From the NCBI GenBank assembly GCA_017619675.1, contig JAFZRX010000001.1:1-64000 (forward strand): a stretch of 64,000 nucleotides of DNA. Direction: 5' to 3'. Below the pieces are notes generated by a model. The model was not told the DNA's origin, did no database searches, and worked only from the letters and a program-made list of their open reading frames with translations. Each line of letters begins with the position of its first letter. The first letter of the stretch is position 1. Origin of the DNA: Bacteroidales bacterium (GTDB lineage Bacteria; Bacteroidota; Bacteroidia; Bacteroidales; UBA932). Of the stretch, positions 1-64,000 are shown piece by piece. The translations under genes were made by a program, and so were the position numbers.

Positions 1-1916
1 CAAGCGAGAACGTCCTGGGCCAGCCAACGGGGGCGACCACCCTGTCGATGACAAGGACGTACTCATACAGCACGGCCGGCCTTCCGACTGGCAGGACCGC
101 CGGGTCAGTCTATGGTGAGTCCTACACCTTTGACGGGGCCAGGGGCAACCTGAGCGACCGCACCCGTACGGACCAGTCCTCCGGACAGGAGTCTTTCGGG
201 TATGACGACGTGAACCGCCTGATCACGATGGGAACCAGGGATGTTACGTATGACGCCAAGGGCAACGTCACGGCCATCGACGGCGTGGGCTCCATGAGCT
301 ACACTGACAGCTCGCACCCGTACCGGGTGACCGGCGCGGTGCTGGACAACGGGCTCTCGACCCCGGGCACCCAGACGGTAACCTACACGGCCTTCGACCG
401 CCCGGCCTCCATCACGGAAGGTAACGTCTCCGCCGCCTTCACCTACAACGAGGTGTCGGACCGTGTGAAGATGGCGGTGACGGACGGAACAAACGCCCTT
501 CTGACGCGCTACTACATAGGCGGCAACTATGAATACGACATAGACGGAAACAACGATGTGGTACAAAGGCTCTATCTTGAGGGGGACGCGTATTCCGCAC
601 CGGTGGTGTACATCAAGGAGGGCAGCGGCAGCTGGACACTGTACAACATAGCCAGGGACTACCAGGGCAGCATAATGGCAATAGCCACCTCGGGCGGTAC
701 GGCAGTGGCCACTTACAGCTATGACCCTTGGGGCCGCCTGCGCAACCCGGCGAACAATGCAATCTATACCCCTGGCAACGAGCCTACACTGCTGCTTGGA
801 CGCGGATACACTGGACACGAGCACCTGCCGTGGTTCGGCCTCATCAACATGAACGCCCGCCTGTACGACCCACTGGTGGGACGATTCCTCAGCGCCGACC
901 CCTACGTCCAGGCGCCGGACTTCACCCAGGCATTCAACCGCTACTCCTATGCCCTTAATAATCCGCTGAAGTATACTGATGAACATGGAGAGATAGTTCT
1001 TTCAACAATCGCCACCATTGGTCTAAGTGCACTAATCGGAGGGGTTAGCAACTGGCTTTTGAACGGAGCCCAATTCGACGTTGATGGATTTACATTGTTT
1101 AGTGTTGGCACAATTGCAGGCGTATTTGGCAGTGCAATTAGTATAGCAACAACAGCAGGTGTTGGATTTGTAGCCGGATTGATTTCTGGCGCAACTGGGG
1201 GCTTTTCTTCTGGCCTTATGACAGGTTCTTTCAATTCTTGGATATCTGGCAGTAATCTCTCATCAGGGATTTCTGACGGATTGAGAACCGGATTATATTC
1301 CTCCGTAATTAGTGGCTTATATGGCGGTATTGGAAGTGGTTTATCAGCGTCTCATAAGGGCGGAAACTTTTGGAGTGGAGCAGGTGCCACTTATGACACC
1401 CCAGACTTTTCGCCTGGCATGGATAAGGCCGAAAGGGTTGAATATTCAAATAAAAGCGCTCGTAATTTTTCTGACAAGTATTTCTCAAAGAAACCAAAGG
1501 GAGTGAGACGCCTCTATGCTGACGGATCTATTCCACAAGGTTATTCTAGGGAAGGTTCATTAGTTAAAAATAGAGAAGGCGATTTCGTCGGAGGTTCTAC
1601 TGTAGATTTGGGATTATTCAAAGGAAGTGATGTTTATCTTTATCCAAGTTCTTTTTCTAGCCCTGAATATTTATATTTGGTGATGGGACATGAGTATGGA
1701 CACGCTCTTTTTAATAGTTTTGGCTTCTTAGGTGATGAGAATCAACATTTTGCCATATCACAATGGATGTTTCAGCAAGCAAGTCTATTTGATTGTTTAT
1801 CAGATCCCATTAAAAGATTGGCTAATCAGTATGCTACTAATTCTTTCCCATCATTATACCAAATGTTATATACAAGAATGTTATTTAATACATATCCTTT
1901 AAGGTATTCATTATGA
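1..1916 (+). CDS. Rhs/YD-repeat protein, C-terminal part, with HEYGH tip domain (5' end outside window)
   Basis: The reading frame is open from base 3 with no stop upstream of the first ATG (48), and the upstream codons continue the same repeat style, so the gene starts outside the window. Residues 1-290 (counted from the ATG at 48) are YD-type repeats (TYSYDPWGRLR-like units) ending in the Rhs-associated core motif (DPLVGRFLSADPY, then NRYSYALNNPLKY, nt 865-975). The remaining ~310 residues are clearly more AT-rich: a glycine-rich hydrophobic stretch (about 310-420), then a polar region with H548-E549-Y-G-H552, the HExxH signature of zinc metallopeptidases. In polymorphic toxins the Rhs core forms a shell and the part after the core is the variable toxin tip, so this is probably a secreted or surface toxin with a metallopeptidase-like tip. 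The Rhs assignment is firm; the toxic activity is inference. Confidence 0.88.
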   Translation, partial: SENVLGQPTGATTLSMTRTYSYSTAGLPTGRTAGSVYGESYTFDGARGNLSDRTRTDQSSGQESFGYDDVNRLITMGTRDVTYDAKGNVTAIDGVGSMSYTDSSHPYRVTGAVLDNGLSTPGTQTVTYTAFDRPASITEGNVSAAFTYNEVSDRVKMAVTDGTNALLTRYYIGGNYEYDIDGNNDVVQRLYLEGDAYSAPVVYIKEGSGSWTLYNIARDYQGSIMAIATSGGTAVATYSYDPWGRLRNPANNAIYTPGNEPTLLLGRGYTGHEHLPWFGLINMNARLYDPLVGRFLSADPYVQAPDFTQAFNRYSYALNNPLKYTDEHGEIVLSTIATIGLSALIGGVSNWLLNGAQFDVDGFTLFSVGTIAGVFGSAISIATTAGVGFVAGLISGATGGFSSGLMTGSFNSWISGSNLSSGISDGLRTGLYSSVISGLYGGIGSGLSASHKGGNFWSGAGATYDTPDFSPGMDKAERVEYSNKSARNFSDKYFSKKPKGVRRLYADGSIPQGYSREGSLVKNREGDFVGGSTVDLGLFKGSDVYLYPSSFSSPEYLYLVMGHEYGHALFNSFGFLGDENQHFAISQWMFQQASLFDCLSDPIKRLANQYATNSFPSLYQMLYTRMLFNTYPLRYSL

Positions 1917-2923
1917 AATCATTATTGCTCCCTTTTTTATTCATAATATGTCTTTTTTCATTTACTACAGTTTTTGACTCTCCACAGCAAACGTATACTC
2001 AGGATAAAACGTCATTTCCGGTTTTAGACATAGGTCTTTTGAACGATAAGGTTGGTATGAAATCTATTGTGGAAAGAACCGTGTTGATTCGCGGGGAAAT
2101 ATTTATTAATCAGTTTTTTAAAGATCAGAATCTCAGTGTCTTTGTAGGGTCAGATGTTGCAAACCCTTTCAAACATCCTGAATGGTATTCATTTGCAATG
2201 CTTGGGAATGTTAGTCTAAATGAAAAGGTTGATTCATATCTGGTACTAATGTCTTTGAATAATAAAGAGGATGATGACTATTATTTCTATTTGGTTAATG
2301 AAGTGAACGGGAAGGTTACATCTATCATTAATATTGCCATTCTATCAGAAGAAGTATTCGTTGGATGTCAAGTTAATAGAGATAATGAAGGATACTACCT
2401 AACTATTCGAAGAGGATCTTTGTCTATCTCAGATATGGTTTCCCAAGATAATGAAGATTTATTTGAGCCAGACATTTATACTAAATTACGTTTGCTCGCT
2501 AACGGGACAATTCGCGGATCGGTAATTCCTCCTCCAGGAGGCAAAACCACATATGCCCACAAAGATTTTAACGATTATTATAAAATAGATCTAAGAATAA
2601 GTGATTATCAACGTATTATGATTGGAAATAAAACCACAGTTGTATGTAACATAAAGAACAACACCTCTAAAACCATTCATATTACTGACTTTTCTTCTGC
2701 TGGATTAATTATATACTCAGATGGGGAATGGTTGAACGCAAAAGTGGAAAATAATGGGAATTATACTGAAATAGTCATTAATCCTGGAAAGAGCGTGTCC
2801 TTTTCTCTTTCTTTTGTTGTAAAAGAAGTTGAAGAAGCTGCTAATTATAATATGCGATTGTCCCTTGCCATCCCTGGAATTGGAACTATATTTAGTAATC
2901 TGGCTTCTTTATCAATGAATTAG
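1913..2923 (+). CDS. Secreted protein coupled to the Rhs gene, possible immunity or accessory protein
   Basis: The start codon overlaps the Rhs stop (ATGA), so the two are translationally coupled. The N-terminus is a hydrophobic signal sequence (residues 1-20, LLLPFLFIICLFSF) with no lipobox cysteine. The remaining ~310 residues look like beta-rich extracytoplasmic sequence; the last ~110 (about 225-336) could be an Ig-like or DUF-type beta domain. The gene is AT-rich like the Rhs tip. I do not recognise the family. Immunity genes typically sit directly after an Rhs toxin tip, which is the only reason to suggest that role. At 336 residues with a signal peptide it would protect from the periplasmic side, or it may be a partner rather than an immunity protein. 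Confidence 0.75.
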   Translation: MKSLLLPFLFIICLFSFTTVFDSPQQTYTQDKTSFPVLDIGLLNDKVGMKSIVERTVLIRGEIFINQFFKDQNLSVFVGSDVANPFKHPEWYSFAMLGNVSLNEKVDSYLVLMSLNNKEDDDYYFYLVNEVNGKVTSIINIAILSEEVFVGCQVNRDNEGYYLTIRRGSLSISDMVSQDNEDLFEPDIYTKLRLLANGTIRGSVIPPPGGKTTYAHKDFNDYYKIDLRISDYQRIMIGNKTTVVCNIKNNTSKTIHITDFSSAGLIIYSDGEWLNAKVENNGNYTEIVINPGKSVSFSLSFVVKEVEEAANYNMRLSLAIPGIGTIFSNLASLSMN

Positions 2924-3024
2924 ACCTTTATTATTTCCATTCGAAACAGGGGAGGCCACAAAACGGGGATGGGCACACTCTCATTTCTCCAATCTTACAA
3001 AGATAAGGCGGTGGTTTAAGAAAA

Positions 3025-3064
3025 ATCTCGGGATTCTCTAGCGGAGGATCTCGAGATCTTTTTT
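3025..3064. terminator. Bidirectional intrinsic terminator
   Basis: A 14-bp stem (3025-3038 with 3044-3057, two G-U pairs, loop of 5) is followed on the plus strand by six T (3059-3064) and preceded by five A (3021-3025), which read as T on the minus strand. It can therefore end both the Rhs unit and the convergent unknown gene. The stop codon of that gene (3038-3040) lies inside the hairpin. Confidence 0.7.
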
Positions 3065-3502
3065 AAGCATTACCTTTGGTTCCATCATGGCTACTTTCTG
3101 GAAGAGGAGGACCCTGTTTCCAAGGGAGAGGTGCACTTTGTCCTCGTGCTTGCCCTTGCGCCACCATTTGTAGAAACCTACGGGATCGTTCTCAAAGGGA
3201 ATCTTGGCCTTGATGCCGGTGCTGTAGCCGGGATAGTCAATTATCAGCTGGAGCCCCATGAACTTCTTGTAATAGTCAGGGTCCGCCCGGCGGAGTTTGC
3301 TCAGGAGCGGCATGTAAACTTCCAACTGATTGACTTGCAGCACCTTATCCTTGATGATGAGTTTGTGGATGCGCACCGGGTCCGTGTTCAACCAAGCTCC
3401 GACCCGCATAGTCTGTGGTCCGGTTTCAGTATCCAGCGTCAGCTCGTCCATCGAGTAATAGATTTTCTCAGGATCGAGCGGGAATAGCTCTTCTGAAGGC
3501 AT
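3038..3502 (-). CDS. Hypothetical protein, 154 residues
   Basis: This is an ORF with a clean ATG (3502) and codon use like the surrounding housekeeping genes. The protein is soluble, with no signal or membrane segment, and is rich in Lys/Asp/Leu with aromatic patches such as FYKWWRKGK near residue 115. The family is not recognised. It stands alone on the minus strand, convergent with the Rhs unit and divergent from the arginase-fold gene; an AT-rich CAAATATA (3535-3542, read TATATTTG on the minus strand) about 35 bp upstream fits the Bacteroidota -7 element. It could be a conserved Bacteroidales protein of unknown function. Confidence 0.65.
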   Translation of the reverse strand: MPSEELFPLDPEKIYYSMDELTLDTETGPQTMRVGAWLNTDPVRIHKLIIKDKVLQVNQLEVYMPLLSKLRRADPDYYKKFMGLQLIIDYPGYSTGIKAKIPFENDPVGFYKWWRKGKHEDKVHLSLGNRVLLFQKVAMMEPKVMLKKDLEILR

Positions 3503-3587
3503 CAGGTTAAGGTTAAAATTACGGCTAAAACATACAAATATATGAATAAATTATTAAATTAACGCCATTAAAACGACGTTTTTTTGT

Positions 3588-4199
3588 ATGAAGGTTATAA
3601 AATGTAACTTCTCCGGTGTATATTCCCTGGAAGATTTCCTGGATGGAACTGTGTTGGATTTCAGTTCACTGGAGGGGACGGAGTGCTATTGCAGCGCGGA
3701 GGCGGCAGGCGCAATACGCTGTGCGTTAGCGCCTTACGGTCCGTGCGGCATCCATTGGATTGACAGTGGGGATTATCATTACATGTCCCTCTTCATACAG
3801 GAGCTGATCCGGGAGCCTTATAAACTGATACTGTTCGACAATCATCCGGACGACCAGCCGTCCGCCTTCGGCCCGGGGCTGATCAGCTGCGGCAGCTGGG
3901 CGGCGGATGCCCGCCGCCTGCCCTTCTGCCGCGATGACGCCCCTGCCGCGTACATTTCCATAGACAAGGACGTGCTTTCCAGGGAATATGCGCGCACAAA
4001 CTGGGACCAGGGCGAAATGACGCTGGATGAACTGTTCGCACGCATCAGGGATATATCATTGACACACAGGATAATAGGTGTTGATATCTGCGGAGAGCTG
4101 ACCCTTCAGAAGGGTGCCTGTTCAGAAGATGTTAGTATTAATTCAGAAACCAATCGCAGGATACAGGAATTTTTGCTAAATTTACCCGGATTTGAATAA
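3588..4199 (+). CDS. Small arginase/agmatinase-fold (ureohydrolase superfamily) protein
   Basis: At 203 residues it is much shorter than arginases (~300), but the metal-binding motifs are in order: H64 in SGDYHY (for GGDH), D84-N-H86-P-D88 (for DAHxD), D126-K-D128 in SIDKD (for SxDxD) and E170 in DICGE. All six usual Mn ligands thus have counterparts. The substrate loop after SIDKD differs from true arginases (no following DP). The gene starts 17 bp upstream of gcvT and is probably co-transcribed with the glycine cleavage genes. The substrate is unknown; hydrolysis of a guanidino or amidino compound is inference from the fold only. Confidence 0.72.
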   Translation: MKVIKCNFSGVYSLEDFLDGTVLDFSSLEGTECYCSAEAAGAIRCALAPYGPCGIHWIDSGDYHYMSLFIQELIREPYKLILFDNHPDDQPSAFGPGLISCGSWAADARRLPFCRDDAPAAYISIDKDVLSREYARTNWDQGEMTLDELFARIRDISLTHRIIGVDICGELTLQKGACSEDVSINSETNRRIQEFLLNLPGFE

Positions 4200-4216
4200 C
4201 ACACTTATAAATTATA

Positions 4217-5323
4217 ATGGAATCTGAAAATATACTTAAAACTTGTTTGCACGACAAGCATGTCGCCTTAGGAGCTGTAATGAGTCCTTTCGCCGGCTTT
4301 GACATGCCAATCAGGTACACTGACATCACTGACGAGCATCTTGCCGTCCGCAATGAGGTGGGCGTGTTTGACGTATCCCACATGGGAGAGATTTTCGTGA
4401 CCGGTCCGGATGCCGAGAAATTCGTGAACCACATCTTCACAAACGACATCCGCGGATACTATCCCGGAAAGATTCTCTACGGAATGATGCTCTATCCTGA
4501 CGGGGGAGTAGTTGATGACCTTCTGGTTTACCGCGAGTACAAGCCGGAGTCTTTCCTGCTGGTTGTGAACGCCTCCAACATTGACAAGGACTACAAGTAC
4601 ATCTGTGACAACGCCGCAGGCTATGACGTAAAGATTGACAACCAGTCCGCACAGTGGGGCCAGGTTGCAATCCAAGGCCCAAAGGCGGAGGAAACCGTCC
4701 TGAACGTGCTTGGAATTGCAGACGCTTCGCACCTCGGTTTTTATGAGTTCTTCAATTCCACCTGGAACGGCAACAGGCTCATCGTAAGCCGCACGGGTTA
4801 CACCGGAGAGGATGGCTTCGAACTGTACACCACCCTGGATGGCACACGCGAGATCTGGGACAAGCTCATCGCGGCGGGCGTGAAGCCTTGCGGCCTGGGC
4901 TGCAGGGACACCCTGCGCTTCGAGGCCGGCCTCCCGCTTTACGGCGACGAGCTCAGCGAGACTATCACCCCCATCATGGCGGGTCTGGGAATGTTCGTAA
5001 AGTTGGACAAGGAAGAGTTCATCGGCCGTGAGGCCCTTGCAGCGCAGAAGGCTGAGGGCACCGCAAAGAAGCTGGTAGGAATTGAGATCCAGGACAGGGC
5101 AATCCCGCGCGCTGGCTATCCCGTTGAACTGGAAGACGGCACCCAGGTGGGCGTTGTTACCACCGGATACCATTCGATCTCCCTGGACAAGAGCATCTGC
5201 TTTGCGCTGGTGGACAGCCAGTACTCCGCCCTGGGAACTCCGCTGTGGATACGCATCCGCAAGAAAATATTCCCTGGAGAGGTTGTAAAGAAGAGATTCT
5301 ACAAGACAAACTATAAAAAATAA
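4217..5323 (+). CDS. gcvT: Glycine cleavage T-protein (aminomethyltransferase)
   Basis: The protein has 368 residues, the normal length for GcvT. It transfers the methylene group from aminomethyl-dihydrolipoyl-GcvH to tetrahydrofolate, releasing ammonia. Family motifs are visible: FAGFDMPIRY near the start, DVSHMGEI, SRTGYTGEDGFELY and CRDTLRFEAGLPLYG. It is followed 6 bp later by gcvH and is the first gene of a tight gcvT-gcvH-gcvPA-gcvPB cluster, so all complex-specific subunits are encoded here except the L-protein (dihydrolipoyl dehydrogenase), which must lie elsewhere. Confidence 0.97.
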   Translation: MESENILKTCLHDKHVALGAVMSPFAGFDMPIRYTDITDEHLAVRNEVGVFDVSHMGEIFVTGPDAEKFVNHIFTNDIRGYYPGKILYGMMLYPDGGVVDDLLVYREYKPESFLLVVNASNIDKDYKYICDNAAGYDVKIDNQSAQWGQVAIQGPKAEETVLNVLGIADASHLGFYEFFNSTWNGNRLIVSRTGYTGEDGFELYTTLDGTREIWDKLIAAGVKPCGLGCRDTLRFEAGLPLYGDELSETITPIMAGLGMFVKLDKEEFIGREALAAQKAEGTAKKLVGIEIQDRAIPRAGYPVELEDGTQVGVVTTGYHSISLDKSICFALVDSQYSALGTPLWIRIRKKIFPGEVVKKRFYKTNYKK

Positions 5324-5329
5324 GACAAT

Positions 5330-5710
5330 ATGAGCAAGATCATTGATGGACTCCTCTACAGCGAGTCTCACGAATGGGTAAAGGTGGAAGGCGACATCGC
5401 AGTCATCGGCGTAACGGATTACGCCCAGGCGGAGATGGGTGACATCACCTATGTTGACGCTCCTTCAGAGGGTGACGAGTTTGGCAAGGGAGAAGAGTTC
5501 GGCGCTCTTGAGAGCGTGAAGGCTTCTTCCGACATGTACTGCCCCGTATCAGGCGAGGTGGTTGAGGTTAACGCGGACGTAGTTGACGCCCCTGAGAAAG
5601 TCAACGAGGACGCATACGGCGCCTGGATTATCAAAGTAAAGATGAGCGACCCTGACGAGCTCTCAGCCCTGATGGACGCCGCCGCCTACAAAGCCTTAAC
5701 CGATAAGTAA
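5330..5710 (+). CDS. gcvH: Glycine cleavage H-protein (lipoyl carrier)
   Basis: The protein has 126 residues, typical length. It carries the aminomethyl group between P-, T- and L-proteins on a lipoyl lysine, which is K64 in the sequence ALESVKASSD. The N-terminal SHEWVKVEGD and the GITDYAQ-like segment (GVTDYAQAEMGDITYV) are characteristic. Its TAA stop overlaps the ATG of gcvPA (TAATG), indicating coupled translation. Confidence 0.97.
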   Translation: MSKIIDGLLYSESHEWVKVEGDIAVIGVTDYAQAEMGDITYVDAPSEGDEFGKGEEFGALESVKASSDMYCPVSGEVVEVNADVVDAPEKVNEDAYGAWIIKVKMSDPDELSALMDAAAYKALTDK

Positions 5711-7041
5711 TGCCGGGTTTCTGCTATTTCCCTCACACAGAGGAAGATATCCGCGAGATGCTGCGCAAGATTGGGGTCAGTTCCCTGGACGATCTCAACA
5801 GCGACATCCCTGCGGATTTCGTCTATAAAGGGGAGTACGACCTCCCCGACGCCCTGAGCGAACAGCAGGTGCGTGAGTTCTTCGAAGGCCTTGCCGCGAA
5901 GAACACAACGCTCAAGGTGTTCGCCGGCGCCGGTGCGTACGACCATTACACCCCATCGGTGATCCCTTACATCACCTCCCGTTCAGAATTCCTCACCGCA
6001 TACACCCCGTACCAGTGCGAGATTTCCCAGGGAACGCTGCGCTATATCTTTGAGTTCCAGAGCCTTATATGCGCGCTTACCGGACTGGATGTGGCCAACG
6101 CGTCAATGTACGACGGCCCTACCGCGGCAGCGGAGGCCATGCGCATGTGCGTTGCCAGCGCCCGCAAGAAGAACACCGTCCTGCTTTCCGCGGGACTGCT
6201 TCCCAACGTGCGCAAGGTGGTGGAGACATACGCCAAGTACTCCGGAATCAACCTGGAATACATCGAACTGAAGGACGGCCGCACCAGCCTTGACAGCCTC
6301 AAGGCGTTGCTTGAGGGCGGTGACGTTGCCGGAGCCATAGTGCCCGGAATCAACCGCCTTGGAATCATAGAGGACCTTTCCGGATTTGCCGATGCGCTGC
6401 ACGCCGCGGGGGCGCTGTTCGCAGAATACTGCGACCCCTCAGCCCTGGCAGTGCTGAAGACCCCGGCCGAGTGGGGCGCGGACATAGCGGTAGGAGATGC
6501 CCAGACGCTGGGCATCCCGCTATGCTACGGCGGCCCGTACGTAGGCTTCATGGCCTGCACGCAGGCGCATATGCGCAAACTGCCCGGCCGTATCGTGGGA
6601 GAAGCGCGCGACAGCGAAGGCCGCCGCTGCTTCGTCCTCACCCTCCAGGCCCGCGAGCAGCACATCCGCCGCGAGAAGGCCACTTCCAACATCTGCTCTA
6701 ACCAGTCCCTGATGGCCCTCTGGGTGACGGTTTACCTGTCCCTTATGGGTCCTGAAGGCATGAAGCAGGTCAACGACCTCAGCTACGCCGGAGCCCATTA
6801 CCTGTACGACAGGCTCCTTGAGACCGGCAAGTTCCGCAAGGTCAGCGACGCTCCTTTCCTGAAGGAGTTCGCCCTGGAGCCGCTGGTGGACGCAAAGGCC
6901 CTGCAGAACGTCCTCTGCGAGGCGGGCTTCTTTGGAGCCCTGCTCACGGAGGAAGGCTATGTGACCTTCTGCGTTACCGAGAAGCGCACCAAGGAAGAGA
7001 TTGACGCCATGATTGATGTAATAAAGGAGGTACAGGCATGA
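5710..7041 (+). CDS. gcvPA: Glycine dehydrogenase (decarboxylating) subunit 1
   Basis: The protein has 443 residues and matches the N-terminal half of the P-protein, which decarboxylates glycine with PLP. Diagnostic sequence includes FCYFPHTEEDIREML, YDHYTPSVIP, the GLDVANASMYDG segment and RREKATSNIC near the end of the large domain. This subunit lacks the PLP lysine, which is in gcvPB. It overlaps gcvPB by 4 bp (ATGA). A split P-protein occurs in Firmicutes, Thermotogae and some other bacteria; to my knowledge many cultured Bacteroides have a single fused GcvP. Confidence 0.96.
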   Translation: MPGFCYFPHTEEDIREMLRKIGVSSLDDLNSDIPADFVYKGEYDLPDALSEQQVREFFEGLAAKNTTLKVFAGAGAYDHYTPSVIPYITSRSEFLTAYTPYQCEISQGTLRYIFEFQSLICALTGLDVANASMYDGPTAAAEAMRMCVASARKKNTVLLSAGLLPNVRKVVETYAKYSGINLEYIELKDGRTSLDSLKALLEGGDVAGAIVPGINRLGIIEDLSGFADALHAAGALFAEYCDPSALAVLKTPAEWGADIAVGDAQTLGIPLCYGGPYVGFMACTQAHMRKLPGRIVGEARDSEGRRCFVLTLQAREQHIRREKATSNICSNQSLMALWVTVYLSLMGPEGMKQVNDLSYAGAHYLYDRLLETGKFRKVSDAPFLKEFALEPLVDAKALQNVLCEAGFFGALLTEEGYVTFCVTEKRTKEEIDAMIDVIKEVQA

Positions 7042-8456
7042 AATACTACGACAAACTGATATTCGAGCTCTCCAAGGAGGGCCGCTGCGGCTTCAGCCTG
7101 CCACAGGCTCAGTTCCCTGGCGGAACTGACGCCATTGACGCCGGCCTCCGCCGCCAGAACCCCGCACTGCTCCCGCAGGTGAGCGAGGTTGACGTGGTAC
7201 GCCACTATACCAACCTTTCCCAGATGAACTTTGGCGTCGACACCGGATTCTATCCGCTTGGAAGCTGTACAATGAAGTACAACCCCAAGATCAACGAGGA
7301 GATCGCGGCAATGCCGGCCTTCGCGGCCCTGCATCCGCTCCAGCCGGAGTGCACCCTGGAAGGCGTAAAGGAGATTTACGACGCCATGGAGAAATCCCTG
7401 GCCGCCATCACCGGAATGAAGCACTTCACCTTCAAGCCCTGTGCGGGCGCCCACGGCGAGCTTACGGGCTTGATGATAATGCGCGAATACCACCTCCGCC
7501 GCGGCGACACCGCCCGCGTCAAGGTGATCGTCCCTGACAGCGCGCACGGAACCAACCCTGCATCCGCCGCAGTCTGCGGCCTGCAGATAGTTGTGGTGAA
7601 GAGCAAGGCGGACGGCCTGGTTGACGTTGAGGACCTGAAGCCCCTTCTGGGACCGGACGTTGCCGGAATCATGATGACCAACCCCAACACCCTGGGATTG
7701 TTCGAGCGTGACATCAAGGAGATCGCCGCCCTGGTACACGAGGCCGGAGGCCTGCTGTACTACGACGGCGCCAACATGAACCCTCTGCTGGGCGTAGCGC
7801 GCCCCGGGGACATGGGCTTTGACATCATGCACCTGAACCTGCACAAGACCTTCTCCACGCCTCACGGAGGCGGCGGACCGGGCAGCGGGCCGGTTGGTGT
7901 ATGCGACAAACTGGGTGGCATTGTGAAATCCCTCCAGACATCCGCGTTTAACGGCAATTTTGGCGTCATTCTGCGCGCTTACGCCTATATCCTTATGCTG
8001 GGCAGGCAGAACCTGAAGATGGCCGGAAAACTGGCCACTCTGAACGCCAACTACATAAAGGAAAGTCTGAAGGACGCGTACAAACTGCCAATAGAGTCAG
8101 TCTGCAAGCACGAGTTCGTGTTCGACGGCCTGATCAACGACGGCGGCAGCGAGGAGAAGCACGGCGCCACCACGCTTGACGTGGCCAAGCGCCTGCTTGA
8201 CTACGGCTACCACGCTCCCACAATCTACTTCCCGCTGCTCTTCCATCAGGCAATGATGATAGAGCCTACCGAGACAGAGAGCAAGGAGACACTGGACGCC
8301 TTCATTGAGGTTATGCATAAGATTGCGGCGGAAGCCGCCGAGGACCCCGCAATCCTCCAGAGCGCCCCGCACAACGCGCCAATCACGCGTCCGGACGAGA
8401 CCGCGGCTGCAAGGAAGCCTATCCTGAAATTCCAGGACGAGGCTCTTCAAAGCTGA
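7038..8456 (+). CDS. gcvPB: Glycine dehydrogenase (decarboxylating) subunit 2
   Basis: The protein has 472 residues and forms the catalytic PLP half of the split P-protein. The Schiff-base lysine is K270 in LNLHKTFSTPHGGGGPGSGP; FYPLGSCTMKYNPK and GAHGELTGLMIMR are other family signatures. It works with gcvPA as an alpha2beta2 enzyme. Its 3' end overlaps the convergent trmO-like gene by 38 bp, so no terminator fits between them. Confidence 0.97.
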   Translation: MKYYDKLIFELSKEGRCGFSLPQAQFPGGTDAIDAGLRRQNPALLPQVSEVDVVRHYTNLSQMNFGVDTGFYPLGSCTMKYNPKINEEIAAMPAFAALHPLQPECTLEGVKEIYDAMEKSLAAITGMKHFTFKPCAGAHGELTGLMIMREYHLRRGDTARVKVIVPDSAHGTNPASAAVCGLQIVVVKSKADGLVDVEDLKPLLGPDVAGIMMTNPNTLGLFERDIKEIAALVHEAGGLLYYDGANMNPLLGVARPGDMGFDIMHLNLHKTFSTPHGGGGPGSGPVGVCDKLGGIVKSLQTSAFNGNFGVILRAYAYILMLGRQNLKMAGKLATLNANYIKESLKDAYKLPIESVCKHEFVFDGLINDGGSEEKHGATTLDVAKRLLDYGYHAPTIYFPLLFHQAMMIEPTETESKETLDAFIEVMHKIAAEAAEDPAILQSAPHNAPITRPDETAAARKPILKFQDEALQS

Positions 8457-9096
8457 GCACCTTGACCAGTCCGTCCTCTACGGTGAACTTCACGTCGTAG
8501 GGGCCGAACAGAACTGAATAGACCCTCCCGGGGGAGTCCTGATAATGGGGACGGGGATCCTGGGATAGCAACTGAGCGAGCGCCGAAGCATCTTCGGCGC
8601 TCAATCTGTTGCGCAGTTCCTCCGGGAAGTCCACCTCCAGGGTGGGCCATCCTTCTCCGGCAAAGCCGCATCGGGCTTCAGGATGGCTGTCAGTGTAACT
8701 GAGGTACGGCTTTATGTCGTATACGGGCGTTCCGTCCGCCAGGTCGGCGCCGGAAACAAAGATTGTACAGTTCTGGAAATCAACGCCTTCCACCTTGACG
8801 CAGGAAAGGCCTATGGCGTTGGGGTGGTACGGCGAGCGCGTGGCGAAGACGCCCATCCGGGCGTTGCCGCCAAGGCGCGGAGGCCGCACCGTGGGGCGCC
8901 ACTTGTCGTCGCGGTTCTCGCTGAAGCCCCACAGCAGCCATACATAGTCGAAGCCGTCCAGGCCGCGCAGCGCGTTTGGATCCCTGAACTCCGCCTGCAG
9001 CTCCACGCTGCCGCGCAGTTCAGGGGCCACGCCGCTCTGCCGCGGCAGCCCGAACTTCCCCCCGACGGGGCAGTGGTATATGGCTACGGGAGTCAT
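8419..9096 (-). CDS. trmO: tRNA (t6A37) methyltransferase, TsaA/TrmO family
   Basis: The protein has 225 residues. TrmO methylates N6-threonylcarbamoyl-adenosine at position 37 of tRNAs reading ACY codons, using SAM. The N-terminal TsaA-type beta-barrel is clear: FGLPRQSGVAPELRGSVEL, GFDYVWLLWGFSEN, RPPRLGGNARMGVFATRSP and HPNAIGLSCV. The C-terminal part (PYDVKFTVEDG) matches the small second domain. The stop lies 38 bp inside gcvPB on the opposite strand. It starts 1 bp past the stop of the upstream M23 gene, so those two are probably co-transcribed. Confidence 0.92.
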   Translation of the reverse strand: MTPVAIYHCPVGGKFGLPRQSGVAPELRGSVELQAEFRDPNALRGLDGFDYVWLLWGFSENRDDKWRPTVRPPRLGGNARMGVFATRSPYHPNAIGLSCVKVEGVDFQNCTIFVSGADLADGTPVYDIKPYLSYTDSHPEARCGFAGEGWPTLEVDFPEELRNRLSAEDASALAQLLSQDPRPHYQDSPGRVYSVLFGPYDVKFTVEDGLVKVLSFEEPRPGISG

Positions 9097-9097
9097 G

Positions 9098-10294
9098 CTA
9101 CATTTCGTCTATCATGCTTCTGTACAGGATTCTGCAGGAATCCAGGGCCGGCTTGTACTCCTCCGGCAGCGGCTCCACGGAAGGGGATTCCATGGTCAGC
9201 GGATTGATTGGCGTGCCGTTCATCCATACCCTGAAATCCAGGTGCGGGCCGGTGGCCGTTCCAGTCATTCCCACATAGCCGATGACCTCTCCCTGGGATA
9301 CGTGCTGGCCAACCTTCAGGCCAGCGGCGTACCTGGAAAGATGCAGGTATGCGGTGCTGTACACGGAGTTATGGCGGATGCGCACGGTGTTGCCGCCGGC
9401 GCCTTCATTGCCAATGCTGGTGACGGTTCCGTCACCTATTGACATTACCGGCGTGCCCGTTGGCGCGGCGTAGTCCACGCCGGTGTGCGCCCTTACCTGT
9501 CCGGTAACCGGATGCCGCCTGTTATATGAGAATCCGGAACTGATGCGGGTGAACTTCAGCGGAGCCTTCAGGAAGGCTTTCTTCAGGCTTTCGCCGTCTT
9601 CGTTCCAGTAAATGTTGCTGTTTTCAGCCCCAATGTCCAGCATGATTGCCGGGATTTCCTTCTCCCCGCGGCTGAATACTGCATAGTAAACAGTGTCCAC
9701 GCTCACCAGGGCGCCGTCACACATAGTCTGGCCGTACAGCACCCTGAAACGGTCCTCTTCCTGCAATCCAAAGAAGTCTACCGTCCAGGCGTAAATATCT
9801 GACAATTTGAGGATTAGGTCCGGAGAAGCGTCATGGGCAATCATATCGTTCCACAGGGATGAAGTGATTGTCACGTCAGTATATCTTTGGACATATTCCG
9901 TCTCACGCGGGGCGTTCCACAGACTATATGGCTCAAAGCACTGGAACACCACGCGGTTCACCTTTCCGGCGTTATAGACTACGTATTGCAAAAGGGAATC
10001 CCTGTAGTATGCGTCATATGTGTTGCCCGCGCGCAGGGTGCGCACGTCAAACAGCGTGTCGCATGCCTGGTATAACTTGTAAGCGGCGTCCGAACTCATT
10101 CCCAGGCCGGTCATCAGCCCGCTGAATGTCTGGCCGCTCTTGATGAATCCGTCCTCGCACCTTAGCGAGTCCGGCCAGAAGCCAAGTTCAGGTACAGGTT
10201 CAGGTATTTCTTCTTCTATTTCAGGGGTTGTCTTACGCCCGCAGGACACAAAAATCACCAGCAGGGAAAACAGTCCGGCAACTATCTTTCTCAT
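9098..10294 (-). CDS. M23 family (LytM-type) metallopeptidase lipoprotein
   Basis: I chose the ATG at 10294 (MRKIVAGLF...) over an upstream in-frame TTG (10303) because it begins directly with a lipoprotein signal ending in a lipobox (FVSCGRK), giving 398 residues. A proline/glutamate linker follows. The C-terminal ~130 residues are an M23 domain with HTGVDYAAPTGTPV (zinc ligands His and Asp), a G-x-G biotinyl/lipoyl-like hairpin segment and GPHLDFRVW. The usual final motif is HxH; here it is H-L-D. M23 enzymes cleave or organise peptidoglycan cross-links; the middle region resembles an OapA/YebA-like or SH3-type segment. Probable role: envelope peptidase or divisome regulator, anchored in the outer membrane. 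Confidence 0.9.
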   Translation of the reverse strand: MRKIVAGLFSLLVIFVSCGRKTTPEIEEEIPEPVPELGFWPDSLRCEDGFIKSGQTFSGLMTGLGMSSDAAYKLYQACDTLFDVRTLRAGNTYDAYYRDSLLQYVVYNAGKVNRVVFQCFEPYSLWNAPRETEYVQRYTDVTITSSLWNDMIAHDASPDLILKLSDIYAWTVDFFGLQEEDRFRVLYGQTMCDGALVSVDTVYYAVFSRGEKEIPAIMLDIGAENSNIYWNEDGESLKKAFLKAPLKFTRISSGFSYNRRHPVTGQVRAHTGVDYAAPTGTPVMSIGDGTVTSIGNEGAGGNTVRIRHNSVYSTAYLHLSRYAAGLKVGQHVSQGEVIGYVGMTGTATGPHLDFRVWMNGTPINPLTMESPSVEPLPEEYKPALDSCRILYRSMIDEM

Positions 10295-10319
10295 GGTATG
10301 CAAAGATATGATTTTTTAC

Positions 10320-10327
10320 TAAATTTG
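10320..10327 (+). promoter_or_regulatory. Putative -7 promoter element of the GH2-like gene
   Basis: TAAATTTG fits the Bacteroidota -7 consensus TAnnTTTG and lies 20 bp upstream of the ATG at 10348. No good TTTG is found 19-21 bp upstream (TATG at 10297-10300), so support is partial. Confidence 0.4.
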
Positions 10328-10347
10328 CAGGATTAAATTTTGGACAG

Positions 10348-12279
10348 ATGAAACTTAAAATCGCCATAGCCGCTCTCTGCTTCTTGTCATTGTCACTCAA
10401 TGCCCAGGTGACCGGCAACTCAGTAAAGATCAACGACAACTGGACGGTTAACGGAACCCAGAAGGACCTTCCCCTGGACTACGCCTTCAACCTTCCAATG
10501 AAGACCAACTACCTGCTGAACAAGCAGTACCGTGACTACGGTGAAAGCGCCCCTGAATTCACCAGGGCGCTGGACGTAACCAAGACTGACTATGTGGCCG
10601 TAAGGTTCAACGGCGTCAACGGAGAATCCAAGGTTTACGTAAACGGAACCTACCTGGGAAGCACCTCCCATCCGGATGTCCCTTACACCTATGAACTCAC
10701 CCCATACCTGAAATTCGACGGCGCTGACACCCTGAAAGTCTGCTTCGATGCATCCAACCCCCAGGCAGGCATAGTAAGGGACGTTTACCTGATAAGGAAG
10801 AATGCCGTACACTTCACTGAGAATGGCGTAAAGGCCCTCCAGATAATCAGCGGCAACAATGCTGAACTGCGCATAAGCACCTCCGTGGAGAACACCTCCC
10901 ACAGCGCGAGGAACGTGGTGGTACGCCACTCCCTGCGTGACGCCCGTGGGAACGAGGTTGCGACCACCGGCAACGTTGCCACGGAGACGGGACCAAGGCG
11001 TACAAACCTTTCCGAGCAGATCCTCACCGTGGCCAGCCCCCAGCGCTGGTCCTTCACCAACCCGGTGCTCTACACCCTGGTTTCCACCGTCCTTGTAAAT
11101 GAAATCCCCGTGGACGAAGCCACCTGCAAGATTGGCTTCAGGACCCTTGACTATCTGGCCGGAACCGGCTTCCTGCTCAACGGAACGCCCGTTTCGCTGA
11201 ACGCCCTTGACTTTGACCAGTCCTACTTCCTTGGCGGCGACGCCGTGGCGGAAGCCTACATAGACTATCAGATTGCCGATCTCAAGAGCAAGGGCTGCAA
11301 CATAATCAGCACCGGCGGCAGGCCCGCGAGCGAAGCGCTGCTCAACGCCTGCGACGCCCGCGGCATGTTCGTCATTGACGAAGCGCCCTCCGTGGGCGTT
11401 AACGCGGACCAGATTGACGCCGCCGCGTCAATGGTGGCCGCTGCCGGCAACCACCCCTCAGTGATCTTCTGGGGCGCCGGACGCGACGTCCCTGAGGACA
11501 TGGCCCGCACCTTTGGCGAAATCCTCCGCTCCCTGGATTATTCCCGCAAGGCTGTCAGCTTCGCTGCCAATTCCCAGGACTGGAACCTCCAGGACGACAA
11601 TATCCGCTTTGCCACCCGCACTTTCGCCACAGAGCCCGGCCCTCAGCAACTGGCCCAGTGGTCACCCACTCCCGCCGTATACATGGAGCCTGAATGGAGC
11701 CTCTCCGGCAAGGAAGGCCGCAACGTTGTCCTCACGGTCTACTCCAACTGCGACAGGGTTAACCTTGGCGTCAACGGCGCAACCTATTCATCCAAGGACA
11801 TGGTTGACGGAAAGGCGGAATGGACCGTAACCTACAGGCCCGGCAAGATTGACCTGGTAGGCTACAACAAGAACAAGATAGTAGTCCGCAAGACCTACAA
11901 CACCGCCGGCTACGGCTACCAGATCAAGGCCACTCCAAGCAAACTGAGACTCAAAAACGACGGCGAAGACATCATAGTCATGGAAATCCAGATGCTTGAC
12001 TCCAAGGGCAACAACACCACTGACGCCAACATGAACCTGCGCCTGTACATTGACAACAACGCCCTCAGCGCCTACGGCGTAGCCAACAGCAGGAACAACG
12101 TGCAGTTCGCCCCCATAGAGGTGATGGGCGCGCCGGGCGCATCGGAAGTGACCTTCCCCGTGAAGAACGGAAAGGGCCGCATAGTCCTCCGCTCAGTGAA
12201 GGGCGCAACCGGCATAGCGCACGTACGCATTGGAGGCGACTCCCTTCACGGAGCCACCTTCAACATCAACTACGAATAG
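10348..12279 (+). CDS. Secreted GH2-like (beta-galactosidase family) protein with degenerate active site
   Basis: The protein has 643 residues with a signal peptide (LKIAIAALCFLSLSLNAQ). Domains are in GH2 order: a sugar-binding jelly roll (about 30-155, with VRFNGVNGESKVYVNGTYLG), an Ig-like domain (to about 270, ending near KIGFRTL), a shortened TIM barrel (about 275-440) and a C-terminal Ig domain starting at WSLSGKEGRNVVLTVYSN. The acid/base motif WxxGNE is replaced by W375-G-A-G-R379-D380. No convincing nucleophile glutamate is visible in the short stretch before the C-terminal Ig domain. It is therefore probably not a standard beta-galactosidase; it may be a binding or structural protein. 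It stands alone, convergent with the nucleoside kinase gene, and not in a sugar-utilisation cluster. Confidence 0.82.
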   Translation: MKLKIAIAALCFLSLSLNAQVTGNSVKINDNWTVNGTQKDLPLDYAFNLPMKTNYLLNKQYRDYGESAPEFTRALDVTKTDYVAVRFNGVNGESKVYVNGTYLGSTSHPDVPYTYELTPYLKFDGADTLKVCFDASNPQAGIVRDVYLIRKNAVHFTENGVKALQIISGNNAELRISTSVENTSHSARNVVVRHSLRDARGNEVATTGNVATETGPRRTNLSEQILTVASPQRWSFTNPVLYTLVSTVLVNEIPVDEATCKIGFRTLDYLAGTGFLLNGTPVSLNALDFDQSYFLGGDAVAEAYIDYQIADLKSKGCNIISTGGRPASEALLNACDARGMFVIDEAPSVGVNADQIDAAASMVAAAGNHPSVIFWGAGRDVPEDMARTFGEILRSLDYSRKAVSFAANSQDWNLQDDNIRFATRTFATEPGPQQLAQWSPTPAVYMEPEWSLSGKEGRNVVLTVYSNCDRVNLGVNGATYSSKDMVDGKAEWTVTYRPGKIDLVGYNKNKIVVRKTYNTAGYGYQIKATPSKLRLKNDGEDIIVMEIQMLDSKGNNTTDANMNLRLYIDNNALSAYGVANSRNNVQFAPIEVMGAPGASEVTFPVKNGKGRIVLRSVKGATGIAHVRIGGDSLHGATFNINYE

Positions 12280-12284
12280 CAATT

Positions 12285-13955
12285 CTAGTATTTGAAACTG
12301 CTCCCGCCTACGTACTCTCGCATGAGGGAAGTAGGTGGGATTTCTTTATCCGGAACGGGGATAAAGTAGGAGAGGAACTTGAGCAGGCGGTGCGCCTCCG
12401 AGTACTCCGGACAGTTCTTTGGAACGGTGCCCAGGATTATCTGGGCGGTATTGCGCAGCACCGCAAATTCTATCAGATACGATGAGTTGAACAGCACGTC
12501 GGCCGCTTCCTGGTAGGGGTATATCCACAGGGTTTCGGAGCCGCGGACATTTGGCCACTGGGCAATGGTCTCGCGGGCGGAGAAAGCCCCCTTGTTATAG
12601 TCCCGGACTATACGCCTCAGGAGGCGTATGTCGCTGGTAGGGATGAAGTTATGGTCGTCCAGGGAGAGGCTGGTGATGGTGTTTATGAAGATGCGGAACT
12701 TGCTGTCTTCCGGCACCTGGTCCGTCAACTGCGGGTTCAGGGCGTGGATACCTTCAATCAATAAAACGCTGTCCTTGTCCAGTTTCATCCTGCGGTCGTT
12801 GAACTCCCTCAGGCCCGTAACAAAGTTGTAGGTAGGGATGGATACTTCCTCGCCGGCCAGGAGTTTCAGGACGTCGCTCTGGAGGTATTCGTGGTCTACG
12901 GTGTCAAAGTTGTCAAAGTCATAACTGCCGTCCGGGAACTTAGGGGTTTCCACGCGGTTTACGAAGTAGTCGTCAGTGGAGAAAAAGGCGGGGTGGAGGC
13001 CGCAGGCCTTCAACTGGACGCTCAGGCGGCGGCAGAAGGTACTTTTGCCGCTGCTGCTGGGTCCGGTGATAAGGACGAGGCGCACCGGGTGCGCGCTGTG
13101 GAACCGCCTGTCTATCTCTTCCGCAATCTGCACTATCTTCTTTTCCTGCAGGGCCTCGGATATCTGGATCAGGTCAGCGGCATGTCCGGCCCGGCAGGCC
13201 ACGTTCACGTCTCCAACGGTGCCCAGGCCCATTATCTTGTTCCAGCGGATGTTCTCCTTGAACACCTCGAACGTCTTTGGCTGGTCCACGAAGGGTGCCA
13301 GCTCCTCCGGCTTGCGGCGGCTTGGGATGCGGAGCAGCATCCCGCCGCGGTACGGAGTCAGCTCCCACACCTTCAGGTAGTCAGCGCTTGGGAGCAGGGT
13401 ATCGTAATAGTAGTCCACAGTGCCTCCAAGGGTGTAGTAACTTATATAGGGTTCTCCTGAGGTCTCCAGCAGTTTGGCCTTGTCCTCGTACCCCAGTTTG
13501 TGGAGGAGGGCTATGGCGTCTTCGCTTCGGGATTCATGGCGGTAGAAGGGGGTGCCGGCATCGGCAATTTCCTTCATCCTGACGCTGATGGCGCTGACGT
13601 CCTCGATTGTCAGGGCGGAGCCATCGGGCTTTGCCAGTTCGCAGTAATAGCCCTTGGAGATGGGCCTGCGCATGGTGATCTTGCTGCCGGGGAACAGGTC
13701 AATTGTGGCCTTGCTCAGCAGGAAGCACAGCGAGCGGCAATAAACGCCCCTGCCTCCGTATGTGCGGTAATCCAGGAACTCCACGTCGCGGTTGTTGTAC
13801 ACCTTGAATTTGAGGCCCTCCACAACGTTGTTGACCTTGGCGGCCAGGAAAGGATAAGGGTTGTCCAACTTGAATGCAGGGAGTATTTCCAACAGGGAGG
13901 TTCCTTCCTGGAAATCCAGGCTTGAGTCCGTGTTCTTGCAGTAGATGCGTACCAT
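12285..13955 (-). CDS. Nucleoside (uridine) kinase with TGS/ThrRS-like N-terminus
   Basis: The protein has 556 residues. The N-terminus looks like TGS (about 1-65) followed by a threonyl-tRNA-synthetase-like second domain (about 70-200, YCRSLCFLLSKATIDLFPG). The C-terminal kinase domain carries the P-loop GPSSSGKST at 298-306 and the uridine kinase/phosphoribulokinase motifs TDDYFVNR, DFDNFDTVDHE and LIEGIHALNP. It phosphorylates nucleosides (uridine/cytidine expected) to the monophosphate. In true ThrRS editing domains the segment has His residues (HxxxH); here these positions are Tyr/Ser-type, so editing is unlikely. It is divergent from upp, the other pyrimidine salvage gene. Confidence 0.88.
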   Translation of the reverse strand: MVRIYCKNTDSSLDFQEGTSLLEILPAFKLDNPYPFLAAKVNNVVEGLKFKVYNNRDVEFLDYRTYGGRGVYCRSLCFLLSKATIDLFPGSKITMRRPISKGYYCELAKPDGSALTIEDVSAISVRMKEIADAGTPFYRHESRSEDAIALLHKLGYEDKAKLLETSGEPYISYYTLGGTVDYYYDTLLPSADYLKVWELTPYRGGMLLRIPSRRKPEELAPFVDQPKTFEVFKENIRWNKIMGLGTVGDVNVACRAGHAADLIQISEALQEKKIVQIAEEIDRRFHSAHPVRLVLITGPSSSGKSTFCRRLSVQLKACGLHPAFFSTDDYFVNRVETPKFPDGSYDFDNFDTVDHEYLQSDVLKLLAGEEVSIPTYNFVTGLREFNDRRMKLDKDSVLLIEGIHALNPQLTDQVPEDSKFRIFINTITSLSLDDHNFIPTSDIRLLRRIVRDYNKGAFSARETIAQWPNVRGSETLWIYPYQEAADVLFNSSYLIEFAVLRNTAQIILGTVPKNCPEYSEAHRLLKFLSYFIPVPDKEIPPTSLMREYVGGSSFKY

Positions 13956-14014
13956 GTTCAGAAAGTGTTACTAATTCACTTGTAAATATACGAATTTATC
14001 TGCTTGTTAATTTG

Positions 14015-14022
14015 TATATTTG
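14015..14022 (+). promoter_or_regulatory. Putative -7 promoter element of upp
   Basis: TATATTTG fits TAnnTTTG and lies 32 bp before the upp ATG (14055). The -33 region only offers TTTA at a somewhat short spacing. Confidence 0.4.
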
Positions 14023-14054
14023 TAGAAACCGGATTAATCATAACACCTAAATAA

Positions 14055-14684
14055 ATGAGCCAGGTACACGTTATAGCACACCCAATGATACAGCACAAGC
14101 TGTCCATCATGCGTGACAAGAATACGGGATCCAAGGATTTCCGCACCCTCCTGAACGAGATATCCCTCCTCATGGGATACGAAGTTACCCGCGACATTCC
14201 GCTGGAGGACTATGAAATAGAAACTCCTATCTGCCCCATGACCGCAAAGCGCGTCCCGGGCAAGAAACTGGCAATCGTGCCCATCCTCCGCGCCGGAATG
14301 GGTATGGTGGACGGCCTCCTGAGCCTCCTGCCTGTTGCAAAGGTGGGCCACATAGGCCTCTACCGCAATGAGGAAACCCACAAGCCGGTAGTCTACTACT
14401 GCAAGCTTCCCGCAGATATCGAGCACCGTATGGTAATAGTAACAGACCCCATGCTCGCAACCGGAGGCAGCTGCTGCGACGCCGTCTCAATGCTCAAGGA
14501 AAGGGGATGCGACAACATCCGCCTGATGTGCCTGGTGGCCGCCCCTGAGGGAATAGAGGCCATCCAGAGGGAACACCCTGACGTTGACATCTACGTTGCC
14601 GCTATAGACCGCGAACTGAACGAGAACGCCTACATAGTTCCAGGTCTTGGAGACGCCGGAGACAGAATTTTCGGAACCAAGTAA
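14055..14684 (+). CDS. upp: Uracil phosphoribosyltransferase
   Basis: The protein has 209 residues, the typical length. It converts uracil plus PRPP to UMP in pyrimidine salvage. The PRPP-binding motif is [10 protein letters not shown] (131-140), and [13 protein letters not shown] (about 75-87) and the C-terminal [14 protein letters not shown] are diagnostic of UPRT. It is divergent from the nucleoside kinase gene and followed 15 bp later by a lipoprotein gene. Confidence 0.97.
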
Positions 14685-14699
14685 TCAAGCAAAACTATA

Positions 14700-15323
14700 A
14701 TGAAAAAGTTCTTGATGCCCCTGCTGGCGCTGCTGATGGCTGCCGGCTGCTCAACCGTGGATAAGAAGGCCGTAGAGGCCGCCATAGAGCGGCAGCTGGA
14801 CATGTACCCCCAGACCACCCTCCAGGACATCTACAAGAGCTTTTACCAGGAGTGCTTCGGCCCCGGCCACATCATCGAGGACGAATACAGCGCCGCCGCC
14901 TACTTCCACCAGGAAACCAGCATCTCAACCGAGGAACCCTACGGAGGCTACCTGTACGAACCCACCGGCGCCAGCGGGGGATACTACCGCGTCAACCTCT
15001 ACGCGGTCAACGCCGGCATCCTCCCCGCGGACGTCCTCCTCTCCGCCTTCCTCCGCAGCGCCCGCCCCGTCACTCAAGAAGGAATAAAGGAATGGAAAAA
15101 GACCTGGCGAACCGTAGCAAAGGTCGCCGCAGACTTCCACCTCAGGAATTACGAAACCCAGAAAGCAGAACTCGACGCCATCCTCCAGTCCGATTCCCCG
15201 GACAAGGCCGTCCACCACAGCGAAGCCTATAACGCAGCGTACGACCCGCATTACCGGATCGTACGCAAAGATATCTTTGAGCAGGAAGTCAAACCTTTCC
15301 TGACCAAATCTGCTAATCAGTGA
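14700..15323 (+). CDS. Lipoprotein of unknown function
   Basis: The protein has 207 residues and a clear type II signal peptide (FLMPLLALLMAAGC, lipobox AAGC). The mature part is mixed alpha/beta with conserved-looking segments KSFYQECFGPGHIIED and GGYYRVNLYAVNAG. I do not recognise the family; similar lipoproteins occur in Bacteroidales with no assigned function. It follows upp by 15 bp, so they may share a transcript. The 3' end overlaps the convergent rhodanese gene by 11 bp. Confidence 0.75.
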   Translation: MKKFLMPLLALLMAAGCSTVDKKAVEAAIERQLDMYPQTTLQDIYKSFYQECFGPGHIIEDEYSAAAYFHQETSISTEEPYGGYLYEPTGASGGYYRVNLYAVNAGILPADVLLSAFLRSARPVTQEGIKEWKKTWRTVAKVAADFHLRNYETQKAELDAILQSDSPDKAVHHSEAYNAAYDPHYRIVRKDIFEQEVKPFLTKSANQ

Positions 15324-15738
15324 TCTCGCACGGCTTTCCCGCCTCCTGCCATCCCACGAAACCTGTATCAAGGTCTATGACCTTGTAACCATCTTCCGCC
15401 AGTATCCCCGCCGCCGTCTTGCTGCGCCTTCCCGTCCTGCAGTTCACCGCAATTGTCTTGTCCTTTGGCAGCAGCGCCCTTGCCTTCTCTAGGAAGTCAT
15501 CCTTCTGTACATCAATGACTATGGAGCCCGGAATATGTCCTTCCTCCCACTCCTCCTGCGAGCGTACGTCAACCCGTATCACCTCCTTGTCTGAAATGGC
15601 CTTCTCGAACTCATCCACGGAAAGACTGACGAAACCGGCCCCCTGGCCTCCCTTAGCCTTGTACCTTCCCGCACACGCGGCAACCACCAGGGCAGCGCCC
15701 AGCACAATTACCGCAGTCAACAATGCATTCATTCTCAT
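15313..15738 (-). CDS. Rhodanese-domain lipoprotein
   Basis: The protein has 141 residues with a signal and lipobox (VVAAC, Cys22), followed by a single rhodanese domain with IRVDVRSQEEWEEGHIPGSI and the active-site loop C100-RTGRRSKTA. Rhodaneses move sulfane sulfur through the catalytic cysteine; single-domain envelope forms are common, but their substrates are poorly defined. The C-terminus keeps GYKVIDLDTGFVGW. There is no functional context from neighbours: convergent with the unknown lipoprotein, divergent from the XRE gene. Confidence 0.9.
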   Translation of the reverse strand: MRMNALLTAVIVLGAALVVAACAGRYKAKGGQGAGFVSLSVDEFEKAISDKEVIRVDVRSQEEWEEGHIPGSIVIDVQKDDFLEKARALLPKDKTIAVNCRTGRRSKTAAGILAEDGYKVIDLDTGFVGWQEAGKPCEITD

Positions 15739-15835
15739 ATCGCGTCTCTGTTACTATCAGAATAAAACTTCTATCAGTTATATTACTTCTACTACTTGTA
15801 AAGATAGCATATTTCTGAATAATTTCACTAAGATG

Positions 15836-15866
15836 GTTGACAAATCAGAAACTATTCCTATTTTTG
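15836..15866 (+). promoter_or_regulatory. Putative promoter of the XRE-ImmA/IrrE gene
   Basis: GTTG (15836-15839, consensus TTTG) is separated by exactly 19 bp from TATTTTTG (15859-15866, consensus TAnnTTTG). The ATG is 21 bp further on. Confidence 0.55.
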
Positions 15867-15887
15867 TAAACAAAGATAACATATACT

Positions 15888-16952
15888 ATGGACACCAAAG
15901 AATTATTTGGCAAGCGCCTTAAATGTGCAAGAGAAATGAAAGGATTCTCTATGGCAGACCTGGCAGGGGAGATGTCTGACATCATCTCCAGGCAGGCTAT
16001 ATGCAAATACGAGGCAGGAATAATGCTACCTGACAGCTCAGTACTCATTAGACTCGCCAATGCTTTAGGGGTTAAGATAGACTATTTCTTCCGTCCTTTC
16101 ATAACTGGTTCACTCGCTGAAATTGAATTCCGCAAGAAGGCAAAGATGAGTGAAAAGTCCAGGAAAGCTCTTCAGCAGCAGGTAATGGACCACATTGAGA
16201 GGTATTATGAAATAGAAGATATTGTAGGAATAGATAATACCAACTTGCCTCTTTGCAAGAGAATAACCGTTTCTAACCGAAAAGATGTAATCTTATTCGC
16301 TCAACAACTCAGAAAGGAGTGGAATTTAGGTAATGACGGAATAACTGATGTTATAGGTCTGTTGGAGAGTAAAGGAATAAAAGTAATTGAGTTTGATGCT
16401 ACCAACGACTTTGATGGCCTCAGTGGAAAGATTGGGAATGATATAGTCATCGTACTTAACTCTAATATCAGGCCCACTGAAAGGAAACGCTTTACCGCAC
16501 TGCACGAGCTGGGACACCTTATATTGAAGTTTGACGAGGCTTTGGATGATAAAGCCAAAGAAAAGCTTTGCCATACCTTCGCAAGCGAATTCCTTCTCCC
16601 GATCGATGTTTTCAAATCCTTGCTTGGAGACATTACCAAAAGTACTCTGAATATGGTTAAATTCGCTGAGATCCAGCATAATTATGGTATTTCCATAGAC
16701 GCTCTTCTAAAAAAAGCAGAGGATGAAGGTATGATAACCGGCAACCGGTACAAGACCTATCATATCCGCAAGAATACCGTCCCTGCTTTTAAAGAATATG
16801 TCGAAAGGAGCAGAATAGAGGAGGAAATTCCTCATAGATTCATCTCATTGGTTTACGATGCCTATTCAAATAGCTTGATAAGCGTATCAAAGGCCGCGAC
16901 CTTATTGAATAAACCCGTTAACGAAGTGTTGGAAAAGGCGCTGTTTGTATAG
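15888..16952 (+). CDS. XRE-family regulator fused to ImmA/IrrE metallopeptidase
   Basis: The protein has 354 residues. Residues 5-70 form an HTH_XRE DNA-binding domain (FGKRLKCAREMKGFSMADLAG, ISRQAICKYEAG). Residues ~150-270 are an ImmA/IrrE peptidase (COG2856) with zinc motif H206-E-L-G-H210 and the expected downstream glutamate E234 (FASEFLLP). Such proteins act as metallopeptidase regulators or antitoxin-like partners in mobile and stress-response loci. It is followed after 12 bp by a PIN-domain gene, and the two likely form one unit. The DNA here is more AT-rich than the flanking metabolic genes, suggesting acquisition. Confidence 0.92.
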   Translation: MDTKELFGKRLKCAREMKGFSMADLAGEMSDIISRQAICKYEAGIMLPDSSVLIRLANALGVKIDYFFRPFITGSLAEIEFRKKAKMSEKSRKALQQQVMDHIERYYEIEDIVGIDNTNLPLCKRITVSNRKDVILFAQQLRKEWNLGNDGITDVIGLLESKGIKVIEFDATNDFDGLSGKIGNDIVIVLNSNIRPTERKRFTALHELGHLILKFDEALDDKAKEKLCHTFASEFLLPIDVFKSLLGDITKSTLNMVKFAEIQHNYGISIDALLKKAEDEGMITGNRYKTYHIRKNTVPAFKEYVERSRIEEEIPHRFISLVYDAYSNSLISVSKAATLLNKPVNEVLEKALFV

Positions 16953-16964
16953 AAGGATAATGAG

Positions 16965-17468
16965 ATGGAGATAGTGGTTGTCAGCGATACTAACATTTTC
17001 ATAGACCTATTTAAACTAGGGCTATTGAATGCTTTTTTTAACCTACCTTGGGAAATACATACAACTGATTTTGTCATCAACGAGTTGGAGGGCCCGGATG
17101 AGAAGGCATCGGCAGAGGTATATATCAAGCAAAACAGACTGATATTGGGGACGCTTAGCGCAGAAGATCTGAACGAGATTTTATTGCGTAGAGAAGCAAC
17201 AGGGACAAGGGCGTCCTTTACTGACCACTCCGTATGTTATTATGCCAAGAAATACGGTTACACTATCTTGACAGGAGACAAACCCCTTAGGAAAATTGCG
17301 GAATCAGAAGGTGTCCCAGTTCACGGGATCCTCTACCTACTGGATGAATTGATCTATTATGGAATCCTGTCGCCATTATCCGCAGCTGAGGCGTTAGAAC
17401 ACCTAAATAGAATAAATTCTCGTCTTCCAATAGACGAAGTAGAAGCAAGATTAAAGAAATGGAAATAA
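16965..17468 (+). CDS. PIN-domain protein, partner of the XRE-peptidase
   Basis: The protein has 167 residues. PIN-type acidic residues are visible: D8 in VVSDTNIFIDL, E in FVINELEG, D in FTDHSVCYYAKKYG and D in ILTGDKPLRK. PIN domains are Mg-dependent RNases, often toxins of toxin-antitoxin pairs. Pairing with an XRE-ImmA/IrrE gene (12 bp upstream) suggests a toxin-antitoxin-like or regulated-RNase module. It overlaps the following repeat-protein gene by 10 bp if that gene starts at 17459. Activity and target are inference. Confidence 0.82.
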   Translation: MEIVVVSDTNIFIDLFKLGLLNAFFNLPWEIHTTDFVINELEGPDEKASAEVYIKQNRLILGTLSAEDLNEILLRREATGTRASFTDHSVCYYAKKYGYTILTGDKPLRKIAESEGVPVHGILYLLDELIYYGILSPLSAAEALEHLNRINSRLPIDEVEARLKKWK

Positions 17469-17878
17469 TGCACCACTTTCCCATCATAGTCCTCGCCTCC
17501 ATCTTCGGCTTCCTCTTCCCGGCCGGCGCCCAGACCATCAAGAACGCCAGCTACTCCATAGTGGCCCACATCAAGGACGACGGCACCATCCAGGACGCAT
17601 CCTACAGAATCACAGGCCACATCAAACCCGACGGCACCGTCCAAGACGCATCATACAGAATAATCCGCCACCTCAAATCCGACGGCACCGTCCAGGACGC
17701 ATCATACAGAACAATTGGCCACATCAAAGGCGATGGCACCATCCAAGACGCAGCATACAAAATCATTGGCCACATCAAGTCCGACGGCACCGTCCAGGAC
17801 GCAGCATACCGCACCATAGGCCACGCCGACGGCATCCCCCTCTCCTGGGCCGCGTATTATTTCTTTTTCAGTGAATAA
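17459..17878 (+). CDS. Small secreted protein with five 17-residue repeats
   Basis: The protein has 139 residues with a signal peptide (IIVLASIFGFLFPAGAQ). The first ATG (17459) or the second (17468, overlapping the PIN stop as TAATG) may be used. The mature part is five near-identical 17-residue units from nt 17567 to 17821 (for example HIKSDGTVQDAAYRTIG), then a short hydrophobic end (ADGIPLSWAAYYFFFSE). The regular DGT turn suggests a beta-solenoid or stacked hairpins. The gene is more GC-rich than its PIN and XRE neighbours, so its link with them is uncertain. Similar repeat proteins exist in Bacteroidota without known function. Confidence 0.75.
   Translation: MEIMHHFPIIVLASIFGFLFPAGAQTIKNASYSIVAHIKDDGTIQDASYRITGHIKPDGTVQDASYRIIRHLKSDGTVQDASYRTIGHIKGDGTIQDAAYKIIGHIKSDGTVQDAAYRTIGHADGIPLSWAAYYFFFSE
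17567..17821 (+). repeat. Tandem repeat, five units of 51 bp
   Basis: Five in-frame 51-bp units encode the 17-residue repeats of the secreted protein. Units differ at a few positions (S/P/D/G after HIK, S/A in the DAxY position), so the array is old enough to have diverged or is under selection for the protein pattern. Confidence 0.85.
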
Positions 17879-17896
17879 AGCAATGCCTAAAAAACT

Positions 17897-18445
17897 ATGA
17901 AGTATAAGAACTATTACACTTACCCTAAATACTCAGAAGGCGACAAGTCTTATTATGGGACTATTGATGACCTTCCGGAGGCATCAATGATAGAGGCTGA
18001 TAATCTGGAAGAATACGAGCGCATATTTCATCAATATGTAGATGACCATCTGAATAAAAAGGAGCCCTCATCTGCTCCAAAAAGAACGCACAAAGGGTTA
18101 ATAGCCTTGATCTGTGTTATCGCCTTCCTAGGTGTTGCTATTCTATCATGTCCGGATAAGCAATCCCACAAAGAAGCGATAACGGAAATGGTCAATGAAG
18201 TGATAACTGAAAGCAGCACATTAGACGAGGAGGATGCGGGCCTTGCACTGCTTGGCATGTCATTGTCCCAAGGAATATCGAACTGGATACTCGAAGGCGG
18301 ATTAACCGTCAAGAATCACTTTGTTTGCAGCGTTGGCAAGTTCAATACAGGTACAGAAGAGAAAATGGTATCATTCGGCATTTTCGGTCACGTCTTTACT
18401 TTTGGTAAAGAGGCTCTTGCCGAGAACCTTAATGAACTATTCTAA
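17897..18445 (+). CDS. Single-pass membrane protein with HicB-like N-terminus
   Basis: The protein has 182 residues. The first ~55 residues (YKNYYTYPKYSEGD...DDLPEASMIEADNLEEYERIF) resemble the HicB-type small beta-alpha fold often seen on antitoxins. A transmembrane segment follows (LIALICVIAFLGVAILSC, about 73-90), then a ~90-residue C-terminal domain that may belong to the DUF4359 type. It starts 18 bp after the repeat-protein gene. Both domain suggestions are from memory of sequence pattern and weak; no function is assigned. Confidence 0.6.
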   Translation: MKYKNYYTYPKYSEGDKSYYGTIDDLPEASMIEADNLEEYERIFHQYVDDHLNKKEPSSAPKRTHKGLIALICVIAFLGVAILSCPDKQSHKEAITEMVNEVITESSTLDEEDAGLALLGMSLSQGISNWILEGGLTVKNHFVCSVGKFNTGTEEKMVSFGIFGHVFTFGKEALAENLNELF

Positions 18446-18448
18446 ACC

Positions 18449-18841
18449 CTACTGCTCTAATTCTCTGATAATAAGAGGAATTAGTAATTTGTCGGCAGGA
18501 AGCCACTCCACGCTATAAATGTCATCAATGGTTAGCCATTTCGCTGCTTCATGTTCGTTAAGATGCAATGCTTCTTCTAGAAGAGAACATATATAGCAGT
18601 GCATCGTAAGGTGGAACTTTGGGTAATCCCATTCAACAGTATAGAGGAATTTCTCTATTTGAATCTCAGTAGAAAGTTCTTCTTTAATCTCTCGAATTAG
18701 CGCTGTTTCAGGAGATTCTCCAACTTCCATTTTGCCTCCAGGGAATTCCCACCAATCTTTGAAATCTCCATATCCTCTTTGAGTTGCAAAAATCTTATCT
18801 CCTTTGCGAATGATCGCAGCAACAACTTCTATAGTTTTCAT
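18449..18841 (-). CDS. NUDIX hydrolase, (d)NTP pyrophosphohydrolase type (MutT-like)
   Basis: The protein has 130 residues. The NUDIX box is present: GGKMEVGESPETALIREIKEEL, i.e. G-x5-E-x7-RE-U-x-EE, with the final Gly of the motif replaced by Ser. The start IEVVAAIIRKGDKIFATQRG is typical of the MutT-like dNTP pyrophosphohydrolases. Its ATG overlaps the stop of the upstream helicase gene by 4 bp, so the two are translationally coupled; this NUDIX plus helicase pairing suggests a joint role rather than generic nucleotide sanitation. Confidence 0.9.
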   Translation of the reverse strand: MKTIEVVAAIIRKGDKIFATQRGYGDFKDWWEFPGGKMEVGESPETALIREIKEELSTEIQIEKFLYTVEWDYPKFHLTMHCYICSLLEEALHLNEHEAAKWLTIDDIYSVEWLPADKLLIPLIIRELEQ

Positions 18842-21777
18842 AGTGATTGCTCAGTAATGTATTCGTATAAATTGCTCTCAACCGGTGTATCAAGATGATA
18901 ACCTATCTCAACTGCAGCAACATCTTCTGTGTCGGTCATAATGAACTGTTGAAGATGCCCATTATGATGCATAGTACCTAAGAAATAGAACTCTTTTGAA
19001 GTTTGGTCATCTTTATTTTTTCGTACGAATAGAGGCATAAGAATACCTCTTTCTGTACTATGAACCGCATTTTGTACGTCATCAGATTCAATAGTTCTTC
19101 TGCTTTTTGAGATAGCTGTTAATGAAGAAGGATCCGAGAATCTATCTTCATAACGGGTAGTAGCTGTGATATCTTCGTCTTTTTCGTAATTAATAAAGAC
19201 TGGGTAAGTCTTTGAATATGAATCGTATTTATAACCACCAATATTCAATGATACTTCTTCTTTTTTCCATTGAAGAAGCCAACAAACTTCAGAATAAGTA
19301 TATTTTTTATATAGATTGAATAGAGTATTTGAGTATGGCTTCGAATAATCTCGGTGGTATCGATAAATGCCAAAATCCACTAGTTCACAAACTGCAGTTC
19401 TAAAGGCGTTATTCTTTAATGCTTTTGAAAAAGCATCAGATAAAACAACCCCATTTCCTTTTTCAGAGACGAGTGCTATTTGGAATCTTTCGCCTCTAAA
19501 GAATCTACCGCATAATACATCTTTAATGCTTTGTTTTGATAGCTTATCTAAGGAAATACCATAACGGTGCTTCAGAACAGTTTCCCATAATTCTGACAAC
19601 GAAGGATTGTCTATAAGGGTCTTCAGTAAAGCAAGTTCATGGATACGCATCCCAGAGGCAAATTTCCTAGAAATAAACTCTAAAATCTGATATTGTGTAT
19701 CTGACCAGTTTTCTTTGAAATCAGCTTCATAATCTCTAAGGAAAGCCTGATATGAGCCTTTTTTATCTATAATACGAAGAGGATCCAATTCCCCCAAATC
19801 ATCAAATTCAATCAAACGAGGGATTCGGCCAAGTTTATACTTAAGTGATTGATACTCTTTTTTTAGCAAACGGATTTGATTGAGGTCTGCTGCGTCAATA
19901 GATTTATAAATTCTGTCGCGAGATATCTCATCGAAATAAATTGTTGAAGCCCCCTTTATTACACTATTACCCTCCATCAAAGACCTACGAATATTGTCTT
20001 TATTCCCTGTCCTATCACCTGATAATGCTATAGGGATCATATAGTTTGTCTGGTAATTCCCTATGAAGTCAAGAACAATGACAAATTCCTTACCTTCAGC
20101 TTTACGAAGACCACGTCCTAGTTGCTGAACGAATATGATAGGGGATTCAGTAGGGCGAAGAAGGATAACCTGATTAATCTCAGGAATATCAACACCTTCA
20201 TTGAAGATATCAACTGTAAAAATATAGTCTAGTCTATCCAAACGAGAGTCCGATACAAGACGCTCAATAGCATCTTCTCGTTCTTGTTGGGAATCATCAC
20301 CAGAAAGCATAATTGTTTTATACTTTCCTGTTTGATTGAACTTTTCGCTTAATTCACGTGCTTCTTCTTTTCTGCTACAGAATATGAGGCCTTTAACTCT
20401 ATTCCCACTGAAACCGTAATACTCTGCTCTTTCGATGATATACTTGACTCGTTTGTCTGAGGTAAGAAATCTAAAGCGACGTAGATCGTTATTATCTTCT
20501 CCGTCTATTTCCAAATCTGTGATTCCGAAGTAATGGAACGGGCATAGCATGTCATTCTCCAAAGCCTGTTGAAGACGGACCTCACAAGCAATATTGTGAT
20601 CAAAGAGCTTGAATACATCAAAATCATCAGTCCTTTCGGGTGAAGCTGACATTCCCAGGAGCAAACGTGGCTTAAAATAATTGATAATTTTCTGATAACT
20701 CTCTGCTCCGGACCGGTGACACTCATCAAGAACAATAACAGAATAATCTGTTGGGCCAAACTGTTCGCGGATGTGTTCTTTAGCCATCATGTTCATTGTT
20801 GAGAACAAGAAATTCGCGCTTTTTGCTTGAGGGATATTGTTATTAGTTCCGCTGAGAAGCTCCATTGGTATCTTATTACCAAAGATGCGTTTATAGCTTT
20901 TAAGAGCTTGTCTATTAATCTGTTCTCTGTGAGAAAGAAATAGTGCTTTCTTACCATTCAGTATGTTTTCAGAGAAAAGCTTTCTTATAGCAAATGCAGA
21001 AGCATATGTTTTACCTGTTCCCGTAGCAGAAATTAACATCGCACGTTTTCCTCCGGAATGTATTATTTCCTCAATGTTATACGTGAATGTTTCTTGCATT
21101 GAATTAGGCTGAAGTTCTTTTGAATAGCCCAGATCGAGATTCTTTGTTAAACGTGTTATTTCTTCCCTCTCTTTTTGGCTGTTTTCATATAACTCAGCGT
21201 ATTCTTCTCGGTATTCTTCGTAGCAGACAGAAGAGTCCCATAAATCATCAAATTCAGCCTCAATATCTTTTGCATAGGCGCCTTCGGTTGATGAAATTAA
21301 TCTGGTATTCCACTCGTGGTTTTTAGTAATGGCGTCTTGGGTTAGATTGGAGCTACCAATAATAATGCGAAGATTATCGCCATTATGAAACATATAACCT
21401 TTGGTGTGAAAACCTATGTTGTTCTCACCAGTTTTGAATACTCGAACGTCAAGATTGCTTAAAGAGGAGAGTTTATCCAATGCGCGAGGATCGCTAAACA
21501 TGAGGTAATCCGTAGTGAGGATTCGTCCACGAGTTCCATGATTCTCTAAGTCTTTTAACGTTCCTAGCAATGGAGCTATACCTCCCATAGTAATGAACGC
21601 GACGCTGATGAATAGATCATCGCAACCTTTCATCTCCTTTTCTAGAACTGTTAAGACCTTCTTCCCATGGGAGTTTGAGATAAAGCTAGGGGAATAAGAC
21701 GGGTCAGAGTTATATGACGCATCAATGAATGCCTTATGGTATCCATCAACAAGTTTTCTGGTAGAGTAACTGCCCAT
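18838..21777 (-). CDS. PLD-nuclease/SF2 helicase/DUF3427 protein
   Basis: The protein has 979 residues. The N-terminus (~35-180) is a phospholipase-D-like nuclease domain with H124-T-K126 and GSSN (141-144). The SF2 helicase core follows: Walker A SATGTGKT (250-257), DECH box 351-354, and motif VI QQLGRGLRK. The C-terminal ~280 residues match DUF3427 (YEDRFSDPSS, SRRTIESDDVQ, FYFLGTMHHNG). This three-part protein is found in mobile or defence contexts. Here it is coupled (ATGA) to a NUDIX gene. A role in restricting foreign DNA is likely but not shown by the sequence alone. It is AT-rich compared with the core genes. Confidence 0.88.
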   Translation of the reverse strand: MGSYSTRKLVDGYHKAFIDASYNSDPSYSPSFISNSHGKKVLTVLEKEMKGCDDLFISVAFITMGGIAPLLGTLKDLENHGTRGRILTTDYLMFSDPRALDKLSSLSNLDVRVFKTGENNIGFHTKGYMFHNGDNLRIIIGSSNLTQDAITKNHEWNTRLISSTEGAYAKDIEAEFDDLWDSSVCYEEYREEYAELYENSQKEREEITRLTKNLDLGYSKELQPNSMQETFTYNIEEIIHSGGKRAMLISATGTGKTYASAFAIRKLFSENILNGKKALFLSHREQINRQALKSYKRIFGNKIPMELLSGTNNNIPQAKSANFLFSTMNMMAKEHIREQFGPTDYSVIVLDECHRSGAESYQKIINYFKPRLLLGMSASPERTDDFDVFKLFDHNIACEVRLQQALENDMLCPFHYFGITDLEIDGEDNNDLRRFRFLTSDKRVKYIIERAEYYGFSGNRVKGLIFCSRKEEARELSEKFNQTGKYKTIMLSGDDSQQEREDAIERLVSDSRLDRLDYIFTVDIFNEGVDIPEINQVILLRPTESPIIFVQQLGRGLRKAEGKEFVIVLDFIGNYQTNYMIPIALSGDRTGNKDNIRRSLMEGNSVIKGASTIYFDEISRDRIYKSIDAADLNQIRLLKKEYQSLKYKLGRIPRLIEFDDLGELDPLRIIDKKGSYQAFLRDYEADFKENWSDTQYQILEFISRKFASGMRIHELALLKTLIDNPSLSELWETVLKHRYGISLDKLSKQSIKDVLCGRFFRGERFQIALVSEKGNGVVLSDAFSKALKNNAFRTAVCELVDFGIYRYHRDYSKPYSNTLFNLYKKYTYSEVCWLLQWKKEEVSLNIGGYKYDSYSKTYPVFINYEKDEDITATTRYEDRFSDPSSLTAISKSRRTIESDDVQNAVHSTERGILMPLFVRKNKDDQTSKEFYFLGTMHHNGHLQQFIMTDTEDVAAVEIGYHLDTPVESNLYEYITEQSL

Positions 21778-21924
21778 TAAGAATCCCTATTTAGATGATC
21801 GCTAGTAAAGACAAAAATAACAAAAAAGCTCGAGAATTGAGAAGTATGGATGTGATTATCGGGAGGTCAATTTCGTGAATCTTAATTCTATGCAACGCAC
21901 ACATCGGTAACACAGAATAGTTGG

Positions 21925-21958
21925 CCGTGTGCAAAAAGGGGCTTGTTTGTCCACGAGA
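21925..21958. repeat. REP-like palindrome, degenerate copy
   Basis: Starts CCGTGTGCAAAAAGGGG and ends CCACGAGAG; the same family as the palindromes flanking the RAYT gene near 40.2 and 41.3 kb, with a damaged right arm. Confidence 0.6.
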
Positions 21959-21975
21959 GCGCTTTTTTATGAGGG

Positions 21976-22008
21976 CGGTGTGCAAAACACGCCCTTTTTG
22001 CATACGGG
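21976..22008. repeat. REP-like palindrome
   Basis: Contains GTGTGCAAAA and CCCTTTTTGCATACGGGG, the shared core of the family. With the copy at 21925 it forms a larger inverted arrangement (CCGTGTGCAAAAAGGG against CCCTTTTTGCATACGG). Confidence 0.65.
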
Positions 22009-22018
22009 GTGGCGGAAG

Positions 22019-22039
22019 ATTCTTCGCTTCGCTCAGAAT
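22019..22039. repeat. Short dispersed palindrome (ATTCT...AGAAT, 'SEAKNL' repeat)
   Basis: ATTCTTCGCTTCGCTCAGAA with a final T is an inverted repeat that I recognise as a sequence seen between genes in many bacterial genomes; translated, it gives spurious SEAKNL peptides. Confidence 0.55.
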
Positions 22040-22053
22040 GACAGGGAAGGGCA

Positions 22054-22476
22054 TTAGAGGGCGGCGATTAGGGCGTCAAGGTCGCCGACGACATCGTCAA
22101 AGAGCTTGTACATGAGTTCGGGCTCTTGCATTTCGGGGATGTAGACGATGACTTTTTTGCCGGCGCCGGACATCCAGCCGGCTTCGGTGTGGGCGCTGCG
22201 GCCGCAGGGGAGTACGAGGACGCAGGTATCGGCCCATTCAAGGGCCTTTTTATCGGCGTTGAACTGGCGTTGGGCCAGTGGGTGGTCCAATCCCTGTTCG
22301 TACTCGTTGAAGGTCCAGTTTGGGGCGTTCTGGTCGATGTCGGTCCAGTGGAAACCGGCGCCGCCGTGGGGCGGGTTGCGGAAGTCGTAGACTTCATGCC
22401 CGGCCTCACGGAGGCGCGATACCACTGCGGGATAGTATGTGTTCCTCCAGCTGGAGGCGACATATATTTTTGCCAT
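22054..22476 (-). CDS. Nucleoside 2-deoxyribosyltransferase-like protein
   Basis: The ATG at 22476 overlaps the potD stop (TAATG) and begins MAKIYVASSWRN, the natural N-terminus; the longer upstream frame is an artefact of potD. The protein has 140 residues. The fold signature is KIYVASSWRN at the start and SAHTEAGWMSGAGKKVIVY, whose glutamate would be the nucleophile in true deoxyribosyltransferases. This superfamily cleaves or transfers the N-glycosidic bond of (deoxy)nucleosides. Why it is last in a polyamine transport operon is unclear; the link may be purely transcriptional. Confidence 0.82.
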   Translation of the reverse strand: MAKIYVASSWRNTYYPAVVSRLREAGHEVYDFRNPPHGGAGFHWTDIDQNAPNWTFNEYEQGLDHPLAQRQFNADKKALEWADTCVLVLPCGRSAHTEAGWMSGAGKKVIVYIPEMQEPELMYKLFDDVVGDLDALIAAL

Positions 22477-23789
22477 TACTTGTTGCGGTTGCGGCGGCGG
22501 GCGGCGCGGCGGCGCTTGGCTTTCTTGCTGAAGAATTTGTTGTGGAGGCCAAGGGCCAGGAGGCCGATGAGGAATACAGAGATTATTATGATGGTGCCGG
22601 CGTTGGCGTCGTTGCCTTTGACGCGGCTCCACATTGCTATGAGTTTCTCTGTCTTGTCGCCCCAGTCGTGCTCAAGGACGCACATGTCCATGACGGATTT
22701 GTCAGGGTAGAGGACGGGGTTGACGCAGACGCTGGTGGCGTCCTCGCCAAAGAAGTAACTCAGGTCAACCGGGTCGTAGGAGTCGTCTATCTGGGATTCC
22801 ATCACGGAGATGTCGCCGTTGGCGGATACGTAGCCTGTCTCCTCCATGTTGCGGATGGCTATGTCCGGGCGGCACATGAAGTCGATGAAGTAGGTGGCGG
22901 CCTTGACGTTGACGGCGTATTTGGGAATGACCCAGCCGTCGAACCAGACGGTGCTGCCTTCGGTGGGGACCATGTACTTGAGTTCCACGCCCACTTCAGC
23001 GCCTTCCTCGATGGCCCATACGGCGTCGCCGCTCCAGGTGAAGTTGATGTAGCCGCGCTCCTGGGTCATCTGCTCCTTGCCGAAGTCTGCCTCCCAGCCT
23101 GCAACCAGGTCCTTCGCCTGCTTCATGTAGGCTTCAACGTCGGCGATGGACTCGTCGGAGGAGTCCTCCATAAGGTCTGCAAGGGAAATCTCGCCTGCCT
23201 TCAACTCCTTCTGTTTCAGGTGGATGAGCACGGGGCCGTAGACGTCGCGGGGGGCGTCCTTGATGAAGATCTTGTCAGCGAACTTGGGGTTGGTGAGGAT
23301 GGCCAGGGTGGAGGCTTCCTCGTCAGTGACGTATTTGGCGTTGTACAGGATGCCGGTGGTGCCCCACATATAGGCAACGGAGTACAGGTTGGCGTTGATC
23401 TCAGGGTTGATGCTCCAGAATACGCCTTCTATGAAGGGGGAGCGGCTCTGGTCTATGTAGTTCATCCCCTCCGGGAGATCGTCGAAACTCAGGGGGAGAA
23501 GGAGGTCGCTGTTGAGCATACGCTCGATGATGTAGTCCGAAGGGCACACCACGTCGTAGTCCTCGTGGCCTTTCTCGATCTTGGAGAGCATGGTCTCGTT
23601 GACGTCGAAGGTCTGGTAGATGACCTTGATGGGCTCTCCGGTCTGCTCCTCATACCACTCCTCGAACTCCGGGATGACGGACTCGTCAATGTAACTGGAC
23701 CAGTTGTAGACCTTGAGGATCTGGGAACGGTCCTTGGCGCAGGAAACCAGCATCAGCGCTGCAAGCGCCCAGTAAAGGAATCTTTTCAT
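22476..23789 (-). CDS. potD: Spermidine/putrescine ABC transporter, substrate-binding protein
   Basis: The protein has 437 residues. It starts with a lipoprotein signal (LMLVSCAKD) and is followed by a PotD/PotF-type periplasmic binding fold with KVYNWSSYIDESVIPEF, DVVCPSDYIIERM and WSGDAVWAIEEGAEV. The last ~45 residues are unusual for PotD: a hydrophobic segment (TIIIISVFLIGLLALGL) and a highly basic tail (KKAKRRRAARRRNRNK). So the binding protein could be held in the inner membrane by its C-terminus. It lies directly after potC (stop and start adjacent) and overlaps the deoxyribosyltransferase-like gene by one base. Confidence 0.93.
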   Translation of the reverse strand: MKRFLYWALAALMLVSCAKDRSQILKVYNWSSYIDESVIPEFEEWYEEQTGEPIKVIYQTFDVNETMLSKIEKGHEDYDVVCPSDYIIERMLNSDLLLPLSFDDLPEGMNYIDQSRSPFIEGVFWSINPEINANLYSVAYMWGTTGILYNAKYVTDEEASTLAILTNPKFADKIFIKDAPRDVYGPVLIHLKQKELKAGEISLADLMEDSSDESIADVEAYMKQAKDLVAGWEADFGKEQMTQERGYINFTWSGDAVWAIEEGAEVGVELKYMVPTEGSTVWFDGWVIPKYAVNVKAATYFIDFMCRPDIAIRNMEETGYVSANGDISVMESQIDDSYDPVDLSYFFGEDATSVCVNPVLYPDKSVMDMCVLEHDWGDKTEKLIAMWSRVKGNDANAGTIIIISVFLIGLLALGLHNKFFSKKAKRRRAARRRNRNK

Positions 23790-24596
23790 TTATCTGTTCG
23801 CGGCTTTCTTGGCCAGGCGGGCCTGGCGGAGGTTAATGATTACGAGGAGTATGAGTATGGTGGCGAAAATGAGCGTCATCAGGGGGCGGAGCTCAGGGGT
23901 GAGGCCTCCCTTGCGTGCGTCCGTGTAGATATAGGTGGACAGGGTGTCCAGGCCTATGGTTCCGCGGGTGAAGAAGGTCACGGCAAAGTCGTCCAGGGAC
24001 ATTGTGAAGGCCAGGATGAAGCCGGAGATCATGCCGGGGCGTAACTGCGGGATCATGACCTTGCGCAGCGCCTGTCCAGGCGTGGCGCCCAGGTCAAGGG
24101 CCGCCTCGTACGTGTTGGGGTTCATCTGGGCCAGTTTGGGCATCACGTTGAGCACCACGTAAGGGGTGCAGAAAGTGATGTGGGCGAGCACCACGGTGGT
24201 GTAGCCCTGGCTGAAGCCCAGGAATATGAACAGCAGGAACAGTGATACACCGGTGATGATGTCCGGGTTGATCATTGGGATGTTGTTCAGGAACTGGATG
24301 GTGGCCTTCCTGCGGCCCTTCAGGTTGAAGATGCCGATGGCGGCTATTGTGCCAAGCAGGGTGGAGACGGCGGCGGCGATGAGGGCGATCAGGAGGGTGT
24401 TCTTGACCGCGGACATCAGGGCGGAGTCTCCCTGCATCATGCCGGAGAACAGGTTGGAGTACAGCTTGGTCGAGAAGCCGGTCCAGTTGCCCATGACGCG
24501 GGACTCAGTGAAGGAGAAGATCCCTATGAATACCAGCGGGGCGTAGAGCAGGATGAGCAGGAACCAGATATATGCCTGTGCAAAGAACTTCTTCAT
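23790..24596 (-). CDS. potC: Spermidine/putrescine ABC transporter permease
   Basis: The protein has 268 residues with six predicted membrane segments and the BPD permease EAA-type loop: [26 protein letters not shown], followed by FTMSLDDFAVTFF, typical of PotC. It forms the transmembrane channel with PotB and couples to PotA. It lies 2 bp after potB and immediately before potD. Confidence 0.94.
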   Translation of the reverse strand: MKKFFAQAYIWFLLILLYAPLVFIGIFSFTESRVMGNWTGFSTKLYSNLFSGMMQGDSALMSAVKNTLLIALIAAAVSTLLGTIAAIGIFNLKGRRKATIQFLNNIPMINPDIITGVSLFLLFIFLGFSQGYTTVVLAHITFCTPYVVLNVMPKLAQMNPNTYEAALDLGATPGQALRKVMIPQLRPGMISGFILAFTMSLDDFAVTFFTRGTIGLDTLSTYIYTDARKGGLTPELRPLMTLIFATILILLVIINLRQARLAKKAANR

Positions 24597-24598
24597 AT

Positions 24599-25378
24599 CT
24601 AGATAAGCCCTCCTTCGGCTTTGCCGGCATGTTCATCATCGTCGTTGAAGAGAGTGGTGATGCCGATTATTACAAGCATTATCAAGGCCAGTGCGGCTCC
24701 GTAGTTCCACATTGAGGAGTTGATGTTCTCCTGGATGATGGTACCGAACAACTTTATCTTGTTGTTGGTGAGGAATTCAGAAATGGCAAAGGTGCTGACC
24801 GTGGGCATGAACACCATCATGATGCCGCTGGTCACGCCTGGCATGGAGAGCGGGAGGGTGACTTTGCGGAACACCTGTCCGGGGGTGGCGCCAAGGTCCT
24901 GCGCGGCTTCCGTGTAGGACTTGTCCATCTTGTTGAGGGTGTTGTAGATGGGGTAGATCATGAACGGCAGGTAGTCGTATGCCATACCAAAGAGCAGGGT
25001 GCCCTTTCCAAGGGTGACCCCGAATACGTTGAAGAGCTCGGCCGTTGCCAGGGTACGCATAAGAGCGTTGATCCACATAGGGAGGATGAACAGGATAACT
25101 GTCACGGCGCTGCGGTTAAGGTCCTTGCTTGCAAGGATATAGGCTGCAGGGTAGCCCAGCAGCAGGCAGATGGCCGTGTTCTCTATTGCAACCTCAAGCG
25201 AAAGGGCAAAGGTGCTCAGGGAATCGGCGTCCGTGAAGAAACGGGCTATGTTCTCAAAGGTGAAGTTGCCTTCTCCGTCCTGGAAAGCGTAAATGGCAAT
25301 CAGGACCAGTGGCAGCACCACGAATATGAGCAGGAATATCAGGTAGGGGATACTCCAGCTGGACCTCTTAATTGTCAT
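24599..25378 (-). CDS. potB: Spermidine/putrescine ABC transporter permease
   Basis: The protein has 259 residues with six hydrophobic segments, the EAA loop [19 protein letters not shown] and [12 protein letters not shown] typical of PotB. Its start lies 11 bp inside the potA 3' end, indicating coupled expression. The C-terminal [12 protein letters not shown] tail is short and acidic. Confidence 0.94.
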
Positions 25379-26759
25379 TTCTCTTGCTAAGTTTTATGGC
25401 CGACGGCTTGATGCTTATACCTACCAGGTCTCCCTTGTCCCAGATGTCCTGGGTGTCAACGTACAGATGGTCTCCGTTCTCAGTGAGGACGGTAAGATGG
25501 TAATGGTCTCCCTTGTAGAGAATCACGTAAACCTCTCCGGCAAGGGTGCCTTCTTCCTGATGGTCAAGGAGTTCGATGTCCTGGAAGTCCACCTTGGCTA
25601 CGACTTCGTCTCCTGCCTCGGCTCCCGCCAGCGGCATGCACTCGAACTCTCCGCCAAGCAGATCAACGTGGTTCTCGTCAGTCATCACGCCCTCAAGGGT
25701 GTTGCAGACGCGCTCCTTGCGCATTACCTGGATATCGGACGGCTTGATGAGCATGCCCACCTTGCTGCCGGGCTCGAAGGCGTTGTAGTCCTGGATCATG
25801 AGCTCGTAGCCGCTGTCTGAATCCACGAACATCTCGTAGTGGACGCCCTTGAAGGTGCAGGACTTGACGGTGCCGCTGAACTGGGCTCCTTCCGTGTGGG
25901 ACATGATGTAGATGTCCTCCGGACGGATGACTACGTCAACGGGATTGTTGGTGCCGAAGCCTTCGTCCACGCACTCGAAGTCGTGTCCTATGAAGTTGAC
26001 CTTGCGGTCCTCTATCATCGTTCCGTTGAGGATGTTGCTCTCGCCTATGAAGTCTGCCACGAAGGAGTTCACGGGCTCGTTGTAGATGTCAGCGGGGGTG
26101 CCTATCTGCTGGATCTTGCCTTCGTTCATAACTACGATGGTGTCAGACAGGGTAAGGGCCTCTTCCTGGTCGTGGGTTACATATATGAAGGTGATGCCAA
26201 GTTTCTGGTGCATCTCCTTGAGTTCGATCTGCATGTCCTGGCGCATCTTGTGGTCCAGGGCGGAGAGCGGCTCGTCAAGGAGCAGCACCTTGGGCTGGTT
26301 CACAAGGGCCCGGGCGATAGCCACACGCTGCTGCTGGCCGCCGGAGAGGGACTCCACGTCGCGGTCCTCGTAGTCCGTCATGGACACCATCTTGAGCACT
26401 TTGCGCACGCGTTGCTCTATCTCCTTCTCAGGAACCTTGGCCAGTTTGAGGCCGAAGGCGATGTTGTCATACACGTCCAGGTGAGGGAAGAGGGCGTACC
26501 TCTGGAACACGGTGTTCAGGGTGCGCTTGTATGGAGGCATTCCGGAGATGTCCTTGCCGTCCATGTATACGGTGCCGGAGTCCGGGGTTGTGAATCCGGA
26601 GATCAGGCGCAGGGTAGTGGTCTTGCCGCAGCCGGAGGGTCCCAGCAGGGTCAGGAATTCGCCTTTCTTGATATCGAGGCTGATATTGTCCAGGACTTTC
26701 TTGCCTCCGAAGGACTTGGAGACATTCTCAAGCCTGATGATAACGTCTTTGTCAGTCAT
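25368..26759 (-). CDS. potA: Spermidine/putrescine ABC transporter ATPase
   Basis: The protein has 463 residues. The ATPase domain has Walker [10 protein letters not shown] (40-48), signature [15 protein letters not shown], Walker [12 protein letters not shown] and VTHDQEEAL. The C-terminus carries the TOBE-type domain, extended to about 230 residues, apparently with two TOBE-like units ([19 protein letters not shown] and [19 protein letters not shown]), so it is ~90 residues longer than E. coli PotA. It energises polyamine import by the PotBC channel. It follows the outer-membrane protein gene by 7 bp. Confidence 0.95.
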
Positions 26760-26766
26760 CTTGCAA

Positions 26767-27744
26767 CTAGCGGGTGAAAAGGTTGGTCAGGTTAAGGTTA
26801 TATGTGATTCCGCCGCTGAAGAGCGGTCCTTCAATGGTGTCATAGCAGGCCAGGGCGTGGAGCCTGAGGTCCTGGCTGTCCGCCAGGGGATAGTACTGCA
26901 GGGCGCCGCCGATGTAGCCGCGCTCGTAAGGCATGTCAAAATCCGGCAGGCCTCCTGCCTCGCAGCCTCCCTTTACAAGGAAGTCGAAGTGGTCTGAGAT
27001 ATGGAAATCCGCGGTGTACGCGAATGTGTGGCTGCTTGCGCCGTCGTAAAGGGCAAGGATGTAGTCAAGGCCCAGGGTGAGCCAGTCAGTCACGTCCAGC
27101 TGGTTGCCGCTGCCGAACAACTTTATGTTCTCTCCCTTTCCCTTGCCGTATTCCATGAGGTTGACGGACCACAGTGAGCGGTATATGTCAAAGTCTCCGG
27201 TCCACATTGCGGCGTAGGAGAGGAGTTTCTGGTCGAAAGGCTTGTAGTTGAAAGGTGAGGAAGTTGCCTGAAGTGTGAACGCGTTGGACTCGGAGGGGGT
27301 TGCGTATGTGAGTTTGCCGCCCCACTGATATACCTGCGCGTTGTTCCAGAATGAGGAGTTTATCTCCCAGTAACTGTCCCAGTCGTATTGGTCTATTTCA
27401 AATGAACCTATCGCTATGATGTCTTTTCCCACGGTGAATGACCAGTTGCCTAGGTTAAGGCTGACATTGGCCCAGTCACACCAGTTCAGGACGTCTGCGC
27501 GCCATGTGTTCTGGTAAAGTTCAGGGGTTGTAGGTTCATCACTGACCCAGTGATTGCTGATTGAGTAGGAGAAAAGTTCTCCGAGGTCACCCTCTACAAG
27601 AGTGTAGAGATAAGGGATAACAGGGTAGTCGAATCTTGCGATTACAGACACTTGCGGAACATTGCTTTCCGGGTCTGCCTCCTGGGCGAAAACAGGAGTG
27701 CAGCAAATGGCGCATACGGCCAAAAGCGACAAAATTCTCTTCAT
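26767..27744 (-). CDS. Outer-membrane beta-barrel-like protein, first gene of the pot operon
   Basis: The protein has 325 residues with a signal peptide ([18 protein letters not shown]) and repeated amphipathic beta strands with aromatic girdle residues, ending in an aromatic-rich strand ([13 protein letters not shown]). The pattern fits an outer-membrane porin or barrel; the exact family is not recognised. It is separated from potA by only 7 bp and heads the pot operon, so it may supply the outer-membrane path for the polyamine transporter; that link is inference. Confidence 0.75.
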
Positions 27745-27799
27745 TCTATTAACTGTCAGAGCATAAAAGATTATTTAACGTCACAAATATCGCAAAAAA

Positions 27800-27830
27800 T
27801 TTGGTATGTAAATAAAAATCTTTAAATTTG
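27800..27830 (+). promoter_or_regulatory. Promoter of the branched-chain amino acid operon
   Basis: TTTG (27800-27803), 19 bp, TAAATTTG (27823-27830) exactly matches the Bacteroidota -33/-7 pattern. The expected transcript starts near 27836, about 15 bases before the leader peptide start codon. Confidence 0.75.
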
Positions 27831-27850
27831 TATCCAGTAGTGATTACCGT

Positions 27851-27916
27851 ATGACAAATATAGTTAGCGCATCCCTTATCCTCATCGTCCTTGTGGTCCT
27901 TCTGGTTCGCCTCTAG
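27851..27916 (+). CDS. Leu/Ile/Val-rich attenuator leader peptide
   Basis: A 21-codon ORF (ATG at 27851, TAG at 27914-27916) in the untranslated leader of the ilv operon. Fourteen of its 21 residues are Leu, Ile or Val, including the run LILIVLVVLLV, exactly the three end products of the operon. Ribosome stalling on these codons would be the sensor of an attenuator, as in ilvB and ilvG leaders of enterobacteria. No start-codon competitor or homologous protein function is likely. Confidence 0.85.
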   Translation: MTNIVSASLILIVLVVLLVRL

Positions 27917-27989
27917 GTCTGGGATGTCGTTATAGATTTTAAAAGTTGAAGCCCATCTCAGACAAGACACTGAGAGAGGCTTTTTTTTT
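27917..27989 (+). promoter_or_regulatory. Attenuator: antiterminator and terminator of the ilv operon
   Basis: Segment 2, GTCTGGGATG (27917-27926), can pair with segment 3, CATCTCAGAC (27954-27963), over 10 bp with one G-U pair. Segment 3 also forms the terminator: AAGCC plus TCTCAG (27949-27961) pairs with CTGAGA plus GGCTT (27970-27982), followed by nine T (27981-27989). Segment 2 can alternatively pair with CATCCC (27870-27875) inside the leader ORF. The arrangement is the classical 1:2, 2:3, 3:4 attenuator, ending 13 bp before ilvD. Confidence 0.82.
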
Positions 27990-28001
27990 AAATACATATT
28001 T

Positions 28002-29843
28002 ATGGGAAAAAAGACTTACAGAAGCGCGCAGACAATTACCGGCCGCAGGATGGCGGGGGCCAGGGCCCTCTGGAAGGCCTGTGGAATGACTTCTTCCCAG
28101 ATGGGAAAGCCGGTCATTGCCATTGCAAATTCGTTCACCCAGTTTGTTCCGGGACACACGCACTTGCATGATGCCGGACAGTTGGTAAAGGAAGAGATTG
28201 AGAAACTGGGCTGCTTTGCCGCCGAGTTCAATACAATAGCCGTTGACGACGGAATTGCAATGGGGCATGACGGAATGCTCTATTCGCTGCCCTCGCGTGA
28301 CCTGATAGCGGACAGCGTAGAATATATGTGTAACGCCCATAAGGCGGACGCGCTGGTTTGCATAAGCAATTGCGACAAGATCACCCCGGGTATGCTCATG
28401 GCCGCTATGAGGCTGAACATTCCGGCGGTTTTCGTTTCAGGAGGGCCAATGGAGGCCGGCGTGGCCGGATCCGCAAAGCTGGACCTCATTGACGCAATGA
28501 TCAAGTCTGCGGATCCTTCCATGAGCGACGCCGACGTGGCCCAGATCGAGGCCGCCGCCTGCCCGGGCTGCGGATGCTGCTCCGGAATGTTTACCGCAAA
28601 TTCCATGAACTGCCTCACCGAGGCCATTGGCATGGCGCTGCCGGGCAACGGCACGGTGCTGGCCACGCACGTGCGCAGGGCGGAACTCTTCCGCGAGGCT
28701 GCGCGCCTGATTGTGAATAATACTTACAAATATTATGACGAAGGCGACGAGAGCGTGCTGCCGCGGAGCATTGCCACGCGCCAGGCGTTCCTGAACGCCA
28801 TGGCGCTGGACATTGCGATGGGTGGCTCCTCCAACACCGTGCTGCACCTGCTTGCAGTGGCGGCGGAGGCCGGCGTGAATTTCACGATGGACGACATTGA
28901 CGCCCTGTCCCGCAAGGTGCCCTGCCTCTGCAAGGTTGCGCCCAATACGGCCAAGTACCACGTCGAGGACGTGGGCCGCGCCGGCGGCATCATGGCACTC
29001 ATGGAGTGCCTGAACGACGCCGGCCTGGTGGACGCCTCCTGCAAAAGGGTGGACGGCCTCACGCTGGCGGACGCCATAGGCAAATACAGCCTGATGGGTG
29101 CCAGCGTTTCGGCCGAGGCCAAGGATATCTACAGCTGCGCCCCGGCCCGCCGCTTCAACATTGTGATGGGCTCGCAGGACACGCGCTTCGCATCCTTCGA
29201 CACTGACCGTGCGGAAGGCTGCATCCGCGACGTGGCGCACGCCTATACAAAGGACGGCGGCCTGGCCGTGCTCAAGGGCAACGTTGCAGCTGACGGCTGC
29301 ATAGTGAAGACAGCCGGCGTGGACGAGTCCATATTCCATTTCAGCGGCCCCGCAAAGGTGTTCGATTCGCAGGAAGAGGCCTGCGATGGCATCCTGGGCG
29401 GAAAGGTTGTGAGCGGAGACGTTGTAGTTATCCGCTATGAGGGCCCCAAGGGTGGCCCCGGAATGCAGGAAATGCTTTATCCTACCTCATATATCAAGTC
29501 AATGCACCTTGGAAAGGAGTGCGCCCTGATTACGGACGGACGCTTCAGCGGAGGTACGTCGGGCCTGAGCATAGGCCACATATCGCCGGAGGCCGCATCG
29601 GGCGGAATCATCGGCCTGGTAGAGGACGGAGACATCATAACAATAGACATTCCTTCAAGGAGCATCTCGCTTGAAGTGGGGGAGAGCGTACTTGAGGAGC
29701 GCCGCGCAAGGCAGTTGGCCCGCGGCAGGAAGGCATATACCCCCGCGACCAGGGACCGCAAGGTATCCAAGTCGCTCAAGGCATATGCCGCGATGGTTAG
29801 TTCGGCAGACAAGGGCGGAATACGCCTGATTGAAGAAGATTGA
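28002..29843 (+). CDS. ilvD: Dihydroxy-acid dehydratase
   Basis: The protein has 613 residues. It dehydrates 2,3-dihydroxy-isovalerate and -methylvalerate to the 2-oxo acids of valine and isoleucine synthesis, using an Fe-S cluster. Cluster cysteines are in [10 protein letters not shown] and [35 protein letters not shown] near the C-terminus is diagnostic. First structural gene of the BCAA operon, 13 bp behind the attenuator T-tract. Its TGA lies 2 bp before the ilvB ATG. Confidence 0.97.
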
Positions 29844-29845
29844 TT

Positions 29846-31573
29846 ATGGCAGAAAACGACAAAATGATCAAGGGTTCGCAAATCCTTATGCGCGCCCTCC
29901 AGGAAGAAGGCGTCAAGGTTATCTGGGGATATCCCGGCGGACAGATTATGCCCGTGTATGACGCTTTGTACGATTATCAGGATGTATTCAGGCACATACT
30001 GGTGCGCCACGAGCAGGGTGCCATCCACGCCGCGCAGGGTTATGCGCGCGTGAGCGGCAAGACCGGCGTGGTGCTGGTGACCTCCGGTCCGGGAGCCACC
30101 AACGTGATGACCGGTATTGCTGACGCAATGATAGATTCCACCCCCGTGGTCGTGATCAGCGGCCAGGTGGGCAACAATATGCTGGGAACAGACGCTTTCC
30201 AGGAGGCGGACGTGATAGGACTTTCAACGCCTGTCACAAAGTGGTGCTACCAGATCCGCCGTCCCCAGGACATAGCCCCAGCCGTGGCAAAGGCGTTCTA
30301 CATCGCCTCCTCAGGCCGTCCGGGTCCTGTGCTCCTGGATATAACCAGGGACGCACAGGTGGGCCTTGCGGAGTATCACTTCGACCTCTGCACCTCCATC
30401 CGCAGTTACCGTCCCAACCCGCCTATGCCGGAGAAGGACGTCAGGACCGCCGCGGAGATGATAGCCCGCGCGGACAGGCCTTTGCTCATTTACGGACAGG
30501 GAATCACCCTTTCCGGAGCGGAGGACGCCCTCAAGGCATTCCTGGACAAGACCGGAATCCCCGCGACTTCAACGCTGCTGGGATTGAGCGCCCTGCCGTC
30601 AGACTACAAGCATTTCATTGGAATGGCCGGAATGCACGGCAACATCGCTCCAAACGTAATGACCCAGAAGTGCGACCTGCTGATAGCAATAGGAATGCGC
30701 TTTGACGACCGCGTGACCTGCAAGATGTCAGAGTACGCAAAGCAGGCGCGCAAGATACACGTAGACATTGACGAGGCGGAAATAGGCAAGAATATCCAGG
30801 TCGACCTGGGCGTCCACGGAGACGCCAAGGCCGTGCTGGAGCGCCTGACTGAACTGGTTCCGTCCTCAGACTATACAGAGTGGGAGAAAGTGGCCGAGAA
30901 CTGCCGCAAGGCGGAGACCGCGGAGGTCATCAATCCTGAGATCCATCCAACCGAAGGCCCCATCACCATGGGCGAGGTTGTCAACACCGTGGCTGACATT
31001 GTGAAGGATTCAGCCATCGTAATAACCGACGTGGGCCAGAACCAGATGCTGGGAGCCCGCTACTCCCGCTTCAACCAGAAGCGCAGCCTGATCACCTCCG
31101 GCGGACTTGGCACAATGGGCTTCGGCCTGCCGGCCGCCATTGGAGCCAAGGTTGCCAGGCCGGACCGCCAGGTCTGCCTGTTCGTTGGCGACGGCGGCCT
31201 CCAGATGACCATCCAGGAACTGGGTACCATCATGCAGGAAGGCATCGGCGTAAAGATAGTAGTGCTCAACAACAACTGGCTGGGCAACGTGCGGCAGTGG
31301 CAGCAACTGTTCTGGAAGTCCCGCTATTCGTTCACAAGGCTGATCAATCCGGATTTCAAGGCCATCACGGAGGCTTACGGAATCAAGTACCTCCGCGTTG
31401 AGGACAGGGACAAACTGGCGGAGACCGTCAAGCAGATGATTGAGGAACCGGGTCCGTGCCTGCTTGAGGCATGCGTGCTGGAAGAGGGAATGGTATTCCC
31501 CATGATAGCCCCGGGAAAGAGTGTAGATGACATTATGGTTACCAAAGATAAATTGTTTGTATATGGAGAATGA
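29846..31573 (+). CDS. ilvB: Acetolactate synthase, large subunit
   Basis: I chose the ATG at 29846 (MAENDKMIKGSQIL) over an in-frame TTG two codons earlier. The 575-residue protein has the three TPP-enzyme domains: PYR with the activating glutamate in HEQGAIHAAQGYARVSG, the central FAD-type domain, and the PP domain with the TPP motif starting GDGG and ending near NNNWLGNVRQW. It condenses two pyruvates, or pyruvate with 2-oxobutyrate. The ilvN start overlaps its 3' end. Confidence 0.96.
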   Translation: MAENDKMIKGSQILMRALQEEGVKVIWGYPGGQIMPVYDALYDYQDVFRHILVRHEQGAIHAAQGYARVSGKTGVVLVTSGPGATNVMTGIADAMIDSTPVVVISGQVGNNMLGTDAFQEADVIGLSTPVTKWCYQIRRPQDIAPAVAKAFYIASSGRPGPVLLDITRDAQVGLAEYHFDLCTSIRSYRPNPPMPEKDVRTAAEMIARADRPLLIYGQGITLSGAEDALKAFLDKTGIPATSTLLGLSALPSDYKHFIGMAGMHGNIAPNVMTQKCDLLIAIGMRFDDRVTCKMSEYAKQARKIHVDIDEAEIGKNIQVDLGVHGDAKAVLERLTELVPSSDYTEWEKVAENCRKAETAEVINPEIHPTEGPITMGEVVNTVADIVKDSAIVITDVGQNQMLGARYSRFNQKRSLITSGGLGTMGFGLPAAIGAKVARPDRQVCLFVGDGGLQMTIQELGTIMQEGIGVKIVVLNNNWLGNVRQWQQLFWKSRYSFTRLINPDFKAITEAYGIKYLRVEDRDKLAETVKQMIEEPGPCLLEACVLEEGMVFPMIAPGKSVDDIMVTKDKLFVYGE

Positions 31574-31889
31574 GAAAATGTATCTGGTGGAGGTTTACAC
31601 TGAGAACCAGGTAGGCCTCCTTGTTACGGTTACGGGAATCTTCAGCAGGCGCAGCCTGAACATTGACCGTCTTGAGACCGCTCCAACCCCCCTGGAGGGC
31701 ATCCACGTGCTTTATATCACAACCGTCACCACGCTTAGCATGATACGCAAGGTGGTGCAGTTCCTGGAGAAGAAAGTGGACGTGGTCAAGGCCTTCTACA
31801 AGGAATATGAAGGCGAACAGCTGCTTACCACGCCTCACTTTGACCAGGTGCAGCTGGCTACGGTAGCCGAATTACTGAATATTGAATAA
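31563..31889 (+). CDS. ilvN: Acetolactate synthase, small (regulatory) subunit
   Basis: I placed the start at 31563 (MENEKMYLVEVYTEN), overlapping the ilvB stop by 11 bp; 31578 is an alternative, giving 103 instead of 108 residues. The ACT domain is clear: VEVYTENQVGLLVTVTGIF, RRSLNIDRLETAPT, and a VVQFLEKKVDVVKAF helix. It is shorter than the ~160-residue IlvH type and so lacks the second domain. It gives valine feedback to IlvB in related enzymes. Confidence 0.92.
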   Translation: MENEKMYLVEVYTENQVGLLVTVTGIFSRRSLNIDRLETAPTPLEGIHVLYITTVTTLSMIRKVVQFLEKKVDVVKAFYKEYEGEQLLTTPHFDQVQLATVAELLNIE

Positions 31890-31908
31890 CAAATTAAATA
31901 AGACATTT

Positions 31909-32955
31909 ATGGCACAGATGAATTTTGGCGGCGTAATGGAGAATGTAGTTACCCGCGGAGAGTTTTCCATGGACAAGGCACACGAGGTGCTTGCAGGAAA
32001 GAAGATTGCAGTTATCGGCTACGGCGTACAGGGCCCCGGCCAGTCACTGAACCTCAAGGACAACGGATTTGACGTAATAATTGGCCAGCGTCAGGGCAAG
32101 ACCTACGAGAAGGCCATCAAGGACGGCTGGGTTCCGGGAGAGACTCTCTTTGGAATCGAGGAGGCCTGCGACAAGGGAGACATCATCATGCTCCTCCTTT
32201 CAGATGCCGCGGTGCTTTCAGTATGGCCCACCATCAAGCCTTACCTCACCAAGGGCAAGACCCTCTACTTCTCACACGGATTCGCTATCACCTGGAACGA
32301 CCGCACCGGCTGCGTTCCTCCTGAGGACGTCGACGTTATCATGGTAGCCCCCAAGGGCTCCGGCGCAACGGTTCGTTCACTGTTCCTCGAGGGCCGCGGA
32401 ATCAACTCTTCCTACGCTATCTATCAGGACTACACAGGAAACGCTTACAATACAACCATCGCTTTGGGAATTGGAATCGGCTCAGGATATCTGTTCGAGA
32501 CCACATTCCAGCGCGAGGCCGTTTCTGACCTCACCGGTGAGAGAGGATCCCTCATGGGAGCAATCCAGGGCCTTCTGAGCGCCCAGTACGAGGTGCTCCG
32601 CGAGAACGGACACTCTCCTTCCGAGGCGTTCAACGAGACCGTAGAGGAGCTCACCCAGTCCCTGATGCCGCTGTTCGCAGCAAAGGGAATGGACTGGATG
32701 TACGCAAACTGCTCCACCACCGCACAGAGGGGCGCCCTTGACTGGATGGGTCCTTTCCACGATGCCATCAAGCCTGTCGTACAGAAACTGTACGCCAGCG
32801 TAAAGAGCGGCAACGAGGCCCAGATCTCAATGGACAGCAACAGCAAGCCTGACTACCGCGAAGGCCTTGAGAAGGAACTGAAGGCCCTCCGCGAGAGCGA
32901 GATGTGGCAGACAGCCGCCACCGTGCGCAAACTCCGTCCCGAGAACAACAAGTAA
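31909..32955 (+). CDS. ilvC: Ketol-acid reductoisomerase
   Basis: Start at ATG 31909 (MAQMNFGGVMENVV); the frame extends upstream only to a weak TTG inside the ilvN end. The 348-residue protein has the NAD(P)H-binding GYGVQGPGQSLNLKDNG motif followed by GQRQGKTYEKA (phosphate-binding loop), then the knotted helical domain with the metal-binding glutamates region (DLTGERGSLMGAIQGLL). It isomerises and reduces acetolactate and acetohydroxybutyrate. Class I KARI length. Confidence 0.96.
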   Translation: MAQMNFGGVMENVVTRGEFSMDKAHEVLAGKKIAVIGYGVQGPGQSLNLKDNGFDVIIGQRQGKTYEKAIKDGWVPGETLFGIEEACDKGDIIMLLLSDAAVLSVWPTIKPYLTKGKTLYFSHGFAITWNDRTGCVPPEDVDVIMVAPKGSGATVRSLFLEGRGINSSYAIYQDYTGNAYNTTIALGIGIGSGYLFETTFQREAVSDLTGERGSLMGAIQGLLSAQYEVLRENGHSPSEAFNETVEELTQSLMPLFAAKGMDWMYANCSTTAQRGALDWMGPFHDAIKPVVQKLYASVKSGNEAQISMDSNSKPDYREGLEKELKALRESEMWQTAATVRKLRPENNK

Positions 32956-32964
32956 TCCACTTTT

Positions 32965-34458
32965 ATGGACGATAAGGTTTACATATTTGACACCACGCTC
33001 CGCGACGGCGAACAGGTGCCCGGATGCCAGCTCAACACCGTTGAGAAGATCCAGGTGGCCAAGGCGCTGGAGGAACTTGGCGTCGATGTGATAGAGGCGG
33101 GATTCCCCATTTCCAGCCCCGGAGATTTCAACTCAGTCATTGAAATCTCCAAGGCTGTGACCTGGCCTACCATCTGCGCCCTGAGCCGCGCCGTCAAGAA
33201 AGACATTGACACCGCGGCGGAGGCGCTGCAGTACGCCAAGCACAAGAGGATCCACACCGGAATAGGCACATCGGACTACCACATCAAGTACAAGTTCGAC
33301 TCCAACCGCGAGGAGATACTCCAGCGCGCGGTCGAGGCCGTCAAGTACGCCAAGAAGTATGTGGAGGACGTGGAGTTCTACGCGGAGGACGCGGGACGCA
33401 CGGACAACGAGTACCTGGCACGCGTGGTTGAGGCCGTCATCAAGGCCGGAGCCACCGTGGTGAACATTCCGGATACTACGGGATATTGCCTGCCGGCGGA
33501 GTACTCGGAGAAGATCAAGTATCTGTTCGAGCACGTGGACGGCATCCAGAACGCCATAATCTCCACCCACTGCCACAACGACCTGGGAATGGCCACGGCC
33601 AACACCATGGCCGGCATCATGGCCGGAGCGCGCCAGGCGGAGGTTACCATAAACGGAATTGGCGAGAGGGCCGGAAACACCTCGCTGGAGGAAGTTGTGA
33701 TGATCCTCAAGTGCCACAAGAACCTTGGGGTGCACACGGACATCAACAACCGCAAGATCTATCCGCTGAGCCGCACCGTGTCAAGCCTGATGAACATGCC
33801 GGTACAGCCCAACAAGGCCATCGTGGGAAAGAACGCTTTTGCGCATTCCTCCGGAATCCACCAGGACGGCGTGCTCAAGAACATGTCCACATACGAGATC
33901 ATGGACCCGCAGGACGTGGGCCTGGATGCCAACAGCATAGTGCTCACCGCCAGGAGCGGACGCGCCGCACTCAAGCACAGGCTTGAGGTGCTGGGCGTCA
34001 AGAAAAGCGGTGAGGACCTGGACAAGATCTACGACGCCTTCCTGCTGCTTGCAGACAAGAAGAAAGAGATCCATGACGACGACCTGCTCCTCCTTGCGGG
34101 CGCGCACGGCCAGGACCACCACATCAAGCTGGAGTACCTTCAGGTAACCAGCGGCATTGGGGTGCGCCAGGTGGCCAGCGTGGGCCTGAACATAGCGGGC
34201 GAGCAGTTCGAGTCCGCTTCCACGGGCAACGGCCCGGTTGACGCGGCCATCAACGCCATCAGGAACATAATCCGCAGGAGCGTTGTCATCAAGGAACTCA
34301 CAATCCAGAACATTGCCGGCGGTTCCGACGATACCTGCAAGGTACATATGCAGGTGGAGAGTGACGGACACATCTATTACGGATTCGGTACCAATACGGA
34401 CATAGTGGCGTCCTCAGTGGAGGCCTATGTGGATTGCCTTAATAAAATCCAGAAGTAA
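32965..34458 (+). CDS. leuA: 2-isopropylmalate synthase
   Basis: The protein has 497 residues. The TIM-barrel catalytic domain starts with [17 protein letters not shown] and has the metal-binding [13 protein letters not shown] motif; the C-terminal ~130 residues are the LeuA leucine-binding regulatory domain. It condenses 2-oxoisovalerate with acetyl-CoA, first step of leucine synthesis. It follows ilvC by 9 bp and overlaps leuC (TAATG). A second family member, 36419-37954, is the citramalate synthase, so the two should not be confused. Confidence 0.94.
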
Positions 34459-35822
34459 TGAATACGCTTTTTGACAAGATTTGGGACTCGCACGTGGTAT
34501 CGCTGATACCGGACGGCCCAACCCAGTTATACATAGACAGGCTTTACTGTCACGAGGTCACCAGCCCGCAGGCGTTCGACGGCCTGCGCGCACGCGGGAT
34601 CAAGTGCTTCCGGCCGGAGAAGATATTCTGCATGCCGGACCACAACACCCCCACGCACGACCAGGACAAGCCAATCGAGGATCCCGTATCCAAGCGCCAG
34701 GTGGACAGCCTGGAGCGCAACGCCAAGGAGTTCGGGCTCAACTACTTTGGGATGATGCATCCAAAGAACGGCATCATCCACGTAGTTGGACCTGAGAGGG
34801 GACTGTCCCTGCCGGGAATGACCATTGTGTGCGGAGACTCGCACACATCCACCCACGGCGCTATGGGTGCCGTTGCCTTTGGCATAGGCACCAGCGAAGT
34901 GGAGATGGTGCTGGCTTCGCAGTGCATCCTTCAGCAGAAGCCTAAGTCGATGCGCATCAACATAGAGGGCAAACTGGGAAAGGGCGTGACCGCCAAGGAC
35001 ATGGCCCTGTACCTGATGATGAAACTCACCACCAGCGGAGCCACCGGATACTTTGTGGAGTACGCCGGAGAGGCCGTGCGCAGCCTTTCAATGGAAGGCC
35101 GCCTTACCCTGAGCAACCTGTCGATAGAGATGGGCGCCAGGGGAGGATTTATCGCTCCTGACGAGGTTACATTCGAGTACCTGAAGGGACGCGAGTATGC
35201 GCCCAAGGGCGAGGAGTGGGACAAGGCCGTGGCATATTGGAGGACGCTCAAGAGCGGAGACGACGCCGTCTTTGACAAGGAACTGTTCTTTGACGCGGCT
35301 GACATCAAGCCCATGATCACCTACGGAACCAATCCGGGAATGGGCATGCCAATAGATGCCAATATTCCTGTTCCGCAGTGCAAAGCCCTTGACTATATGG
35401 GATTTACGAGCGGGCAGAGCCTCCTTGGCCATAAGATAGACTATGTATTCCTGGGTGCGTGCACCAACGGAAGGATAGAGGACTTCAGGGCTTTCGCGTC
35501 CCTTGTCAAGGGATATAAGAAAGCCGAGGGCGTAACCGCCTGGCTGGTCCCCGGATCCTGGATGGTAGACGCCCAGATCAGGGAGGAAGGCCTTGACAAG
35601 GTACTGGAGGAAGCAGGCTTCGAGATCCGTCAGCCGGGCTGCTCCGCCTGCCTTGCAATGAACGACGACAAGATTCCGGCAGGGAAGTATTCTGTTTCTA
35701 CCAGCAACAGGAACTTCGAGGGCCGGCAGGGGCCGGGCTCGCGGACGCTGCTTGCAAGTCCGCTCACCGCTGCCGCTGCCGCCATTACCGGCGTAGTAAC
35801 CGATCCACGTAAATTCTTGTAG
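34458..35822 (+). CDS. leuC: 3-isopropylmalate dehydratase, large subunit
   Basis: The protein has 454 residues, aconitase superfamily. Fe-S cysteines lie in [13 protein letters not shown] and [12 protein letters not shown]; early motifs are [14 protein letters not shown] and [19 protein letters not shown]. With LeuD it isomerises 2- to 3-isopropylmalate and, with citramalate, makes 2-methylmalate (the CimA route). Starts on the last base of the leuA stop (TAATG). Confidence 0.96.
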
Positions 35823-35825
35823 ACC

Positions 35826-36422
35826 ATGAAGCAGAAATTTGACATAATAGAGAGCAGCTGCATTCCTCTTCCTTTGGAGAATGTGGATACGGACCAGATA
35901 ATCCCGGCGCGTTTCCTCAAGGCCGTGACCAGGGACGAGAAGTTCTTTGGCGAGAACCTGTTCCGCGACTGGCGCTACAAGCCGGACGGAAGCCTTAACA
36001 AGGACTTTGTCCTGAACGACCCGCGCTACAGCGGAGAGATACTGGTTGCCGGAAAGAACTTCGGTTCCGGATCAAGCCGCGAGCATGCCGCATGGGCTAT
36101 CGCAGGATACGGCTTCAGGGTTGTGATATCCAGTTATTTCGCTGATATACACCGCAATAACGAACTCAACAACTTTGTCCTTCCGGTGGTTGTAAGCGAG
36201 AAGTTCCTGGCTGAACTGTTCGATTCCATAGCAAAGGATCCTGCTACGCGCGTAAGGGTTGACGTGGGCGCGAAGACCGTCACCAACCTGGCAACCGGCA
36301 GCACGGAGTCCTTCCCTCTGGGAGAGTACAAGCAGTACTGCCTGATGAACGCCCTGGACGACATAGATTATCTGCTTCAGCAGAAATCCAAGATTGAAGA
36401 TTACGAAAAGAAAAGCAAATGA
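35826..36422 (+). CDS. leuD: 3-isopropylmalate dehydratase, small subunit
   Basis: The protein has 198 residues, the swivelling domain partner of LeuC. Diagnostic motifs: ENVDTDQIIPARFLK and [17 protein letters not shown]. Three bases after leuC and overlapping cimA by 4 bp (ATGA). Confidence 0.96.
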   Translation: MKQKFDIIESSCIPLPLENVDTDQIIPARFLKAVTRDEKFFGENLFRDWRYKPDGSLNKDFVLNDPRYSGEILVAGKNFGSGSSREHAAWAIAGYGFRVVISSYFADIHRNNELNNFVLPVVVSEKFLAELFDSIAKDPATRVRVDVGAKTVTNLATGSTESFPLGEYKQYCLMNALDDIDYLLQQKSKIEDYEKKSK

Positions 36423-37954
36423 ATCCCAGGCAGAGAATAGAGGTGATGGACACCACCCTGAGGGACGGTGAGCAGACGGCGGGCGTTTCGTTCAACGCGG
36501 GCGAAAAGCTCACCATAGCCAAGCTGCTCCTGAGGGAACTGAAGGTCAACCGCCTGGAGGTGGCTTCCGCCCGCGTGTCGCTTGGCGAGAAGCAGGCCCT
36601 GACGGAAATATGCAACTGGGCGGCCCAGAAGGGCTTCCTGGACAGCATAGAGGTGCTGGGCCTGGTTGACGGGAACCTTTCCGTGGACTGGATATCGTCT
36701 TGCGGATGCAAGGTGGTGAACATACTTTGCAAAGGATCCCTGAGACACGTGACAAAGCAGTTGCGCAAGTCCCCCCAGCAGCATCTGAACGACATCATCC
36801 AGGTAATTGACTATGCTCACTCAAAGGGTATGGTTGTGAACGTATATCTGGAGGACTGGTCCCACGGCATGATTGACAGCCGGGACTATGTGGCCTTCCT
36901 GGTGAACGGCCTCAAGGAGAGGGACGTGAAACGCTTCATGCTTCCTGACACCCTGGGTATCCTGAATCCAGACCAGACTTACGAGTTCTGCAAATGGATG
37001 GTGGACACCTGGCCGGACCTTCACTTCGACTTCCACGCCCATAACGACTACGACCTGGCCGTGGCCAATACCTACGCCGCCATAAAGGCTGGCTTCCAGG
37101 GTATCCATACCACGGTGAACGGCCTTGGAGAGAGGACCGGAAACGCCCCCGTATCCAGCCTGGTGGCCATAATGAACGACCACCTGCACGTGGAGAACAC
37201 CCTTGAGGAGGGCGCCCTGATGCACGTGTGCCGCTATGTGGAGAGCATATCGGGAATAAGGATCCCTTCCAACAAGCCTTTGATAGGGGAGTCAGTGTTC
37301 ACGCAGAGCAGCGGCGTACACGCGGACGGCGACAACAAGGACCGCCTGTACATGAACGACCTGCTGCCCGAGCGCTTCGGCCGCGTTCGCCGCTATGCCC
37401 TTGGCAAGACCAGCGGCAAGGCCAACATACGCGAGAACCTCAAGGAACTTGGAATCAACCTTACTGAAGACCAGATCAAGGCCGTTACCCAGAGGGTTGT
37501 GGAACTTGGAGACAAGAAGCAGGACGTGAGTCCGGAGGACCTGCCGTTCATAATCGCGGACGTCCTCAAGGGAGGTCACGACCCGGCGGAGGACAAGATC
37601 CACATTGTGAACTACAGCCTCCAGTTGGCCCGTGGAATGCGTCCTGTGGCCGTTGTGAAGATCCAGATCTACGGAACGGAATACGAGGATTCCAGTGCCG
37701 GCGACGGACAGTACGACGCCTTCATGAAGGCCCTGTGGAAGATATACGACAGCCTTGGAAAGCCTCACCCGGTACTTGTTGACTATCAGGTTACCATCCC
37801 TCCGGGAGGACGTACTGACGCCCTTGTTGCGGCTACCATCAGCTGGAACTTCCAGGGCAGCGAGTTCAAGACCAGGGGAATTGATTCCGACCAGACCGAG
37901 GCGGCCATCAAGGCCACTCTCAAAATGCTGAATATAGTAGAGACCAAAATATGA
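36419..37954 (+). CDS. cimA: Citramalate synthase (Leptospira type)
   Basis: The protein has 511 residues, of the LeuA family, starting [17 protein letters not shown]. Three segments match what I know of the Leptospira interrogans citramalate synthase rather than Leu[29 protein letters not shown] and [10 protein letters not shown]; the metal-binding [13 protein letters not shown] motif and a C-terminal regulatory domain follow. It condenses pyruvate and acetyl-CoA to (R)-citramalate, starting a threonine-independent isoleucine route completed by LeuCD and LeuB. Such genes are often labelled 2-isopropylmalate synthase; specificity here is inference from similarity. Overlaps both neighbours by 4 bp. 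Confidence 0.85.
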
Positions 37955-39018
37955 AAATGAAGATTGCGAAACTTCCGGGCGACGGCATCGGACCGGAGGT
38001 TGTTGAGCAGGCCGTCAAGGCCGTGGATGCCATATGTGAGAAATTCGGCCATGAGGTAAGTTATACTTCAGCGCTGGTGGGAGCGTGCGCCATCGAGGCC
38101 ACGGGCTCCGCGTATCCAGACAGCACGCATCAGCTGTGTCTGGATAGCGACGCCGTGCTCTTCGGCGCCGTGGGCGACCCCAAGTACGACAACGACCCCA
38201 CCGCAAAGGTACGTCCGGAGCAGGGCCTCCTTGCAATGCGCAAGAACCTTGGCCTGTACGCCAACCTGAGGCCAGTGGAGACCTTCGACAAACTCGTAGG
38301 CAAGTCTCCTCTGAAAGAGGAACTGGTGAGCGGGGCCGATTTCATGTGCATCCGCGAACTTACAGGAGGAATGTACTTCGGCAAAAAGGGCCGCGAGGAC
38401 AACGGGGACACCGCGTATGACACCAACATATACCATCGTTATGAGGTTGAGCGCATCCTGAAACTTGGCTTCGAGTATGCCATGCGCCGCCGCAAGCACC
38501 TCACAGTGGTTGACAAGGCCAACGTACTGGAGTCTTCCAGGCTCTGGAGGCAGATCGCCCAGGAAATGGCTCCCAAGTATCCTGAAGTCACCACTGACTA
38601 TATGTTCGTGGACAACGCCGCAATGCAGCTGATCCGCCAGCCAAAGTTCTTTGACGTGATGGTTACGGAGAACACCTTCGGAGACATCCTTACTGACGAG
38701 GCCAGTGTCATCACCGGCTCGATGGGACTGCTTGCTTCAGCATCTATCGGCGAGCATACCAGCGTGTTCGAGCCTATCCACGGCTCGTATCCGCAGGCTG
38801 CCGGAAAGAACATTGCCAATCCATTGGCAACCATCCTTTCCGCAGCCATGATGTTCGAGTACGCCTTCGGGCTCATGGAGGAGGGCAAGGCCATACGCAA
38901 GGCCGTAGCCGCCTCAATTGACCAGAACATAGTTACCGAGGACCTTGCCGCGGGCGGAAAGGCCTACAGCACATCCGAGGTTGGAGACTGGGTAGCAGAT
39001 TATATCAGAAAGAATTAA
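37951..39018 (+). CDS. leuB: 3-isopropylmalate dehydrogenase
   Basis: The protein has 355 residues (353 if the ATG at 37957 is used). Family features: [11 protein letters not shown], the substrate arginines around [38 protein letters not shown] and the NAD-binding [18 protein letters not shown]. It oxidises and decarboxylates 3-isopropylmalate to 4-methyl-2-oxopentanoate, and can act on 3-methylmalate in the citramalate route. Its start overlaps the cimA stop (ATGA). Confidence 0.96.
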
Positions 39019-39031
39019 AAACCACATACTT

Positions 39032-40069
39032 ATGCAGAATTTGGACTGGTCCAATCTTTCCTTCAAGTACAGGAAGACTTACGCGATGATAGTAAGCTAT
39101 TACCGCGACGGAGAGTGGAGCGCTCCGGTGGCTACAAAAGACTTCAATTTTGTTTTTAACGCCTATGCGGGCGTGTTCCATTATGCCAACGCCTGCTTCG
39201 AGGGCCTCAAGGCTTTCCGCGGTGCCGATGGCAAGCTCCGCATGTTCCGCCCTGACCAGAACGCCAAGCGTATCCAGGACAGCGGCGGCTACCTTGACAT
39301 GGCCACCCCTTCGGAGGAGATGTTCATCGAGATGTGCGCCATGTGCGTCAAGGAGAACATCGACTATGTGCCGCCTTACGGATATGGCGCGTCGCTCTAT
39401 ATCCGCCCTGTGCTTATCGGCATTAATCCCCAGTTGGGAATTGCATCGTCCAAGGATGTGGTCTTCGCGGTTATGTGCGCCCCGGTTGGAACATACTCCG
39501 GAGCAGCCAGCCTGAGCACCGGAACTGCCGTATTGTCAAGGAATTACGACCGCGCCGCCCCCAATGGAACCGGTCATTTCAAGATTGCGGCCAACTATGC
39601 CACATCCCTGCATCCGTACAACCTTTCCCATAAAATGGGATACAGGGAACTGCTCTATCTTGATCCCGCGCAGAAGAAGTACATAGACGAGTTCGGTTCA
39701 TCCAACTTCCTGGCAATTAAGGGCGACACCTACGTGACTCCGCTTTCGGATTCCGTACTGCCTTCAATTACCAACAAGTCCCTCCAGCAGGCCGCCCTTG
39801 ACCTTGGCTACAAGGTTGAGAAGAGGCGCGTGCCGGTTGAGGAACTTTCCGAGTTCGACGAGGTCAACGCCTGCGGCACCGCCGTCGTGATCACTCCAAT
39901 TGGAAGCATCGACGACAAGCCCGCCCTTGAGAGCGACGTCATCACAAAGACTTATACGTTTGGAGATCCTTCCAAGGTAGGCCCCGTCAGCGAGAAGCTC
40001 TACAACTACCTCCGCGGCATCCAGGACGGCGTCCTCGATGACCCTCACAACTGGTGCTACTTCCTGTAG
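39032..40069 (+). CDS. ilvE: Branched-chain amino acid aminotransferase
   Basis: The protein has 345 residues, fold-type IV PLP enzyme. Motifs: FHYANACFEGLKAFRG, YIRPVLIGINPQLG, GHFKIAANYATSL with the likely PLP lysine, and ACGTAVVITPIGSI. It transfers amino groups from glutamate to the three branched-chain 2-oxo acids and is the last gene of the operon (14 bp after leuB). A long hairpin follows 15 bp downstream. Confidence 0.96.
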   Translation: MQNLDWSNLSFKYRKTYAMIVSYYRDGEWSAPVATKDFNFVFNAYAGVFHYANACFEGLKAFRGADGKLRMFRPDQNAKRIQDSGGYLDMATPSEEMFIEMCAMCVKENIDYVPPYGYGASLYIRPVLIGINPQLGIASSKDVVFAVMCAPVGTYSGAASLSTGTAVLSRNYDRAAPNGTGHFKIAANYATSLHPYNLSHKMGYRELLYLDPAQKKYIDEFGSSNFLAIKGDTYVTPLSDSVLPSITNKSLQQAALDLGYKVEKRRVPVEELSEFDEVNACGTAVVITPIGSIDDKPALESDVITKTYTFGDPSKVGPVSEKLYNYLRGIQDGVLDDPHNWCYFL

Positions 40070-40083
40070 CCCTCCGAGACTCA

Positions 40084-40169
40084 GCGGCTAGAAGGCAACA
40101 GGGGTGAAAAGTGCAACAAAGCAGGCTTAACGCCGAAAGCACTTTTCACCCCTGCTGCCTTCCTGCCGC
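40084..40169. repeat. Long inverted repeat downstream of ilvE
   Basis: Two 31-nt arms (40084-40114 and 40139-40169) pair with only three mismatches around a 24-nt loop that itself can form GGC/GCC. The core is CAGGGGTGAAAAGTGC against GCACTTTTCACCCCTG. No T-tract follows, so a simple intrinsic terminator is not obvious; it may protect the 3' end of the BCAA mRNA or be a mobile palindrome related to the neighbouring REP elements. Confidence 0.75.
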
Positions 40170-40172
40170 TTT

Positions 40173-40206
40173 CCCGTGTGCAAAAGGGCTCGTTTTTGCC
40201 TACGGG
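40173..40206. repeat. REP-like palindrome
   Basis: CCCGTGTGCAAAA, loop GGGCTCG, then TTTTTGCCTACGGG: an imperfect 34-bp palindrome immediately upstream of a RAYT-type gene. Same family as copies at 40224, 41257, 21925 and 21976. Confidence 0.75.
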
Positions 40207-40223
40207 AGCCTGAAAAATCGCTT

Positions 40224-40255
40224 CCCGTGTGCAAAAAGGGTCGTTTTTGCATACG
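40224..40255. repeat. REP-like palindrome
   Basis: CCCGTGTGCAAAAAGGG followed by TCGTTTTTGCATACG; second copy in tandem with the one at 40173, 55 bp before the RAYT start. Confidence 0.75.
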
Positions 40256-40309
40256 ACTGACAATTAAACGTTTATTGTACGGCTATTTCTCTTGACCCTG
40301 CGTACTTTT

Positions 40310-41242
40310 ATGGTCATGAAGACCATAGACTACGATACCGTTTCTTTGTCCAGGAAAGAAGACCAACTTGAATTCCTTTTTAATTCCAAAGGCCCTTTCT
40401 GGCACCTATGCACTCCCGGTACCAATCAGGAAATAATATTCCATTCCGAAGATGATTACAAGTATGGGATTACTTCCGCCGCAATGAGTCTGGATGGTAA
40501 AGTCAGAATCATCGCATCGGCAGTAATGTCTAACCATATTCACGATATACTCTCAGGGACAAAAGCAGCCTGCTATGAATATTTTGAAAGGCGGAAGTCA
40601 TTTCTCAGAAGATACTGCCAGGCAGTTGGATTGAAAGTAGACTTTAGTTCTTTCAATTGTTCAGTCCTACCTATTGAAAACCTCTCGGCTTTGAGGACGG
40701 AGATTGCATATGTCAACAGGAATGGTTACTTGGTTAATCCGCAATGTACCCCTTTTTCGTACAAGTGGAGCACAGGAATGTATTATTTCAACCCGGCTGC
40801 TTGCTCAGGTGGGAGCCTTTTCTCTGAATTGACTTATAGAGAGAAACGGGCAATAACTCACAGCCGTCTGGTGGAATTGCCTTCAAACTATCTGGCCAAA
40901 GAGGGAGCCATCCACATTCCCTCATTTATAAATATCAAAGAAGGAGAGAGTTGGTATCGTGATGCACATCAGTATTTTAACTTGCTTTCACGCAATCGCG
41001 AAGCATACAGTGAAGTGGCCAAGCGTCTTGGAGACGAAATCTTCCTTACTGACAATGAACTGTTTGACGCTTTGTGCGGGCTTTGTAGACGGAAGTTCGG
41101 AGAATCCAGACCTTCAGCGTTATCGCCTAATGATAAAATAGCAGTGGCGGTGATTATGAAAAAAGAATATCACGCATCAAACGGACAGATACGACGGATG
41201 CTCAAACTCTCCGACCAAGTAGTTAAAGAACTCTTTCCGTAA
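40310..41242 (+). CDS. REP-associated tyrosine transposase (RAYT, Y1 HUH family)-like protein
   Basis: The protein has 310 residues from ATG 40310 (MVMKTIDYD; 40316 also possible). The N-terminal half matches a Y1_Tnp domain: FWHLCTPGTNQEIIFHSEDDY, then the HUH motif N-H76-I-H78-D-I in a hydrophobic strand, with a candidate catalytic tyrosine in RRYCQA (Y102). The C-terminal part (about 220-310) looks helical and DNA-binding (GQIRRMLKLSDQVVKELF). It has no IS ends but is flanked on both sides by REP-like palindromes, which defines RAYT genes. RAYTs are single-copy, domesticated transposase relatives linked to REP spread. Confidence 0.82.
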   Translation: MVMKTIDYDTVSLSRKEDQLEFLFNSKGPFWHLCTPGTNQEIIFHSEDDYKYGITSAAMSLDGKVRIIASAVMSNHIHDILSGTKAACYEYFERRKSFLRRYCQAVGLKVDFSSFNCSVLPIENLSALRTEIAYVNRNGYLVNPQCTPFSYKWSTGMYYFNPAACSGGSLFSELTYREKRAITHSRLVELPSNYLAKEGAIHIPSFINIKEGESWYRDAHQYFNLLSRNREAYSEVAKRLGDEIFLTDNELFDALCGLCRRKFGESRPSALSPNDKIAVAVIMKKEYHASNGQIRRMLKLSDQVVKELFP

Positions 41243-41256
41243 AGAATCAGACCGCA

Positions 41257-41288
41257 CGTGTGCAAAAAGGGCCTTTCTTGCCTACGGG
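41257..41288. repeat. REP-like palindrome
   Basis: CGTGTGCAAAAAGGGCC and CTTGCCTACGGG: third copy flanking the RAYT gene, 14 bp after its stop codon. Confidence 0.7.
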
Positions 41289-41307
41289 AGCTTTGAAACG
41301 GTGGCGA

Positions 41308-41799
41308 TTATCCCAGGTTGCGGAAGATGAGCCAGTCGGGGGCGTGGTAGGTGAAGTAGCCTATCAGGATAATACCGACAATTGCCAATGCAGTCCAGAG
41401 GACCCAGTTCTTTTGGACTGCATTGCTTTTGCTCCAGCGTTTGGCAAGTTGGACGGCGCCCACCATTGCGGCAATGTAGATGATGATGTCCAGGAACATA
41501 AGTTCGTGGCGGACAAAGACCCAATAGGCGAAGAAAGCCGCCACGATCATTGGCATTACAGCCAGGCCTCCAAGGATGGGAGCGCCTATCTGGCGTATGT
41601 CACGCCTGGTTACGGCCAGGTATATGCTGAGCAGCAGCATAGGGTAGAAAACCATCTTCATATGTGCCATCACGCTCTCAATAACCGGGAAGATATATCC
41701 CCAGAAATGGTTGAAGAAAGGAGCGTGGTGCACAAAATGCATCCCAGTCCCCAATATGATGAGGACGACGGTTACAATTATGGTTTCCCTGCGTGACAT
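41308..41799 (-). CDS. Integral membrane protein, DUF6512-like
   Basis: I chose the ATG at 41799 (MSRRETIIVTVV); the open frame further upstream is a shadow of lysA. The protein has 163 residues and four to five hydrophobic segments. The sequence FPVIESVMAHMKMVFYPMLLLSIY resembles the DUF6512 pattern (HLKLLFFPML). It follows lysA by 10 bp and is last in the lysine cluster; whether it has any role in lysine metabolism is unknown. Confidence 0.72.
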   Translation of the reverse strand: MSRRETIIVTVVLIILGTGMHFVHHAPFFNHFWGYIFPVIESVMAHMKMVFYPMLLLSIYLAVTRRDIRQIGAPILGGLAVMPMIVAAFFAYWVFVRHELMFLDIIIYIAAMVGAVQLAKRWSKSNAVQKNWVLWTALAIVGIILIGYFTYHAPDWLIFRNLG

Positions 41800-41809
41800 T
41801 GTATGAGAT

Positions 41810-42964
41810 TTATTCGCTGTAGAAGGAGCCGGGGAGGGGATGGCAGTTGTAGCCGGAGGCCATGGATTCGCCATAGGCGCCGGCGGATCGGATGGCGATG
41901 AAGTCGCCGCGGCGGCAGCGGTCAAGGCTGACGCCCTTGGCGAAGACGTCGGAGCTCTCGCAGACGGGGCCTACAACGTCGTAGGTCTCTTCCGGTTCGT
42001 TGGAGGAGATGTTCTCCACTCTGTGATACGCTTTATAGAGGGCGGGGCGGATGAGTTCCGTCATGCTGCCGTCTATGATGGCGAACTTGCGGGTGGTGCC
42101 TTCCTTCACGTACAGGACTCTTGATATCAGGGAACCGCAGGGGGCCACCAGGGCGCGGCCCAGTTCAAAGTGAACCAGCTGGCCGGGCTGCTTGTTCAGG
42201 AAACGCTTGAAGGTGTCAAAGTAACTCTTGAAGTCCGCAATGTCCAGATGGTTGGGGTGATGGTAGTCGATTCCAAGGCCGCCGCCGACGTTGATGTCGC
42301 CGGGGTTGATTCCCGCGCGGACAATCTTTTCCGTCACGTAGTTGGCCCGGTTGCAGAGGGCGGCAAAATCGTCCATCTCCAGGATCTGGGAACCAATGTG
42401 GTAGTGGATTCCAAGGAACTTCACGTTGTTTAGGCCAAGCGTAAGTTGCAGAACACCAGGGAGTTGCTCGTAGTTGATGCCAAATTTGTTCTCCGCCAGG
42501 CCGGTAGTGATGTTGGCGTGGGTATGGGCACCGATGTCCGGGTTGACCCTGAGGCTTACAGGTGCCACGACGCCCTTTGCCGCGGCCAGTTCGTCAATAA
42601 CCATCAGCTCCGCTGCGGATTCCACGTTGAAGCGGGCAATTCCAAGGTCCAGGCCAAGGTTGATTTCCTCGTCACTCTTGCCAACACCGGCGAAGACTAT
42701 CTGCGAAGGCTTGAAGCCTGCGTCAACCGCGGCGCGAATCTCGCCGCCGCTCACGCAGTCCGCGCCAAAGCCGTACGCCGCAATTGTCTGCAGGATACGC
42801 GGGTTGTTGTTGGCCTTTACCGCATAGTGCATCCGGTAATCCGGATTCTGCCTGAAGATATCCTTGATGGTATCCAGGGTGCGGCGGAGGAGGGCCATGT
42901 CGTAATAGTAGAACGGCGTGCGGAGACCCTCGAACTCCTTTATAGGGAAAGTACCTTTAAGCAT
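41810..42964 (-). CDS. lysA: Diaminopimelate decarboxylase
   Basis: Start at ATG 42964 (MLKGTFPIKEFEG), 8 bp inside the end of the aspartate kinase gene; an upstream TTG is less likely. The protein has 384 residues. PLP lysine is K50 in HYAVKANNN; other motifs are SGGEIRAAVDAG, HYHIGSQI, GGGLGIDYHHP and the C-terminal VGPVCESSDVFAKG. It makes lysine from meso-diaminopimelate, the last step of the pathway. Confidence 0.95.
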   Translation of the reverse strand: MLKGTFPIKEFEGLRTPFYYYDMALLRRTLDTIKDIFRQNPDYRMHYAVKANNNPRILQTIAAYGFGADCVSGGEIRAAVDAGFKPSQIVFAGVGKSDEEINLGLDLGIARFNVESAAELMVIDELAAAKGVVAPVSLRVNPDIGAHTHANITTGLAENKFGINYEQLPGVLQLTLGLNNVKFLGIHYHIGSQILEMDDFAALCNRANYVTEKIVRAGINPGDINVGGGLGIDYHHPNHLDIADFKSYFDTFKRFLNKQPGQLVHFELGRALVAPCGSLISRVLYVKEGTTRKFAIIDGSMTELIRPALYKAYHRVENISSNEPEETYDVVGPVCESSDVFAKGVSLDRCRRGDFIAIRSAGAYGESMASGYNCHPLPGSFYSE

Positions 42965-44276
42965 TGTCAAACAGGCATTTGCTAAGTGACTGCAGTGCGC
43001 GTTTCTTGTCTTCTTCCTTTACCAGGAAGGATATGTTGTAGTTGCTTCCTCCAAAGGAAACCATCCTGACGGGGATGTCCTTCATGGCCTCCATGGCCCT
43101 GCTCTCGAATCCCAGGTTGCTCCAGTCCATGTCACCTACTACGCAGATTATGCACATGTCAAGGTCTACTGAAACGGAGCCGTATTTCTTAAGGTCGTGG
43201 ATGATCTCGTTGAGGTGCTTGGTGTTGTCTATGGTCACTGATACGCCCACCTCGGAGGTGGCGATCATGTCTATTGAAGTCTGGTAACTTTCGAAAATCT
43301 CGAATACCTTGCGCAGGAAACCGTACGCCAGGAGCATCCTGGAGGACTTAATCTTGATTGCGGCAATGTTGTCCTTGGCGGCCACGGCCTTGATGGAACC
43401 CTTCTCCGAATAGTTGTCGATGAGGGTGCCGGGGGCCTCCGGCTGCATTGTGTTGAGCAGGCGGACCGGGACGTTGGCGAATTTTGCAGGCTGGATGCAC
43501 GTAGGGTGCAGGATCTTGGCGCCGAAGTAAGCCAGCTCCGCGGCCTCCTCAAAGTTCAGGTGCCTTACGGCCGATGTCTTGTCCACAACGCGCGGGTCGT
43601 TGTTGTGCATGCCGTCGATGTCGGTCCAGATCTGGATTTCTTCGGCTTCCAGGGCAGCGCCTATCAGCGATGCGGTGTAGTCCGAGCCGCCCCTCTGGAG
43701 GTTGTCAATCTCGTCCTTTATGTTGGTGCAGATGAAGCCCTGGGTTATGTAGAGGGTTGCATCGTCATTCTTGGCAAGGAGAGCGGAGAGTTTCTCGCGA
43801 ATGTAGTCCAGGTCAGGCTCGCCGTTGATGTCCAGTTTCATGAATTCCAGCGCGGGGAGGAGGACGGCGTTCACGCCTTGCTCCTGCAGGTAGCAGGTCA
43901 TCATGTAGGTGGACATCAGTTCGCCCTGGGCCAGGATTATCTTTTCCTCGGTGGAGGAGAAGTACTCGCGGGTGAAACTGTTTATGTAGGAGAATATGCC
44001 CTGGAGGTAGTCCCAGGCCTTTTTTCTGGCTTCTGCGGTGGAGTAGAGCTCCTCTACCGTGGCGCGGTATTTAGCCTTGAGGCCGCTCATTATGTCCTTG
44101 AAGCCTTCGGTGTTCCTGTTGTACAGATAGCCGGCGATCTCCACCAGTGTGTTGGTGGTTCCGGACATTGCGGAAAGGACAACTATGTTCTTGCCGGCAT
44201 TCTTAACGAGCCCGGCAACCGCCTGTATCCTCTGTGCGGAGCCAACTGAGGTTCCGCCAAATTTCATAACCTTCAT
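42957..44276 (-). CDS. lysC: Aspartate kinase (monofunctional)
   Basis: Start at ATG 44276 (MKVMKFGGTSVGSAQ); the frame upstream is non-coding. The protein has 439 residues. Catalytic motifs KFGGTSVGS, GGSDYTASLIGAA and IWTDIDGMHNNDPR are followed by two ACT domains (about 300-439) that probably bind lysine. It phosphorylates aspartate for lysine, threonine and methionine synthesis. A second aspartate kinase is fused in ThrA at 54828; this one, clustered with lysA, is most likely the lysine-responsive isozyme. Confidence 0.93.
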   Translation of the reverse strand: MKVMKFGGTSVGSAQRIQAVAGLVKNAGKNIVVLSAMSGTTNTLVEIAGYLYNRNTEGFKDIMSGLKAKYRATVEELYSTAEARKKAWDYLQGIFSYINSFTREYFSSTEEKIILAQGELMSTYMMTCYLQEQGVNAVLLPALEFMKLDINGEPDLDYIREKLSALLAKNDDATLYITQGFICTNIKDEIDNLQRGGSDYTASLIGAALEAEEIQIWTDIDGMHNNDPRVVDKTSAVRHLNFEEAAELAYFGAKILHPTCIQPAKFANVPVRLLNTMQPEAPGTLIDNYSEKGSIKAVAAKDNIAAIKIKSSRMLLAYGFLRKVFEIFESYQTSIDMIATSEVGVSVTIDNTKHLNEIIHDLKKYGSVSVDLDMCIICVVGDMDWSNLGFESRAMEAMKDIPVRMVSFGGSNYNISFLVKEEDKKRALQSLSKCLFDNA

Positions 44277-44292
44277 AACTGGGATATTCTGT

Positions 44293-45603
44293 TTATTTAT
44301 GATCTTGTTCAAATGCTGCCATGCGCTCCTCGAGAACGTCATAGAGTTCCTCGCGCATGCGGCTTACACAGGCGCGCACACCCTGCTGGTGGCTGCCGGT
44401 GGTGGAAAGGGAGATGCTGCTGACTCCGTAGTACATCAGTTCAAGGAGCAGCTGCTCTCCGGTGAGGCCCTTGTAACCCAGGGTGAAGAAGAAGCCGTCG
44501 CCAACGGGCATTGTCACGTCGTAGTCATAGACCACGTTGAAGCCGTGGCGGCAGAAGATCTCCTTCATGCGGTTGGCGCGGCGCTCGTAATCGCGGATGT
44601 CCTCCACAAAATCGATGACGCCGTCGCAGGCAAGTTCAAGCATCTTGGCGTAGCCGTACTGGGTGGTTGCGGTGCAGCCGCTGGTGATCATGTAAAGGAT
44701 TGAGGCTGTGAGGCTTACGCCGAACACGCCCGCATCCTTGTAGCGATGCGCCAGGGCGGGGTACTGCTTTTCGTAAAGCTTGTCGCTGATGCAGCAAAGG
44801 GCGATGCGCTGCCCCGCGTAACTGAAAATCTTGGATGCTGAAAGCATAAGGATGTAGTTGTCAGTGTAGCGGGCAACGGTGGGGAGGTAGGGCGCCTCGA
44901 AGGGCTTGCCCAGCGGGCGGCGGAAGTCCATGCAGAAGTATGCGAGGTCTTCCATGACAACCACGTCGTACTTGGTGGCCAGTTTGCCTATCACCTCAAG
45001 TTCGTCCTCTTCCAGGCAGATCCACGCGGGATTGTTGGGGTTGGAGTAAACTATTGCGGCGATGTCGCCTGCGGCGAATTCCTTCTCCAGGACAGGCTCC
45101 AGGGCCTTTGCTCCGCGGCAGGGGAATATGTCGAACTCGCGCCACTCAATGCCAAGGACGCGCAACTGTGACTTCTGGATGGGGAAACCCGGATCTATGA
45201 AAAGGACCTTGTCCTTGCCGGGGATGCGCTGGGTGCAGGCTATGAACGATCCGAAAGACGCCGCTACCGAACCCGTGGTGGGAACGCAGGAGCGCGGGGA
45301 AACGTCCACGTTGATGAAGGCCTTGATGAAGCGCGAGGCGGCGTCCTTCAGTTCCGGGACGCCTGCGGCGGCCGGATACTGGGAGCCTATGCCGCTGTCA
45401 AGCGCGGCCTTTTCCGCTTCCACTCCGTATTTGTTGATGGGGAGGCCCGGGGAACCCTGGTCCATCCTGATGAACGGGATGCCGGTGGTCTGCTCAAGAT
45501 ATTGCGCTACAAGGAGAACCTCGCCGATTGTTGCATTGGAAAGGTCTTCCACATTCTTTTCCCTGCAGGCCTGGGCCACTAATTCTTCGCTGAAAATCTT
45601 CAT
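44293..45603 (-). CDS. Class I/II PLP aminotransferase of the lysine cluster
   Basis: The protein has 436 residues. The PLP lysine is in LSASKIFSYAGQRIA, and YSNPNNPAW, EDLAYFCMD and a C-terminal arginine region are visible. The closest relatives I recall act on amino acids or diaminopimelate intermediates, but this sequence is not the usual DapL. It is first in the unit, 16 bp ahead of lysC, with lysA downstream, so a role in the diaminopimelate branch is plausible; specificity is unproven. A -7-like TATATTTG (minus strand, 45631-45638) lies ~28 bp upstream. Confidence 0.85.
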   Translation of the reverse strand: MKIFSEELVAQACREKNVEDLSNATIGEVLLVAQYLEQTTGIPFIRMDQGSPGLPINKYGVEAEKAALDSGIGSQYPAAAGVPELKDAASRFIKAFINVDVSPRSCVPTTGSVAASFGSFIACTQRIPGKDKVLFIDPGFPIQKSQLRVLGIEWREFDIFPCRGAKALEPVLEKEFAAGDIAAIVYSNPNNPAWICLEEDELEVIGKLATKYDVVVMEDLAYFCMDFRRPLGKPFEAPYLPTVARYTDNYILMLSASKIFSYAGQRIALCCISDKLYEKQYPALAHRYKDAGVFGVSLTASILYMITSGCTATTQYGYAKMLELACDGVIDFVEDIRDYERRANRMKEIFCRHGFNVVYDYDVTMPVGDGFFFTLGYKGLTGEQLLLELMYYGVSSISLSTTGSHQQGVRACVSRMREELYDVLEERMAAFEQDHK

Positions 45604-45690
45604 TTTTCAATACACTACCAATAAAACATTCAAATATAGCAATAATATCCGAAAATAGTTATGGTGTAAGTATTTGCATTATCTATTATT

Positions 45691-45723
45691 ATTACGTAAA
45701 TTGCGTAACGCAAAATACGTAAT
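45691..45723. promoter_or_regulatory. Palindromic operator-like site before the AAA ATPase
   Basis: Nested inverted repeat: ATTACGTA (45691-45698) pairs with TACGTAAT (45716-45723), and inside it TTGCG pairs with CGCAA around a TAA centre. It ends 3 bp before the ATG at 45727, so a bound protein or a hairpin would block expression. Confidence 0.6.
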
Positions 45724-45726
45724 AGT

Positions 45727-46857
45727 ATGAATCCAGTTCAGAAGACACAGAATCCATTCATAATCCGGGGCTATGCCGGTCCGGAATTCTTTTGTGACAG
45801 ACAGAAAGAGACATCGGCGCTTTTATCCGCGCTTGAAGCAGGGAGGGATGTGGTACTTGTTTCGCCAAGGCGCATCGGCAAAACCGGCCTGATCCATCAT
45901 CTGTTCCATAATCTCCGCATACAGTCTCCGGATATCCATACATTTTACATGGATATTTATCCAACCCAGAATCTGTCGGATTTTGTAGAATTCTTGGGAG
46001 AAACCATACTTGGACAACTTGACGCGCCTATGGAAAAAGCTATGGAGCGCGTCATGAGGTACGTGCACAGTCTGGTTCCAAAGTTCTCGGTGGATCCCCT
46101 GACGAGTTCTCCAATAGTGTCACTGGATACTGCAGAAAGAGACAACAAGGCAACCCTGAAAGAGATTTTCGAGTATCTGAAATCTTCAGAGAAACAGTGT
46201 TACATAGCGATAGACGAGTTCCAGCAGATCAACGAGTATCCGGAGAAAGGGGTGGAGGCATTGCTGAGGTCATATATACAGTTTCTTCCAAACGTCCACT
46301 TCATTTTTGCCGGGAGCAAGCAGCATATGCTGCAGGACATGTTCCTGCTGCCAAAGAGACCGTTCTACCAGTCAGCCCAGATGATGGACCTGCATCCGTT
46401 GGACAGGGAGGAATATTATCAGTTCTGCTCAAGGATGTGCCTGAGGCGCAGCCTGTTCCTGGACCGTGAACTGTTCTATGGCCTATATGACCGTTTTTCC
46501 GGCTATACCTGGTATATCCAGCAGGTGATGAACCGCCTGTACGGGTTTGAGGTGTCACCGGTGCAGGAACTGGTGGACTTTGCTGTGAGGGAGATAGTGT
46601 CCGAGCAGTCAGATGCATATGCAAGGCTTTACAACCTGCTGTCTGCGGGCTGCCGAAAGCTGATGAAGGCGGTGGCCAAAGAAGGATGTGTAAAGGGAAT
46701 CCTGTCAGGATCCTTCATAGCGCGGTATGGCCTGAAGGCGGCCAGTTCAGTGCAGACTTCACTTCGCAAGTTGATGGATAACGAACTGATTAGCAAGACT
46801 GAAGATGGTTACACTATAAGCGACCGCTTTATGGCGGATTGGCTCAGGACTTTGTAG
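45727..46857 (+). CDS. AAA ATPase with winged-helix C-terminus (COG1672 type)
   Basis: The protein has 376 residues. Walker A SPRRIGKT (46-53), Walker B YIAIDEFQQI, and a sensor region FIFAGSKQHML. The end (about 320-376, LRKLMDNELISKTEDGYTIS) is a winged helix. This is the archaeal-ATPase-like group common in Bacteroidota, with no established function. It stands alone between the lysine and met genes; the strong palindrome just before its ATG suggests it may regulate itself. Confidence 0.85.
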   Translation: MNPVQKTQNPFIIRGYAGPEFFCDRQKETSALLSALEAGRDVVLVSPRRIGKTGLIHHLFHNLRIQSPDIHTFYMDIYPTQNLSDFVEFLGETILGQLDAPMEKAMERVMRYVHSLVPKFSVDPLTSSPIVSLDTAERDNKATLKEIFEYLKSSEKQCYIAIDEFQQINEYPEKGVEALLRSYIQFLPNVHFIFAGSKQHMLQDMFLLPKRPFYQSAQMMDLHPLDREEYYQFCSRMCLRRSLFLDRELFYGLYDRFSGYTWYIQQVMNRLYGFEVSPVQELVDFAVREIVSEQSDAYARLYNLLSAGCRKLMKAVAKEGCVKGILSGSFIARYGLKAASSVQTSLRKLMDNELISKTEDGYTISDRFMADWLRTL

Positions 46858-46885
46858 TTATTTAAAAAAGTTGTACTTTTAAGGT

Positions 46886-47812
46886 ATGAAGATATCACAG
46901 ATGCTGAAGGGGGCGGAGAGGCCGTATCCGTCAATTGAGATTGTGCCGCCGCTGAAGGGTGTGACAAAGGCGGAACTGCTGGATTCCATCCGGCCGTTCA
47001 TGGAGTTCAATCCGCCGTTCGTGAACGTGACAACCCACAGGGATGAGTTCGAGTTCCTGCCGCAGGCGGACGGATCGTTCCGCCGCGCGCTTGTGCGCAA
47101 GCGTGTGAGCGAGACGGCCGTGTGCGCCGCAATCCAAAGCGAGTTTAAGATTGAGGTGGTTCCGCACGTGATCTGCGGCGGGGCCAGCCGTGAGGTGATA
47201 GAGAGCCAACTGCATGATTTCCAGTTCCTTGGAGTGGAGAATCTCCTGGCTTTGAGGGGGGACTGCATTACGGGGGAGAAGCGCTTCGTACCGGATCCTG
47301 ACGGGTATACCTACGCATCGGAACTGGTGGGGGCGATAGCGGCATTCTCAAAGGCAAGGGGACATTCCTTCTGCGTTGGAGTTGGGGCGTACCCGGAGAA
47401 GCATTTCGAGGCTCCAAACCTGGAGACTGACATAGAGAATTTGAAGAAGAAAGTGGATGCCGGGGCGGACTACGTAGTGACACAGATGTTTTTTGACAAC
47501 AAGGTGTTCTATGAGTTCTGCGACAAATGCAGGGCGGCGGGAATAACGGTTCCAATTATTCCTGGACTGAAGCCGCTGTCGTCCGCGAGGCAGCTGGAAC
47601 TGCTGCCGGAGGCGTTCTCCATTGACATCCCGCTGGAGTTGACAAATGAGATAAAGGCGCACGCGGATGACAGGGCGGCATGCTACAGGATTGGTACGGA
47701 GTGGTGCTCCGCCCAGTGCAGGGACCTGCTGGCCCACGGATTCAAGACCGTGCATTTCTATACAATGGGCAAGGCGGACAACATAGTTGAGATTCTGAGA
47801 GACAATTTCTAG
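46886..47812 (+). CDS. metF: Methylenetetrahydrofolate reductase
   Basis: The protein has 308 residues. It reduces 5,10-methylene-THF to 5-methyl-THF with FAD, feeding MetH. Motifs: SIEIVPPLKG, FVNVTTHRDEF, LLALRGD, ADYVVTQMFFDN and IPIIPGLKPL. It starts 28 bp after the AAA gene. TTTG (46851-46854), 19 bp, TACTTTTA (46874-46881) could be its promoter but would leave almost no leader. Three bases separate it from metH. Confidence 0.96.
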   Translation: MKISQMLKGAERPYPSIEIVPPLKGVTKAELLDSIRPFMEFNPPFVNVTTHRDEFEFLPQADGSFRRALVRKRVSETAVCAAIQSEFKIEVVPHVICGGASREVIESQLHDFQFLGVENLLALRGDCITGEKRFVPDPDGYTYASELVGAIAAFSKARGHSFCVGVGAYPEKHFEAPNLETDIENLKKKVDAGADYVVTQMFFDNKVFYEFCDKCRAAGITVPIIPGLKPLSSARQLELLPEAFSIDIPLELTNEIKAHADDRAACYRIGTEWCSAQCRDLLAHGFKTVHFYTMGKADNIVEILRDNF

Positions 47813-47815
47813 GGT

Positions 47816-50800
47816 ATGTCATTAGCCAATGATCTGAAAGACAGGATTCTGATTCTGGACGGTGCCATGGGCACAATGATCCAGAGGCATTTCATTGGCG
47901 ACAACGAAACCCTGAACCTGGACAATCCGGACCTGATACGCTCCATCCACGAGGAATTCATAGCGGCTGGGGCGGACATCATAGAGACAAACAGCTTTGG
48001 CGCCAACAGGATTAGCCAGCAGGAGTACGGCTTGGCGGAGAAGGCCGCGGAGATGGCGTACTGCGCCGCGCGCATAGCCAGGGCGGCCGCGGACGCCGCG
48101 CCGCGCCGCGTGTACGTGGCCGGCAGCGTGGGCCCCACCGGCCAGTCGCTGACGCTGCCTTCGGACGCGTCGGACCTGACATACAGGAAGTACTCCTTTG
48201 ACGATCTGGTGGAGGTGTATACAGAGCAGATATTGGCCCTGGAGAGGGGTGGAGCGGACATTATCCAGTTGGAGACCTGCTTTGACGCCCTGAACGCAAA
48301 GGCCGCCATATATGCCATGGAGCAGATGGGATGCGGCCTGCCGGTAATCATTTCCGCCACGGTCAGCGACCGCAGCGGAAGGACCCTTACCGGCCAGACA
48401 CTGGAGGCTTTCTACACCTCCGTGAAGCATTGCCCAAACCTGGTTGCGTTTGGAATTAACTGCGCCCTGGGAGCCGCCCAGATGAAGGACCTGGCCGGTG
48501 AGATTGCAGCATTCGCCAGTCATCCCCTGATATTCTATCCAAATGCCGGAATCCCGGACGAGACCGGCAAATATAACGATACACCCCAGGCCATGGCATC
48601 CGTCATGGCGGAACTGGGAAAGGCCGGCCTGCTGAACATAGCGGGAGGCTGCTGCGGCACCACGCCGGCGCATATCGCAGCCGTGGCAGCTGCGCTGCAA
48701 GGCTGCGCTCCGCGCGCCCTGCCGCCGCAGCGCCCTCTCCCCGCGGTCAGCGGCCTGGAAGCCGTTAAGATTGACCGTTCCCGCAACTTCACCAACATTG
48801 GAGAGCGCACCAACGTGGCGGGCTCCCGGAAGTTCGCCCGCCTGATTTCAGAGGGCAAATACCAGGAGGCCTTGCAGGTTGCGTCGGACCAGGTTGACGG
48901 GGGTGCCGTGATCATAGACATAAACATGGACGACGCCATGCTGGACTCGGAGGCCCAGATGCGCACTTTCCTGCGCTACATTGCCTCAGAGCCGTCAGTT
49001 GGCCGCGCCGCCATAATGATAGATTCATCCCACTTCGAGACCATAGAAACGGCCCTGAAGAACGTCCAGGGGCGTTCCATAGTCAATTCCATATCCCTGA
49101 AGGACGGGGAGGAGGAGTTCCTGCGCCGCGCCCGGTTCATCAACCGGATGGGCGCCTCCATGGTGGTGATGGCGTTTGACGAGCAGGGGCAGGCGGAGAC
49201 GTTCGACCGCAAGGTCGAAATCTGCCGCCGGAGCTACGCCCTGCTGACCGGTGTTGGCATCCCGCCGCATGACATTGTATTCGACCCCAATATCCTTTCA
49301 ATAGGTACCGGTATTGAATCCCACGCCCGATTTGGCGTGGATTACATAGAGGCGGTACGCTGGATAAAGAACAACCTGCCGGGAGCGCTGACCTCCGGCG
49401 GAGTGTCCAATCTGTCGTTCGCCTTCCGCGGCAAGAATGCCATAAGGGAGGCAATGCATTCCGCATTCCTGTACCACGCAATCGAGGCCGGGCTGGACAT
49501 GGCCATCGTGAACCCGCAGATGCTGCAGGTTTACAGCCAGATAGACCCGGAGTTGTTGAAACTGGTTGAGGACCTGATATTCGACAGGGACCCTGAGGCA
49601 ACGGAGCGGCTCACCGCGTACGCCCAGTCCTTGGACAAGGACGCGGGCGCGGCGCCTGAAGCCGCGGAGCAGCAGGACAACCTGACCCCGGAAGAGCGTA
49701 TCTGCCGCGCCCTGGTGAAGGGCGGCAGCCCAAGCCTGGAAGCGGACCTGATGGCGGCCCTGGAGACGGCAGGAGACCCGGTTAAACTGATCGAAGGCCC
49801 TCTGATGAAGGGCATGGAGCAGGTTGGAGACCTGTTCGCATCGGGAAAGATGTTCCTGCCGCAGGTAGTGCGTTCCGCCAAGGTGATGCAGGACGCTGTA
49901 ACCATCCTGCAGCCATATATGAAGCAGGCGGAAGGGGATTCCGACCGTCCGGTGATAGTTATCGCCACGGTCAAGGGAGACGTCCACGACATTGGAAAGA
50001 ACATAACATCAATAGTGCTGCAGTGCAGCGGATTCAAGGTGATAGACCTGGGAGTGATGGTCCCGGCGGAGGACATCCTGGCAAAGGCCAGGGAGGTCTC
50101 CGCCTCCATCGTAGCCGTCAGCGGCCTCATCACGCCGTCGCTCTTCCGCATGGAAGAGCTCTGCCGGAAGATGGCCGCGGAAGGCTTCACGCAGCCGCTG
50201 TTCGTTGGCGGTGCGGCGGCCTCTGCGGTGCATACCGCAGTGAAATTGGCGCCGCTGTACCCCAATGTGCATTATGGGGCGGACGCATCGGCATCGGCCG
50301 TTATGGCAAAGAAGTATATGGCTGATCCTGAGGGCTTTATCCTGCGTGAGAGCGAGGAGCACGAGCGCCTCCGCGCCCTTAGGGCTGCGGCTCCCGCACA
50401 GGCGGAAGCATCCATCGGCACAGCCAGGGAATGCTATCCTTCAACGGTGCCGCAGGACATCCCGCTTCAGGAGATTCCCGCATCGGATTATTTAGAGGAT
50501 TTCGACTGGAAGACCTTCAACGCGGTGTGCCGCGTGCGGCAGAAGGACGCGGCGCAGTTCTCCGCCCAGGCAAGGGAATACCTTGCCGGAGCGGGGCTCA
50601 AAGTGCGCCTCTGCGTCCGTTATTTCAAATGCTTCAAGGATGGTGACGACATTGTGTCGCAGGACGGCGCCGTGCGGCTCCCGATGCTGAGGCAGGGGAG
50701 CGCTCCGCGCCTGTGCCTCAGCGACTTTTTCCCGCAGGACGGCGCCCCGTCCTGGCTGGGCGTCTTCTGCATCAGCGTCTCCGGCGACGATTCCGACGGC

Positions 50801-51166
50801 CTGCTGGAGCACGCCGCGCGCGTGACGCTGGCTGAAACAGCGTCATTGCGGCTGCAGTTCGCCCTGCAGGCTTCGCTGGAGCCGGGGCTCAAACTGATCG
50901 CCCCCGGCATAGGCTACGCCTGCTGCCCTGACCACAGCCTCAAGCGCGACCTCCTGGACCTCCTTCCGTCCATGGGCGTAGTCCTCACGGACTCCTGCGC
51001 CATGGTCCCGGAGGCCTCCGTCCTGGGACTCCTCATCGCCCACAAAGACGCCGCCTACCACAACGTCCGCACTGTCAAGGCAGACGAACTGGCCGCCTAC
51101 ATACAGAAAAGAGGCTTCACCCCCGAGCAGGTCAGCCTCTTCCTCAGCCATCTGGAACAGATATAG
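47816..51166 (+). CDS. metH: Cobalamin-dependent methionine synthase, short activation domain
   Basis: The protein has 1116 residues, about 110 shorter than E. coli MetH. Homocysteine domain: zinc cysteines C216 (GINCALG) and C279-C280 (GGCCGTTP). Methyl-THF domain: NFTNIGERTNVAGSRKF. Cobalamin domain: D722-V-H724-D-I-G727, with His724 the lower ligand, preceded by a four-helix cap. The C-terminal activation domain (~875-1116) is recognisable (DFDWKTF, GYACCPDHSLK) but divergent: the usual SAM-binding RPAPGY reads A1029-P-G-I-G-Y. So core catalysis looks intact, but reactivation by SAM may be weak or altered. Pairs with metF. Confidence 0.94.
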   Translation: MSLANDLKDRILILDGAMGTMIQRHFIGDNETLNLDNPDLIRSIHEEFIAAGADIIETNSFGANRISQQEYGLAEKAAEMAYCAARIARAAADAAPRRVYVAGSVGPTGQSLTLPSDASDLTYRKYSFDDLVEVYTEQILALERGGADIIQLETCFDALNAKAAIYAMEQMGCGLPVIISATVSDRSGRTLTGQTLEAFYTSVKHCPNLVAFGINCALGAAQMKDLAGEIAAFASHPLIFYPNAGIPDETGKYNDTPQAMASVMAELGKAGLLNIAGGCCGTTPAHIAAVAAALQGCAPRALPPQRPLPAVSGLEAVKIDRSRNFTNIGERTNVAGSRKFARLISEGKYQEALQVASDQVDGGAVIIDINMDDAMLDSEAQMRTFLRYIASEPSVGRAAIMIDSSHFETIETALKNVQGRSIVNSISLKDGEEEFLRRARFINRMGASMVVMAFDEQGQAETFDRKVEICRRSYALLTGVGIPPHDIVFDPNILSIGTGIESHARFGVDYIEAVRWIKNNLPGALTSGGVSNLSFAFRGKNAIREAMHSAFLYHAIEAGLDMAIVNPQMLQVYSQIDPELLKLVEDLIFDRDPEATERLTAYAQSLDKDAGAAPEAAEQQDNLTPEERICRALVKGGSPSLEADLMAALETAGDPVKLIEGPLMKGMEQVGDLFASGKMFLPQVVRSAKVMQDAVTILQPYMKQAEGDSDRPVIVIATVKGDVHDIGKNITSIVLQCSGFKVIDLGVMVPAEDILAKAREVSASIVAVSGLITPSLFRMEELCRKMAAEGFTQPLFVGGAAASAVHTAVKLAPLYPNVHYGADASASAVMAKKYMADPEGFILRESEEHERLRALRAAAPAQAEASIGTARECYPSTVPQDIPLQEIPASDYLEDFDWKTFNAVCRVRQKDAAQFSAQAREYLAGAGLKVRLCVRYFKCFKDGDDIVSQDGAVRLPMLRQGSAPRLCLSDFFPQDGAPSWLGVFCISVSGDDSDGLLEHAARVTLAETASLRLQFALQASLEPGLKLIAPGIGYACCPDHSLKRDLLDLLPSMGVVLTDSCAMVPEASVLGLLIAHKDAAYHNVRTVKADELAAYIQKRGFTPEQVSLFLSHLEQI

Positions 51167-51185
51167 TCAGTTACATTCAGACGTA

Positions 51186-52541
51186 CTATCGTCTGTCTAT
51201 ATCAACGTATTTTTTCTCCTCTGTGATACAGCGGTATGCAGGACGGATGATACGGCGTCCGGTGAAGCCCAGTTCTTCGTTGCGGTGTGCGCACCAGCCA
51301 ACGATCCTGGCCATGGCGAAGAGCGGGGTGTAGATGTCCCGCGGAATGCCTATCATGTCGTATACGAATCCTGAATAGAAGTCCACGTTGGCGCAGTAGT
51401 TCTTGGTGGGGTACTTGGCGCTGAGCATCCTCACGGCCACCTTGTCGATCTTCTTCATGAACTCGAACTCCCTGGTACGTCCCTTCTCCTCCGCCAGCTT
51501 GGAAGCCATGTCAATGAGCAGAACCGTACGGGGGTCTGACAGGGTATATACGGCGTGGCCTATTCCATAGATGAGGCCCGTGCCGTCGAACCTTTCCTTG
51601 TTGAGGATGCCGGTGAGCACCTCCTCTATCTCCGCCTCGTCTTCCCAGTCCTTCACCTGCTCGCGCAGATAGTCAAGCATTGCGGAAACCTTGAGGTTGG
51701 CGCCTCCGTGCTTTCCTCCTTTGAGGGAACCTATTCCCGCGGCGATTGATGAATATGTGTCGGTAGCGGTGGATGAGGTAACCCTGACCGTAAAGGTAGA
51801 GTTGTTACCTCCTCCGTGCTCGGAGTGGAGGATCAGGAGGAGATCCAGCGTGAGGGCGTCCAGGCGGGTGTATTTGCCTGTTCCCTTGAGCATATAGAGG
51901 AAGTTCTCCGCTATTGAGCGGCCGGGCTTGGCGTCTCTGATGTGCAGGCTGCGGTTGTATTCGTTGCGGCGCAGCATGTTGTATGCGTAGCAGATTACGG
52001 TTGGCAGCTTGGAGATCAGTTCTATGCTCTGGCGCATGAGGTTGTCGGGGGAGATATCGTCCGGGTTGTCGTCAAAGGTGTACATTTCCAGGACACTCCT
52101 CTCCAGGATGTTCATCACGTTGTGGCCCTCCATCTCGATTATGTGAAGGAGGGTTTTCTTGTCCAGGGACATGTTGTCGTACAGGAGGTCCCTGAAGGAT
52201 TTTAACTGCTCGCGGTCCGGAAGTTCTCCGGACAGCAGCAGGTATGCGACCTCTTCAAAGCCGAAGCGTTCTTCCTGTCGGATGGCCTTTACTATGTCCG
52301 CAACCTCGTAACCGCGGAAATACAGTTTTCCTTCGATTGGGTGCAGACCGTCCTCGCGGCGCTCGTAACCAACAACGTTACCAATGTTGGTAAGTCCTAC
52401 CAACACACCGGTACCGTCTTCGTTCCTGAGACCGCGCTTTACATCCAGTTTCTTGAAAAGTTCCGGATCCATCTTTGTGTGGGAGCGCATACCGTCAGCA
52501 AGGCGGTATATCAAGTACTCCTTTTTGCTTTGAATGGTCAT
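51186..52541 (-). CDS. gltA: Citrate synthase
   Basis: The protein has 451 residues. Active-site His/Asp residues lie in LLLILHSEHGGGNNSTF, GIGHAVYTLSDPR, and further substrate Arg and His near the end. It condenses oxaloacetate and acetyl-CoA. The N-terminus (LDVKRGLRNEDGTGVLVG) is the longer type seen in Bacteroidota. It is followed 2 bp upstream in transcription order by aconitase (aconitase first). Isocitrate dehydrogenase is not in the window. Confidence 0.94.
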   Translation of the reverse strand: MTIQSKKEYLIYRLADGMRSHTKMDPELFKKLDVKRGLRNEDGTGVLVGLTNIGNVVGYERREDGLHPIEGKLYFRGYEVADIVKAIRQEERFGFEEVAYLLLSGELPDREQLKSFRDLLYDNMSLDKKTLLHIIEMEGHNVMNILERSVLEMYTFDDNPDDISPDNLMRQSIELISKLPTVICYAYNMLRRNEYNRSLHIRDAKPGRSIAENFLYMLKGTGKYTRLDALTLDLLLILHSEHGGGNNSTFTVRVTSSTATDTYSSIAAGIGSLKGGKHGGANLKVSAMLDYLREQVKDWEDEAEIEEVLTGILNKERFDGTGLIYGIGHAVYTLSDPRTVLLIDMASKLAEEKGRTREFEFMKKIDKVAVRMLSAKYPTKNYCANVDFYSGFVYDMIGIPRDIYTPLFAMARIVGWCAHRNEELGFTGRRIIRPAYRCITEEKKYVDIDRR

Positions 52542-52543
52542 AA

Positions 52544-54757
52544 TTAATTCTGTTTGAGACTGTTAAGTGCGGAGCCGGCGTTAAACCACACCAGCTGCTG
52601 GTTATTGTAAGTATGCGATGCCTGCAGGCTGCTGGACGTGCCGTCAGAGTGATGGAGGACTACCTCCACCGGCTTGCCGGGCTGTATTCCTGAGCACAGG
52701 ATGTCAATGACGTCGTCCTGGCGTACCAGGTCGTAGTCAGCGGGATCGCAGAAGGTCAGGGCAAGCACGCCCTGCTTCTTGAGGTTGGTCTCGTGGATGC
52801 GGGCGAAGCTCTTTGCCAGCACCGCCTTCACGCCCATGTAGCGGGGCTCCATTGCGGCGTGCTCGCGGCTGGAACCCTCTCCGTAATTGTCTTCCGCAAC
52901 TATCACGCTGCCGGATGCCTTGTCCCTGTACATGGCCGCGGAATCCGCCACGCTCATGTTGCTGTCAGCCAATGTGTTATATACGCTTCCGCTCTCTCCG
53001 CTGAAGGCGTTCACGGCGCCCATCAGCAGGTTCTGCGAAATGTTCTGCAAATGTCCCCTGAAACGCAGCCAGGGACCCGCCATTGAGATGTGGTCCGTGG
53101 TGCATTTGCCCTTGGTCTTTATGAGCAGGCGAAGCCCGGTGAAGTCCTTTCCGTCCCAGGCGGGGAACGGCGCCAGAACCTGCAGGCGTTTGCTCTGGGG
53201 GTCGATCACAGGGGCGGGGCTGCCTTCGACCGGGGCTAAGTAGCCCGGGTCACAGGCGGCGAAGCCCTGTGCGGGGAGGTCGGCACCGGACGGCTCGCTG
53301 AAGCGGAAGCCGTCTATGCTGTCCGTGCGCGGGTCAAAGTCCAGGCGCCCGGCGAAAGCCAGGGCGACGGCCATTTCCGGCGACACGATGAAGGCGTGCG
53401 TCAGCGGATTGCCGTCCGCGCGCTTCGCGAAATTGCGGTTGAACGATGTCACTATGGTGTTGCGCTCCGGAACTCCTTCCGTATTGCGCTGCCACTGACC
53501 GATGCACGGTCCGCAGGCGTTGCTCATTACCACGGCCCCAGCCTTGCGGAGGGTGTCCAGGAGGCCGTCGCGCTGCGCCGTGGCCTTGATCTTCTCGCTG
53601 CCCGGATTCACGATCAGGGCGGCCTTTGGCTTGAGGCCGGCGGCCAGCGCCTGTGCGGCCACGGAAGCCGCGCGCGCGATATCCTGATATGACGAATTTG
53701 TGCAGGAGCCGATGAGCGCCGCGCTGACCTCGGCGGGGTACGCGTTCGCCGCAAGGCGGCCCTTCATCCCGGATACGCCGCAGGCGGCATCCGGAGTGAA
53801 CGGCCCGTTCACGTGCGGCTCCAGCGCGCTCAGATCGATCTCTATGACCCTGTCGTAATACTTCTCAGGGTCCTGCGCAACCTCAGGGTCTGCGCAGAGG
53901 TACTGGGCGAACCTGTCGCACTCTTCCGCCACGTCGGCCCTGCCGCCGGCCTTCAGGTAGGCGGCCATGGCCTTGTCGTAAGGGAAGAGGGAAGTGGTCG
54001 CGCCAACCTCCGCTCCCATGTTGCAGATAGTGGCCTTGCCAGTGCAGGAGAGGGTCTTTGTGCCTTCTCCAAAGTATTCGATGACGGAGTTTGTGCCGCC
54101 CTTCACGGTAAGGATTCCGGCCAGTTTAAGGATAACGTCCTTGGCGGAAGCCCATCCCTTGAGGGAACCGGTGAGTTTCACTCCTATGATCTTGGGGAAC
54201 TTGAGTTCCCATTCCATTCCGGTCATTACGTCCACGGCATCGGCTCCTCCGACGCCCACGGCGAACATTCCCAGACCGCCAGCGTTGGGGGTGTGGGAAT
54301 CAGTTCCAACCATCATTCCTCCGGGGAACGCGTAGTTCTCCAGCACTTCCTGGTGGATTATTCCGGCGCCCGGCTTCCAGAAGCCCATGCCGTAGCAGGC
54401 CGCGGCGCTGCGCAGGAAGTCATAGACTTCCGCGTTGGCCGCCTGGGCTGCAGGCAGATCCTTCTCCACGCCGTCCTTGGCGCAGATAAGATGGTCGCAG
54501 TGGATTGTGGAGGGGACGCTGGTGCGGGCCTTGCCGGCGTTCATGAACTGAAGCACAGCCATCTGGGCCGTGGCATCCTGCATCGCCACCCTGTCGGGGC
54601 TGAAATACGCGTAGTCAGAACCCCTCTTGAAAGGGACGGGTTCCTGTCCTGGGAACAGGTGTGCGTAAAGTATTTTCTCAGCTAAAGTAAAGGGATGGCC
54701 AAGCAATTGGCGAGCCTTCTCCACTTTTTGGGCATAAGATGGATAATTGAACCACAT
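52544..54757 (-). CDS. Aconitate hydratase (mitochondrial type)
   Basis: The protein has 737 residues. Fe-S cysteines are in GSCTNSSY and [30 protein letters not shown] and [17 protein letters not shown] are family signatures. It isomerises citrate to isocitrate. It is co-directional with citrate synthase, 2 bp apart, and divergent from thrA with only 70 bp between the starts, so the two promoters overlap closely. Confidence 0.94.
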
Positions 54758-54777
54758 ATACGGAATAAACTACTAAC

Positions 54778-54808
54778 TTTGCAAATATAATAAATATTCT
54801 TACCTTTG
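54778..54808 (+). promoter_or_regulatory. Promoter of the thrA operon
   Basis: TTTG (54778-54781), 19 bp, TACCTTTG (54801-54808) matches the Bacteroidota consensus exactly and lies 19 bp before the thrA ATG (54828). The mirror-image CAAATATA (54782-54789) could be the -7 of the divergent aconitase gene. Confidence 0.75.
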
Positions 54809-54827
54809 ACAATAAGGTTAGTTAAGT

Positions 54828-57272
54828 ATGAAAGTTCTAAAATTCGGAGGCACGTCGGTAGGTTCCAGCCAAAGCCTCGCAAACGTCAAGAGTATATCGG
54901 AGTCCCAGGAGTCCTCAGTCATCGTTGTCGTGTCCGCACTTTCGGGTGTTACGGACGCCCTTCTGGATGTGAGCAAACTGGCCGAAATGTCCAATCCAGA
55001 CTATCCAGAGCTGTTTGAGAAGATCAAGACCCGCCATTATGACCTGGTGGGCGAACTGTTCCCTGACAAGGAGAAAAGCCAGGCCGTGACAGCCAAGCTG
55101 GATGTCCTTTTCGCCGAGCTTGGAGACCTTCTCAAGGGAATCTCACTTTTGCATATACTTACAAAGCGCACTTCTGACCAGGTGGTAAGTTATGGGGAGA
55201 GACTTTCCTCAATTATTATCTCCGAACTCATTGACGATGCGGAGCTCTACGACGCCCGCGCCCTCATCAAGACCGTTCCCCGCAACCATAAGGATGTGCC
55301 TGATTTCCAGGCAACTGGCAAGCTTCTCAAGGAGGCCTTCAAGAATTTCAGGGGCAAGGGCAAGATAGCCGTCGTACCCGGATTCATATCCACCGATGCG
55401 GCCACCGGAATAGTCACCAACCTGGGAAGGGGCGGATCTGACTACACTGCAAGTATTATCGCTTCCGAACTGGACGCTGACTGCCTTGAAATCTGGACCG
55501 ACGTTGACGGTTTCATGACCGCCGACCCCCGCATCATCAAGACTTCATACGTAATTAACGAACTGAGTTACCAGGAAGCGATGGAACTTTGCAACTTTGG
55601 AGCAAAGGTCATCTATCCTCCAACCTTGTTCCCGGTCCGCGCCAAGAACATCCCCATAAAGGTAAAGAACACCTTCAACCCGGAGGCTCCGGGCACAATA
55701 ATAAAGGAAGTATGCGAACGCCATCAGGACAGGCCCGTAACGGGTATCTCCTCAATCAGTGACACCTGCCTGATCACCCTTTCAGGTAACTCAATGGTAG
55801 GTATCGTTGGCGTTGACGGCCGCATCTTCAGCCGTCTGGCTGCATACAGCATCAGCGTGTTCCTCATCTGCCAGTCATCTTCAGAGACAGGTATCTCCAT
55901 TGGTGTGGGCGCATCAGACGCCCCTCTGGCATGCCGGATCCTCAATGAGGAGTTCGAGCATGAGATTTCCACCGGAGAGATCAACCCTATCTGCGCGGAC
56001 TACGGTCTGGCCACAATAGCAATCGTGGGAGACGGAATGCGCAACAACGCCGGTCTTGCCGGTAAACTGTTCAGCACCCTTGGCCGCAACGGCATCAGCG
56101 TGATCGCCTGCGCGCAGGGCAAGGACGAGACCAACATCTCGTTTGTAGTTGACGGCAAATACCTCCGCAAGTCCATAAACGTAATCCACGATGGATTCTT
56201 CCTTTCTGAATATCAGGAACTTAACCTGTTTATCTGCGGAGTGGGCACAGTGGGAGGAAGACTTATAGACCAGATAGCCTCCCAGCAGCAGAGGCTCAAG
56301 GAAGAGCGCAACCTCAAACTGAATATCGTGGGTATTGCGCGCAGTTCCAAGGCTGTCTTCGACCGCGGCGGCATAGACCTTTCCAATTATAAAGAACTCC
56401 TGGAGAAGGGCATTTCTCTCAGGAGCGTGGAGCACCTCCGCGACGAAGTTATCGCCATGAACATATTCAATTCTGTGTTCGTGGACTGCACCGCCAGCGA
56501 GGACGTGGCTTCCATCTACAAGGATCTGTTCCAGCATGGAGTATCGGTAGTGGCCGCGAACAAGGTGGCCGCATCGTCCGAATATTCCAACTACCGCACC
56601 CTCAAGGACACCGCCCGCAAGAGGGGAGTCAAGTACCTCTTCGAGACCAACGTGGGCGCCGGACTGCCAATCATCAACACCATCAATGACCTGGTGAACA
56701 GCGGCGACAAGATCCTCAAGATAGAGGCAGTGGTCAGTGGAACGCTGAACTTCATATTCAACACCCTTTCAGAGGACGTTCCGTTCAGCCAGACCGTGCG
56801 TATGGCCAAGGAGCAGGGCTTCTCCGAGCCGGATCCGCGCGTGGACCTGTCCGGAAAGGACGTGATCCGCAAGCTGGTTATCCTGGCGCGCGAGGCAGGT
56901 TATGAGGTTAACCAGGAAGATGTGAAGGCAGACCTGTTCATCCCCACGGAGTTCTTCAACTGCAGCCTGGAGGAGTTCTGGCGCAAGCTGCCTTCGCTTG
57001 ACGCGAACTTCGAGGAGCGCCGCAAGCAGCTTGAGGCTGAGAACAAGCACTGGAGGTTCGTTGCCAAGATGGAGAACGGCGAACTGTCAGTGGGACTGGC
57101 ATCGTTCCCGCAGAACCATTCGTTCTACAGGCTGGACGGATCCAACAATATCATACTTCTGACCACCAGGCGTTACAACCAGCATCCAATGCTCATACAG
57201 GGCTACGGTGCGGGCGCAGGCGTTACGGCGGCGGGAGTTTTCGCAGACATTATGAGCATAGCCAACATATAG
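54828..57272 (+). CDS. thrA: Bifunctional aspartate kinase/homoserine dehydrogenase
   Basis: The protein has 814 residues. The aspartate kinase part (1-~300: KFGGTSVGSSQ, GRGGSDYTASII, EIWTDVDGFMTADPR) is followed by ACT domains (~300-450) and homoserine dehydrogenase (~460-814: CGVGTVGGRLIDQIA Rossmann motif, GVSVVAANKVA, GLPIINTINDL). It makes homoserine from aspartate semialdehyde in two separate activities and is the threonine-branch enzyme. First gene of thrA-thrB-thrC-asd, 3 bp before thrB. Confidence 0.96.
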   Translation: MKVLKFGGTSVGSSQSLANVKSISESQESSVIVVVSALSGVTDALLDVSKLAEMSNPDYPELFEKIKTRHYDLVGELFPDKEKSQAVTAKLDVLFAELGDLLKGISLLHILTKRTSDQVVSYGERLSSIIISELIDDAELYDARALIKTVPRNHKDVPDFQATGKLLKEAFKNFRGKGKIAVVPGFISTDAATGIVTNLGRGGSDYTASIIASELDADCLEIWTDVDGFMTADPRIIKTSYVINELSYQEAMELCNFGAKVIYPPTLFPVRAKNIPIKVKNTFNPEAPGTIIKEVCERHQDRPVTGISSISDTCLITLSGNSMVGIVGVDGRIFSRLAAYSISVFLICQSSSETGISIGVGASDAPLACRILNEEFEHEISTGEINPICADYGLATIAIVGDGMRNNAGLAGKLFSTLGRNGISVIACAQGKDETNISFVVDGKYLRKSINVIHDGFFLSEYQELNLFICGVGTVGGRLIDQIASQQQRLKEERNLKLNIVGIARSSKAVFDRGGIDLSNYKELLEKGISLRSVEHLRDEVIAMNIFNSVFVDCTASEDVASIYKDLFQHGVSVVAANKVAASSEYSNYRTLKDTARKRGVKYLFETNVGAGLPIINTINDLVNSGDKILKIEAVVSGTLNFIFNTLSEDVPFSQTVRMAKEQGFSEPDPRVDLSGKDVIRKLVILAREAGYEVNQEDVKADLFIPTEFFNCSLEEFWRKLPSLDANFEERRKQLEAENKHWRFVAKMENGELSVGLASFPQNHSFYRLDGSNNIILLTTRRYNQHPMLIQGYGAGAGVTAAGVFADIMSIANI

Positions 57273-57275
57273 CCT

Positions 57276-58202
57276 ATGAAAAAGACCATAAAAGTGTTCG
57301 CACCGGCTTCCATAGCCAACATGGGATGCGGTTTTGACATTATGGGAATGGCGCTTGACGAGGTGGGCGACGTCCTGCAGATCAGCGCCGAGGACGGCGA
57401 GGGCATTACCATTGAGAACCAGTCAGGAGTGCCCCTTCCGGAAGACATTGAGATGAACGTGATAACCCCGGTTATCCGCAAGTTCTTCCAGATGACCGGC
57501 CTGATGGCAAAAGTGGACGTGGTTATACTCAAGAAGATATATCCGGGTTCCGGAATAGGCTCCAGCGCTGCTTCCAGCGCCGCCGCCGCTTACGGCATGA
57601 ACGAACTGTTCGACTGCCCTCTGAGCGAGGAGGACGTGGTAGTGTGCGCAATGGAGGGAGAGAATCTGGCCAGCGGTGGATACCATGCCGACAACGCCGC
57701 GCCAGCGGTGATGGGAGGCATTATCCTCATCCGCGGCTACGAACCCCTGGACGTGATCAAGCTCCCGGTTCCGGGTAATTTCTATTGCGCCATGATACAT
57801 CCTGCAATTGTGGTCTCCACAAAGGAAGCCAGGAGCATTTTGCCAAAGGAGGTTCCCATGCACACGGCGGTGCGCCAGTGGGGCAACGTGGGAGGCCTGG
57901 TGGCAGGGTTGTATTCAGGCAATATCGGCCTCATAGGCCGCTCCATGAAGGATGCGGTGGCGGAGCCGTACCGCAAGCAGTTCATCCCAGGATTTGACGA
58001 GCTCCGCGAGAAACTGACGGCCGCGGGAGCCCTGGCAATGAACATTGCCGGGTCCGGCCCGTCCGTTTTCGCGCTCGCGGACAAATACGAGATCGCCCAT
58101 CACGCGGAGGCCATCCTCAAGGAGCATTTCGACGCACTGGGCATCGGGTATGAATCCTTCGTGGTAAAAGTGTCCAACAAGGGAGCAAAACTGGTAGCGT
58201 AG
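57276..58202 (+). CDS. thrB: Homoserine kinase
   Basis: The protein has 308 residues, GHMP kinase family: KVFAPASIANMGCGFDIMG at the start, ATP-binding PGSGIGSSAASSAAAA, and C-terminal NIAGSGPSVFALAD. It phosphorylates homoserine. Adjacent to thrC (start on the next base). Confidence 0.96.
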   Translation: MKKTIKVFAPASIANMGCGFDIMGMALDEVGDVLQISAEDGEGITIENQSGVPLPEDIEMNVITPVIRKFFQMTGLMAKVDVVILKKIYPGSGIGSSAASSAAAAYGMNELFDCPLSEEDVVVCAMEGENLASGGYHADNAAPAVMGGIILIRGYEPLDVIKLPVPGNFYCAMIHPAIVVSTKEARSILPKEVPMHTAVRQWGNVGGLVAGLYSGNIGLIGRSMKDAVAEPYRKQFIPGFDELREKLTAAGALAMNIAGSGPSVFALADKYEIAHHAEAILKEHFDALGIGYESFVVKVSNKGAKLVA

Positions 58203-59501
58203 ATGCTGTATTATTCCACAAATGGCAAGGCGCCCCTGGCTGACCTGCGCAAGGCCGTGGTAAAGGGCCTGGCGGAGGACAGGGGACTGTATATGCCCCA
58301 GAGCCTCAGGAGGCTTCCGGACAGTTTCTTCGATGAGATAGACAAACTGTCTTTCCAGGAGATAGCGTTCCGGGTGGCCGAGTCATTCTTTGGGGAGGAT
58401 ATCCCCGCTGAAAGGCTCAAGGCCATAGTTTATGACACTTTGAGTTTCGACTGCCCGGTTGTAAAGGTTACGGACAGCATATATTCCCTGGAACTGTTCC
58501 ACGGGCCCACGCTGGCCTTCAAGGACGTGGGAGCGCGCTTCATGGCAAGGCTCCTGCAGTACTTCAGGGACGGAAGCGGCCTGGTGAACGTGCTGGTGGC
58601 CACCTCCGGCGACACGGGAAGCGCCGTTGCAAACGGCTTCCTGGGCGTGGAGGGCACACGCGTGTTCGTCCTTTATCCAAAGGGGAAGGTGAGCCCCATC
58701 CAGGAGTGCCAGTTCACCACGCTGGGAAGGAACATCACGGCGCTGGAAATCGACGGCGTATTTGACGATTGCCAGGCGCTGGTGAAGAACGCCTTCATGG
58801 ACGATGAGCTGAACTCCCTGATGAAGCTGACCTCCGCAAACAGCATAAACGTGGCGCGCTTCCTGCCGCAGTCCTTCTACTACTTCTACACTTACGCGCA
58901 GATGAAGGCGCGCGGACTGGCGGACAACCTGGTGATGTGCGTGCCCAGCGGCAACTTCGGGAACATCTGCTCGGCCCTGTTCGCAAAGGCCATGGGACTG
59001 CCGGTAAAGAGGTTTATCGCTGCCAACAACATAAACGACGTTTTCTTTAAATACCTCCAGACCGGAGTCTATACGCCAAAGCACAGCGTGCAGACTTTGG
59101 CCAACGCCATGGACGTGGGCGATCCCAGCAATTTCGCCCGTATCCTGGACCTTTACGGGGGCAGCTGGGAAAATATACGCAAAGACATTTCAGGGGCCGT
59201 AGTGAACGATTCTACCATAAAGAAAAGCATTCTGGAGTGCTGGCGCGATAACGCGTATCTGCTGGACCCGCACGGGGCATGCGGATTCCGCGCCTTGAGC
59301 GACGGCCTGCAGCCCGGCGAGTCCGGCGTGTTCTGCGAGACGGCCCATCCGGCCAAGTTCAAGGACACGGTGGAGAAAGTGATTGGCGAACCCGTTGCCA
59401 TACCGGAAAGGCTGGCGGAGTTCATGAAGGGGGAGAAGCAGTCCGTTGCCCTCTCGAAAGATTTCAGTGATTTCAAGGATTACCTTAAAAAACAAGCATA
59501 A
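58203..59501 (+). CDS. thrC: Threonine synthase
   Basis: The protein has 432 residues. PLP lysine K107 in [11 protein letters not shown]; other motifs [14 protein letters not shown] and [15 protein letters not shown]. Converts phosphohomoserine to threonine. Ends 1 bp before the asd ATG. Confidence 0.96.
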
Positions 59502-59502
59502 G

Positions 59503-60510
59503 ATGAAAGTAGCTATTGTTGGTGCAAGCGGAGCCGTAGGCCAGGAGTTCCTGAAGGTTCTCGCAGAAAGGAATTTCCCCGTTGACGACCTGGTCCTCTT
59601 TGGATCCGAGCGCAGCGCCGGGACCAAGTACACATTCAAGGGAAAGGAGTATGAAGTAAAACTTCTCCAGTATAACGACGATTTCAAGGACGTGGACATA
59701 GCGTTCACCTCCGCGGGAGCCGGAACTTCCAAGGAATTCGCCAAGACCATAACCAAGTACGGAGCCATAATGATTGACAACTCCAGCGCTTTCAGGATGG
59801 ACGATGACGTGCCCCTGGTAGTGCCCGAGTGCAACGCGGAGGACGCCCTGGTGCGCCCCCGCGGAATCATCGCCAACCCCAACTGCACCACAATCATGAT
59901 GGTGGTCGTACTCAAGCCCATCGAGAAGCTTTCGCACATCACCAGGATCCATGTGGCCAGTTACCAGTCCGCTTCGGGCGCAGGCGCCCAGGCCATGGCG
60001 GAACTGGAGCAGCAGTACAAGGACCTGGCGGAGGGCAAGCCCGTGACGGTAAAGAAATTCGCCTACCAGCTGGCATATAACGTAATCCCCCAGGTGGACG
60101 TGTTCACTGACAACGGCTATACCAAGGAGGAGATGAAGATGTTCAACGAGACCCGCAAGATCATGCACTCGGACGTGAAATGCTCCGCAATGTGCGTACG
60201 CATTTCAGCTCTCCGATCCCATTCGGAGGCGGTGTGGATCGAGACGGAGGAGCCGTTGGACGTGCGCCGCGTTCAGGCGGCGCTGGCCACCGCTCCCGGA
60301 GTCACCCTCAAGGACGTTCCTGAAGAGCATGAATATCCTATGCCTCTCTATACGGCGGGCAAGGACAACGTCTATGTTGGACGCGTCCGCAAGGACCTCA
60401 CTAATGAGAACGGCATAACCCTCTGGCTCTCAGCGGACCAGATCAAGAAGGGCGCGGCGCTCAACGCCGTGCAGATTGCCGAGTATCTTATTGCTCAGAA
60501 AGCAGTTTAG
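59503..60510 (+). CDS. asd: Aspartate-semialdehyde dehydrogenase
   Basis: I chose the ATG at 59503 ([16 protein letters not shown]), the natural N-terminus; the upstream extension is inside thrC. The protein has 335 residues. NADP motif [10 protein letters not shown] and catalytic Cys in ANPNCTT are present, with [13 protein letters not shown] in between. Supplies the semialdehyde for Thr, Met and Lys. The 3' end overlaps convergent cstA by 23 bp. Confidence 0.96.
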
Positions 60511-61951
60511 CCTGACGTTTCCTGTACCAGATAAAGAACAGGACTAGCGGAATCAGGAAACTTGCGATTCCAATGTAGGCCGTGTAGGCCACAGGAATGT
60601 TGAAGCCTATCTTGGCGGTACATATGAACGTGGTGCAGACGGAAGTCATGAAGCACGCGGGGAAAAGGGCCATCAGGAAGTATGGCTCTTTTCTCTTATA
60701 TACCAGGTAGACCGTCAGCGCCCAGAAAGTGAATATTGAAAGCGTCTGGTTAGACCAGCCGAAGTATCTCCAGATCACATCAAAGCCGTTTGCGTTGGCA
60801 ATGTTGAACCAGAGCAGCAGGCCGGTGACTACGAAAATGGGGATGCTCACCGCAAGGCGCTTGGAGATGGCCTTCTGCTCAATCTTGAAGGCGTCCGCTA
60901 TGATGAGGCGGGCGGAGCGCAGGGCCGTATCACCGCTGGTGATAGGCGCCGCGACAACGCCCAGCAGGGCCAGGATGCTTCCTACCGTTCCAAGCCAGTG
61001 CTTGCAGACAACGTTGACCACCTGCGGCGCGGCGGTGATGTTCTCAGCGCCCATCTCCACATTGCCTCCGGCATAGAAGAAATATCCCGATACGGTTGCC
61101 CAGATAACGGCGATGACTCCTTCAGTGATCATTGCCCCGTAATAAACCGGACGGCCGAGTTTCTCGTTCTTGATGCACCTGGCCATGAGAGGGGACTGCG
61201 TGGCGTGGAATCCGCTGATGGCTCCGCACGCTATGGAGATGAACAGGCAGGGGAATATGCTGCCGTTCTGAGGGGTCCTGTTCTGCATGCCGTCCCAGAT
61301 CTCCGGAACTCCGCCGGGCCATTTAACCAGGAGGCATATCAGCATTGAAACCGCCATGAATATGAGGGAGAAGGCGAAGATTGGATAAATCTTGCCTATG
61401 ATCTTGTCAATAGGAACCAGCGTGGCGATCACATAGTAAATGAGGATTGCGGCCACGCAGATCATCTGAACGGACACGCTGCCTTCCTTGATTATGTTGC
61501 CAAGGATAACGGCAGGGCTGTATACGAACACGGCCCCCACGAGGAGGAGCAGCAGGACGCTGAACGCCAGCATCACGGCCTTTGTCCTCTTGCCCAGGTA
61601 TTTGCCAACTATCTCCGGAAGTCCGATTCCTCCGTTCTCAACGGATACCATTCCGGAAAGATAGTCGTGAACGGCTCCGCCAAGGACGCATCCCAGGACT
61701 ATCCAAAGATAGCAGGAAGGACCGAACATGGCTCCCAGGATGGCTCCGAAGATGGGGCCGGTTCCCGCTATGTTCAGGAACTGGATCATGTAGACCTTCC
61801 AGGTTGGCATGGGGATGTAGTCCAGGCCGTCGAACTTTGTGTAGGCGGGGGTCTTCCTTTCCGGGTCAGGCTGGAAGGCTCTCTCAGTAAACTTTCCGTA
61901 AAGCACGTACCCCACAATCAGGAGTGCGATGCAGATGATCATAGTTACCAT
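60488..61951 (-). CDS. cstA: Carbon starvation protein A family transporter
   Basis: The protein has 487 residues with about twelve to thirteen membrane segments and CstA motifs ([60 protein letters not shown]). CstA proteins import peptides or pyruvate on starvation in studied bacteria. It is shorter than E. coli CstA (~700), the form common in Bacteroidota and Firmicutes. It lies 6 bp after the DUF1846 gene and ends inside asd. Confidence 0.93.
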
Positions 61952-61957
61952 ATATCT

Positions 61958-63421
61958 CTAATTCTTTTTTACGGGGTCGCAAGTGAGGCCCACGCCAAGT
62001 TTCTTGAATATCTTGCGGTCCACCTCGCTCAGGAGCACGGTGGAGTGTACCTGGCAGCCGTTGAGCAGCGGCAGGCAGGACAGCGCCTTGCGGCAGTTTT
62101 CGTCATTTATGCTGAGCACGGAGAGGGCGACCAGGACCTCGTCAGTGTGGAGGCGGGGGTTCTTTCCGTGGAGGAAGGATACCTTGGTTTTCTGGATGGG
62201 CTCAATCATGTACTCAGGGATGAGCTTGGTCTGGTGGTCGATGCCGGCGAGGTGCTTGATGGCATTGAGGATGAGCGCGGCGCTGGGCCCCAGAAGGGGG
62301 CTGGTCTCCGCGCTTATCAGAGTGCCGTCCTGCAGCTCGATGGCGGACGACGGCACGCCGGACTTCTCCTTGCGCTCGCGCGCGGCCACGGTGGCGCGGC
62401 GGTAGTCCGTGGTGATGCCCAGCTGCTTCATCAGCAGGCGGATTTTGTTCACTTCGCTGTCATTGCGCTGGCCGTCGGCCAGGCGTCCCAGGGCTTCGTA
62501 GTAGCGGCGTATAACCTCGTGCTTGGAGGCTTCGCAGCACACCTCATCGTCCTTGATACAGTAGCCGATCATGTTCACGCCCATGTCGGTGGGGGACTTG
62601 TAGGGGCTTTCTCCGTAGATGCCCTCGAACAGGGCCTTGAGGACGGGGAAGATCTCTATGTCACGGTTGTAGTTGACCGCTGTCTTTCCGTATGACTCCA
62701 GGTGGAACGGGTCGATCATGTTGACGTCGTTGAGGTCCGCGGTGGCGGCTTCGTATGCGATGTTGATGGGGTGCTTGAGCGGGAGGTTCCAGATGGGGAA
62801 GGTCTCGAACTTGGCGTATCCCGCCTTGATGCCGCGCTGGTTTTCCTGGTACAGCTGGCTCAGGCATACGGCCATCTTGCCGCTGCCGGGGCCGGGGGCG
62901 GTGACAATGACCAGCTTCCTGGTGGTCTCAACGTAGTCGTTCTTGCCGAAGCCTTCGTCAGAGTCAATGAGGTCAACGTTGTTGGGATAGCCCTCGATGG
63001 TGTGGTGGTAGTACACTTTGATTCCCAGCCATTCAAGGCGGCTGCGGTATGCGTCGGCGCTGGACTGGCCGTTGTAGTGGGTGATGACCACGGAACTTAC
63101 CAGGAAGCCGCGGGAGATGAACTCGTCGCGGAGGCGGAGGACGTCAACGTCATAGGTGATGCCCAGGTCCGCGCGCATCTTGTTCTTCTCTATGTCTACC
63201 GCGCTGATTACAATGACTATTTCCGCATCGTCCTTGATCTGGTCAAGCATCTTGAGCTTGTTGTCAGGCTCGAATCCGGGGAGGACGCGGCTGGCATGGT
63301 GGTCGTCAAAAAGTTTCCCTCCGAATTCCATGTAGAGCTTGTCGCCGAATTCGGCGATTCTTTCTTTGATGCGTTCGGATTGGATCTTGAGATATTTGTC
63401 GCTGTCGAAACCGTATTTCAT
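61958..63421 (-). CDS. DUF1846 domain protein
   Basis: The protein has 487 residues, the full DUF1846 length, with characteristic segments KYGFDSDKYLKIQSERI at the N-terminus, EFGGKLFDDHHASRVLPGF, APGPGSGKMAVCLSQLY (P-loop-like) and MGVNMIGYCIKDDE. Structures of this family resemble two-domain ligand-binding proteins; the cellular role is not established. It is upstream of cstA in the same direction, so the two may be co-regulated. Minus-strand TATTTTTG (63447-63454) is a -7 candidate. Confidence 0.9.
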   Translation of the reverse strand: MKYGFDSDKYLKIQSERIKERIAEFGDKLYMEFGGKLFDDHHASRVLPGFEPDNKLKMLDQIKDDAEIVIVISAVDIEKNKMRADLGITYDVDVLRLRDEFISRGFLVSSVVITHYNGQSSADAYRSRLEWLGIKVYYHHTIEGYPNNVDLIDSDEGFGKNDYVETTRKLVIVTAPGPGSGKMAVCLSQLYQENQRGIKAGYAKFETFPIWNLPLKHPINIAYEAATADLNDVNMIDPFHLESYGKTAVNYNRDIEIFPVLKALFEGIYGESPYKSPTDMGVNMIGYCIKDDEVCCEASKHEVIRRYYEALGRLADGQRNDSEVNKIRLLMKQLGITTDYRRATVAARERKEKSGVPSSAIELQDGTLISAETSPLLGPSAALILNAIKHLAGIDHQTKLIPEYMIEPIQKTKVSFLHGKNPRLHTDEVLVALSVLSINDENCRKALSCLPLLNGCQVHSTVLLSEVDRKIFKKLGVGLTCDPVKKN

Positions 63422-63466
63422 GAGAATGAATGATAAATACGGGATACAAAAATAGTAAAAAATGTG

Positions 63467-63474
63467 TATATTTG
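63467..63474 (+). promoter_or_regulatory. Putative -7 element of the cytidylate-kinase-like gene
   Basis: TATATTTG fits TAnnTTTG and lies 21 bp before the ATG at 63496; no matching TTTG was found upstream at the right spacing. Confidence 0.4.
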
Positions 63475-63495
63475 AAAGACTAAAACTAATTAACG

Positions 63496-64000
63496 ATGGA
63501 TACTCAGCAGAAATTTGTCATTACCATAAACCGCCAGTTCGGTACCAACGGACGCCAGATAGCCAACAAGTTGGCAGCCAACCTTGGCGTCATGATCGTT
63601 GACCGCCAGATCCTTTCAGGAATGGCTGAAAAACTGAATATGCAGGAGGAGGAAATCCAGAAGATGGAGCGCAAGAAACCTTCCTTCTGGGAGAGAGTAA
63701 GTTATTTCTACAGGAATTCACCTGCCATGATAAGCACTCCCAGCGTAGATCTCATGGGCATGACATCCTCCCAGATGTACAAGGAGCAGGTGGACATCAT
63801 GAGGTCCATTGCGGAGGAGGAATCCTGCGTTGTAGTAGGCCGTCTGGGCTTCGAGGTGTTCAAGGATCACCCCAACCATATCAGCATCTTCCTGTTCTCT
63901 GACCTTGAAGACAGGATCCTCAAGGTGATGGAGATGTACGGTATCTCACGTGCGGAAGCCACCAAGCAGATCAAGCAGGTAGACGACGCCCGCGAGGAAT
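63496..64000 (+). CDS. Cytidylate-kinase-like family protein (3' end outside window)
   Basis: At least 168 residues from ATG 63496, continuing past the end of the window. The start FVITINRQFGTNGRQIANKLA is the phosphate-binding region, where the GSGG-type loop of true cytidylate kinases is varied; VVVGRLGFEVFKDHPNHISIF and SRAEATKQIKQVDDAR fit the AAA_33/cytidylate_kin2 group. Such proteins are frequent in Bacteroidota and Firmicutes; real nucleotide specificity is not established. Confidence 0.85.
   Translation, partial: MDTQQKFVITINRQFGTNGRQIANKLAANLGVMIVDRQILSGMAEKLNMQEEEIQKMERKKPSFWERVSYFYRNSPAMISTPSVDLMGMTSSQMYKEQVDIMRSIAEEESCVVVGRLGFEVFKDHPNHISIFLFSDLEDRILKVMEMYGISRAEATKQIKQVDDAREE

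Follow-up and report, generated by a model that had tools for sequence, protein, structure and literature searches.

The window analysed in this study, that is the whole 64,000-nucleotide stretch of a Bacteroidales genome, carries on its plus strand a ten-gene operon for branched-chain amino acid biosynthesis. It begins with ilvD (28002-29843; NF009103), continues with ilvB for the acetolactate synthase large subunit (29840-31573; TIGR00118), an ilvN-like gene for a short small subunit of acetolactate synthase (31527-31889), ilvC (31882-32955; TIGR00465), leuA (32965-34458; TIGR00973), leuC (34458-35822; TIGR00170), leuD (35826-36422; TIGR00171), a cimA-like gene (36419-37954) and leuB (37951-39018; TIGR00169), and ends with ilvE (39032-40069; NF009897 and TIGR01123), with neighbouring reading frames either overlapping or lying at most 13 nt apart. 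The curated NCBIfam cut-off is exceeded by eight of the ten genes with the models given above. The exceptions are the ilvN-like gene, for which PF22629 (ACT_AHAS_ss) scores over its cut-off and the NCBIfam small-subunit models fall below theirs, and the cimA-like gene, whose best match, citramalate synthase NF042433, reaches 625 bits against a curated cut-off of 950. The ilvN-like product has 120 residues at most, with the ACT domain as its sole match, and the citramalate-synthase-like gene amid the leu genes would permit isoleucine synthesis from pyruvate. Elsewhere in the window, an aspartokinase-homoserine dehydrogenase gene of the thrA type occupies 54828-57272, with about 70 nt between it and the opposite-strand reading frame upstream.

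The sequence and the list of open reading frames (ORFs) leave a gap of 257 nt between the minus-strand ORF at 26767-27744 and the start of ilvD at 28002. On the plus strand of this gap, TTTG at 27800-27803 is followed after a spacer of 19 nt by TAAATTTG at 27823-27830, a combination which we take to match the Bacteroides-type -33/-7 promoter pair on the motif definition. An earlier note, made from the sequence alone, had claimed a promoter at 27800-27830, and the Bacteroides-type sequence found there bears this out; the sigma-70 scan lists no site in that interval. Among related loci, TAnnTTTG is present 45-190 nt 5' of the leader stop codon in 80 of 93, against 8.7 expected from base shuffles. 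For the folding model, the transcription start was assumed to lie near 27837.

Downstream of the promoter, a short plus-strand ORF (27851-27916, stop codon 27914-27916) encodes MTNIVSASLILIVLVVLLVRL, and 14 of its 21 codons specify isoleucine, leucine or valine (I/L/V). These form a dense run at codons 9-19, the densest stretch of 12 residues holding 11 of them. Strand 2 (GTCTGGGATG, 27917-27926) adjoins the stop codon without a gap and forms with strand 3 (CATCTCAGAC, 27954-27963) an antiterminator helix of ten pairs, one of them G-U. Strand 3 serves at the same time as the 5' arm of an intrinsic terminator (27950-27989), in which its partner is strand 4, and the two structures are mutually exclusive. 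The terminator hairpin, composed of 27951-27953 paired with 27978-27980 and 27956-27961 paired with 27970-27975 (27950 with 27981 is also possible), folds at -13.9 kcal/mol within 27951-27983 and is followed by nine T at 27981-27989, ending 12 nt 5' of the ilvD ATG at 28002. The leucine-, isoleucine- and valine-rich ORF, the ten-pair antiterminator and the exclusive terminator with its T-run had all been read off by the earlier note and were recovered at these same positions. A further plus-strand segment, strand 1 (CATCCC, 27870-27875), forms six perfect pairs with 27921-27926 as a possible protector or pause hairpin. The 12 nt between the T-run and ilvD offer too little room for another promoter and, since the terminator stands between the upstream promoter and ilvD, a transcript from that promoter must pass it to enter ilvD. 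A window-wide scan for rich leaders also returned an I/L/V-rich ORF followed by a T-run at 15723-15818; no hairpin precedes that T-run and the candidate was judged to be a chance occurrence.

Taken on its sequence features, the element is very probably a ribosome-mediated transcription attenuator of the ten-gene ilv-leu operon. RNA polymerase would start near 27837 and a ribosome would begin the 21-codon leader. With leucyl-, isoleucyl- and valyl-tRNA plentiful, the ribosome would reach the stop codon at 27914-27916 and cover strand 2, upon which the 3:4 hairpin would form and transcription would end at the T-run before ilvD. Shortage of any one of the three amino acids would stall the ribosome in the run at codons 9-19 and leave strand 2 free; it would pair with strand 3 ahead of the synthesis of strand 4, letting polymerase run on through all ten genes. 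What we infer from this arrangement is that the leader is translated, that ribosomes stall on it, that ribosome and polymerase are coupled and that the switch operates in living cells.

Systematic comparison of ilvD upstream regions was done on four sets. The set near the source comprised 61 genomes, 26 of them with an ilvD match; the order-level set comprised 295 genomes drawn evenly, 135 with a match; a third set comprised 80 named loci; and a fourth comprised 20 regions from elsewhere in the class, which carry an ilvD of a distant type. Three loci whose ilvD match started after residue 20 were dropped (137 to 134), as was one region shorter than 150 nt (L069), giving a final set of 233 regions, which seems to include one species under two identifiers (for example, L016 and L047 share one leader). 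The order sample consists of 120 of the 132 places with a near-type ilvD. The detector called a leader with at least 8 I/L/V in 12 residues and a stop codon within 260 nt of ilvD, followed by a hairpin of -6 kcal/mol or better, cut-offs which miss weaker or more distant cases such as the rich leaders of L045, L063 and L152, lying 282-288 nt off, and the leaders of L117 and L200 with only 7 of 12.

At least 8 I/L/V per 12 residues were found in 141/233 real regions, compared with 15/233 reverse complements and 62/1165 shuffles, while at least 11 were found in 27 real regions (the window included), 0/233 reverse complements and 0/1165 shuffles. A leader lies within 260 nt of ilvD in 137/233 regions, and a terminator follows in 131 of these 137, again including the window. 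The full set of leader, hairpin (-11 kcal/mol or better) and 2:3 duplex (-10 or better) was present in 125/233 real regions, or 125/210 when other phyla are left aside, as against 0/233 reverse complements and 1/699 shuffles. The leader architecture seen in the window is confirmed to lie far above chance.

The distribution of the element was then read from the same loci, whose sets share species and whose split by phylum was made from record titles. Leader and terminator occur together at 90 of the 120 order-sample loci (window included), the other 30 lacking them by the detector, so that the conserved short ORF which the earlier note had suggested looking for is found in the relatives. Within the genus, 11 of 14 loci (window included) have the pair and 3 are without it. 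Among named Bacteroidota loci the figures are 27/56 with and 29/56 without, the former including Bacteroides graminisolvens, Phocaeicola faecalis, Alistipes and Labilibaculum; records titled Prevotella or Prevotellaceae show it in 1 case out of 10. A 'Prevotella-like' subset had been chosen after the element-lacking loci were known and was excluded from the evidence. Elsewhere in the class, where ilvD is of the distant type, 17 of 20 loci are without the element and three (L219, L226 and L229) have an I/L/V-rich leader and a terminator. None of 23 loci from other phyla with the same ilvD type has leader and terminator, and the element is therefore not a trait of any ilvD upstream region. These counts suggest an element of long standing in the order that has been lost or has weakened in certain lineages.

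Compensatory change was assessed in alignment A1, which has 50 rows from 90 loci. In the terminator helix, 87.7% of cells pair and 77 show changes on both sides; for the antiterminator the figures are 79.4% and 44, the alignment favouring the 2:3 count because its loci had been pre-filtered on 2:3 energy. For both helices, 0/500 shuffles reached either measure, and every slid register was lower on cells paired, on two-sided cells and on covariation score. Counting the antiterminator pairs that show any two-sided change gives 8, which does not stand out, being reached by 112/500 shuffles and surpassed by one slid register with 9. Unconstrained RNAalifold settled on the terminator helix, every one of whose ten pairs carries two-sided changes. 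The compensatory changes that the earlier note had proposed as a check are thus present in both stems across the 50 chosen loci.

Exchange of strands between loci gives a corresponding result, in that stem sequences differ from locus to locus and yet stay paired. The native 2:3 duplex is stronger than that with the median foreign strand 3 in 126/131 loci, the native 3:4 better than the cross-locus median in 131/131, and the native 1:2 better than its cross-locus median in 85/94. On the stricter comparison, a native 2:3 above 95% of sampled foreign partners, 54/131 pass, a figure held down because the stems share a consensus. The position of strand 2 is likewise kept: its first base falls between -9 and +6 nt of the stop codon's end in 94/131 loci, against 34% of shuffled controls, and some of the 37/131 outside this interval fall there because the chosen frame overruns a likely stop.

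The same geometry can be read from the leader codons of 94 loci. I/L/V make up 61-98% of codons 5-14 before the stop and 12-18% of the last two, with fractions of 0.86, 0.98, 0.86 and 0.84 at codons -5 to -8 and of 0.45, 0.18 and 0.12 at codons -3 to -1, a profile whose height is inflated because the loci were chosen for I/L/V richness. A stall at codon -5 or at any codon 5' of it would leave strand 2 clear, and a ribosome nearer to the stop would cover it. The sharp edge of the I/L/V run is what a ribosome footprint would be expected to imprint, and the control codons appear to sit where stalling would require them. Codon choice is also skewed, the leucine codon CTA amounting to 19% of leader leucine codons in the 94 loci against 3% in 47 ilvD genes, with ATT and GTC raised as well. 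CTA may possibly act as a sensitiser, and the pairing demands of strand 1 may contribute to its frequency.

Molecular folding of the window's leader with a ribosome placed at successive codons was used to model the switch. With the ribosome's 3' edge set 12 nt past the A-site, the probability of the 2:3 pairing is at least 0.98 for stalls at codons 2-20 and 0.00 with the ribosome at codon 21 or the stop; a 15-nt edge moves the switch point to between codons 19 and 20. Within the model, a ribosome at the stop would mask strand 2 and one stalled at the control codons would leave it free. When the full leader is folded to equilibrium, the probability of 3:4 is 0.96-1.00 at nearly every ribosome position, the exceptions being two or three positions among codons 13-16 with 0.39-0.55. 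Since the terminator prevails here with the ribosome almost anywhere, equilibrium folding was rejected as an account of the switch, which must instead be decided by the sequence in which the strands fold, in the interval when strand 3 has emerged and strand 4 has not. For a transcript ending before strand 4 with no ribosome, 2:3 reaches 0.97 against 0.02 for 1:2, and with strand 4 present 1:2 (0.99) and 3:4 (1.00) prevail. The possible protector pairing of the earlier note stands, as six perfect pairs in the window and as a pairing kept across loci, but in the window 2:3 outcompetes it as long as strand 4 has yet to be made. Without translation, default termination need not follow, and the role of 1:2 in the window appears uncertain from the folding model.

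The equilibrium result lends some weight to a different explanation, in which the terminator is real and independent of leader translation, either as a fixed partial terminator or under the control of a protein: at equilibrium it dominates almost whatever the ribosome does. A fixed terminator, however, needs neither a strand 2, nor Leu/Ile/Val codons, nor a set distance from the stop codon, and all of these recur among the relatives with different sequences. We consider this explanation improbable. Attenuation by a translating ribosome is supported by the anatomy, the conservation and the compensatory changes together, in line with the classical attenuator that the earlier note had claimed.

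Leaders of other amino acid operons were sought in ten hand-picked genomes. A leader with a histidine run precedes hisG in nine of the ten, the source genome included, where it (contig C7, locus L242) encodes MTNNSIITLHHHHHRI and is followed by a terminator upstream of hisG, with a 2:3 energy of -14.2. A terminator hairpin follows all nine hisG leaders, and on a raw count seven of them, all but L238 and L246, have 2:3 pairings at least as strong as -11 kcal/mol. None of the His-run hisG leaders matches an Rfam family at gathering score; three tRNA matches returned by the Rfam search of the his and trp loci are unrelated to the leaders. The trpE gene was found in eight of the ten genomes, and in two of them (L264 and L268) a Trp-rich short ORF (WW and WWW occur in these ORFs) and a strong terminator stand before it, the 2:3 pairing being weaker at -7.5 and -9.5. 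No convincing leader was seen at the other six trpE loci. With histidine before hisG and I/L/V before ilvD, the leader codons track the pathway.

These observations, along with residue composition, bear on the idea that the short ORF is a gene in its own right, with its own terminator, for a functional hydrophobic membrane peptide, and that it stands before ilvD incidentally. A run of I/L/V does also resemble a membrane helix, and an ordinary terminator follows the ORF. In 95 leader windows, however, the residues other than I/L/V are 71% S/N/T/H/D/Q and 20% F/A/M/W/C/G/Y, against 28% and 53% for the same classes in a set of 78 12-mers rich in I/L/V, taken from long six-frame ORFs irrespective of whether these are genes and with redundant loci included. 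Ser, Asn, His and Thr are the commonest such residues in the leaders, and Gly, Ala and Phe in the six-frame 12-mers. Leader and terminator moreover precede ilvD in 131/233 regions, strand 2 sits at the stop in 94 of those 131, and a His-run peptide occupies the equivalent position upstream of hisG. A membrane peptide is accordingly very improbable here. A chance assembly of pairings and rich ORF in an AT-rich leader is scarcely credible, for although a simple terminator scan alone is unremarkable and no better than shuffles (1 site against 2.5 expected), the combined criteria separate 125 of 233 real regions from 0/233 reverse complements and 1/699 shuffles, and the element is found in relatives with compensatory changes.

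Two leaders in series, each with its terminator, stand before ilvD at six loci: L025, L100 (Labilibaculum sp. K2S), L202, L203, L213 and L217. The 2:3 energy of the first unit ranges from -10.6 to -19.1 across the six, and the two leaders of L202 are nearly identical, so a recent duplication is likely there. L106 may be a seventh tandem locus; it was read by eye, no clear T-run follows its second hairpin, and it failed the detector. Four further loci listed as multiple (L113, L054, L164 and L168) were judged from position and sequence not to be tandem leaders. Tandem leaders may behave as an AND gate, and these natural versions allow one attenuator and two to be compared on the same operon.

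In enterobacteria, the attenuators of ilvGMEDA (ilvL) and ilvBN (ivbL) are of the textbook kind. The window resembles them in having a leader rich in branched-chain codons and mutually exclusive antiterminator and terminator ahead of branched-chain biosynthesis genes. It differs in phylum, in an RNA that is unrelated, in its Bacteroides-type promoter, in having one compact leader before one operon that joins ilv and leu genes, and in a strand 2 that abuts the stop codon. The survey of attenuation in bacteria by Lopatovskaya et al. 2010 may cover Bacteroidota, and an earlier prediction of the element may be contained in it.

Closer to the window, in the same phylum, a passage on Flavobacterium psychrophilum reports strong clues for leader-peptide attenuation 5' of amino acid operons (PMC9723704); unlike the present description, that passage names no operon, structure or spread. 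A map of Bacteroides thetaiotaomicron records long 5' UTRs whose short ORFs resemble leader peptides (PMC7366714). Outside Proteobacteria, work on Corynebacterium ilvB leaders presents attenuation of a branched-chain operon, there in Actinobacteria and before another operon, ilvBNC (PMC10272879, PMC11857589). None of the literature matches listed describes this ilvD leader in Bacteroidales, as far as title or abstract start tells in a search whose coverage leaves out most subscription journals, and no description of branched-chain amino acid sensing in Bacteroidales is found among the matches listed. The Bacteroid-trp motif sits before trp genes and holds Trp codons. It is recorded as RF01692, a predicted cis-regulatory RNA in Bacteroidetes (PMC2864571). 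At gathering score RF01692 is absent from the window, from the ilvD loci of ten relatives and from the two loci with Trp-rich leaders. Rfam 15 as a whole, its leader families, T-box and riboswitches included, gives no match at gathering score in the window or in the ten relatives' ilvD loci, and a permissive threshold brought four matches far below gathering scores, none of them relevant. In Salmonella, the tandem attenuators of mgtCBR sense ATP and proline. These attenuators (PMC3641672) place two short ORFs in one leader, as the six tandem relatives do, the window itself having a single leader.

Overall, the findings lean towards a standing, order-wide use of leader-peptide attenuation to govern amino acid synthesis in Bacteroidales, a reading we hold to be somewhat more probable than its opposite: leaders matched to their pathway (Leu/Ile/Val, His and in some cases Trp), an RNA that drifts in sequence within a fixed geometry, and lineages in which the element was doubled into tandem units acting as AND gates. 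Bacteroidota are said to make little use of Shine-Dalgarno sequences, and Bacteroidales account for a large share of the gut flora of mammals. A conserved attenuator with no match in Rfam 15 would be a candidate for an RNA family, and it would offer a ready sensor for engineered gut strains. It would also allow a direct test of transcription-translation coupling in Bacteroidota; if the order-wide reading is true, ribosome and polymerase in this phylum would be coupled closely enough for attenuation.
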